From a bacterium (GTDB lineage Bacteria > Patescibacteria > JAEDAM01 > Absconditabacterales > Absconditicoccaceae), in contig JAFTEM010000010.1 of NCBI GenBank assembly GCA_017453665.1, forward strand, positions 1-44,871: DNA of 44,871 bases, read 5' to 3'. The translations under genes were made by a program, and so were the position numbers. This document shows, piece after piece, positions 1 to 44,871 of the stretch. Within the stretch, counting starts at the first letter, position 1. Every line of letters begins with the position of its first letter. The notes beneath the pieces are model-generated. The model saw nothing but the letters and a program-made list of their open reading frames with translations, made no database searches and was not told the origin of the DNA.

Positions 1-27
1 TTACAATTAAATTAAGTACATTTTATA

Positions 28-56
28 TTGATTTTATTATTGACAATAACTATAAA
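28..56 (+). promoter_or_regulatory. Sigma-70-type promoter for the large first gene
   Basis: TTGATT (28-33) and TATAAA (51-56) are separated by 17 bases, about 40 bases before the ATG at 99. The match to the housekeeping consensus is good. No experimental support. Confidence 0.5.
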
Positions 57-98
57 ATATTAAAATCTTTGCGTTTATTCAAGTTAATACACTCTCCT

Positions 99-3000
99 AT
101 GTCTCAAACGAACATTCAACAAGCGTATTCAAAAGTAGAAAATCTTATGAAAGAGATGCCATGACATACAAGTGTTGTGGAAGCGGTTCGGGAATTAAAA
201 ATGGTTACAGATAACCAGCTTTTAGAGAATTTTAAAATGATTTATTGAGAAGAATGGGGAGAACACTTCTGCATATAAAGAATTTCATAATCAAATTTGG
301 AGAGAAAAATTAGAAAATAATCTTTTGAAAAGAGAACTGGGAATAGATGTTAGTATTACAAAGCTCATTTTAGCAGCAACAGGAGCATTGAGTGAGGTAC
401 TTAAGAAAACTGAGAATCATGAAAATAAAGAAAGTAGTGATATGCAAGCTGAAGCATTAGCTGAATGAGAAGAAGAGAATGGAATGTCAGAAAAAAAAGA
501 AACTCTTGAAAAATATAGCAATGAAAAAGAAAAAATCATCGGCTGTATATGAAAGGACTTAAAATGACGATTTTCATTATTAGCTACCAAGGATTTTAAT
601 AACTATAGTATTGAAATTGATTGAGTAAGTTATTCTTATGAAGATCTCTTTATTTTTTTCTTATGAACAGATTTTCGTAATAAGAATGGGAAAAAACGTA
701 TAAAAAAACATATTAAGCTTTCAAAAGAGTTCTTCCCCGAGGAAACCAATAACTATATCAAAAAAATTAAAAAGCATGTTATTGAGCATACACAACGAAA
801 TCAACTGATGGTTGGTGAGAAAGCAAGGGAAAACTTTTCGATTACCGTTGAATGAGAAAGCTTTTCATATAGAGATTTAGTAATTTTCTTTAATGCGGAC
901 ATTAAAAAAGAAGACTATTTTTCTGATGCAGTTTATAAAAAACTTTCAGAAAGGATTCTTTGACCTCAATGGGAATCTCTCATTAAGCTCTTTGAAATAC
1001 AAAACAAAGAAGATTCTAGTTGAGATGATAATAAAGAAAAATTTGCTGAAGAAGCTGCTGATAGTGCTTCTGGGGAAAGTGATTGAGATGCTAAAATAAA
1101 TGAAATTGAAAAGAATGAGAGTGATACTAGTCATATGGGATCTGTAACACCAGCAGCGGTAACTTTACAAGCTTGAGTTCCTTTTCCTAATGAGATACCG
1201 CTAACACTTGATGAGGTTGCTAAAAAAGTGGAAGAGGATCTTAACAATATTGGGGATAATAGTTCTCTTAAATTGATTGAACCATTCCTTAATCAAGATG
1301 ATTGATGAGATCATACAGAAGCGCTTTCAAAAGGTACCCGTCGCCATCTCCTCAAAGAAAAAGTTTCAGAGCTCTTTGATACCAATCCTGAGCTGTTAAA
1401 ATTATTACTAACTGATGAAGCTTTCTATAAACGAGATTTTGATAAGAATCCTGTTTTTATAAAACATAGCGCATTAAAAGCACTTGATAAATTCTCTATC
1501 TCTGAGAATGGAACGCTCTATCTTAAAACTACTGCAAATCTTTTATGAGTCTATTCGTGAAATAAATATGTTTATTGAAGTGCTTATGAAAAAGTTTTAG
1601 AAGAACTTATCTGAAAAGAGAGGTTAAAAGAAGAAAGAGAAAAATTAAAGAACGAAATTAAAGAAGTTTTAGAAGCTCGTTTTAAAGAAGATAAAGACTT
1701 AGAGGAAGTATGGTTTCTCCCTGAAAGGACTCGTGAGATTATTGCTAATCAACGTGAATTAAAACACTATTTTTCTGTAGAGATTAAAAAATGAGAAATA
1801 TTGAGCACAAAAGATATGTCGAGATGGATTGGATATCCTCTTCATGAAGCTGCTAAGATTAATTTCTTTGATTTCCTAAAAAAACTTTATTGAGAAGAAG
1901 ATGTTAAGAAAAGAACTGAGGCAATAAGAGAAAGTAAAATACAAGAGACGATTAATGAGCATAATCTTCTAGATTTTAATGGAAGTTGAGAAGAATGAGA
2001 TTGAACTGTAGTTTATTTTGATGATGCTTGAGAACCAACCCTTAATATTGAAGATCTTCTTCTTGAAATCTCATGAGTTGAAAAACGAGAAGATTTTGAG
2101 ACCTTATACGAGGATCAAGATGACCTTGTTGTACTTGAAAATATCTTTTTAAAAGCTGTTAGAAAGATTATTGAGACTAAGATGGAGATTTTTTGAGATC
2201 CTGCAAATGAAATTGAGGAAGGAAATAAAGCTTTTATTCTTGAGGCATTTAAAAAGCAATATCCTTATGCTGATGCTTCTTTAGATAATTTTTGGGAAGA
2301 TAAAGCTTTATTTGAAAAAATCAAAAAAGATTATTTTGAAGAACAAATAATGTTCGCAACGGGTGATTTTTTCTGATATCCAAGAGTTGAGGGAATAACA
2401 CTCTTTGAACATCTCTTTGCTATTTTATATCTCTTTGATGATGATAATCGTTATTGAGACTATCTCGATTTTACGATTGATGAAATAGATCTTGCTTTTA
2501 GAACTTCTCATAATAAAGCATTAGGGATTATTCAAAAAGAGGAAGAAAAAAGAGCTAAAAAGCAATCGTTTAAATCTGGGAAAAAATCTGATAAGGAAAG
2601 AGCAGAAGAGTTTTGAATTTCACTAGAAGAATATAAAGATATCCAAAAGCTTATATCGTTATTCCCTTGTCATTGGGATGCTAAAAAAAGGAAAAGAGCG
2701 ACCGAGAATTTTGTTCATTATATGAAAAGTTGAGAAATTTTTAGACTCAATGATTTTTGTAGAAATAAACAGATAAAACTTGAAAATGTGCCATGAATAC
2801 AGCTTGATGAACTTCTTAGAAAATTAGGGATTCGTATTAATGAGAACGATAAGATTAAAGAAAGAGTAGAAGATGAAGCTAAAGATGAAGTTAAGGAAAT
2901 AGATCAAGAAGGAGAATTATCCTTAGAAGAAACTTTTGAACTACCGTTAACTTGAAAACCAATTGAGATTTCAAGTGAGGAAGTAAAAAAAGATATTGCT

Positions 3001-3324
3001 AGTAATTTTATTAACATCGCTGAATATTTAGGATTCTGAATTCTTAACAAAAAAGATCTTAGCAAACAGATTGAAACTTATTGCACTAATACTAAAGATA
3101 AAGATGATTTAGCTAGGCTTATTGTGAGCCCTAATTTTTGGCACTTAAACAAAAAGAAAACGAAAGAAAATTATTACTCTATTGAGGTAAGAAGAACCTG
3201 ACGAAGATTCCTTGCTAAGAATATTGATGGAAAATTCTTAATTACGGGATTTTATAAACATGATATGTACGAAAAAATTATTAATAATAAGAATAAAAAG
3301 ATGCTAAAGATAAGGGATAGCTAA
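99..3324 (+). CDS. Very large unrecognised protein, frameshifted near its N-terminus
   Basis: The ATG at 99 opens a 59-codon frame that ends at TAA 276-278. From 226 the next frame stays open to TAA 3322-3324, giving about 1,075 residues if joined; the first ATG in that second frame is at 442. Both frames use UGA as Gly and have the same lysine/glutamate-rich composition. Dropping one G from the GGGG run at 256-259 makes one continuous protein, so I read this as one gene with a frameshift (assembly error, mutation or programmed slip). I recognise no family. The protein is acidic, rich in charged helices and lacks a signal peptide or membrane segment, so it is probably cytoplasmic. The last ~45 residues (YYSIEVRR...GKFLITGFYKHDMYE) vaguely resemble the RelE/ParE toxin fold, but this is weak. 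A promoter precedes it and a hairpin follows. Confidence 0.6.
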
Positions 3325-3334
3325 CTTATTTTAT

Positions 3335-3368
3335 AAAAAAGCCCTCCGTGTTATCACAACAGGGAGGG
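3335..3368 (-). terminator. Terminator behind alaS, shared with the convergent gene
   Basis: CCCTCC (3342-3347) pairs with GGAGGG (3363-3368) and an inner GTG/CAC extends the stem. On the minus strand the hairpin is followed by a run of six T (3335-3340). It lies about 95 bases past the alaS stop and just after the stop of the + strand gene, so it may serve both. Confidence 0.7.
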
Positions 3369-3462
3369 GAATATAAGATTCTTTGTTTCATGATCTAATA
3401 TTATAGATCCAATAGCAACGTTAATATACAGATTTTCGTTTTTTAATGCAATAGAATTTATA

Positions 3463-5040
3463 CTATTTTATTTCAGCGAAATGCAAGATTACTCAAGCCA
3501 CATTTTGAACATTTGTTATTCTAAATGAGCGACCATCTTCTAATGTAATTTCTCAATGATCTCCGTTTTGTCATCCCATCTCTGGATAAAAAGGTGTTTT
3601 ATCAAAAATAAGGATTTTCTGACCGTTTTCTGCATCTATTTCTTTTAGTAATTTAGCATCTGAGTATTCTAAATTATCGTATCATACGAATGCTGTTGCT
3701 GGGATATTTTCAAGATATTTAGATCGATCAGCTGATTTTTGAAACATTGCTTTTGTGCTTTGTCTTGATTTCTCTTTTGCCTCTTGTAATGCTTTTTCAT
3801 ACCCTTCTAAATCGAGTTCTACTCATTGAGAAAGTGCTATTTCTTTCGTTATTTCTAGAGGGAATCCATAGGTATCATAAAGCATAAAGATTTGTTCTCA
3901 AGAAAGTTTTTTATTTTCTTTTAATAAATCGTTTAAGATTCACTCCCCTTTATGAATTGTTTTTTCAAATTGAGCGATTTCGTTAAGAAGAACTTTTTTG
4001 ATTCTCGCTTCATCGAAGGTTCTTAATCATTTGAATGCGATAAATGCATCATTGATAAATTGTTCTAACTCTTCACTTGTAAGTTTTTTAAGGAGAATGA
4101 GGTTATAATAACATCTTCTAATAATCATTCTTAATACATATCATGCTCATACGTTTGATGGAGTTAATCCGTCATTAATAAGCATAAATGCTGTTCTTAG
4201 ATGATCAGCAACAATCCTCATTTTTCTTTCATTTGATTGATAAGGAAGTGCTGTTGTTTTTTCTAGGAGAGAAATAAAAGGAGCAAAGAGATCGGTTTCA
4301 TAAATACTCTCTTTTCTTTGGAGCACCTTACATAACCTCTCAAATCCCATACCTGTATCTACATTATGGTGTGCTAGTTTAGAAAAGTTTCCCTTTTCGT
4401 CTCTATAAAATTCCATAAACACGTTGTTTCGGATTTCCATCCAGTTATCTTCATCGCTTTTTACATTTGATCACTCTGTTGGAAAGTCTGATGGTCCAAC
4501 CCAATAAAAGATTTCTGTATCAGGTCAACATGGTCATACAGGACCAGGACTCCATCGATTATGCTTTTCTGACATGTATGAAATTCTTTCTGCTGGGATT
4601 CCTGCTTTTTGCCATGCAGCAGAAGCGACTTCATCTCTTGGCGCATCGCTATTTCCTTCAAAGACTGTCACTGCTAATTTTTTAGGATCAAATCAAAGTT
4701 CATTAACGAGGAATTCATAACTTCGTTGAATAGCTTCGTTTTTAAAATAGTCTCATAATGACCAATTTCCCATCATTTCAAAAAAGGTAAGATGAAAACT
4801 ATCCCCTACTTCATCGATATCTACGGTTCTTACACATTTTTGGATATTACATAATCTATGTCCTAATGGATGTTCTTTCCCTGCTAAATAAGGAATAAGT
4901 GGTTGCATTCATGCTACATTAAAAAGAGCTGTTGATTCCTTATCTGCTATTAAAGAAGCTTCTGGAAGATTAACGTGATTTTTGGTTTCCCAGAACTTAA
5001 TCCAGTTTTCTCTAATTTCGTTTGAAGTTAAATTTAACAT
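3463..5040 (-). CDS. alaS: Alanyl-tRNA synthetase, short form lacking editing and C-Ala domains
   Basis: This protein of 525 residues charges tRNA-Ala. The N-terminus matches the class II AlaRS core: an alanine-specific opening ([12 protein letters not shown]...), motif 2 region ([32 protein letters not shown]), [15 protein letters not shown] and the motif 3 region (DTGMGFERL). The tRNA-recognition helices follow, then the start of the beta-barrel ([17 protein letters not shown]). It stops at TAG directly before the place where bacterial AlaRS has the HxxxH editing site, and no HSATH-like motif follows in any frame of the minus strand. Bacterial AlaRS is usually about 870 residues. UGA encodes conserved Gly such as those in GPVGPCG. 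The gene lies 11 bases downstream of the next minus-strand gene and is probably cotranscribed with it. Confidence 0.93.
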
Positions 5041-5051
5041 AGGTTATTTTA

Positions 5052-6104
5052 TTAATAATTTAAATTAAGCGTAGTTGTATCTATTTCACAAGTTTCAAGA
5101 GTGAATTCTGAAGCGTTTCTTTGAATCTCTACACAATTACCATCATTATAACATTGCTCTCATAATGAAATTCTGTTTCAAAGATAATGATAATCTAGGA
5201 ATCTATTTACAATAATTTTTCAATCTTTGAATCCTCAGAAGAACCGTAAGGAATTCCATTTGTAATTAGGAGTCCACAAATTTTTATCATAGTCTTCCGT
5301 ATTTTCTCCTGGATCAAATAGAATATCATTTATTTGATAATATAATTTTCTATCAAAATTAAATCCGGCTAAGAAATAATTTCATTCTTCATCAGAATAT
5401 GCACCAGCACTATAATTAATTGCTAAATCTTGGTCATTTGGATTGATATATAATTGTCATTCATCATAAACATGATTCATTAATCTTAAGTATTCTTTAG
5501 AAAGTCCTTTTTCTAAAGCGTATGCTGCTCATGAGTAGCTAAAAAATCATTCTGCCATTTCATCAACAAATTTTCAATTTTCTATTATACTATATGCAAG
5601 CTCTGGGAATCCATTAAAAAAGTTTACACATAATGGTGCGTGAGAATCAACCCAAACATCTCCGTTTTCATTGATTCAAAAATTCTCTGTCATTGATATG
5701 ACTTTTTTATGAGTTGTGTCGTAGCCATAACTATTTAAAAAGACGCCTCATAGTCCATCATGAAAACTTCATTGTTTTTCTTTTCTTTGACAATTTTGAA
5801 CGACATCTGATATAACAGTAGGTGTTCTATAGAGTTCAGGGACTCAACACCAAGGAAGTGATGCTAAAAGATAACGTTTAGCTTGGTCGCCTCTTAACGT
5901 CTTTGTATCAACTTGGCTTAAGATTTCAGATAATGAATGCGATGAGTTGTCATTCATGGGGATATTTTCTTCTTCAGCAACTTCTCATGAAGCTATTGGG
6001 GCATGTAATCATCAAAATCTTTCTTTTTCTTTTATAAGGAAAGCTGTTCGCAAAATGAGAACAGCTATTAAAAATAAAGGAATATATTTGAATGATTTAG
6101 CCAT
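5052..6104 (-). CDS. Unknown secreted or membrane-anchored protein
   Basis: This 350-residue protein begins MAKSFKYIPLFLIAVLILRT, a signal anchor or uncleaved signal peptide, so the rest should be outside the cytoplasmic membrane. I recognise no family. The ectodomain is rich in aromatic residues, Asn and Asp and has several cysteines (for example LPWCGVPELYRTP, QNCQRK, LCVNFFNGFPELAY, CYNDGNCVEI near the C-terminus), compatible with disulfides. Gly is frequently UGA. It is followed after 11 bases by alaS and preceded after 24 bases by the 702-residue membrane protein, so the three probably form one transcript although their functions look unrelated. Confidence 0.8.
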
Positions 6105-6128
6105 GGATATATTATGATTTAGAATTTA

Positions 6129-8237
6129 TTATTCATTTATTGATTTAATATTCTTATTTTCTTTTACTCTATCAATAAATTCATAAAGGTTAATTTTATT
6201 AATACCAGCAGAGCTTAACAAGTAAAGTTCTGGCTTATCTGCTGTTGATGAAGGTACAGCTGCATCTATTACTTTTTCATCTGATAGATTAAATTTAAAT
6301 CTGAATAAATAATAGAGTTTAAAGCTTGTCGTATAGTTACTATTTGTTTTAACAGGGCTTGATTCATACACTGTAAATGTTTGATTATCTTTATCAAATA
6401 AGAAGATATAAGGAGAATCATCTGATGCTAATACCTTTACGTTACTTGAATATGGATTAAGGGTTGTTTTGTCTCCTCCTATCATTTCTACCGTACGCAT
6501 TTCAAGTGTTGTTCAAGCACTAGAACTTCTCCAGAATTGATAAAGGTTGCCATCTCACCATGCTAGGAAGTTTCCATCGATAGCGAATCCATGTAATTCT
6601 TGAGGAAGGATTGTTCCTGAAGCAGTTACGATAGAATATGTTGATGGTGTTTGGTATTTATTTTCAGATCAAGCTACTACACTATATCTTGTAAGAAGTG
6701 CATTAGCCATGTTGTTTGGACTTTTTTGGAATAGATAGAATTTATTTGTTCCATAGGTTCCGATACCTCAGATACTTTTTGTTGCCCAATCGTTATCGAT
6801 AACCTCCATTGGTTCAACACCGAGTTTATTAACAAAGAAAAGGTCTCAACCATCAGTATAACAGAATAATCCTCTTTTACTTAGACTAAGAGAACAAGCT
6901 TTAGCATCTTCTCAGAAATTATATTCAACGAGTGTTCCTCTTGTAGAATCGTTAACAATTCCTATAAGGGCTGCTCTTTCTCATCCTACATTAATTGATG
7001 AATCTGCTGCAATACTTACAGGAGCTCCAATACTTGAAAGTTCTGATGAATTAAATGTAAGTACCTTTGTTTTTTTACCAATTCTCTCATCATCAAATTG
7101 AGAAAGACTTTTGATAGTAACAATCATGAATCCTTCTTCGTATTCTTGAAGAAGTTCATTCTTTAGAACAGCAACATCTTCAATCCAAAGTCCTTTTGCT
7201 TCAACAGCACTAATTTTTTGAAGGATTTCGTTATATTTTTCTGACTTTTCGTCTGATGTTGGATCAAGTGTTTTGAATTCAAAGATATCTCTTTTAATAT
7301 CTTCTAAGGTAAGCTCTATCATTGCTCCTGTTGAGGTTTGGTATTCAACTTTATTATTTTGAACTGTTCTTACTTCAGAGAAAATAGCAGCAACTAGGAA
7401 ACAAATTGCAAGCACCAATATTCAGACCATTACATAATATTTATTTCCGTTGAATACTTTTGTTGTTTGTTTTTTCCATTTCATTAAATCTACCTTTGAG
7501 GCGATTTTTCAAGTTAATTTTGAAGTATATTTAGAAGCTAATGCTCCGATTTTTCCTTTAGAACGAGGTGATGAGATTTCTAGTCCTGTGATACTAAAAA
7601 CAGAAATAAATCCTATTTCTTTTTTATCAATTCTTGATGCAAAAAGGTCATCAAGATAATCTGGCATTGCTCATGCATTATCTCTTTCTAATACTCCTTC
7701 TAATTCATTTAAATCATTTTGATCTAATATTTCTGAAAGTTTTGAACCTGCGTATAATAAAGCATCTCCTCTTTCAAGTTCTCACCCAATAAAGTCTGAG
7801 AATTGATCGATATTTGTTTGTTCTTTATATGAGTTTTCCAATACTGAATACATTTTATCATCACGGAAAATAAGCATTGTTGTTTTACCTATCATCCATG
7901 TTTTTACTGCGTTATTCATAATTAATTGAACGTATCCTTTAAGTTCACATTTAGGAACGTCACGAAGCTTATCTGCGAATGCTTGAAGCTTATTATTTAA
8001 TGCTTGAAGTTGACCTTCAAGTAATTCTTCTACCTCTTTAGATGTTAGGACAACGTCTCTTACTTGATCTACGAAATCAGCAACGAATTCTTCAAAGATT
8101 TCTTTTTGATAATCTACAAATTTCTCACTGTTAATTTGTATATATACCTCTAAATTAATATCGTTATTTACTTGATTGCTATAGGTGTATACCTTTTCAG
8201 GATCTAGGTATTCAACAGCATTATAAACTGGTTTCAT
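6129..8237 (-). CDS. Single-pass membrane protein with large cytoplasmic and extracytoplasmic halves
   Basis: The protein has 702 residues from the ATG at 8235-8237. The frame is open further upstream, but that stretch contains the terminator of the preceding gene, so the later Met is preferred. Residues 1 to about 260 are soluble. One segment (YYVMVGILVLAICFLVAAIF, about 266-286) spans the membrane, then a coiled, charged linker (about 290-370) leads to a C-terminal domain of repeated beta-strand-like segments (GNLYQFWRSS, YIFLFDKDNQTFTVYE, ELYLLSSAGINKINLYE) that looks like a beta-propeller. The N-terminal part (MIGKTTMLIFRDDKMYSV, FIGGELERGDALLYAGSKL) faintly recalls PP2C-type phosphatase folds without their clear metal-binding aspartates. 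A sensor-like topology is an inference; function unknown. Confidence 0.78.
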
Positions 8238-8343
8238 CAAAGACAAACTAAGATATAAAAATTTATTTTTTACCAAAAAAATTAAAATTTTCACCACCAT
8301 AATTTGTAAGGAAAGAGGGTTGAAAATCAACCGATAATTAATC

Positions 8344-8380
8344 AAAAAAGAGGCTATCTTTTTTAATAAAGACAACCTCT
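8344..8380 (-). terminator. Terminator between small membrane protein and 702-residue gene
   Basis: AGAGGC...ATCTT (from 8349) pairs with AAGA...CCTCT (to 8380), and on the minus strand the hairpin is followed by TTTTTTG (8344-8349). It begins 13 bases past the stop of the 63-residue gene. Confidence 0.7.
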
Positions 8381-8392
8381 ATTTTTTAATGT

Positions 8393-8584
8393 TTAGTATC
8401 TTATTACTGCCTTATAGCTATGCTGTAATGCTGCGCCATCATCCCGAACATAAGATGAATGATGGAGATTACAAAGGACGCAAATAAGCATAATCATATT
8501 GATTACTGCAACTACTCATACAGCAATAATTGCTGTTAAAACTTTGTTTTGAAACCAATTTTTTGTGTCGAATTCTACTTTCAT
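8393..8584 (-). CDS. Small single-pass membrane protein, 63 residues
   Basis: MKVEFDTKNWFQNK is followed by one hydrophobic segment (VLTAIIAVGVVAVINMIMLICVL, about 15-37) and a short hydrophilic tail with H and C residues. One UGA codon (in AVGVV) encodes Gly. A terminator follows directly, so it has its own transcript end. No family recognised. The good hydrophobic helix and the framing by terminators on both sides argue that it is real. Confidence 0.6.
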
Positions 8585-8660
8585 TTTTAGAGGTTTAAGA
8601 TGTAAAAAGCTTTTTAGCTATGTGGAGTATACTTTCTTAGCTTAAACGAACCTTAAATAG

Positions 8661-8687
8661 AAAAAAAGCAGTACTTATACGTACTGC
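8661..8687 (-). terminator. Terminator behind the 64-residue membrane protein
   Basis: A perfect 7-bp stem, GCAGTAC (8668-8674) with GTACTGC (8681-8687), is followed on the minus strand by seven T (8661-8667). Confidence 0.8.
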
Positions 8688-8706
8688 AATTAGATTGAAG
8701 ATCGCG

Positions 8707-8901
8707 TTAGTGGATAAGGAGTCCCCTTATTCCTATGACCGATGCGATGAGTACCAACACAAGGACACAGCAACAGAAGATGATGAATACTTTCTGAGCA
8801 AAATTTTCTCTCTCCTCTGGAGTTAAGGAGTTGATAAAATGCTCCATTACAGGATCGCTGTTAAAGGGATAGATCATCCCAAATGGGTAAATGTCATTCA
8901 T
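8707..8901 (-). CDS. Small C-terminally anchored membrane protein, UGA-free
   Basis: The protein has 64 residues: a polar N-terminus (MNDIYPFGMIYPF, then LTPEERENFAQK) and one C-terminal helix (VFIIFCCCVLVLVLIASVIGI) ending in GLLIH. Its three glycines are GGG, GGA and GGA, none UGA, and codons end in C or G unusually often for this genome. It has its own promoter (8934-8962) and terminator (8661-8687), so it is monocistronic. No family recognised. The three consecutive cysteines in the helix could be lipid-modification or metal sites, which is speculation. Confidence 0.65.
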   Translation of the reverse strand: MNDIYPFGMIYPFNSDPVMEHFINSLTPEERENFAQKVFIIFCCCVLVLVLIASVIGIRGLLIH

Positions 8902-8933
8902 ATATCATACGTTTTGGTTAGTATCTTATTGAT

Positions 8934-8962
8934 AGCATAGCAATTACTCATTCTGATTGCAA
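8934..8962 (-). promoter_or_regulatory. Promoter of the 64-residue membrane protein gene
   Basis: Read on the minus strand, TTGCAA (8957-8962) and TATGCT (8934-8939) are 17 bases apart, about 33 bases from the ATG at 8901. Confidence 0.55.
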
Positions 8963-9030
8963 GGGAATTTTTGGTGGTGAATTTGCTATCGGAAATCCCT
9001 TTATTTTCTGTTCTACTTAGCGCATAGATC

Positions 9031-9059
9031 TTGACATCTACCAAGAAAATGATTATACT
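9031..9059 (+). promoter_or_regulatory. Strong consensus promoter of the 741-residue gene
   Basis: A perfect TTGACA (9031-9036), a 17-base spacer and TATACT (9054-9059) lie 33 bases before the ATG at 9093. Together with the minus-strand promoter at 8934-8962 this makes the region 8902-9092 a divergent promoter. Confidence 0.75.
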
Positions 9060-9092
9060 TACAACAGCAAATTTTATCTTAGTTTGTATGCT

Positions 9093-11318
9093 ATGAAGAA
9101 AACAACACCACAACAACAACATGAAGAGGCAAAACATGAAGAAGTAAAAGCGGTAAATACAGAAAAAAATGAGAAATTTTCACATCAAAAACAATGGGAT
9201 TATAGACATACTACAAAACGTATTGCTTCTAGTCTTTCTGAGGCACTCATTCTTTTTAAAATGAAAACTTGAAATAACTGAAAACCTGAAATAGAACAGC
9301 TTGCTTATAATGATGATTGGAAAATTATCTTTGATAAAGGGAATGATGGTCCAAAACAATGACCTGTTGATGTGCTCTGAGCGATTGAGAATATTAATAT
9401 CTTAAATATTCGTAAAGATTTGTTTGCTGCTATTGAAAATGATACGACAGAATCTGGTAAAAGAATTGATGCAGAAGATCAAAAACGTCTTAAAGAAGGT
9501 ATCGATTCTTTTATTGAGACCCACTTTAAAGCACATAGAGAAAAACTTGAAAAAAAGCAGACCATTCCTCATTGAAAATTCCGTAGCTATTATACTAAGC
9601 TTGCTGCAAAAAAAGAAAATTTAACAGATAAAGAAAAAAAACTTTATAGAGATATTTGTCTCACACTTGCTAATATGTTATATGATAAAAATCATAGTTA
9701 TCTTGATAAAGATGGGAAAATTAATCAACAAGGATTAGCATATATTTGTCGCGTATTCTTTAAAACCATTAAGAATATTCCGCATTCATGATCATCTAAA
9801 CCTTATGAGAAGATTTTTCATGATGGAGATTTCAATTTCCTTTATAAAGAGACTCCTATTGTAGGGACACTAGATCATTATGTGCAGATTATTATGTATC
9901 TTATGGACTCTTATGGATTTAATGCATATGCTGATGGATGAGAAGAATGAGCTAATGAGTGGTATAAAACAAGGAAATCGTTTTTAAATAGTTTATATGT
10001 TACTGCTCGCCTTGATGAAGAACATACTAAAGAAAGGATTTCTGATAAAGGGATTTTACATGAGCAATTAGCTGAAAAATGGAATGAATCTCAAGAAGTT
10101 TTAGAAGATAATCCAAACCGAAGTCTTTCTTCAAGATTAAAATCTGATTCTTCTAAAATGTTAAAAAAAGGAGGAAGAACTGATGATATTAAAGATGAAT
10201 CTTGAATTAGAGCAACTTATTATTGAGAAGATAAAGAACATGATGATATTAAATGAGCGGTTCTCTCTTTATGTAAAGAATACTTTAAAAAGATTTCTAA
10301 AATTGAATGAATTACTATTAACAGTATTCAATCAGATAGGAAATGAGACTTGATTTCTAAAGATGATGAAGATTCAATTCTTGAGGAATTAGGAAATTAT
10401 TTAAATGAATTATGAATTGAAAATTTTTCTATTCTAAGAAGAATCAAAAGTTGAACAAAAAAATCTTTGTTAGAAAGTATCAGTTCAAAGTATAAAGAAT
10501 TTACTAATAAAAATCCGTCTCCTTGATTACAACAAGCGTATAAGATTGCTAGCTGAGAAGTTAAAAGATGATCTAATGGAGATTATGAGGATTTTAAATT
10601 AATCGTTTCCTACTCTATTAATAAAGATGACTATAACGATTGAATTGATGCCGATATGGATAGTATTGATGATGATACTGATCTTTCACAAGAAATTTCG
10701 TTCTACTCTAACAAAAATGATCTTAATATGGGAAATCATAACTTCTTAGATCTTGAAAAGAAGATTTTTAATAGAGTAAAAGGAATGAATATCCCCGGCC
10801 TTTGAAAGTCTATTTCTTTATGAAGACTTAGAAAATTTACAGAGATTGCTATCAAAGAGACGTCTTTTGATATCGATATCTATGAAGATAAAATTGCGAG
10901 AGGGCTCCTTCCAAAGCCTCAAAATGACGATTATAAGTATCTTTGTATTGAAGGGAAATGTATTCCACTTAAGGGACTTGTAGAAAGAAATGAGAATAAT
11001 AGTGAACAATTTGATGAACTTATTCCTTATATTCTAAATTATTTCATTAAGAAAAATAAGATTTTCTATCTTAATAAAGAAGATCAAACTTATTACTGAC
11101 TAATAAAACCTGAATGGCTTCATAAAAAAAGTGTGTATAAGGAAAGAAGATTTACGACATCTGATGTGCTTAGAAATTCTGCACTTAATTCGAAAAATGA
11201 AAATGAAAGTATTTGTTTTTATACTGAAAACGCTAAGAGCTGGATATATCCTCATTTTTATAGTGTAACACTATGAGATTTGGGAGATTTTATAGGACTC
11301 GAAAAACATGTTAAATAG
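9093..11318 (+). CDS. Large cytoplasmic protein, possible RelA/SpoT-like nucleotidyltransferase core
   Basis: The protein has 741 residues and many UGA glycines. There is no signal peptide or membrane segment. The N-terminal ~340 residues are charged and unrecognised. At about residues 345-395 the sequence SRLKSDSSKMLKKGG, then DDIKDESGIRATYYGE, resembles the RelA/SpoT synthetase signature (a Lys-Ser-x-x-Ser-x-x-x-K element, then DIxGIR). Further on, GDYEDFKLIVSY and QEISFY followed by GNHNFLDLEKKIF could be the equivalents of the substrate loop and the ExQ/helix region. If correct it could make (p)ppGpp or a related pyrophosphorylated product, but the ExQ reads QEIS and the assignment is tentative. 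A strong promoter precedes it. Its last 8 bases overlap the convergent trmD gene. Confidence 0.8.
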
Positions 11319-12006
11319 CATTAGCTTTTCATTGATGAGTAGCTCTTCGATTTTCTACAGCTGCATCACTTCAGCTTAATAACTCTTCTGGAACTTTCAT
11401 TCAAAAGACTTCTACTGGCCTTGTATAATTAGGGGCTTCTAGATTTTCTAATCCTTCTTTTATTGAGTAACTCTCATTGATTCGGCTTCATTTTTCTTTG
11501 ATTACTCAAGGAATAAGTCTTGTTATCGCCTCGATCATAACCATTGATGGAGTTTCTCATCAAAGGACAATAAATGATCATAACGATATTTTTCTAAAAG
11601 CTTCTTTGTATTTTTCTGCTAAATATTTTTCACATCTATAATCGATTCCTTCATATCTTCAACAAATAAAAATTAGTGTTTCTTTCTTACTTAATCAATA
11701 TGCGGTTTTTTGATTAAATACTTCGTTTGAAGGAGAAGGGAAAAGGATTGAGAAATCTGAATCTGTTAAGTTATTTTTTTCAATAATGTCCTCTATACAG
11801 TCTACAATAGGCTGCGCTTTTATTAGCATTCAATCTCCTCATCCATAGATTTGGTCATCTATTTGTTGATGTTTATCGGTGCAATATTCTCTTGGATTAT
11901 GAAGAGAAAATGAAAGGATACCTTTCTCTTGTGCTTTTTGAATTAATGAAGTTGATAAAAAGCTTTCAAATAGTTCTGGGAAAATAGAAACAATATGGAT
12001 ATGCAT
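11311..12006 (-). CDS. trmD: tRNA (guanine37-N1)-methyltransferase
   Basis: The 231-residue protein methylates G37 of tRNAs reading CNN codons using S-adenosylmethionine, preventing +1 slippage. Diagnostic segments are present in order: MHIHIVSIFPELFESFL, YGGGDGMLIKAQPI, ICGRYEGIDYRCEKY, ISLGSFIVLGGETPSMVMIEA and RLIPGVI of the trefoil-knot SPOUT domain, then LEAPNYTRPVEVFGMKVPEELLSGSD of the C-terminal domain. Length is close to the usual 230-250. Several knot glycines are UGA (YGGGDGM). The stop overlaps the end of the convergent 741-residue gene by 8 bases. Confidence 0.96.
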
Positions 12007-12213
12007 GAGTTTTAGCGAGGATTAAATATTTTGTGTGTTCATTTTATATGAAATTGCGGTTATTTTTCAAATCTTTAACGGCAATTCTCTTAGTTCTTCT
12101 ACCTTAGGTACCAAGTGCTAATCTATTCTCAATTTTTTTAATTTTTTACTTGAAAACCTCTTTCTTATACCTATAAGTTACCTTGCACGTTTATCTTTTT
12201 AACTCTATAACTT

Positions 12214-15200
12214 ATGGCAAGTAACCTTGAACGTATGAATGATATCCTTGAATTTTGGGCTAAGGATAACACTTTTCAAAGATCTATTGATGAAAGGTCT
12301 GAAAAAATGAATTATAGATTTTTTGATTGACCTCCTTTTGCTAGTGGAACGCCACACTATGGACATCTTCTAGCAGGAAGTATTAAAGATGTTATTCCTA
12401 GATACAGAACTATGAGAGGATACAAAGTAAAGAGAAAACGATGATGGGACTGTCATGGATTACCTGTTGAAAAAGCTGTAGAAAAAGCGTTAGGAATTGA
12501 TTGAAAAAAAGATATTGAACAAAAGATTGGTATCGAAACTTTTGTTGAAAAATGTAGAGCTTATGTAAATCAGACTAATGCTGATTGGAAATGGTTTGTT
12601 GACCATACAGGAAGATGGGCTGATATTACTAATCCTTATTTCACTATGGATTTAGATTTTATGGAAACCGTTATTTGGTGTTTTTCTAATATCTATAATC
12701 AAAATAAAGTGTATAAAGGATTTAAAGTACAAGGATATTGTCCAAGTTGTGCTACCCCACTTGCTAATAACGAGATTTCTGATGGATATGAAGATAGACA
12801 AGATATGGCTATTACCATAAAATTTGCACACCAAGCAGTTCGTCCTGAACAATACGAATCTTCTGAAGATGGATTTGTTGATGTTGTTGCTGGAGTTATT
12901 AAAAATCAAGAATGATGATATCTTATGATTCATCATGTTAAAGAAAATGTGTGGTTTTTCCCTTGAGGAAAGGTAAATAAAGGAGAAAGTTTAGAAGATG
13001 CTACCAAAAGAGAATTAAAAGAAGAGGTAGGTATCAATGTTGAAAATTGTAAATATCTTTGAGCTATTAAAATTATTCATCTTTGAAAACCTTGTAGAGT
13101 ACACTGGTTTGAAATAGCAACACATGATACTCCTTGTATTCAAGAAACAGCTAAACACAATGCTCTAGAATGGGTAAAAGAAGAAAGCGCTGAAAATAGT
13201 CTATGATTTGTATTAAATATTAAATGAACGATTATTGATAATGAAGAGGAATTATGTCATGATTTTATTGATTTTCATCTTTTCAAAAACGTTCTTAATC
13301 CAGAAGAAAAATGACTTATTGAATGAAAGTTTAATTTTCTTGCTTGGACAACAACGCCTTGGACACTTCCAAGTAATATGTTCTTAGCTGTCGGTGCTGA
13401 TATCAATTATGTAACCTTATATGATCCTGATAGTAAAGAATACTATGTTATGGCTGAGAATCTCGTAAAAAAATACTATAAGTCAGCTGATCAGTATACT
13501 CTTATCTATAAACAAAAAGGTAAAGAGTTAGAAAATGTGACATACAAACCATTATTTGATTATATTCTTAATTCAAAAATTGCTGATGAATATAAAAAAG
13601 AATTCTTTCATATTCTTTTAGCAGATTTTGTTAGTATTGAAGATGGTACTGGTATCGTACATATCGCTCCTACGTTCTGAGAAGACGACTTTAGAGTTGT
13701 TGCTAATAGACTTTGAGAACAAAAAGCGTTAGAATGGTTATTTATGCCTGTTGATGATTATGGATGCTTTGATGAACAAGTACCTGATTATCAAGGAATA
13801 AAAGTCTTTGATGTAAATAAACCAGTAATGGATTTACTTAAAGAAAAGAAAATTACTGTTAAGGCTGAATCTATAAAGCACTCTTATCCTCATTGTTGGA
13901 GGTGTCATTCTCCTCTTATTTATAAAGCCATGTCGAGTTGGTTTATTAAAGAGAAAGAGATGAATGCTGAGAGTTATAAATATGCTGAACATATTAATTT
14001 TGTACCTGAAACTGTTAAAAATAGATTTGTTAATGGACTTCAACAAGCTCCTGATTGGAATGTTGCAAGAAACAGGTATTGGTGATCACCTCTTCCTATT
14101 TGGCAGAATGTAGAAGATAGTGAAGACCGTTTTTCTCTTTGAAGTTTAGAAGAAATTTATCAATTAACAAGAACTGGATCTCTTAATCTTACTAAGAATA
14201 TCTTTGTTAGACACTGAAAAACTGATTATAATGAAAAACATCATTTTGATGGATTATGAGTTTCTGTTCTCACAGAAGAGGGGGAAGATCAAGCTAATGC
14301 ATTAGTAACTAAATTATGAAAACATCTTAAAGAAAAAGATGAACTTGTTTTTGTTATTTCTCCATTACAAAGAGCTTGGCAAACAATTAAGCCTACGCTT
14401 ATAACTCTTTTCTGAGAAGATAGAATTATGGAAGCTGAAAAGAAGTATTATGAGATTCGAGAAGACTATAAAAAAGCGTATAATGATTGAAGTCTACCAA
14501 CAATATTGCAAGGAACTGATGAACAGAATATTTTCAAAATTGATGAACAAATATTTGTTGATTGGAGAGCTACTGAACATTATTCTCCTAAGAATCAAGA
14601 TGTGTATTCTGCTTGTGATAGACTTAATTGGACTAATTATGATCAAGCTATCGGAATTGAGGGAGAAAGTTTAAATGTTGCTTGTAAAAGAGTCGCTAAT
14701 GCTGTAAAATATTGGAATAAAGCATATGCAACAAAGACTATTGTTTGGTCTTCTCATAATGATAGTATTGCTATGGCTAGAAAAGCCTTCCGTGACTTTG
14801 ATTATGGAACGTATAGAAAAAAGTATCTTACTAAACATGCTGATTTTGTAGTTCACTATCGAGATAATGATAGAGCTACTGAAGTTGATCTTCATAAGCC
14901 TTATGTTGATAATTATCGGGGAGTAAAAAATTGAAAGACCTACAAAAGAATTCCTGAGGTAATGGATTGTTGGTTTGAATCTGGTTCTATGCCTTTTGGA
15001 CAAGACCATTATTTAGGAGATAATGAGCATTGTGATTTAACCTACCCTGCAGACTTTATTGCTGAGGGACTTGATCAAACAAGATGATGGTTTAGATCAC
15101 TTCATGTTGTAGGACATGCTATTAAAGGAACTAATGCATTTAAAAATGTTATTGTTAATGGACTTGTCTTAGCTGAAGACTGAAAGAAGATGTCTAAGAG

Positions 15201-16377
15201 TCTTCATAATTATCCTGATCCTAAAGGACTTATTGAAAAGCGATGAGGTGATGCATTTAGGCTTTATACCTTATCTTCTCCTGTTGTAAGAGCTGAACCT
15301 ATGAAGTTTTCAGAAAGGGGAGTTGAACAAATGTTTAAGGATTTTAATATTCCTCTAGAGAATGTATATAAGTTTTTTGAGACTTATGCTAAGATTGACT
15401 GATGGAAAGCTGATGGAACAGAAGTATATCTTATGAGGCATGCTGATGCTGTTTCACAAAGTCATGATGTTGAACTTTCTGAGGAAGGAAAAGCTATGCT
15501 TTTATCTGATGAAACAAGAGAAAAGATTGTTAGACTTAACCCTGATATCATCATTCATACCCCTCTTTTAAGAAGTAAAGAAACCGCTGAAACGCTTAGA
15601 AATATTCTTAAGGAAACAACTTGAAAAGTAGTTGATATTCAACAAGTAAGACCAGATAATAATGAAGATGCTTCTAAAGGATACATGAAAAAACTTTATG
15701 ATGAGATTCTTAGAGAACATCAAGGACAAAAGATTTTGATTGTTGGACATGCTTATACCTTAAGAACACTTCGAGAAGTACTTTATGAAAACAATAATGA
15801 AGATTATACTTATAGTGAAGTTGAAAGAGAAGAAGGGTTACAACCTTTAGAAGTTGTTAAGCTTCCTACTTATCAAATTGCTAATGAATTAGATAAATGG
15901 ATATTAGCTGAGCTTAATCAAACAGTTAAAAGTGTTGATGAAGCACTTGAGAGATGCGAAATTGATTGAGCTATTAAAAATTGAATCGATTTTGTAGAAA
16001 AACTTACTAACTGGTATCTTAGAAGAAGTAGAAGAAGATTCTGGGGGGCAGAGATGACTACTGATAAGTATTCTGCATATGCTACATTATTTGAGGTATT
16101 AAGAACTTATCTTAAGGTTATGGCTCCATTTACTCCTTTTATTACTGAAGAAATTTGGCAGAAATTAAATGGATTTATTGAAAATAAAGATGCTAATATT
16201 AAATCTGATTCACTTCATTTAAAGATGTGGCCTTTTGCAAGTAATCAATATATTGATGCACAACTCATGGAAGAAATTGCTACAGTAAGAAAAGCTATCA
16301 AACTTGCACTCTTTATTAGATCTAAGAATAAAATTGCGGTTAAACAACCTCTTCAATCATTAGAAATTAAATTATAA
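12214..16377 (+). CDS. ileS: Isoleucyl-tRNA synthetase with inserted Nudix and two histidine-phosphatase domains
   Basis: This is one open frame of 1,387 residues. The class Ia IleRS body (type 2-like) is clear: [13 protein letters not shown] with H48-Y-G-H51, [37 protein letters not shown] from residue 375, HIAPTFGEDDF of the editing domain, [45 protein letters not shown] and KMSKS at 992-996. Three foreign domains interrupt it. Residues about 215-370 hold a complete Nudix box (GX5EX7REUXEEXGU, G252 to about 274). Residues about 660-880 form a histidine phosphatase with R666-H667-G668, SPLQRA (R720) and SSHND (H848). Residues about 1065-1190 form a second one with R1075-H1076-A1077, HTPLLRS (R1120) and GHA (H1179). 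The synthetase resumes after each insert. It ends shortly after [13 protein letters not shown], lacking roughly the last 150-200 residues of ordinary IleRS. The stop overlaps the ATG of sufC. Confidence 0.96.
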
Positions 16378-17099
16378 TGTTGGAAATTAAAGATTTATCG
16401 GTTAATGTTTGAGAAAAAGAAATTTTAAAAAAAATTTCCTTCGTTTTTGAGGATGGGAAAAATTATTGTATTCTTGGGAAAAATGGATCTTGAAAATCTT
16501 CACTTGCTATGACGATTGCGGGGAGCCCTAAATATCAAATCTCTTCCTGAGATATTTTGCTTGATTGAGTTTCGTTGACGTCCCTTTCGGCTGATGAGAG
16601 AAGTAAAAAATGAGTTTTTCTTAGTTTTCAAAATATTCCTGAGATTCCTTGAGTTAAACTCTTTGAATTTTTGAAAGCGATTTATGATGTAAGACAAGAA
16701 ACTCCTAGTTCATTTATGGGATTTAAAAAGATTATTGAACCATTAATTGAAGAGCTTTGATTAGATAAAGAGTTTCTTTGGAGGGATTTGAATGTCTGAT
16801 TTAGCTGAGGAGAAAAAAGAAAAATTGAGATTTTACAGATTAAGTTATTAAAACCTAAAATTATTATTCTTGATGAAATTGATAGTTGACTAGATGTGAA
16901 TGCGGTCAGGCAAACCTCTGAACTTTTAAAATCAATCAATTCTGAGGAGAATAGTTTTATTATTATCACTCATTTGTTTGATATGTTAGAAGGACTTCCT
17001 ATTGAATGAGTTGTCGTTTTGGAGCAAGGAAAAATTGGTGAAATTTGAGATAAACAATTGATGAATAAAATCAAAAAGGAAGGGTTTTGAGGGAACTAG
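16377..17099 (+). CDS. sufC: Fe-S cluster assembly ATPase SufC
   Basis: The 240-residue ABC-type ATPase is the motor of the SufBCD scaffold for Fe-S clusters. Walker A GKNGSGKSS spans 34-42 with UGA for Gly39. The Q-loop region reads FLSFQNIPEIPGVKLFEFL, close to the SufC-specific EIPGV element. The signature is FSGGEKRKIEILQ, Walker B is IIILDEIDSGLD, and the switch His is in IIITHLF. FSGGEKKR plus DEIDSGLD is the SufC hallmark rather than that of transport ATPases. Its ATG shares one base with the ileS stop (TAATG), implying translational coupling. No sufB or sufD lies next to it in this window, which is unusual. Confidence 0.9.
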
Positions 17100-17120
17100 A
17101 AAAAGCATCTCGGGGCTAGA

Positions 17121-18395
17121 TTAACTTTTCTTGAGATATTTTTCTTTTAAACTGATTAAAATATCTTCAAAATCCATTGCGTTTACATGTTGAATCCCTC
17201 AAGAAAATCATGTATTAAAGGAATCCATCGTTACAACATATTTTTCTCGATTATCATCAACTTGTTCTAAAGCTGAGAATTCTCTTCTTGATGTTTCCTG
17301 ACCTAAGATACTTGTAGCGACTTGAACATAAACCTTTCTTCAAAATCTTGTTCCTATAAAATCAATTTCTTTATTTCAAGAGACTCTTCATATAGCAATC
17401 TCGTATCAATATTTTTTAAGTAGTATGTAAATATAATTTTCTAGAAGATTTCAAACATCTCTTTCTAGATTTACTCCTATAACTGAATTTCTTATTCACA
17501 AGTCTCCTACGTAATATTTATTATAGATGTCAAAAATCTTTTTTGTCTTTATATCTTCAGATCTTAGTTTTCAAAAGATATATGCAAATTCTCAATATTT
17601 CAAGTAATTAAGGATTGTTTCCACTCCCATCGATACTTTTTGGGATTTTAAGTAATCTGATATCTTTTTTGCTGAGATAATATTACCTACGTTTGCCAAA
17701 ATATAAGTGTAAAGGGAATCAAAGAAATCAATATTTCTAACTCAAAAACGGTTAACAATATCTTTTAAAATAATGGTATTATAAACAGAACGCAAATAAG
17801 AAAAGATACTATCGTCTGTAAAATCAACGAGTTTAAATATTCATGGTAAACCTCAATAAGTTAAGAACTCAAAAAATGAATTCATTGATTTTTCTTTTCT
17901 AGAGAATTGAAGATATTCAGAAAAAGAAAGTGGATAAACAGGAATCTCGATATATCTTCATGATAAATAGGTTGCCAACTCTCATGAAAGGAGATTTGAA
18001 TTACTTCCCGTTATAAATATTTCTGCTTTATCATTCATTGCTAAGATTCCATTAATAGCTTTTTCCCAACCTTGAATTCATTGGATTTCATCGATTCCTA
18101 TAAAACAGTGTTTTCAATGTTTTTCCATAAAATCTAAAAGTAAGGAAACCAAATCTTCATATGTTTTTATAGAAGCATTTCTTGGATCTTCCATATTTAG
18201 ATAAAAAACATCGTCTTCGTTGAGTTTTTTTTCAGATACAAGATATTGAATTGTTTGTTGTAACAGAACAGACTTTCATACTCTTCTTGCACCAACAATA
18301 ACTTTTATTAATGGAGCACCAATCCATTTTTTAACTTCTTCGAGATAATATGATCTCTCTACAAGCTTTTCTTCTAATATTTCCTTTACTTTCAT
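17121..18395 (-). CDS. AAA ATPase with C-terminal DUF4143 domain
   Basis: The 424-residue protein starts with the AAA_14-type P-loop GARRVGKSVLLQQTI (Walker A about 35-42), followed by FYLNMEDPR, a Walker B FIGIDEIQ, the sensor IFITGSNSNLLSGELATYLSGR and IPVYPLSFSEYL. It ends in the DUF4143 nuclease-like module (NYIYILLKKYGYEI, EIDFIGTRFGRKVYVQVATSI). Such proteins are frequent in reduced and host-associated prokaryotes; their role is unproven and they are often compared with toxin-antitoxin or mobile loci. The E-x-D...x-V-Q-V arrangement keeps the PD-(D/E)XK-like pattern (E-I-D-F, then VYVQV). Paired direct repeats lie just upstream (18428-18491) and may be its operator. Confidence 0.88.
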
Positions 18396-18427
18396 GGAGT
18401 TAATGCTAAATGATAAAAGCGGTTTTG

Positions 18428-18491
18428 AAATATTTCATTTATGTAGAAAATTTTTGCATTTTTTCTTAAATATTTCATCTATACAGAAAAT
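18428..18491. repeat. Two 24-bp direct repeats upstream of the AAA ATPase gene
   Basis: Copies at 18428-18451 and 18468-18491 match at 21 of 24 positions (core AAATATTTCAT...AGAAAAT) with a 40-bp period, near four helical turns. They sit 33 bases and more upstream of the minus-strand ATG at 18395, in the expected promoter region. Tandem binding sites for a regulator are an inference. Confidence 0.6.
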
Positions 18492-18532
18492 ATTAAAGAT
18501 TTTGGCTTAAAAGTCAATTTTTTTATCAAAAA

Positions 18533-18552
18533 AATCCTCTTGGCTGAGGATT
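18533..18552 (-). terminator. Terminator behind the 363-residue gene
   Basis: AATCCTC (18533-18539) pairs with GAGGATT (18546-18552). On the minus strand the hairpin runs into a stretch of T. It is 23 bases past the stop codon. Confidence 0.75.
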
Positions 18553-18574
18553 TAAAATAAGTGGCTGGATTTCC

Positions 18575-19666
18575 CTATTTTGAAAATGTAATCGTTTCTA
18601 ACTCGTTTCTTAACCTATGGAATTCTGCACTAATTTCTGGGTCGTCATAACTTTGACGCTCAACATATTTTTCTAAGGCTTCCCATGAATACCGAGTTCA
18701 AACTTGGCTTTCGATAGTATATGAGAGAGGGATAACAATTCCTGATTTTAGTGTAATATAAATCATATGAATTCAATCTTGAACTCCATATTTTTCCTCC
18801 AAGTATTGATGAGTTCCGTTTACAAAGAGTTCTTTCGTTCTTTCTTCTAGATATGGATCTGTTTTTGATTTCAATCCTCTTTCCACTTTTACCACCTCTC
18901 AGTTGGGATATCAGAAGACCTTTCAAACTATTGCCCAAATATCGTTCATAACTTTTAAGACCTTTTCATTTGCTTCTTGTTTTAATGCATCTAATAGTTC
19001 ATTATTGGTATCACTTTCTACTTCTTCCCTACTAAATGGAGTTCCGTTTACCTTTATTGCTAATGGCCTTCTTGTTCTTAAATAACGTTTATAATTTTCA
19101 TCTGTATTATCATGAGTCAGTTTTGAGAAATATTTATTAAAGTACGCCTCTTTTATTGGAAGATGCATTTTTCTTGCTAGTGTCTCTGAGCAATCATTTT
19201 CATCTATGTTTATTCCATTTAAGAAAAGTGTTTGGGCTGATTTTACTCCAATTCATAATCTTGGATTCTTGTATTCTCAATTATAGATATCAATTCTTCC
19301 ATCTCTTACAAAATCAATAATTCTTTCTGGTTGGACTGACATATCTTTAATAAAAAAATGCATTGTTGGTATTCAACCAGCTTCTAAGACTAATAATTCA
19401 CATCAAAGATTTATTTTATCTATTGGGACTCAACTCTCTTTTAATTTTTTAAAACATAAAAGTGTCATATCTACGCAACTTCCCATAAAACAAGTATCTC
19501 TTGAAGCATCGATTTCTTTTACAGTTCTTCTTCATAACTTTTTTATAATTTCTTCATCGGTCCATTTACTTTTTTTCATTCAAAAATAGAGCTCTTTTAC
19601 TAAAAGAGCCAATTGATTATTTGATAATATTCAGTTTTTTTCTATAGAACTATTCAGTTTCTCCAT
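18575..19666 (-). CDS. Unknown protein with a transglutaminase-like Cys-His-Asp pattern
   Basis: The protein has 363 residues. The segment DTCFMGSCVDMTLLCFKKL (about 56-74) is followed about 33 residues later by PTMHFFIKD and then by RIIDF. This spacing and the context (Gly-x-Cys-x-Asp before a helix, His before a strand, Asp in a final strand) resemble the catalytic triad of transglutaminase/papain-like folds; it is a pattern match only. The C-terminal half is charged and unrecognised. There is no signal peptide, so it is probably cytoplasmic. It has its own terminator and is transcribed toward the AAA ATPase gene. Confidence 0.72.
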
Positions 19667-19796
19667 AACAAATTGTTTCTTCTTTTAAAGCGATTTATAT
19701 TATATCTATCTGCTAATTTATGTCAATATCTTTTGATTAATAATACATATATAAAAATTAGCTCTTGTATTTAAAGAGTAATCATTACGTTCATCG

Positions 19797-19833
19797 ATCC
19801 TCTTCGTTTTGTTAATAACGAGGAGGATTTTTC
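19797..19833 (+). terminator. Strong terminator in the 19.7-20.1 kb intergenic region
   Basis: A 12-bp stem with one G-U pair (19797-19808 with 19817-19828), an 8-base loop and TTTTT after it. No gene lies upstream on this strand before the divergent start at 19666, so it must end a short non-coding transcript. I saw no clear promoter for that transcript. Confidence 0.7.
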
Positions 19834-19884
19834 AAGCATAGAATCTCATCATTTGACAATATTTTAAATATTTTAAAAAATGTG

Positions 19885-19913
19885 TTGACATTCGTATCTA
19901 ATTTTATTATAAC
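19885..19913 (+). promoter_or_regulatory. Consensus promoter of a probable small RNA
   Basis: TTGACA (19885-19890), a 17-base spacer and TATAAC (19908-19913). No start codon with a sizeable frame follows before a terminator at 19977-20003. Confidence 0.7.
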
Positions 19914-19919
19914 ATTGAT

Positions 19920-20003
19920 GTGAAAATTGTTGTTGTGTTCGTTTTCATGGTGAAGTATAGAAGGTAAAAGCAAAAAAAGTTCTTCGTAAGGAGAGCTTTT
20001 TTT
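19920..20003 (+). ncRNA. Candidate small RNA of about 85 nt, unknown class
   Basis: It is bounded by the consensus promoter at 19885-19913 and a hairpin terminator (stem 19977-19983 with 19992-19998, then a T run to 20003). An internal hairpin (TGAAAA with TTTTCA) is possible near the 5' end. The only start codon inside opens a six-residue frame. It lacks the conserved elements of SRP RNA, tmRNA and 6S RNA. Together with the terminator at 19797-19833 it fills the gap between the divergent genes at 19666 and 20075. Confidence 0.5.
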
Positions 20004-20074
20004 GTTTAACATCACTTGAAAAATGATTATGAATTTCTAAAGTAATGGTAATTTATCTTAATCAAGGTCCCCTT

Positions 20075-20677
20075 ATGGTAAAAAAAATCAACTCAGAAAC
20101 GGAGAAAAAAATTAAACAAGCCGCAAAGGAAATTTTTTTCAAGAAAGGATATAACTGAGCTAGGACAAGAGAAATAACAGAAAAAGCATGAGTTAATCTT
20201 GCGCTCTTAAACTACTATTTTTGAGGGAAAGAAGAATTATTTAATATTGTTATGATTGAGGCTTTAGAAGAGTTTAAAAGTAAAATGTTTTCACTTCTTA
20301 ATGATCCTTCTACATGATTTGAAGAAAAAGTGAAAGGATTTGCTAATGAATATCTCAGTTCTTTTATTGTTAGTCCTTGATTATTACCATTCATTCTTGA
20401 AAGCGTAAGAGAACACATTGATATAATGCAAGAGAAAATTAAACAGGATAATAGTGTACTTCCAGATACATTATTTGCGAAACAATATATTCAAACTACA
20501 TGAAAAACTATTGATGATTTTAAAGAATTTTTCATCAACTTCTTAGGACTTGTTATCTTTCCTGTTCTGTGAGCACCTGTAATTACTGCTTTCTTTGAAC
20601 TTAACGATAATCAATACGCAGAATATATCCAAAAAAGAAAAGAAATTGTTCCTTGATTAGCACTTAAACTATTGTAA
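20075..20677 (+). CDS. TetR/AcrR-family transcriptional regulator
   Basis: The 200-residue protein has an N-terminal TetR helix-turn-helix: IKQAAKEIFFKKGYNGARTREITEKAGVN and LALLNYYFGGKEELF at about residues 10-55, with the usual Tyr-Tyr-Phe and Lys-Glu-x-Leu. The rest is an all-helical ligand domain. It would bind DNA as a dimer and respond to a small molecule. An in-frame ATG ten codons upstream (20045) is possible, but the motif fits the later start. UGA is used for Gly in the helix-turn-helix (GYNGARTR). It stands alone between an sRNA terminator and an inverted repeat; its target is not evident. Confidence 0.9.
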
Positions 20678-20680
20678 AAA

Positions 20681-20728
20681 AACTTAGATTATCTTTTCTA
20701 GCATTTCTAAATAAGCATAATCTAAGTT
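20681..20728. terminator. Bidirectional hairpin between convergent genes
   Basis: A perfect 12-bp inverted repeat (20681-20692 with 20717-20728) with a 24-base loop follows the tetR stop by three bases and overlaps the stop codon of the convergent 113-residue gene. No long T run; a terminator role is inferred from position. Confidence 0.5.
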
Positions 20729-21063
20729 CTCTCTAAATAATATTCCAGAAAACATAACGCCTCATCATAGCTTTTTTTGATTTCTATGTATGCCAATCCT
20801 GCTAAATCAAAGATAGTAACTCTATTTCTCCATACTTGTATCACAAGTGCGTTTAGATAAAGATATCTATCGTAATTTTCTTTTGAGATTTCAGCAACAT
20901 AGTAACCAGATACTTTTACCCATCCTTCGCCGTGGATAAGAGATGGAAGCGGTTCATCATTTTCTGGGGAAATAACGACTTGATTATATTCCCAACTATA
21001 CTGGGGAACCACAACAAAACCAAGGCCTTTAGCGATTTTTAATGACGTTACTTCAAATACCAT
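20722..21063 (-). CDS. Small hypothetical protein, UGA-free
   Basis: The protein has 113 residues and no recognisable family. It appears soluble and mixed alpha/beta, with aromatic segments (YSWEYNQVVISPEN, WVKVSGYYVAEIS) and a C-terminal helix (YDEALCFLEYYLERT). All six glycines use GGN codons and none UGA, and C/G-ending codons are commoner than in the neighbours. That, with similar features in the genes at 8707, 31865 and 37329, suggests either special selection or import from a standard-code donor. It is monocistronic. Confidence 0.65.
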   Translation of the reverse strand: MVFEVTSLKIAKGLGFVVVPQYSWEYNQVVISPENDEPLPSLIHGEGWVKVSGYYVAEISKENYDRYLYLNALVIQVWRNRVTIFDLAGLAYIEIKKSYDEALCFLEYYLERT

Positions 21064-21206
21064 ATTTATTAGGTTTTTGTTATCTGTTTCTTTTTATTAT
21101 TCATTGAGCAAAAATCAAGAATACTCTTGCATTTTCTTTTTACTTTTACATACTCGTGATAGTAAAGGTTTTACTCCTCTTTTTTCTTAGTTATGCTAAG
21201 CTGTAT

Positions 21207-21235
21207 TTGAATTTTTCTTTTTACTCAAATATGTT
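21207..21235 (+). promoter_or_regulatory. Probable promoter of the O-antigen-ligase-like gene cluster
   Basis: TTGAAT (21207-21212), a 17-base spacer and TATGTT (21230-21235). The 5' untranslated leader would be about 105 bases. Confidence 0.4.
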
Positions 21236-21345
21236 ATCATCTTCTTGTAACTGTTCTTTGATATGGGGTTTTTCTTATTGATCAATCAAACTTAGCATTG
21301 TTGAGAGATTGAGCACGGATACTCCTCTGCTTAATAGGATTTTTA

Positions 21346-22497
21346 TTGAATATCAAACAACGAAAAAGCTACTTTAAAGCTTGGCGAAAAGTTTTGTTAG
21401 CTTTTGTTTTTCTTATTCTCTTCTCTTGTGGTATTTCCTATCTTCTCTTCCATAAAACTGTTAATGAACTTTTGATTGGAATAAAATATGGAATATGGTG
21501 GATGATTATTTTGCTTTCTGCAAGTTGATTAGGATTTTTTTATCAAAAAAGTCTTCTTAAATATAAAGAAACTTGGAAAAAGATTCTCAAATGGAGTCTT
21601 TTATCCATTCTTTTGCTTTGATGGGTTTGGCAATGATTAAAGCTCATTTCTCCTGATATTTTTTTCTCTTTTTGATATTGAAAGCTTGATGATTTCCATT
21701 ATTGAGAGAATCCTCCGATTTATTATTTAACAGGATATGAAGGAACCCTTAGACGACAATGACTTTTTGCTTGACCAAATAATTACTGATATTTCCTTAT
21801 TTTATTCCTTCCTCTTTTTCTTTATTTCTTTCCTTTAAAAGAGTTTAGAAGAATAAAAGAATGGAACAAAACTGATTGGGGAAATTTCTTATTAGTACTC
21901 TTGTGGGTTGTTAGCATTATTGCGACTATTTCAAGGGCAGCTATTATTTGATGTTGTATTATCTTTTTACTTCTCAATATTGCATTTCTTAAAAAACATA
22001 AAAAAGCGAGTTCTTTAATAGGAATTCTTTTACTTGTTCTACTTTTTTGAATTTCTTATTTGAAACGAGATTCTACAGTTTCTCACCTGCAAGCAAAACG
22101 GAATGGGGTTCAAGAAGTAATTAACCAACCACTTTGATACTGATTATGAAGTTCTTGACCTGCTGTTCATCATACTTGAGCTTTTCTTCCTGAGAACTAC
22201 TATCTCCAACTTATGTTAGATATGGGAACTATTTGATTTTTGATTCGATGCTGAGTTGTTTTTCTATGACTTTTTGAAGAGAAAAAACTTCACTTAAGAA
22301 TCCTTGCTGCACAAGAATGAGATAATGAAGTTTATCAGATATTTCTTGCGCTTCAAACTGGATTTATCGCTCTGCTTGTTATGGGATTTTTCCTCCACGT
22401 CTTTGAAGATAGTATGGTAAATTATCTCTTTTTTGTACTTTATTGATTAGCTCTTTGATATTTTAGTGCATTACATCCTCATGATAAAACTCCTTAA
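21346..22497 (+). CDS. O-antigen ligase / polymerase-like multi-pass membrane protein
   Basis: This is a 383-residue integral membrane protein with about ten hydrophobic segments. The start is TTG, preceded by TAGGAT; no ATG lies in frame before the first helix. Features of the Wzy/WaaL (O-antigen ligase) superfamily are LFAGPNNYGYFLILFLP, WVVSIIATISRAAIIG and the periplasmic loop GYGLGSSGPAVHHTGAFLPENYYLQLMLDMGTIG. Members join or polymerise surface glycans or transfer them to lipid or protein, including pilin glycosylation. The specific substrate cannot be told. UGA supplies most Gly. Its last 17 bases overlap the next gene, so the two are translationally coupled. Confidence 0.78.
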
Positions 22498-23671
22498 GCG
22501 AATTGATCGTATTATTGCTCAATGATGCATCTATCTTATCTATTTGTATCAACAAACACTTTCTCCTGATAAAGGAATATTCTCTCCGTTTTTAAAAGGA
22601 AGAATTTGTGCTCATGAGCCTCATTGTAGTGAATACTGAATAAGAGTTTTTAAAAGATATGGTTTTTTAAAGTGATTGCCGTTAGTTAGTGATAGAATTT
22701 TATCTTGTAAACCTAGTAGTGAAAAAATGTATGATCCTGAACATTATCGCGTTGTATTTTTCTCTTCTGCACCAATAGGAGTTCCTTTTTTAGAAGAGCT
22801 TATTCATGATGAAAGATTTGAAGTTGTTGGTGTTGTTTCTCAAGAAGATAAACCTGTTGGAAGAGGGCTTAAACTTACAGCTAATATCATAAAGACGACT
22901 GCTATTGAGAATTGAATACCTTGAGAAGCTATTTATACTCCTACAAAAATCAATCCTGATACTTCATTAGAAGGAAAGCATTTCAATGATTGGCTTATTG
23001 ATAAGGCTGCTGATTTTTTTGTTGTAATTGCTTATTGAAAAATTATGCCACAAGCTCTTTTAGATATTCCTATTTTTTGAGCTATTAATGTGCATTGATC
23101 ATTACTTCCTAAATATCGTTGAGCATCTCCTCTTCAATCAGTATTTCTTAATAAAGAAGAAAAAACTTGAATTACCATTATGCATATGGATGCTGGAATG
23201 GATACTTGAGCAATGATTGATAAATTAGCATTTAAGATTCCTTTTGAACGAACAGTTAAAGAACTGATAGAAAAATTTAAAGAAGAATGACCTGAATTTT
23301 TAAATACTACCCTGCGAGATTATGCCAAAGGTTCTTTAAGGTCTAATCCTCAAAATGATGAGACAGCAAGCTATTGTAAAAAGATTACTAAAGAAGATTG
23401 AAAAATAGATCCATTTAAGGATAGTATTGAAAGCATTTATGCGAAATATCGTTGATACGCACTATGGCCTAAAATTTGGTTTAGCTATAATGATAAGAAA
23501 GTTGCTATCGAGGAATTAGTATTAGATGAAGTTAAATATAATGAGCTAAAAAATACTCCTCTTTTTGATTGAAAAAATTCATTAAATGGTTGCATAAAGG
23601 ATATTGCACTTAAACCAGAATGAAAGAAAGCGATGGATTTCAAGAGCTTTAAGAATGGATATTTAAAATAA
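22481..23671 (+). CDS. fmt: YidD / methionyl-tRNA formyltransferase fusion protein
   Basis: The single frame of 396 residues has two parts. Residues 1 to about 85 are a YidD-type membrane protein insertion factor: LIYLYQQTLSPDKGIFSPFL, CAHEPHCSEYGIRVFKRYG and DRILSCKPSSEKMYDP match the compact Cys-containing YidD core. From about residue 88 comes methionyl-tRNA formyltransferase: VVFFSSAPIGVPFLEEL, VSQEDKPVGRGLKL, NVHGSLLPKYRGASPLQ (H205 to Q219), GITIMHMDAGMDTGAMI and a shortened C-terminal OB domain. Fmt formylates initiator Met-tRNA; YidD aids insertion of membrane proteins. The two reading frames join without stop or shift over a linker of only a few residues. The gene overlaps the membrane protein upstream and precedes tsaD. 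Confidence 0.93.
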
Positions 23672-23802
23672 TATTTATGTGTTCTCTGGAGAAAAGAACA
23701 TAGATGGAATTTTAGCGTTTATTACCTTTTCTTCTATTAAAAATTATTGAAATACCATTGTTTTTCACTATAGTTTCTTTTGTTTTAAGAATTGGTTATA
23801 TA

Positions 23803-24837
23803 ATGAGAACCTTAGCTATTGAAACAAGTTGTGACGATACTTCTCTTGCTATTGTTAAAAACGATACATGAGTTTTTGAAATAGAAAAAATTCTTGCATA
23901 TTCTCAGATTAGCGAGCATCAAAAATTTTGAGGAGTTGTGCCCGAACTCGCCTCTAGACTTCATAGTGAGAAAATTATTGCGTTATTACAAACTATCTGA
24001 TTAGATGAAATTAAGAATGTTGATTTCATTTCTGTTACAACAGAGCCTTGACTCCCTGGATCACTTGTTGTTTGAAAGACTGTTGGATATGAACTTTGAG
24101 CGTTTTATGAAAAAGAAGTTGTTGCAATTCATCATATTCTCTGACATATGTTTTCTATTCTTTTAGAAAGAAGACTTGAAGATATTGTTTTTCCTCTTGT
24201 TGTCTTAACTGCATCATGAGGACATAATGATATTTATCTTGTAGAGGAAGAAAGCAAAAGGAACAATGATATTTCATCAGAATTCCCTAGATTTTCTTTT
24301 GCTGGGTTTTCTGTCACTAAGGTAGGACATACTTTAGATGATGCAGCATGAGAATGCTTTGATAAGGTATCAAGAATGCTTTGAGGACCATATCCTTGAT
24401 GAGTTTGGATTTCTGAGAAAGCTGGGAAAGGAAGAGTAAATCCTCTTGTTAATTTCAAAAGAATATTTCTATCACATGATAAATTTGAATTTAGTTTTTC
24501 TTGAATGAAGAGCCAAGTGACCTTTCTTCTAGAAAAATTTAAGAAAGAAGGTATTGAATTAGATGAACAACTTATTTGTGATGTTGCCTATGATTTTCAA
24601 GAAGCTATTGTAGAGGTTATGTCAAAGAAACTGCTTCATGCTTGAGAGGTTTTTTGAGCAAAAACGCTTGCTTTAGCATGATGAGTATCCGCTAATAATA
24701 GATTATGTGAATACACTCAAGAACTTCTTAATAAAAAATGAAACCCCTATAAATTCTTTACTCCTGCAAAAAAGCTCTATTCAACAGACAATGGTGCAAT
24801 GATTTGAGTTGTTGGACTTTTAAGTAAAAGATTTTAG
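23803..24837 (+). CDS. tsaD: tRNA N6-adenosine threonylcarbamoyltransferase TsaD
   Basis: The 344-residue protein transfers the threonylcarbamoyl group to A37 of ANN-decoding tRNAs within the TsaBDE complex. It shows the ASKHA-fold and Kae1/TsaD markers in order: LAIETSCDDTSLAIV, GGVVPELASRLHSEKI, TTEPGLPGSLVVGKTVG, the metal-binding HHILGHMFS, LVVLTASGGHNDIYL, LDDAAGECFDKVSRMLG, PYPGG, FSFSGMKSQV and LALAGGVSANNRL, ending STDNGAMIGVVG. UGA encodes many of these invariant Gly. Length is normal (about 335-350). The gap of 131 bases upstream has no gene. Confidence 0.97.
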
Positions 24838-24856
24838 TCTTTTAGCATTAGGACTC

Positions 24857-25759
24857 ATGAATGAACAGTGAGAAAAACTTCAAGAACATGTTGAAAGCAA
24901 CCCCGCTCTTTCTGAGCTCAAAGAACGTATTGAAGTTCAAGAAGCTACAAAAAAAGACTCTGAACAGTTAAAAAAATCGGTCATTGATACTCTTCTTGAG
25001 AAGCTTTGAAAAACTTGGGATTCTTTTAAAGATAAATTAAAGTCTGTCCCTTTTCTTGCAGGGTTATTTAAGCTTAATCAAGATTCTGAAAGTTCAACAG
25101 ACAGTTCTAGCGAAGAATATACACCATTCCCTTCTTCTTTTGAATATGATAGCTGAAATAAAACTACAGCTCAAAAGCTTGCCGATACCATTATTTTTTG
25201 AGAATCATGATTTAATTATTGAGCTGTGAATAAGAATGATGTAGGATCTGTTTCTATTGGACTTATGCAATGGCACAAACAAAGAGCTGTTGATGTTTTA
25301 AAAGAATTAAGAAAGGTTAATCAATCTAAATTTGATTCTATTATGAAAGATCCGCTTTTCAAAAATCTTGATAGAGCATGAATGGCAGCACGAAACGAGA
25401 CTCAAGCAAAACAATTTAAGGAATTAATGAAAGGAAGAGAATTCCAAGATACTATGAGATGAATTGTTGAAACTGATTGCTGAAAATATATTGATGCTAT
25501 CAAAGCGCGATGAGTAACAGATGAAAGATGTCTTCTTGTTCTTGGTAGAATTTATAATGCTTGACCTGTTTTAGCAAAAAAAGTATTTGATAAGGTTTGA
25601 GTAAGTAATGATTACAACAGATATATTTCAGCCTTTAAAACAACTTCCTATGTTGCTAAATGGTGAAATCTTTTTGATAAAAAGGTAGGAAATGGAAATA
25701 CAACCCTTGCTCAACAAATTGGAAATTATCAAAGTCCAACTTGAACTTATACTGCTTAA
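24857..25759 (+). CDS. Lysozyme-like protein with coiled N-terminus
   Basis: The protein has 300 residues. Residues 1 to about 100 are charged helices and a Ser/Glu-rich linker without a signal peptide. Residues about 105-290 contain IIFGESGFNYGAVNKND and VGSVSIGLMQWHKQRAVDVL. This resembles the catalytic-Glu (GESG) and substrate motifs of lysozyme-like glycosidases found in phage lysins and peptidoglycan remodelling proteins. The Glu of GESG would be the general acid. The C-terminus ends in a short Thr/Ser stretch. Whether it acts on the own wall or is exported (no signal seen) is unknown. It lies in a + strand run with tsaD (19 bases upstream) and rnhB (10 bases downstream). Confidence 0.7.
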
Positions 25760-25769
25760 AAAGAATCGC

Positions 25770-26489
25770 ATGAAAATTTATATGGATGAGGCATGAAGAT
25801 GACCTCTTTATTGACCGCTTTATATTGGATTAGTTGTTAGCAAATCGATTAGAGAAAAAGCGCTCAAAAAACATCAACTCTTTAAAGATAGTAAAGCCTT
25901 AACAGCTGCTCAGAGAGAAGTCGCATTTGAGGAAATTTTTCAACTCAAAAAGGAATGAAAGATTGATTTTCAGGTATGAAGCATTGATGCTAAAAGCATT
26001 GACGTTTTTTGAGTTACAAGAGCGATTAATTTAGCTGTTATGAAAGCGCTTTATGTACTGTTAATAAACCAGCTTTGAAAGAAAGCTAAAAAGAAAATAA
26101 GCATAGGTGATGTAGCTAAGCTTGTTCATGAATATGAGGAAAAATTTGAGACCATAGAAATCGTTTTTGATGGAAAAACTGACTTTAAAATAGGGAAAGA
26201 ACTTTGAATAGCAACAAGCACTATCGTTCATTGAGATGCTAACGTTGTTCAAATAGCAATGGCATCAATTTTAGCGAAAGTTAGCAGAGACCAGCTTCTT
26301 GATGAAATTGCTGTAAAACATCCTAAGTATTGATTTGAAAAACATAAAGGATATTGAACAAAACTACATTATGAAGCTATCGAAAACTATTGAGTACTCA
26401 AAGATCATAGAAAATTATTTTTAAAAAAGATCTTCCCTGAGCGGAAGATCAAAAACTATGATAAGAATCTTAGTTTTTCTCTTAATTAA
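25770..26489 (+). CDS. rnhB: Ribonuclease HII
   Basis: The 239-residue enzyme cleaves RNA in RNA-DNA hybrids and starts ribonucleotide excision repair. The metal-binding motif DEAGRGPLYGP occupies residues 6-16 and all three of its glycines are UGA, which is among the clearest evidence for the recoded stop. Further motifs are DSKALTAAQRE, GSIDAKSIDVFGVTRAINLA, IVFDGKTDF and the ASILAKVSRDQLLDE helix followed by YGFEKHKGYGTKLHYEAI. The stop is TAA 26487-26489, overlapping the convergent gene by 8 bases. Confidence 0.96.
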
Positions 26490-27378
26490 AGATTGTATTA
26501 ATTTCTTGGATTTCTGCTGCTGTTAATCCTCATCTTTTTCTTGTAATAACTGTTCCTGTTGATGAACCAGTAGTTGCTTTACTACCTGTTGAATTCTTTG
26601 AGTTATGAGGATTAGATGGTAAATATACAGGAGTATCTTCTTTATTCGCACCTGTTGTTACTTTTCATGTTGTATTTGATACATTTTTACCTGTTAGAGT
26701 TACGATTTCCTCAACTACTTTTTCTCAACTTGCGTTTGTTGTTTCAATAACTACAGCTCATGAAGATAATTTTACTTCAACTTTATCTTCTTGTGTATCT
26801 TCTTCATCATCTACGTTTTCAGCAACTACATCTTGCATTGTTTCTCACGTTGAAGTTTCTTCAGCAACTTCTTGCTTTTTATTTTTCTTGAATAATCTTG
26901 CGAACCAAGAATAACGAGATTCATCAACTTCTTCATCGTTTTGTAATGCCTCCTCTTCTGTGTTTTCAGAAATTTCAGTAGTATCAACGATTAATTCTTC
27001 TGCTTCATCAACTTCATTGGTTACTGCATCATCAATGATTTCAACATTATCTATTACTTTATCTACAGCGTTTTTAACACCATCTGTTAAGGCATCAGAT
27101 ACTGTATCTACTGTATTTGAAATTCCATCTGAAAGAGGGATAACGATATCTTTATTCAAAAGTTCTTTATTAACAAAATTTGTTGTTTTAATTGGGATAT
27201 TTTTAATCCAATACCAAGTGGTATTAGCGCTACTTGGTGCTATTCGTTTAAAGATCCAGAATACTACAAATAAAACAACACAAACGATAATTATTCTTCC
27301 AATAAATTTTCTTAATTCCCAAAGGATAATAAGAAGTATAAAGGCTAGAAGGATCCAAAACCAAAGTGTAGAAGTCAT
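26482..27378 (-). CDS. Acidic membrane protein with Thr/Ser-rich tail
   Basis: The 298-residue protein opens with one or two closely spaced hydrophobic segments (LWFWILLAFILLIILWEL, then IIIVCVVLFVVFWIF; about residues 4-45). A helical region with repeated valine/aspartate pattern follows (SNTVDTVSDALTDGVKNAVD), then a long strongly acidic stretch (about 110-160), a basic patch (LFKKNKKQE) and a Thr/Ser/Gly-rich tail ending GGLTAAEIQEINTIFN. No family recognised. The low-complexity acidic body suggests a flexible scaffold or surface protein. It is convergent with rnhB. Confidence 0.75.
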
Positions 27379-27511
27379 GTTTTGAAAGTATAGAGAATAA
27401 AAAAGTTCTTATTTTCATATATTATAATGAAAATATCAAAAATGTCAACCAAATAACGCAATAAAATTTTTCTTTTTTTGTTTTTTTTTATTTTTGTATT
27501 ATACTTGAGGT

Positions 27512-27776
27512 AACATAATCACTTAAGACAAGGATTCTACTACACACCCCTTGCAAAATAGGTGACTATGTTGGTGGGTTTCCACCTTAAACAGCTTTCC
27601 AGACCCACTACCCAGCACGGTCGGACAGCAATAAACCAGAGGTCTTGATTTTGTTTATACTATCGATAAGAAGTGGTTGAACATATTAATTACTTCCTAC
27701 CGATTGTATGAAATCGGGGTCAGGGCTTCTGGTTGAAGCTCTAGATGGTATTTCCTCTAGAGTTTTTCTTTTTTTT
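27512..27776 (+). ncRNA. Structured non-coding RNA of about 265 nt, identity unresolved
   Basis: A TATACT -10 element at 27500-27505 (weak -35) and a strong terminator (CTCTAGA 27739-27745 with TCTAGAG 27756-27762, then a T run to 27776) bound a stretch that is clearly more GC-rich than flanking spacers. Internal helices include GGTGG/CCACC (27573-27577 with 27582-27586) and a 14-bp helix with G-U pairs joining 27635-27648 to 27720-27733, which closes a separate domain. No long frame fits. Size suits RNase P RNA, tmRNA, SRP RNA or a novel RNA, but I could not find the conserved core of any of them. Both neighbours are on the other strand, so it is not an mRNA leader. Confidence 0.6.
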
Positions 27777-27800
27777 GAGAAATTTCAAGGCAAAAGGAAA

Positions 27801-27828
27801 AAGCTGATAGTTATCAGCTTGTTTTTTA
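27801..27828. terminator. Bidirectional terminator between the RNA gene and the pilus operon
   Basis: AAGCTGATA (27801-27809) and its complement (27812-27820) form a near-perfect hairpin with T runs on both strands. It ends the minus-strand operon whose last stop is at 27848. Confidence 0.75.
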
Positions 27829-27847
27829 TTCTTTATTATATTCATTA

Positions 27848-28582
27848 TTATTTTCCGAACATTCCTTTAACCTTATCTTTGAATGATTGTTTTTCTTCTT
27901 GATTTTCTGAAGCTTCATTTTCTTCAGTCTTTTGTTCGGTTTTTGAATTCTCTAGGATCTTTTTAAATTTTTCATCACTTACGTTTGGATTATGAAAGAA
28001 CATTCACGACATAAGCATTGCATTTTTAGGAGGGAATTCTAATTGTTCAGCATGTACATCCCGAACTAAAGGATATTTCTTATCTGCTTCAACTACAATA
28101 ATGAGCGATGTTTCTCCTGGTTGGATTGAGCCATCACGAGAATAGAATCCATTAAAATTATTAAAATCTCATAAAAAAGCTGGATGTCATACCGCCTCTG
28201 AGAATCCTCTCACCTGTTTCTTTTCTCTTTTTACCTCAAAAGAAAGTTTTTCTCATGGTTTTAGATTAATAATTGCTGAAAGAGGGATTTTTTCTCTGTT
28301 TTGATCCATATACTCAGCTAAAACATCACTTCCTCTGATAATAGCTCCTTCCATCGCTACCTTTATATCTGGTGCTAAGTCTTCTAAGACTTTATTATAT
28401 CATGCTGCTCTTGTTTTAGGGGCTTGGTCTAAATCATTATCTAAGATTTTTGGTCTATTTGTTCAGCTCATTGCTTCTGCAATATCATTTTTCATTGCGC
28501 TTACAACTTTCCAGTATCAAGCCTCTTTTGTTTTAGGAGCTTGATCTAATGTATTTGATAGAACATTTACTTTCTTTGCCAT
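27848..28582 (-). CDS. Unknown protein with tandem DQAPKT repeats, last gene of the pilus operon
   Basis: The protein has 244 residues. Two N-terminal units carry the near-identical core LDQAPKT(K/R)xAGY followed by (W/N)KV, about 46 residues apart. A beta-rich middle follows (LSAIINLKPGEKLSFEVKRE, GETSLIIVVEADKKYPLVRD), then a charged C-terminal tail. There is no signal peptide and no family I recognise. It follows the prepilin gene by 19 bases and ends at the operon terminator, so a role linked to the pilus or pseudopilus is possible by context only. Confidence 0.75.
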
Positions 28583-28601
28583 TGATTATAGGTTTAGGAA
28601 T

Positions 28602-29159
28602 CTAAAATACATTTCTGTCTTCTTCACAAAGGATTGTCTTTAGCTTACAATAATTTTTATCGAGTTGAAAGCAGGCATTTTTTAAACCTCTTGGTTTTAC
28701 TGAAAAATACACTCTACTAATTTCTGGTTGACCTTCAAATTCACAATTTGGAGCGAATGGAAGATATTTTATTGTAAGAGATTCTAAGGCTGATTGAGTT
28801 CAATGATTTTCTCAGGTAATTGCCGTGATTGTAAACTCTCATCCAAAGCTTCATTCGATGGTACTTCATCCTTCTTCAGAGATACTCTTTGTGTTTAAAT
28901 GATAAACATAAGGAACAACGGCTGCATCTTTTTCTAATTTCAAATCAATTCATGAATACGATTTTCCATTTTGATAATTTGAAGCTTGGATTTGTAAGAA
29001 TGTTGTATCAAAAAAGCTTGAAACTTCCTCAGCAGCTGATTTAGCTCTCAGTTTCTCCAAACTTCATCGATTAAGTGTCATTCCGGTTCCGATTAAGATA
29101 CCGATAATCACAACAACGATTAAGATTTCAATAAGGGTAAATCCTTTTCTTTTTTTCAT
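28602..29159 (-). CDS. Type IV prepilin / pseudopilin
   Basis: The 185-residue protein begins KKRKGFTLIEILIVVVIIG, the class III signal: a short basic leader, cleavage after Gly, N-methylated Phe and Glu5, then the hydrophobic assembly helix. The ectodomain has five or more cysteines toward its C-terminus (CEFEGQ, KNACFQLDKNYCKLK, LCEEDRN). It would be cleaved by a prepilin peptidase, not seen in this window, and assembled by PilC and the PilN/PilO-like proteins upstream. The gene follows pilC by 18 bases. Confidence 0.9.
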
Positions 29160-29177
29160 GAGATTGCTTTATGTTCA

Positions 29178-30329
29178 TTAAATTCAAACGTTTTCCATTA
29201 CTGCAAATACTACTCCAAAGATACCTGAAGCCACTAATGCAACAATAACTCACATCACTACTAAGATGATTGGCTCAAGTAATTTAGAGAATTGAGTAAT
29301 TTCATTATCAAGCTCTTCTTGATACATTGAAATCACATTTTGCATTGAATCTTCAAGACAGGCTGTCTCCTCTCAGACCTTGATCATCGTTGCAACACTT
29401 GGATAAATCAAATGTGTCTGTGATTCAATAGAACCATAGATTGTTTTACCCATTTGGAGTCCTGCCATCACTTCCTCAATCATTTCTTGGTATGCAGGGA
29501 TACCTAAGATTTCTCTTAGAAGACGGAAGGTTTGAAGATAATCAAGTCATGCACCAATCATAAGCTTCATATATTTCGCCCATTTAATTAGATAATAGGT
29601 TTTTGTCATATTACCTACTAATGGGAGATTTAATAACATTGTTGAAAAGACTTTTTTTCCGTGTTCTGTAGTTCCATAGATTCCTAGAACAGCAGCAGAG
29701 GTTCAAAGTACGATAAGAATTGTTTTCCAATACGCCATACAAAAGTCTGAAATAGCTTTTAATACACGAGTAATTGTTGGCAATTGGTCCATTTGGTCTG
29801 CAAACATATCTAGGATGTTTGGAAGAACAGAAGAGAACAAATAAAGTACTGCAGCTACAGCAACAACGATTAAGATACAAGGATAGGTTAATGCTGAGAT
29901 ATATTTGTTTTTCATTGAATTAATATATTCATATTCATCAGCTAGTTCTCTTAATACGATATCTAGATTACCTGTACTTTCTCAAGTTTTAATAATTGCA
30001 CTATCTCCTTCATCAAAATATTCTGGAAGACGACCGATAGAATAAGAGAAACTCTTACCTTCATTTAAATAATAGATGATCGTAGTACAAATTGATTTTA
30101 AGGCGTAGTTTGCAGATTCTCTTCTAATAACATCAACTGCTTGTAATATTGATAACCCTCCTTTTAACATATATACTAATTCTTTATAGAAAAGAATCTT
30201 ATCTTTTGCTGAAAAGGAACTTTTATCCATACTACTGATAAAAGAGACGATAGATTTCTCTATATCTGAACCAAACTTAATGTTTAATTCTCCTGGATTT
30301 TCGGTTTTTGTTTCATTTTTAGCAGTCAT
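29178..30329 (-). CDS. pilC: Type IV pilus inner-membrane platform protein PilC/GspF
   Basis: The 383-residue protein has the two-domain GspF architecture. Residues about 40-140 contain FYKELVYMLKGGLSILQAVDVI and GKSFSYSIGRLPEYFDEGDSAIIKTGEST. A transmembrane segment follows near KYISALTYPCILIVVAVAAVLYLF. The second copy contains KWAKYMKLMIGAGLDYLQTFRLL and KVGEETACLEDSMQNVISMYQEELDNEI, and it ends in a final membrane helix. PilC couples the assembly ATPase to pilin insertion. A small soluble N-terminal extension precedes. It sits between the PilO-like gene and the prepilin gene in one operon. Confidence 0.93.
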
Positions 30330-30345
30330 TGTAATAATACGACAA

Positions 30346-31179
30346 CTATTTAAAATAATAAGCAGATAATGCTATATCTGTTGCTTGTTCTTCATCATAT
30401 GCCATAATATCATATGATACTTCATCGATAACATATAAGATACGATCTTCTTTGTTTTCGATAATATAATTTTCAATATTATCTACGAAGGTGATCAGAT
30501 CATCTTTTTGGTCAAAAGTAATTTCTACATCAACTGGGATTCTGATAAATTGAAGTTGTTGTTTTCTTTTTGCTCAATTATCGTCTACTTCAACTTCAAG
30601 TTGTTTAACAATTTCTTGTTCTCCCATTTCGATACGTTGGATTACTCCGTTTGTTGATGAAGTAATTTCTCCTGGAGTATTTTTAATCAAGTATTGATCG
30701 AGATTTCTGATAATCTTCTCTTCGTTGATTCCCATCTTTTCTGATGAAAGGTCTCCCATTTCTAGATAAGTTACAACGGTTGTCATATCATCTTTGATAT
30801 AATCTGGAAGATTACATTCTCAATCTTCTCCATTGATACAATTTACGATTTCGTCTTCATGTTGAGCAATATTTTCTACTTCTGCTACATATTTTTCGTA
30901 ATCAGTAGCTGTTTTAGTAATAGTATTAAGCTCAGCTTGTTTTGCTTCGTATTCTCCTACTTTTGCTTGATAATGATCCATCGCGTTAGGAAGATAGGTG
31001 GTTCCTAAAAGTACTCCTAAAATAAGAAGAATAATAACATATACCTTATATTTAGCGCTTACAACTCTTGAAACTAGGAGTTGGTTTTCTTCTGGATCCA
31101 TTGCCACTTGTTGGCTATATGCTGTAGTCTTTTGTTTTTCAATAAGACTATTGATTAATTCCTGATTCTGTTCTTGCAT
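30346..31179 (-). CDS. PilO-like pilus assembly protein
   Basis: This bitopic protein has 277 residues: a cytoplasmic N-terminus of about 45 residues, one membrane helix (YVIILLILGVLLGTTYLP), a coiled coil (YQAKVGEYEAKQAELNTITK) and a periplasm-side domain with alternating strands and helices (RIPVDVEITFDQKDDLITFVDNIENYI), the general plan of PilO. Sequence similarity is not visible by eye, so the call rests on topology and on its place between a PilN-like gene and pilC. Its start overlaps the upstream gene by 32 bases. Confidence 0.72.
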
Positions 31180-31708
31180 CGTTTACTACTTTAGCAGATA
31201 AAGTGAAAGCAAATCCATTATAATCTGAACCTCTTTCATATTTTCTCACAGTAATATCTTGAAGGAATTCAAGATCTTGAAAACTCTCTAGTAAAGCTCA
31301 AGTTCCATTATAGAGTGTTTTTAAGCTCTTAACTACTCCATTTAATGAAAGTTCTTGAAGATTTACTTTAAAATCAGATAAGATAACATTATTCTCGTCA
31401 TCTTTCTCAACGCTTTTTACCTTATCAAGAATTTCTAGAATCTTATTAATATACGTACTCCAAGGGAGATGTGTTCTTGTTGATTCTAGCTCTTTTACGG
31501 CTAAAAATTCGTTAAATCCAGGTTTTGCATAATACCTGTTAATTTTTTCTTGTTGAACAGCAATGTTTGAAATCACCTTAGTAGTTTCTTTTCCTTTTAG
31601 GTATGCCATTCCATAGTAATATCCTAGTGCGGCAAATCCTAAAACCACTAGGGCTAATAAGATTAACGTCATCTGTTTCCAAGAGTGTGTAGCTTTAGAT
31701 AAGCTCAT
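31148..31708 (-). CDS. PilN-like pilus assembly protein
   Basis: The 186-residue protein has a short cytoplasmic N-terminus, one membrane helix (MTLILLALVVLGFAALGYYYG), a heptad-like helix (TTKVISNIAVQQEKINRYY) and a ferredoxin-like domain (SDFKVNLQELSLNGVVKSLKTLYNG, FTLSAKV), as expected for PilN. The first gene of the operon, it is followed with overlap by the PilO-like gene. No pilM-like gene lies next to it. Confidence 0.68.
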
Positions 31709-31799
31709 TATCGATAAATGAAAAGATAAAAATCTACTCTAATTGTAAATCTTTTTTTATAATTTGCAAAAAATAGCCTTTATTTTTTACTCAAATCTC

Positions 31800-31828
31800 T
31801 TGATTTCAAATCTTTTAATTCCTATACT
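31800..31828 (+). promoter_or_regulatory. Promoter of the 190-residue gene
   Basis: TTGATT (31800-31805), a 17-base spacer and TATACT (31823-31828), 37 bases before the ATG at 31865. Confidence 0.6.
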
Positions 31829-31864
31829 TTTAAAAAACAAAAAAATAACTTAAACAGTACAATT

Positions 31865-32437
31865 ATGTATATACCATCACCATCGTATCACAACAATTAC
31901 CCGTTCTTAGAAGATCTTCTAAGAAGCGGCGCTAAAGCTCGGATTTCTCTTGGACTTGGTACGAATCTTCGGATTATTAAGGTTACTAAGAGAAATAAGA
32001 CGATTGCATATGGACAGTATCCCCACTTAGCTGGAGCACTGATCCATGTTGAACAGGATGCTAAAGATAAGCATCCAGATCTCTTCCCTAAGGACCAGTA
32101 TAACAACGAGAAACGACCTCATTTTCATCATTATTCTTCTGGAGCAAAACCTCGAGATTGGGATGATAAAGATCGACTCCTCTACCAGTTGGGAATGTAT
32201 TACTTGATGGATATCGAAATCTCTTGTAAAAAAAGAAGATTCTTCGTTAGGCCTATCAAGAGGGATGATGTCAAGGAAACTCATTCCAAGAAGAAGATGA
32301 GATTTAGAGTTGGGAAAGGCTCTTGTATTATCAACGCCTTCTTCAATCTTCTCACCGCCAATACCCTTCCACCTAAAAGAAGGAAGAAAAAAACCTTGGA
32401 CATGATTGCTGCAGAAAAAGCAGCTCAACAAAAATAA
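31865..32437 (+). CDS. Basic unknown protein, UGA-free and GC-richer
   Basis: The protein has 190 residues, is basic (tail KKRRFFVRPIKRDD, PPKRRKKKT) and has no membrane segment. The middle contains a His cluster (RPHFHHYSSG). It could bind nucleic acid, judging from charge only. All nine glycines are GGN and none is UGA, and the gene uses many C-ending codons, unlike its neighbours. It has a good promoter and a hairpin overlapping its stop, so it is an independent unit. I recognise no family. Confidence 0.75.
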   Translation: MYIPSPSYHNNYPFLEDLLRSGAKARISLGLGTNLRIIKVTKRNKTIAYGQYPHLAGALIHVEQDAKDKHPDLFPKDQYNNEKRPHFHHYSSGAKPRDWDDKDRLLYQLGMYYLMDIEISCKKRRFFVRPIKRDDVKETHSKKKMRFRVGKGSCIINAFFNLLTANTLPPKRRKKKTLDMIAAEKAAQQK

Positions 32438-32461
32438 AGTAGGATTTTCCCTACTTTATTT
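32432..32461. terminator. Bidirectional terminator
   Basis: A perfect 12-bp stem (32432-32443 with 32450-32461) and a 6-base loop overlap the stop of the + gene and lie 23 bases past the stop of the convergent minus-strand gene. Confidence 0.75.
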
Positions 32462-32483
32462 TCTTTATTGTGAGTTTTGTGTT

Positions 32484-33923
32484 TTAATCAGAGCTTAAAA
32501 TATCAATAATTCTATCAATCATTTCTGATGAAAGATTTCCTCCATATTCAGGCCTTGGTTGAAAGTCTGTTTGTAACATTTTTAACAATCTTTGAGGAGA
32601 TGGTTGTTCGTTATTCATATATCCGTTAACGAAATCTTCATATGAAGTTTCTCGATACTGACAGCTTGAATATTGATAAACTCCTTCTAGGTTTCCATCA
32701 ACACATAATCTTAATTGAACCTGACATGGGATATCATAGAATCCATTTTGGAATCTATATGCTTTTACGAATTGACCTGGTTGAACTTTTTCTCACCAAG
32801 GTGTTGTACAGATTTTTCAAAGATCTCTTACTTGAGCGACTTCTTGTTTTTCTGCTGAAATTGTATCACTTTGTGGTCATTGAACAATTTTAGGACTTGT
32901 TTTTGAATTTATATGTCCTTGAAGATCAAAATCAGCGTTTTCGTTTACAGCATGCTCTGGTGGTTGAATTAATTCATCCATTTTTTGAGAATTATATGTT
33001 GTATAGGCGAGCTTTTTTACTGTTCAGTATGATGAGTTACTTGATAAAGTTCCATCGTTTCATAGTGTTTCATCACAGGCTACTTGTGTATAACTTCATG
33101 AAAGTTTTCCGTTTTTACAAACTCTTCTTTCGATATTACAAACATTAATTGCATCAGCTCTTTGTTGGTAAGCAAGTACTGATTGACCATGTTCGATTTC
33201 ATATCATCGTGGAGTCATACATTCTCTTTCCTCGAATACCTTATCTTTTACTGTTTCATCTATTCAATAAAGTGTTACTACATATCTTATTGCTCATTCT
33301 GGTAATTGAATGATTTTTCATGCAAGAAGATATTCGAATACCATATTTAAGAATGCTGAGCGGTCTTCTAAGCTATCCCAAAGTTCTGAATATGCTTGCT
33401 TGGGTTGTTTGATTGTCGTTCCTCATGTAGTAATTTCTTCGATTGGTTCTTCTCAGGCAGCTCCGTGTTCTTGTTCTTCTTCTATAGGTTCTTCGTATGG
33501 TGTAGTTGGTAAAAATGCGTTTTCTCAGGTAGCGATTTCTGCTATTTCTGGGGTTCATGTTTTTAGTTCATTCAATCTTTTTTCTTCTCTTATTTTTGCT
33601 TTTTCTTCTTTTTCTTGTGCTGAAATGCTATTAATTTCTTCTAGTGTTGGAGGTAATAAATAATCGTAATTCATAGCTGCTCAATGCTCTGTAGATTGAT
33701 AGGTATCAAAGAGGTTATACGATTTTCCGTTATCTGCTAAAAATATCCATTTCATAGATTTATTATTTCTTTCTTCCCAATCAATACGGTAACTTTCATT
33801 AGCATTAGGATTCATATTTACCAAAATTGTTGTTCAGAAAAAAAGAATCAGCGTATATGCTATAAACGAAAGAATATGTGGTCAATGACTTTTTTTGAGT
33901 TTTCTTCCTCTTTTAACTACCAT
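32484..33923 (-). CDS. Membrane-anchored protein with two Cys-rich repeats
   Basis: The 479-residue protein starts with a basic stretch and one hydrophobic helix (ILSFIAYTLILFFGTTILV), so it is probably anchored with the bulk outside. An acidic, Pro/Glu-rich linker (about residues 100-170) precedes two similar modules: one with ECMTPRGYEIEHGQSVLAY ... VCNIERRVCKNGKLSGSY ... VAC, and one with ICTTPGGEKVQPGQFVKAY ... PCQVQLRLCVDGNLEGVY ... SSC. The four cysteines recur in register, suggesting two small disulfide domains per chain. I do not recognise the domain. The Cys pattern fits an extracytoplasmic adhesin-like or binding role, by inference only. Confidence 0.78.
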
Positions 33924-34030
33924 TATTCAATACCATATAGAATATATAAATCGTATTAATTATAGCTAAGAAAGGTTTATAATGCAAAAAATCGAGCAGA
34001 TTTTTTTGTTTTAAGCGACTTTTTTTAATT

Positions 34031-34063
34031 AAAAAAAATCCCAAAGTTGATTTAGGAACTTTG
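34031..34063 (-). terminator. Terminator behind the 422-residue membrane protein gene
   Basis: CAAAGTT (34042-34048) pairs with AACTTTG (34057-34063). On the minus strand it is followed by a T run (34031-34038). It lies 18 bases past the stop. Confidence 0.75.
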
Positions 34064-34080
34064 AGACTTTGTATATTTAA

Positions 34081-35349
34081 TTATAAATTTGCGTATGTTA
34101 ATTTAGCTCCTTTGATGCATCAATTTAAAGCATCTCTTTTTACTGCTTCAGCCCAATATGTTGCTTTAACATCTGATGTTTTAGCTAAATTCCAACCTTC
34201 TGCTAGTCCTTTCATTACCATATATACATCACAGCTAACAATCATATTAGGATCTGTTGTTGTTCCTATCATTTTCTTTTCTAATGCTGTTTTCATATAT
34301 GGATAATTTTCGTTTGATTTTGCTACATATGTAAACTTTTGAGAAGTAGAAGTTGATAATGGGATATTATATGTTGAAATCAAATGTTTAATAGCCTCAA
34401 TCATTGAAACTTGAGCTGTTAAATCTTGATTTTCATTTATTGTTGATATTGCGTTTTCAGAAGCTGTTGGCTCCTCTACTGCTTCGTTATTTTCTAGATT
34501 TTCTCAAGTAGTCGTTACTCCTGAAAGTGATTCTTCATCATAAATTGATTCTCATGAAAGAGAGAATCCATCAACTCTTCCTGTTATTTCATATAAGAAA
34601 TCCTCTACTTGTGTTTGCTCTTGTTGATTGATATCTTCTTGAACAACTTCTTCTCCTTTTATTCCATCAAAAAAGACTGAAATATTTTCTTTTGTCTTTT
34701 CAACAGCTGATGAATTAGAATAGATTATTCAAATAATTCCTCAAAGCATTACTAGAAGGAATACCCAAAAATATACTGATTTTAAAAGTCGTTTTCTTCG
34801 GATATTTCATGCCTTAAAACATACTCCAAGGAAGATAAGCATAGCAAATGCTCAGATTACTACTGCTATAAAATCTAATGAATCCCAGAAAAGGTATAAG
34901 ATTCCTCCAAATCCTAAGATTGCTAAAAGAAATACTAAGAAACGGTAAATTCCTGCACCTTCTGCTAAAGGTCTTCTTTTACTACGATTTATCTTTGTTT
35001 TAATATATTCAATATTAGATTCTGAAATAGGTTCTTCGTTTCTTGTTCTTCTTACTCCGATTTCTTTCTCCTCCTCTCCTCCAACATTTTCCTCTTTTTT
35101 CTCTGGAGTTTCAATCACTTTTTCTTGCGCGATTTTCTCTTTTACTATAGGATAAACTTCTTTTTTCTCTCCTTTATTGTTTTTATCTGATGAGAATACT
35201 GAAGCTCCAAGAAGGATAAGTATTAACACTAAAAAATTAATCCCTCATAGCGTATAGAAATGAACATCTCCTCGTAATGCTCCTATTATAAAGCTTTGGA
35301 TAACAAAAAAATATAATGCAAATGCTATTAAAAAACCTTTTTTCGCCAT
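34081..35349 (-). CDS. Multi-pass membrane protein with S-layer-homology-like C-terminus
   Basis: The 422-residue protein has two N-terminal helices (FLIAFALYFFVIQSFIIGAL; INFLVLILILLGASVF), a long charged loop, three more helices (FLVFLLAILGFGGILYLF, FIAVVIGAFAMLIFLGVCF, VYFGVFLLVMLGGIIGIIY), an acidic Ser/Thr-rich linker and a C-terminal domain of about 85 residues. That domain (SMIEAIKHLISTYNIP ... MVMKGLAEGWNL) has the helical spacing of S-layer homology repeats, but without their clear signature. UGA is a common Gly codon. Function unknown; surface anchoring is an inference. Confidence 0.75.
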
Positions 35350-35459
35350 GAGAATTACAATAAAGGGGTAAAATGTAGTTTCTTGATATTTTTTTTAGTA
35401 ATATTTTCAAGGAAAACTGAGAGATAAATGATTACTAAAATGTATCAGAATGAAAGAAG

Positions 35460-36512
35460 TTATTTTATTTTTTTACGATAAGGTATAGAATGGAGTCCTT
35501 TGCTTTTGAGTACTGAATCTAATGGAGGAATTGTTCTATCAACGGTATAAGGTCTTTCATGGATGAGAATAACATCTCACGGTTTTACATTTCTTAAACA
35601 ACGAACGAGGTCCTCTTTTGTTGTTCTTTTACTTCGATCACGAGTATCTATTGTCCAAAAAACTTTCTCATATCAATAGTCTCTCAAAAATTGGTTAAAC
35701 GTATTTTTATCTGAGGAAGTATTTCCGTAAGGGAATCTGAAATAAGGAGCAGGGCTAACTCAAGATTGTTCTATTTTCTCTTCTGTTTTTCTAAGTTCTG
35801 CGACTGCTGCTGGATATGAGATTTTTCTGAAGTTTGCATGAGAATTAGAATGGTTTCAGAACTCATGTCACATAGCACTTGCTGCTTGCATTACTGGATA
35901 ATATTGTTCTTTTATATTATTTCATATCAAAAAGAAGGTTGCTTTGTGACCTCTATCATATAGTGCTTTCGCTATTTCATAGGTATATGCTCATGGTCCA
36001 TCATCAATAGTTATAAACACAGCGTTTCTTGTATCGTATGCAATTTCATCTAGTGTTTTGTGATGACGGAGTCTTTTTTCATCTGCTATTAGAGAATCTT
36101 CTCTTAGGGGAATCGATTTTTCTTCATTATCTAAAGAGTCTTTAAATTGTTGATCTAAAGAATCTTTATGATGTTCTTGTGATGAAGAAATTGAATCAAG
36201 ACTGAGTGAATCTGTATTGAGAGAATCTATGCTTAAAGAATCTGTATTGAGGGAATCAATAAGTTCTTTCTCTATCTTTTCTTTATAGGAAATATTATGG
36301 CCATTTTCATCAAATCTATCCCAATCTTTATATTTTGCTGGATAACGGATGCCAGTTCCTACTTGTATTGGTTCTCAGTAGGAGACGTATTCAATATCTC
36401 ATGATAAATCTTCTTCTTGTTCTTGAGGTGTTGGATGAGGAGCATCCTTACATGCTGTTGGAAGAAGTAAAGATCCTGCTAATAATAGTTTTCAAAATGC
36501 TTTTTTAGACAT
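35460..36512 (-). CDS. Polysaccharide deacetylase (NodB domain) lipoprotein
   Basis: The 350-residue protein begins with a lipobox (LLLAGSLLLPTAC), so it is probably a lipid-anchored surface protein. Residues about 90-150 are a low-complexity linker with repeats of (N/I)xDSL. The catalytic domain from about 165 has the carbohydrate esterase 4 motifs: AVFITIDDGPG (motif 1), HEFGNHSNSHANF (motif 2, metal His), RFPYGN (motif 3), TIDTRDRS and DVILIHER (motif 5 His). Such enzymes remove N- or O-acetyl groups from peptidoglycan or surface glycans. It probably modifies the own envelope or a host glycan. The gene is preceded by DUF5662 on the same strand with a gap of about 100 bases. Confidence 0.92.
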
Positions 36513-36611
36513 TTTTATGATAGTGGATAAAAAATCCGACCAATATCATATCTTTTCGGTATTTTAATGTCAAGAGCAATATTTAGCTTGAAGACTTGTA
36601 TTTATTATTTT

Positions 36612-37172
36612 TTATCATTTCAATAATTTTTCATATTCTTCTTTGCTACATAATTCATTTCAAAGCTCTGTATATATGGCATGAGTGTTATTTTGTAGGT
36701 ATTCTCTTATTTCAGCTAGGATTGTTTTTTCTGTTGGGATAAATTGGTTAATATAATTTTTATCTTCCTCTGAAACAGCCAAGTAAGAGCTATCCATATG
36801 TAATCTCTTTAAAACAGGGAGATAGTATTCTTTGAAATCACTGTAATATTTAAGTACTGTATCATATGCATTGAGTGGTTTATCGGGCTTGGTAAGTGCC
36901 GCACACTCATAATCGAATATTGATTCTAATAGATCAAGGTCTGAAAATGGAACTCATTGTTTTAGATGATGAGATGCATGATCTCTATGATATTTTGAAG
37001 CACTTTCTTTTTCTCGAAACAGATAAAGCACGAGTTTATCCATATCATGTACTTTTGCTCTTTTTAAGAGTGCTTGTTTTTCGTCTTGTGTTAAATAGTT
37101 ATTTTTCTCTATGTAATATTGTAATGCTTTTCTGTGAAGGAAGGTGTATTTACAGTAATCAAAATTTCTCAT
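36612..37172 (-). CDS. DUF5662-like protein
   Basis: The 186-residue protein starts MRNFDYCKYTFLHRKALQYYIEKN. KVHDMDKLVLYLFREKESA and KYHRDHASHHLKQG follow. The HD-x-x-K and H-x-x-HH arrangement over helices resembles DUF5662, a family with metal-binding His/Asp and unknown activity (HD-domain-like). The rest is helical and charged; UGA at the last residue before TAA gives a terminal Gly. No membrane segment. Assignment is by pattern, not by search. Confidence 0.75.
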
Positions 37173-37248
37173 TAGAAGGGCTATTTAGGGTTAAAAACAA
37201 GGTAATTTAGTAGTAATGAATTGGGATAAAATTACAAACACTTTAATC

Positions 37249-37276
37249 TTGACATTTAATATCCTTTTTATATTAT
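37249..37276 (+). promoter_or_regulatory. Strong promoter of the UGA-free surface protein gene
   Basis: A perfect TTGACA (37249-37254), a 16-base spacer and TATTAT (37271-37276), about 52 bases before the ATG at 37329. The same CTTGACA string also starts the promoter at 9031. Confidence 0.65.
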
Positions 37277-37328
37277 CTCTCTCACGAAAAGAAAAAACGA
37301 ATACAAAAAACCTCAAACGTACAGTATT

Positions 37329-38096
37329 ATGAAGAAGAAAGACTATTCTTTACTGGTAACCGCCCTTATCGGTGTTGCCCTTCTAATTGCACTGCTGTTC
37401 ACTTTGAAAAAAGAAGATCAGCAAAGTTACAAACCAGCCACATCTGAGGAAGTTGATTCTGTTTCCTTCAAGGCACGACGAGGTGTGCACGTCGATGGAT
37501 ACAAGAAGACTCCACTCAAGTCGCGTCCTGTTATCCCAAGCATTACTCGCTCGGAGGATGGGATAACCCAAGTTATTGGTAACGATAGCGTTGAAGTTTG
37601 CACTGACATTCCTGGTGGCAAACAATATGCGATTATTATCGAAACAGGAAGACGCACTCCTCTCTGGGGACTCTTCAATGAGGCTGGTGACTCCCTTGAA
37701 TGGGAGTACTCTACACAGGTATTGAGGCTTGATGAAGCCACATACCACGCAAAATTGCTTGAATATCACCCGAACGATGAACCTAGCGAAATCCCGTTCT
37801 GGGTTGAGGAATTTACTGACTCTATTCCAGAGAATCATTATTGCACCATCACTCTTGCAGAGATTGATGAGACAGCTGATGGTAGTGAAAGGATAGATTC
37901 TATCTGTTCTGGAGTTACACGCTTCCCCGCCTTTGCTTCTGGGACTGCTATGGTTCAAAGAGCTGGTGAGAAATCTAGCCGAGTCTATATCAAGGTTTCA
38001 CAACCTGGGATTATTAGCCTAACCATTAGTTCAGCTGATGATGCTTGTGGATATGCATTGCTTGGTGAATGAAAAAGAATTTTGCACTCTTCTTAA
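37329..38096 (+). CDS. Unknown membrane-anchored protein, UGA-free up to its last codons
   Basis: A signal anchor (DYSLLVTALIGVALLIALLFTL) is followed by an extracytoplasmic body of about 215 residues with beta-rich segments (QVIGNDSVEVCTDIPGGKQY, RVYIKVSQPGIISLTIS). Up to position 38069 there are 17 glycines, all GGN; the only in-frame UGA is at 38070-38072. Read as Gly the protein continues for seven more residues to TAA 38094-38096 (255 residues); read as stop it ends at ...YALLGE (247). A terminator starts two bases later. The gene is visibly more GC-rich, with many C/G-ending codons. Import from a standard-code organism with the old stop now read through fits these facts, though strong codon selection is an alternative. 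No family recognised. Confidence 0.8.
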
Positions 38097-38097
38097 G

Positions 38098-38133
38098 AGA
38101 CCTTCCTTGAAATCCAAGGAGGTCTTTTTTTTA
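38098..38133 (+). terminator. Terminator of the UGA-free surface protein gene
   Basis: AGACC/GGTCT with an inner CCTTG/CAAGG stem (38098-38125) followed by eight T. The next 160 bases to 38295 hold no gene I can support. Confidence 0.8.
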
Positions 38134-38295
38134 GCATTTTGACTATAAAAACTTGATTTGTGGATTCGTTCTCTTATATAGATATCATATTCCCAAGGTT
38201 TGCATTGGAAAATGTTACTGAAAAACCTTTCAAAATATTTTTGAATACAACGCTTTATATATTCATAAAAAAGATTTACTCTCTTATTTAAAAGC

Positions 38296-38502
38296 ATGAA
38301 AAAAATTAAATGATCAGAAATTCCACATCTTGTTGATGAGAAATTTTATGATGATTACTTTGATGAAGAAGATATTGAAGAAATGGAGGCTATTGAAAAT
38401 ATGGATATTAATGATATTCATGAAATCGATAACTTAGAAGAAAAAAAGAAGGAATATGCGGAGATAGCAAAGAACACGATAAATATTATTCATGATTTAT
38501 AA
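38296..38502 (+). CDS. Small acidic protein, 68 residues
   Basis: MKKIKGSEIPHLVDEKF, then a run of Asp/Glu-rich helix (DDYFDEEDIEEMEAIEN) and a final KNTINIIHDL. UGA at codon 6 encodes Gly. It is strongly acidic, probably cytoplasmic and helical, with no known family. Its last bases overlap the next small frame, pointing to coupled translation in front of the ABC exporter genes. Confidence 0.55.
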
Positions 38503-38749
38503 AATTTTAATCCTTGTTGTGGGTAATAATATGAGTATTCCTACTTTAAATAGGATCAAAATGCTTTCAGCAACGGCAACAGTTACAGATATCTCAACCT
38601 CAGTAACAGTTAATATTCCATCAAAGTTGAATATTAAAAATAACAAAGCATTTGAAAGCTTCTTAACAGATGCTATTAATGATTATGAGAGCAGTCATAA
38701 CGTTGACCCGCTCTTTTTTATTCTTTATCATAGAAAACTTAAAATTTAA
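38492..38749 (+). CDS. Small hypothetical protein upstream of the ABC exporter
   Basis: This 85-residue frame from ATG 38492 overlaps the acidic protein gene. A later start at ATG 38531 (MSIPTLNRIKML) is equally possible. The middle (ATATVTDISTSVTVNIPSKL) is beta-like and the end helical. It contains no glycine-UGA to test the code. It is the weakest gene call in this run; support comes only from overlap and position. Confidence 0.4.
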   Translation: MIYKILILVVGNNMSIPTLNRIKMLSATATVTDISTSVTVNIPSKLNIKNNKAFESFLTDAINDYESSHNVDPLFFILYHRKLKI

Positions 38750-38811
38750 TCCCCTAGCAATCTGCATCAAAATCACTACATTTTCATCACTCTTCTTAAT
38801 TAAAAAGATTC

Positions 38812-40572
38812 ATGATAAAAATATTCCAACAACTCTCAAAAAAAGAAATAGGGCTTATGCTCTTAAGCATTCTCCTTGTTTTTTTACAAGTTCGATTAGA
38901 CTTAGAGCTTCCACAGTATATGGGGAATATTGCTAAACTTGTTGAGTCTGAAGGAAGTTCAATCTCTGAGATTGTTTCTCAATGAGAGATGATGCTTTTA
39001 ATTACGCTTTGAAGTGTTTGAATTTCTGTACTTCTTGTACTGATCTCTTCTAAAATTGCTGCTAATTTCTCTGCCAAACTCAGATTTAGAATCTATGAAA
39101 AAGTACAAAACTTTTCTATGGAGAATGTAAAAGAATTTTCTATTGCCTCATTGATTACTAGGGAAACGAATGATGTTACTCAGATTCAAGCAGCTGTTGT
39201 CCAAGGACTTCAGATTTTTACTAAAGCTCCGATTCTTGCTACATGGGCGATAATTAAAATTCTTGATAAGAATCCTGTTTGGTCTACAGCAACTGCTGTA
39301 GCTATAGGAGTACTTTTTATTTTAGCAGCGTTAGCACTTATTCTTGTGATTCCTAAATTTAAACTTATCCAAAAACTCGTAGATAAAGTAAATAATGTTG
39401 CTAGAGAACATATTAATTGAATAAGAGTTGTTAGGGCTTATAATGCCGATAGTTATCAAGAAGAAAAGTTTTGAGTAGCGAATACCAATCTTATGAAAAC
39501 AAATCTTTTCACTTCTAGAGCGATGTCGCTCCTCATGCCATCTGTTGATACAATCATGAATATCTTAACTGTTGCGGTTTATTTTCTTGGAGCTGTCATG
39601 ATTGCCAAAGTTGCAGCATCAGAAAGGCTTGTGCTATTTTCAGATATGATGGTCTTTTCTTCCTATGCTATGCAACTTATTATTTCTTTTGTTATGCTCG
39701 TATTTGTGCTTGTCCTTATCCCTTGAGCTGCTGTTTCTGCTAGAAGAATTGCTCAGGTCCTTAATACTGAAAGTGCTATAAAAGATTGAGAAGTTAACTG
39801 AAAAAAATGATGATCTGAAACTATTGTTGAGTTTAAGGATGTTAGCTTTAAATATCCTGATGCTGAAGAAGAAGTCCTCTCTCATATCTCATTTACTGCC
39901 AAAAGGTGAGAAACAATAGCGCTTATTTGAGCAACTTGATGTTGAAAATCTACTATTGTTAATCTTATACCAAGGTTCTATGATTGCACAAGTTGAGAAG
40001 TCCTTGTTGATTGAGTTAATGTCAAAGCATATAAACAAAAGGCATTAAGAGAGAAAATAGGATATATTCCTCAAAAAGCATTTCTTTTTAGGGGGAACAT
40101 TAAAGAAAACATTCTTTTTTGAATGAAAAAAGAAGCAAAAACTACTGAAGTACTTCAAGAAGCATCTGAACTCTCTGAATCACAGGAATTTATTAATGAA
40201 CTTAAGGATGGATATGAGCACTATGTTGCTCTTTGAGGAACGAATCTTTCTTGAGGACAAAAACAAAGACTTTCTATTGCTAGAGCGATTGCAAGAAAGC
40301 CTAGGATTCTTATCTTTGATGATTCATTTTCTGCACTTGATTATAAAACCGATCTTAAACTTAGAAATAATCTTAAGAAGATTCTTTTAGGCTCAACAAT
40401 ATTTATTGTTGCACAAAGGATAGGAACGATAAAACATGCAGATAAGATTCTTGTTATCGAAGATGGGAAATGCGTCTGAATAGGAAAGCATGATGAATTA
40501 TTAAAAAATTGTGAGGTTTATAAAGAAATTGCACTCTCTCAACTCTCAGAAGAAGAATTAAAGAATACTTAA
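38812..40572 (+). CDS. ABC exporter half-transporter with degenerate ATP site
   Basis: The 586-residue protein has a six-helix type IV exporter membrane domain (residues ~1-320) and a nucleotide-binding domain. Walker A GATGCGKST is at 373-381 with several UGA glycines, Q-loop IGYIPQKAFLF, and a canonical signature LSGGQKQRLS from 479. Walker B ends in D503-D504 instead of Asp-Glu, and the switch His is replaced by Gln (IVAQR, Q535). Asp for Glu and loss of the His are typical of the non-catalytic subunit of heterodimeric exporters such as TM287/288. It is followed after 31 bases by the partner subunit. Substrate unknown (lipid, peptide or drug). Confidence 0.93.
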
Positions 40573-40603
40573 ATATTTTTAGCTAATAGCTTATTCCACG
40601 ATT

Positions 40604-42457
40604 ATGGAAGAAAAAGATGTTCAAGAAAAAGAAAGCTCTCGTGAAAGGCAACGCGCCTGAGGAAGGGGGCCATGAAGAGGATGACGCTATGTTGATCCTT
40701 CAGAAAGAACAGCAAAAGATCCTAAGAAAGCTGCTAAGAATATTTTCCGTTATTTTAAAAAATATCTTCCTTTATTTTCTATCGCTATTATTACCTCAAT
40801 TTTAAGTAGTGTATTTTCTCTTATCTGACCGAGTTATCTTTCTAAGATTACTAACCTCATTGTTGAATGACTTGATGGGGTGATTAATATGGAAGCCGTT
40901 AGGAATATCTGAATTCTTCTTTTAGTACTTTATCTTTGATCTTGAATACTTTGAATGGTTCAATGATTTATTACGGCAACCCTTACTGCTAGGATGTCGC
41001 TTCATATGAGATGAGATATTATTAAGAAACTTAATAAACTTCCTATTAAATTCTATGATAAAAATACTACTTGAGATATTCTTTCTAGAATTACTAATGA
41101 TGTATTTTTATTAACTAATAATTTAAGTAATTCTCTAACTACGCTTGTTGTTTCTAGTATTATGTTAATAGGTTCACTTGTGTTAATGCTTGTTACTAAT
41201 CTTATTCTTACCTTTACTGCGATACTTACTGTTCTTATTTGAGCAGTATTTGTGTTCATTGTTATGAAGAAAGGACAAAAGCATTTTGATAACCAGCAGA
41301 GTTATCTTTGAAAAATCAATGGACATGTGGAAGAAGCTTTTAGTGGACACACAGTGGTTAAGGCCTACAATGCAGAAGATGAAATGAAAGAGAGATTTCT
41401 TGAATTAAATGATACCCTTAAAAAACATACCTTTATGGCTGAATGTCTTTCTTGAATTGCTATGCCTATTATTATTTTTATTGATAATCTTTGATATGTT
41501 ATTGTTGCCGTGGTTTGAGCTATTCTTGCCTTCCAAGGAAGTATTAGTTTTTGAGTGATTGTTGCGTTTTTAGTATACATTAGATATTTTAGTCAACCAC
41601 TTACTCAGATTTCTTGATTAACTCAAAGACTTCAGGTTGCAGCAGCTGCTGCTGAAAGGATCTTTGATTTTCTTAATGAGGAAGAAATGGAAGATGAGTC
41701 AGATAAGATTAAGAATAACAGGTTTATTCAATGAGCTATTGAATTTAAAAATGTTAAGTTTTGATATGATCCTTCTAGAGTTATTATTCACAATCTCAAT
41801 TTACAAGCTAAAGCTTGAAGTAAAATAGCGATTGTTTGACCTACTTGAGCTGGGAAAACTACTATCGTTAATCTTTTAATGAGGTTTCATGAGATTGATG
41901 AAGGTAGTATTTGTATTGATGGTAGGGATATTAGAAGTATGAGTAGGGAGTATATTCATAGTTTATTTTGTATGGTGTTACAAGATACTTGGATTTTTGA
42001 AGGGTCTATAAGAGAAAATATTGTATATAATAAAGAAGGAGTTAGCGATGAAGAAGTAATTAAGGCTGCAAAAGCGGTTGGTATTCATCACTTTATTACT
42101 ACCCTACCTAAGGGATATGATACTGTTTTAGATGAAAAAGTATCATTGTCTATGGGACAAAAACAACAACTTACTATTGCTAGAGCTATGGTATATAATG
42201 CTCCTATGTTGATATTAGATGAAGCTACTTCTTCTATTGATACTAGGACAGAGAAGTATATTCAAGATGCTATGGATAGTCTTATGGAGAATAGGACTTC
42301 CTTTATTATTGCTCATAGATTATCTACTATTAAGAATGCGGATCTTATTCTTGTTCTTAAAGATTGAGATATTATTGAATCTTGAAATCATGAGAGTTTG
42401 ATGAAAAAGAATGGATTCTATACTGAACTTTATAATTCTCAGTTTTCTGAGGGGTAA
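40604..42457 (+). CDS. ABC exporter half-transporter, catalytic partner with RG-rich N-terminus
   Basis: The protein has 617 residues. A hydrophilic N-terminal tail of about 40 residues is rich in Arg/Gly (RQRAGGRGPGRGGRY) before the membrane domain. The nucleotide-binding domain has Walker A GPTGAGKTT at 412-420, Walker B with D539-E540 (ILDEATSSID) and the switch His571 (IIAHRLST), all canonical. The signature is LSMGQ at 515 instead of LSGGQ. This mirrors the first subunit: one complete catalytic site forms from this Walker A/B and the partner's LSGGQ, and one degenerate site. The pair is an exporter operon. UGA supplies most Gly, including three in the RG tail. Confidence 0.93.
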
Positions 42458-42472
42458 GAGGATTTTAAAGTT

Positions 42473-42530
42473 TAGATTCTTTTTTAATAGAATATAAATC
42501 TCCTAGATTCTTTTTTAATAGAATATAAAT
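42473..42530. repeat. Perfect 27-bp tandem direct repeat behind the exporter operon
   Basis: TAGATTC...AATATAAAT occurs at 42473-42499 and again identically at 42504-42530, separated by four bases. Each unit contains the hairpin ATTCT...AGAAT with a T-rich loop, so the copies may be a duplicated terminator for the upstream operon. Confidence 0.75.
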
Positions 42531-42626
42531 GAAATTTTTTAGAAAAAAGGAGTGTTATATTTCTTAAGATCAATGTCTGTGTTTGGATATTGAAATATTT
42601 TGAAGTATTTTCTCTGGTTATTCATT

Positions 42627-42666
42627 TATTTCTTATTGTTATAGAAAAATATAACAATAAGAAATA
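42627..42666. repeat. Perfect 17-bp inverted repeat in the convergent intergenic region
   Basis: Arms 42627-42643 and 42650-42666 are complementary with a six-base loop (GAAAAA). It lies between the exporter operon and the convergent gene ending at 42939. The region 42458-42938 holds no gene I can support, only this cruciform and the repeats on either side of it. Confidence 0.8.
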
Positions 42667-42690
42667 TTTCATTCAAGAGGTATGATTCAA

Positions 42691-42776
42691 AATTCCGATA
42701 TTTCTGAAACTGTTACCCTTAAAAATTCCGATAATTCTTAAAGTGAAGATATCAAAAATTCCGATATTTCTGAAAG
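42691..42776. repeat. Three 19-bp direct repeats (AATTCCGATATTTCTGAAA)
   Basis: Copies at 42691-42709, 42724-42742 and 42758-42776; the first and third are identical, the second differs at two positions. Periods are 33 and 34 bases. They are too short and too few for a CRISPR and no cas genes are near. Iterons or regulator sites are possible. Confidence 0.7.
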
Positions 42777-42938
42777 TCTAAATTTCATAATTAGCGATAA
42801 TATCGCATACTAACTCGGGAATTTGTTGATAAGGTTTACCTCTTTATTAATACCGATACTACCCTTCTGTTTTACCGAAAAAAAATAAACATTGGAAGAT
42901 GCTGATGTTTTGAAAACACAGACTATAGACCGAAGCTT

Positions 42939-43388
42939 TTATAAATTTATCATATTAAAATGAATTGTATATCCATGTAAGGAAATATAGAGATATGCAT
43001 AGAATACTAAATAGATTAGACATGAACATAAACTAAACTTTCTTTTTTTCAACAAAAGGAGTTGTGAAATAATAAAACAAAAAATAATGATTCATAATCA
43101 AAAGTTATATAGTGTTGAGATATCTTGTATGAAGTAATTATGATAGATTAGTTGAGAGAAACCTCATGCGTGATCTGCTCATATTGTATTTAGAATATTT
43201 CATACTACTCCATTTTCTTGCAATCAATAAAGAATAAGGTAATTCATAATAATGGATAATGTTCATGCTAACATAGCTGGGAATAAACATTCTGAAGATA
43301 TTAAACAATCAAAGAAATTTCTTAGGTATTTATTATTCCAGAGATTAATAAAAGAAGGAATTTGTTTTTTTAGAGATTGGTTTTTCAT
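42939..43388 (-). CDS. Small multi-pass membrane protein
   Basis: This 149-residue protein has four to five UGA glycines at sites where the frame would otherwise break. It has a polar N-terminus (MKNQSLKKQIPSFINLWNNK), then hydrophobic segments (LFPAMLAGTLSIIMNYLILYG; YNFGLGIIIFCFIISQLLLL; SLCSCLIYLVFYAYLYISL). No family recognised. The 232 bases upstream to 43620 contain only very short frames and T/A-rich sequence. Confidence 0.65.
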
Positions 43389-43620
43389 TTTTATTTGTTA
43401 AGGTAAATTATTGATGTAATTATAGTTGGAGATTAGGGTAAATCATCCCATTATCTCACAGAAGAGAGCCAAATTTTCATAATGACATATATTTTTTATA
43501 ATGAATTTATAAATTTTATCACTTATCTTCTCTATACATAGATTCTTCTATATTCCGAATACTCAAATCAATGTTTTAATCACATACATAAGCAAAAAAG
43601 GACCGAATATTCGATTTTTT

Positions 43621-44370
43621 CTATTCCCATGCGATAACAATCTGTTCAATTTTATTATTTCAACTGTAATCTCTTAAGAATCCTGCTATAAATCCACTCT
43701 TTCAATCTTGCAGTTCAGAGAGCCAATCATAACTATCTAGTTTTTCATCATAGAATCTCACATACTGAATATCACTAATATCATATAGATACTCTTCAGA
43801 ACTTCAATTTATTAAGTTGCTCTCTAATTTTAAATCTCAGCTTACCTTAAATCAGTTTTTGTCAGATCAGTACCAAAATAAGAAAATTCAATTAGTGCTT
43901 GGTTTATATAATTTTATATACAAATATCATTTTTTAATGGTGTTTGGTATATTGAACTTAAAAGTATTGTTTGCTAGATATGTATTCATAGCTTTTGATT
44001 TTTCAGCATATCATCACAATATTTCTCATTGACTAGCAGGGGAAAAACTAGCAATGTTTCATTTTTGAACATATGAGGTATATAATTCAAGATCTGTTCT
44101 TGGTATAGGGTTTATATCATGTCATATCTCTTCAGCATCTAATCATGTCATAATTTCACCTCATTGCTCAACAAATCAAGACCGATTTAAATCTCATATG
44201 TTTATAGTTTGATCTCATGTATTTGCTGGTAATACCACAACTTCATCGTATTTATTTGCGACTCTTATAAGATAATAAACGTAGTACAAAAGGAGTACTA
44301 TAAATAACAAAAATATTGGAGAAAATTCAACTAATAAACTTTTTAATAATGAATTTTTAGCTTTAGCCAT
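43621..44370 (-). CDS. Signal-anchored hypothetical protein
   Basis: The protein has 249 residues: MAKAKNSLLKSL, one membrane helix (FSPIFLLFIVLLLYYVYYLI), then an ectodomain with beta-strand-like segments (FKFNIPNTIKKGYLYIKLY, GIFLFWYGSDKNGFKV) and Trp/Tyr/Asn-rich character. About a dozen UGA codons lie in frame as Gly. Its start overlaps the end of the upstream 104-residue gene by 28 bases, indicating one operon. No family recognised. Confidence 0.75.
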
Positions 44371-44657
44371 TTTCGCATTCAATAAAGTCTAAATAAACAT
44401 ATTCACAAAATAGACGACAGTACGACTGTAACTTTAGGACTTCAGAAAAGAGTATTATATTTAGGATAATAATTAAGATACTTTTCAATTATTAATACTA
44501 TTAAAGCTATTGTTAATGATAATATAATACAATTATCTCATTCCAAAATAAATTCCTTTTCTAGAGTAACTGGGACATATATCAAAAAAAGTTCAAACAA
44601 AAACCTATTTAATCACATGAATGCCCATCTTTTAATATGTCTTTTTTGTACTTCCAT
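44343..44657 (-). CDS. Small multi-pass membrane protein
   Basis: The 104-residue protein begins with a basic MEVQKRHIKRWAFMG, followed by hydrophobic helices (LFELFLIYVPV, CIILSLTIALIVLIIEKYL, VTVVLSSILGICLFRLYG). UGA occurs in frame as Gly. It overlaps the signal-anchored protein gene downstream by 28 bases and has a likely promoter at 44686-44713. No family recognised. Confidence 0.65.
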
Positions 44658-44685
44658 GTATTAGAATAATTTTAAATTGTCGTTA

Positions 44686-44713
44686 CTTATAGTCAAGTCA
44701 TTTTTACTTTCAA
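44686..44713 (-). promoter_or_regulatory. Promoter of the small membrane-protein operon
   Basis: Read on the minus strand, TTGAAA (44708-44713) and TATAAG (44686-44691) are 16 bases apart, about 30 bases from the ATG at 44657. Confidence 0.5.
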
Positions 44714-44757
44714 GGTAAAAATTCGTCTCTTGTTACAGCAAAGTTAAATTGTCAGTC

Positions 44758-44786
44758 TTAGGCAAAAATAGAAATGTCAGTATAAT
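44758..44786 (+). promoter_or_regulatory. Promoter of the gene at the window end
   Basis: A perfect TATAAT (44781-44786) has a poor -35 (TTAGGC, 44758-44763) 17 bases upstream. GTCAGT occurs twice nearby (44751-44756 and 44776-44781), which could help an activator bind. Confidence 0.45.
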
Positions 44787-44812
44787 AATTAAAGATTTAA
44801 ATCTTTAATTAT
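44785..44812. promoter_or_regulatory. Perfect 28-bp palindrome at the transcription start region
   Basis: ATAATTAAAGATTT and its exact complement meet without a loop at 44785-44812, overlapping the -10 box and the likely start site, so it is placed like an operator for a dimeric repressor. AT-rich content weakens the case. Confidence 0.5.
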
Positions 44813-44847
44813 AGGAAATGGCATTTATAACTTATAGTGAAAAAACA

Positions 44848-44871
44848 ATGAATAAAGTACTTGTTATTGAA
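44848..44871 (+). CDS. Partial gene, first eight codons
   Basis: MNKVLVIE runs off the window end. The beginning would suit the first strand of a receiver domain or another Rossmann-like fold, but eight residues cannot decide it. Confidence 0.35.

Follow-up and report, generated by a model that had tools for sequence, protein, structure and literature searches.

The window, that is, the whole stretch of DNA analysed (44,871 nucleotides), encodes a type-2-like isoleucyl-tRNA synthetase (IleRS) that holds three other enzyme domains within its own reading frame: a Nudix domain and two histidine phosphatase (HP) domains, HP1 and HP2. On balance, we favor the view that this synthetase serves mainly to carry small, autonomous hydrolases acquired by in-frame capture, and that HP2 has been partly turned into a structural part. 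The catalytic bodies of core translation and repair proteins are generally regarded as resistant to domain shuffling. In the present case, an essential synthetase contains three other enzymes, its relatives in related lineages contain up to four nested domains in one IleRS, and the same families are found in six kinds of housekeeping protein.

Gene and synthetase core

The gene lies at positions 12214..16377 of the plus strand and encodes 1387 amino acids. With NCBI translation table 25, the frame is open over 1387 codons and 29 TGA codons are read as glycine; with table 11, the plus-strand frames of at least 100 aa within 12214-16377 reach just 100-142 aa. The first-pass annotation had described a single uninterrupted polypeptide, and its coordinates proved exact. 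The frame is common to relatives at 98%, 86%, and 76% identity, which rules out an assembly artefact or a frameshift. The host bacterium combines a very small genome with a non-standard genetic code. Because R266, R666, R720, R1075, and R1120 are encoded by AGA or AGG, a possible recoding of CGA/CGG to tryptophan leaves the active-site arginines untouched.

A Pfam search found tRNA-synt_1 (399 bits), Anticodon_1 (122 bits), His_Phos_1 (96 bits, in four stretches), and NUDIX (58 bits), all above their cut-offs. The NCBIfam ileS model (TIGR00392; cut-off 621 bits) scored 800 bits, and the HIGH and KMSKS motifs and the CP1 editing domain are all present, in agreement with the earlier claim of a complete catalytic and editing body. 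Alignment with yeast IleRS resolved core blocks at residues 10-204, 372-654, 891-1056, and 1223-1385; the gaps between them are inserts at about 205-371, 655-890, and 1057-1222, located at the CP1 root, in the region before CWFES, and at the junction to the anticodon domain, respectively. The claim that three foreign enzyme domains occupy loops of the synthetase is upheld. Core part 1 (residues 1-204; 12214..12825, plus strand) comprises the catalytic N-half with the HIGH-type motif HYGH (residues 48-51) and the start of CP1. Part 2 (residues 372-654; 13327..14175, plus strand) contains the CP1 editing domain and catalytic domain, and part 3 (residues 891-1062; 14884..15399, plus strand) contains KMSKS (residues 992-996). 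Structure predictions of the protein gave confident models.

The anticodon-binding domain (residues 1216-1387; 15859..16374, plus strand) ends the protein, and the usual C-terminal region of about 200 aa is missing. The tail after this domain is 8 aa as compared to a median of 203 in other IleRS2. The type-2 C-terminal region (DUF5915 in relatives) was not found, and Pfam gave no PF19302 hit for the window protein. This domain is missing throughout the window's clade of 20 sequences; the short-tail sequences form one clade, thus 20/20 does not represent 20 independent events. The next open reading frame (16377-17099) encodes an ABC ATPase and is not a split-off C-terminal piece of IleRS.

The three nested domains

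Insert A lies in CP1 (residues 205-371; 12826..13326, plus strand), with the Nudix domain at about residues 218-345. Its Nudix box (residues 252-272; 12967..13029, plus strand) matches GX5EX7REUXEE strictly, with G252, E258, R266, E267, E270, and E271. Both the box and the NUDIX profile thus place the domain in the Nudix superfamily, and the canonical box had been recognized correctly before. Among 28 Nudix sequences at site A, a count that includes the duplicates L124 (of L001) and L257 (of L213), the box is strict in 19. In five others, Asp replaces the first Glu and Lys replaces the Arg; in L001 and its duplicate the replacements are Phe and Lys; and in L120 and L184 the spacing is one residue longer. 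The nearest solved relatives of the window domain are MutT, 8-oxo-dGTPase, and NudG-type proteins, with RppH (RNA pyrophosphohydrolase) also among them. A match at E 1.9e-6 was obtained with Ndx1 (1vc8), which we take to be an ApnA hydrolase. The NCBIfam functional models listed for this domain all scored below their cut-offs (NudG 52 bits, MutT 47, RppH 43, and MutT1 24; for MutT1, NF052459, the exact score is 23.6 bits and the cut-off 475).

Insert B (residues 655-890; 14176..14883, plus strand) is HP1, separated from the Nudix domain by about 280 residues of IleRS. It was identified by Pfam and by a predicted model (pLDDT 94.3) whose fold matches histidine phosphatase. HP1 has the features of histidine phosphatase branch 1: the RH(G) motif, a second Arg, an acid, and the final His. 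The residues named earlier (R666, H667, R720, and H848) are present, together with E788 and E818. R666, H667, R720, E818, and H848 are kept in 72/72 site-B sequences, and position 788 is Glu or Asp in 70 of these 72, which include L124, the duplicate of L001. The HP profile was built from the same site-B sequences that it then matched and is circular; the residue count is the real test.

Insert C (about residues 1063-1215; 15400..15858, plus strand) is HP2, which is weakly SixA-like. The NCBIfam sixA model aligns with residues 1070-1194, and R1075, H1076, R1120, and H1179, the residues assigned to the second phosphatase, are in place. HP2 falls short of the SixA phosphohistidine phosphatase model (TIGR00249; 36.4 bits against a cut-off of 74.5), with RH and the final His present. 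The insert is kept in 20/20 sequences of the window's clade, and at least one catalytic residue is lost in 6 of the 20. In P0043, the final His was flagged missing by the script but is present by eye (GHAYT), and this sequence was counted as intact; L003 was excluded from the insert C count as a truncated sequence. RH and the final His hold the phosphate in the histidine phosphatase superfamily, and most dead HP2 forms lack both. Because long-tail relatives also carry C inserts, HP2 is most simply older than the loss of the C-terminal domain.

In a tree of HP domains, window HP2 falls in a C-site clade of 19 sequences (support 99) and window HP1 in a B-site clade of 42 (support 84); deep branches of this tree are weakly supported. 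The separate clades rule out a recent tandem duplication giving HP1 and HP2. For each of the three inserts, dN is well below dS, indicating purifying selection.

Distribution in Patescibacteria

This genome is not alone in having the architecture, which relatives at 51-98% identity share. All 120 matches listed (of 6502; 7994 candidates scored) carry tRNA-synt_1, NUDIX, and His_Phos_1, at 62-98% identity. Across Patescibacteria, the same families are found at six sites within IleRS, in numerous combinations, and modules were gained or lost one by one (duplicates L124 and L257, and L183, were removed from this analysis). There is thus no obligatory three-step pathway. Sequences entered the IleRS tree in large part on account of their inserts, thus the fractions are not prevalences, and the rare architectures of L178, L251, L255, L282, and L285 come from one MAG each.

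A model of HP1 with its flanks matched in 60 of 379 Patescibacteria genomes, a count of genomes with a match rather than of proven IleRS (G370 is a ValRS, and G354 was not read as IleRS). The same model matched in 0/213 genomes of two other groups (0/149 and 0/64); this empty result by itself shows little, but the model did match in Patescibacteria. The flanked site-A Nudix model, which was built from five sequences and misses Nudix domains elsewhere in IleRS (as in L178), matched in 3/379 Patescibacteria genomes. The thresholds of the flanked-model searches (HP1, Nudix, class sample, and controls) were chosen by us, and the class and phylum samples of Patescibacteria overlap. These searches of wider Patescibacteria samples rule out an oddity of SR1 only.

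The same domain families are also nested in ValRS, LeuRS, AlaRS, UvrB, and UvrC of Patescibacteria, with a bias towards IleRS, ValRS, and LeuRS. IleRS and ValRS hosts were distinguished by sequence motifs (L189 is a ValRS by eye), and the counts of Nudix hosts among large frames are "at least" values among the matches listed. In G001, PF00300 was without a match at either 1e-5 or 1e-12, yet the IleRS of this genome carries HP1; this miss is apparently due to TGA codons. TGA genomes are therefore under-counted in the HP surveys, including the host bias, and we do not conclude from them that stand-alone HPs are absent in TGA genomes. HP copies inside one genome are just 22-41% identical, which rules out recent transposition between genes.

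Many unrelated domain types, among them DUF559 and a MuF_C-like domain, occupy the same places, and GNAT domains are present in the IleRS of L252 and L255. Pfam gave nothing above cut-off for the editing-domain insert of L176; a PDB match (E 2e-8) to NE1496 (2fbl, 3typ), presumably a CYTH protein, suggests that this insert may be CYTH-like. One PDB search covered mainly the IleRS core, and its best 50 rows, without Nudix or HP chains, are uninformative on those domains.

Possible functions of the nested domains

We propose that three separate hydrolase domains were captured in frame in three surface loops of IleRS, which would act mainly as a carrier, so that the nested enzymes are produced together with an essential protein and held by it. 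The Nudix domain is predicted to be an active autonomous pyrophosphohydrolase of MutT/NudG-like type, and HP1 an active autonomous phosphomonoesterase of the PspA/CobC/PGM superfamily, both on small phosphorylated metabolites. HP2 may be a histidine phosphatase drifting from enzyme towards structural part, perhaps substituting for the lost C-terminal tRNA-binding domain. The architecture, catalytic residues, purifying selection, deep conservation, independent gain and loss of modules, and the occurrence of the families in unrelated proteins, all read from sequence, point to such a carrier role. Several points count against it. The strong preference for HP, and for three related editing synthetases (IleRS, ValRS, and LeuRS), exceeds the prediction for a random carrier, and the Nudix box is strict in only 19/28 site-A sequences. 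The single short-tail clade, the rare architectures known from one MAG each, the weak deep branches of the HP tree, and the C inserts of long-tail relatives also speak against it.

The first-pass annotation had suggested built-in clean-up or signalling chemistry on adenylylated or phosphorylated nucleotides, citing Ap4A as a side product of class I synthetases. A dedicated, synthetase-linked clean-up of Ap4A is not supported: the Nudix domain is nearest to MutT, 8-oxo-dGTPase, and NudG with functional models below cut-off, the same families occur inside the five other proteins, and HP2 has lost at least one catalytic residue in 6/20 sequences of the window's clade. A broader form, in which the nested enzymes act in cis on substrates arising at the synthetase, is unlikely in our view. 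The Nudix domain might act on Ap4A or misformed nucleotides, or Nudix and then HP1 might unblock a tRNA 3' end carrying pyrophosphate or phosphate for charging. The host bias, the conserved HP1 catalytic residues, and RppH among the solved relatives are consistent with this idea, and toxSAS toxins are reported to pyrophosphorylate tRNA 3'-CCA (PMC11559606). However, most HP-bearing IleRS lack the site-A Nudix domain (flanked models 60/379 vs. 3/379), UvrB and UvrC carry the same families, and the NudG and MutT scores exceed those of RppH and MutT1, all below cut-off.

Somewhat less probable still is non-adaptive or selfish insertion, in which Patescibacteria tolerate in-frame insertions in conserved loops of essential genes and keep the passengers mainly because these are seldom removed precisely. 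The variety of unrelated domains sharing a site, the decay of HP2 in place without deletion, and the Nudix box variants would fit such passengers. But the HP1 active site is kept in 72/72 sequences and dN is well below dS. Moreover, HP1 is cleanly absent in L238 and present in its sister L237 (support 100), thus clean loss is possible; the 22-41% identity of intragenome copies gives no sign of recent movement, and the window gene shows no conspicuous flanking repeats. A sensor or regulatory device, by which cells poor in regulators would adjust aminoacylation through binding of nucleotides or phosphorylated metabolites to the nested domains, would suit the insert positions at the CP1 root, before CWFES, and at the anticodon-domain junction, and the persistence of dead HP2 forms as expected of ligand-binding pseudo-enzymes, but is very improbable as most of these forms, without RH and the final His, have probably lost ligand binding too.

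Beyond the carrier role in IleRS, we tentatively raise the possibility of a class of nested enzymes in Patescibacteria. A small hydrolase/transferase repertoire (histidine phosphatase, RBBP9/YdeN-type serine hydrolase, Nudix, GNAT, CYTH-like, and DUF559) may repeatedly have entered conserved loops of essential proteins in frame (IleRS, ValRS, LeuRS, AlaRS, UvrB, and UvrC), staying catalytically active there and being swapped, stacked, or exapted. Essential proteins would then serve as a minimal-proteome chassis, possibly via a specific route of capture, for example DNA uptake or homing guided by an endonuclease. Activity of the nested enzymes would mean that essential proteins have become carriers in Patescibacteria. 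If so, small-genome annotation would change, and some apparently missing phosphatases and hydrolases may hide inside synthetases. With a decaying phosphatase next to a lost C-terminal region, this IleRS offers a direct and testable example of how an enzyme may turn into a structural part.

Relation to known systems

Inteins and homing elements are in-frame occupants of conserved genes. Unlike inteins, the window domains lack a splicing domain and appear to remain in the protein; no Hint domain was present among the seven Pfam families found at E up to 1 in the window protein, which rules out an intein. Type-2 IleRS (yeast cytosolic and Priestia IleRS2) and Thermus IleRS differ from the window protein in that the latter has three nested enzymes and its clade lacks the C-terminal region. 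Annotation models already embody the general idea of adding an enzyme domain to IleRS: NCBIfam NF040702 (ileS_w_GNAT) combines IleRS with an N-acetyltransferase. The window protein has no GNAT domain and scored 302.5 bits with this model against a cut-off of 1999.

Searches of an open-access literature collection, with few subscription papers or bioRxiv preprints, found no description of the architecture, and nothing for IleRS with histidine phosphatase or for IleRS with candidate phyla radiation and fusion. The passages on synthetases in PMC6744442 make no mention of a nested-enzyme architecture. Mycobacterial MutT1, as described in PMC11784022, has Nudix and RHG histidine phosphatase domains on one polypeptide, as the window protein does, but is a stand-alone two-domain enzyme and not nested in a synthetase. 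The lineage-specific BEAN/HABAS insertions are likewise reported to be polyphyletic domain insertions (PMC11515920) into core machinery, with RNA polymerase as the host.

Results

The first-pass annotation had read positions 12214-16377 (+) as a single frame encoding isoleucyl-tRNA synthetase (IleRS) with three inserted enzyme domains. These coordinates are exact, and under table 25 the frame gives 1387 aa, 29 of them glycines encoded by TGA; under table 11 it yields only short fragments. The IleRS identity was confirmed by an NCBIfam score of 800 bits against a cut-off of 621. Alignment with yeast cytosolic IleRS gave four core blocks with three inserts between them. In a Pfam search of the table 25 protein, NUDIX fell in insert 1 and the best of four His_Phos_1 stretches in insert 2 (histidine phosphatase HP1), and insert 3 (HP2) matched the SixA model of NCBIfam over residues 1070-1194. 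All the catalytic residues named for Nudix, HP1 and HP2 are present. The five arginines among them are encoded by AGA/AGG, which matters because CGA and CGG are reported as tryptophan codons in Absconditabacteria (excerpt of PMC8629427). The gene contains six rare CGA/CGG codons (residues 76, 749, 883, 902, 1010 and 1187); at five of them, the database translations of seven relatives show no residue other than Trp or Arg in the aligned column. This sequence pattern is in line with the reported reassignment.

The architecture extends beyond one genome. Protein relatives at 98%, 86%, 76%, 62-66% and 51% identity carry all of it, which makes it a fixed trait of a lineage; among the matches listed, the single one bearing an organism name (protein row P0066) is 'candidate division SR1 bacterium'. 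We compared substitution rates between the window and its nearest genome locus, L207. The dN and dS values were 0.04 and 1.26 for the IleRS core, 0.16 and 1.14 for Nudix, 0.17 and 1.66 for HP1, and 0.13 and 1.28 for HP2; dS is close to saturation, and the dN/dS ratios are therefore rough. The inserts evolved about 3-4 times faster than the core. Judged by these rates, the core and all three inserts are under purifying selection.

Six insertion places were fixed on the IleRS sequence alignment. Place A lies at the root of CP1 (the loop with the editing domain) and place E within the editing domain itself. Place B, which holds HP1 in the window, follows the catalytic N-half; B2 comes shortly after B, ahead of CWFES, and D lies beyond CWFES. 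Place C, which holds HP2 in the window, precedes the anticodon domain. In the final set (197 rows), inserts were counted in 28 rows at A, 2 at E, 86 at B, 16 at B2, 4 at D and, out of 196 rows, 40 at C; these fractions are not prevalences because the rows were gathered largely for carrying inserts. By parsimony on a FastTree tree, the minimum numbers of changes are 7 (A), 1 (E), 16 (B), 6 (B2), 4 (D) and 4 (C).

Residues R666, H667, R720, E818 and H848 of the phosphatase site are kept in 72/72 rows at site B, and HP1 is conserved as a predicted enzyme. Of 30 rows at site A, 28 hold Nudix, L178 an RBBP9/YdeN-type serine hydrolase (Pfam Ser_hydrolase) and L255 a MuF_C-like domain. Nineteen of the 28 have a strict Nudix box and nine a variant one; the box is complete in the window and less strict across the family. 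The editing domain is occupied by Nudix in L178 and a CYTH-like domain in L176; B2 by HP, serine hydrolase (L239; weak match in L258) or DUF559 (L251); D by HP (L174, L258) or GNAT (L252, L255); and C by HP or its remnants. At the extreme, L239 (1726 aa) contains Nudix, HP, serine hydrolase and HP, and L258 (1795 aa) three HPs and the weak serine hydrolase match. Together with L255 (1805 aa), these loci show up to four enzyme domains nested in one IleRS, including serine hydrolase, GNAT and MuF_C-like domains.

In the window's clade, 20 untruncated rows end in a short C-terminal tail; all 20 carry inserts at A and C, and 19 carry one at B. The B insert is missing in L238 and present in its sister L237 (support 100), so that a clean loss in L238 is the simplest reading of the tree. 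HP2 lacks one or more catalytic residues in six of the 20 rows (L001, P0054, P0066, L210, L212 and L213). Relatives retaining the C-terminal region also have C inserts (L239, L248, L249, L254 and L258), and the phosphatases in these inserts group with the window's HP2 in a single clade of 19 rows (support 99). This suggests, most simply, that HP2 was acquired before the C-terminal region was lost. After that loss, HP2 presumably became structurally needed. The C insert is deleted in none of the 20 short-tail rows and measures 102-126 aa in the five most degraded.

To gauge prevalence, 379 genomes drawn from the phylum Patescibacteria were searched with flanked models; 60 matched the HP1 model and 3 the Nudix model. 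In the phyla to which one Spirochaetes and one Gemmatimonadetes record belong, 0/149 and 0/64 genomes, respectively, matched the HP1 model. Records not titled Patescibacteria supplied 62 rows in the range L012-L080 with L016 set aside, and no IleRS insert was found in any of them. Among the named lineages with an HP-bearing IleRS are Paceibacterota, Yonathbacteria, Nomurabacteria, Niyogibacteria and Berkelbacteria.

Other hosts were surveyed in 60 genomes of the class containing the genome of L001. Within frames of at least 1000 aa lay 54 of 107 HP matches (39 proteins, 30 genomes). Thirty-seven of the 39 were identified as 25 IleRS, 10 ValRS (assigned by motifs), one AlaRS and one UvrB, the last with both HP and serine hydrolase; HP is nested preferentially in IleRS and ValRS. 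Serine hydrolase is nested in LeuRS at seven loci, and in UvrC (L332), UvrB (L282) and a ValRS-like frame (L189). Genome G387 has nested domains in IleRS (L240), LeuRS (L337, with two NUDIX stretches), UvrB (L282) and UvrC (L332); these four unrelated housekeeping hosts hold HP, serine hydrolase and Nudix. EPSP synthase carries a C-terminal Nudix fusion in four genomes of the class (L338-L341; L338 profile-scanned, the rest by eye). Because the same families are nested in several housekeeping proteins, domain nesting is a general tendency of these genomes and not something peculiar to IleRS.

The AlaRS (L285, genome G400) is a class II enzyme whose nested HP groups with ValRS phosphatases. The window's own AlaRS-type gene, 3463-5040 (-), is only 525 aa; it spans the PF01411 catalytic region, and a search up to E 1e-3 gave no match to an editing domain.

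Discussion

Among solved structures, the Nudix domain comes closest to MutT/NudG types and HP1 to phosphoserine phosphatase and PGM/CobC relatives; the nearest relatives of HP2 are mixed, with SixA among them. Every NCBIfam functional model listed scores below its cut-off. Clean-up of Ap4A, raised in the first-pass annotation, is possible but gained no specific support, and the same families occur in UvrB and UvrC. Both points argue for the nested domains being autonomous passenger enzymes with predicted activity, the host protein serving as chassis, a reading we hold somewhat probable. Clean-up in cis or tRNA-end repair ranks second and seems unlikely, since the UvrB and UvrC occupants count against a host-specific substrate. 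Non-adaptive insertion ranks third and is more doubtful still.

We rate the window protein as one of the synthetases with extra domains, a known phenomenon. The NCBIfam exception model for IleRS with GNAT likewise describes an extra domain on IleRS, and MutT1 joins Nudix and HP (excerpt of PMC11784022), both of which the window protein also has. The Pfam combinations of these proteins are already listed in databases. In the open-access literature searched, we found no description of phosphatase or Nudix nested in IleRS or in Patescibacteria synthetases. A phylum-wide nesting habit would be a new kind of phenomenon if enzymatic activity were shown.

The B2 insert of L251 matches DUF559 (100 bits) at the place where relatives hold phosphatase or serine hydrolase. 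If DUF559 here is an endonuclease, this insert may point to how the domains were captured.
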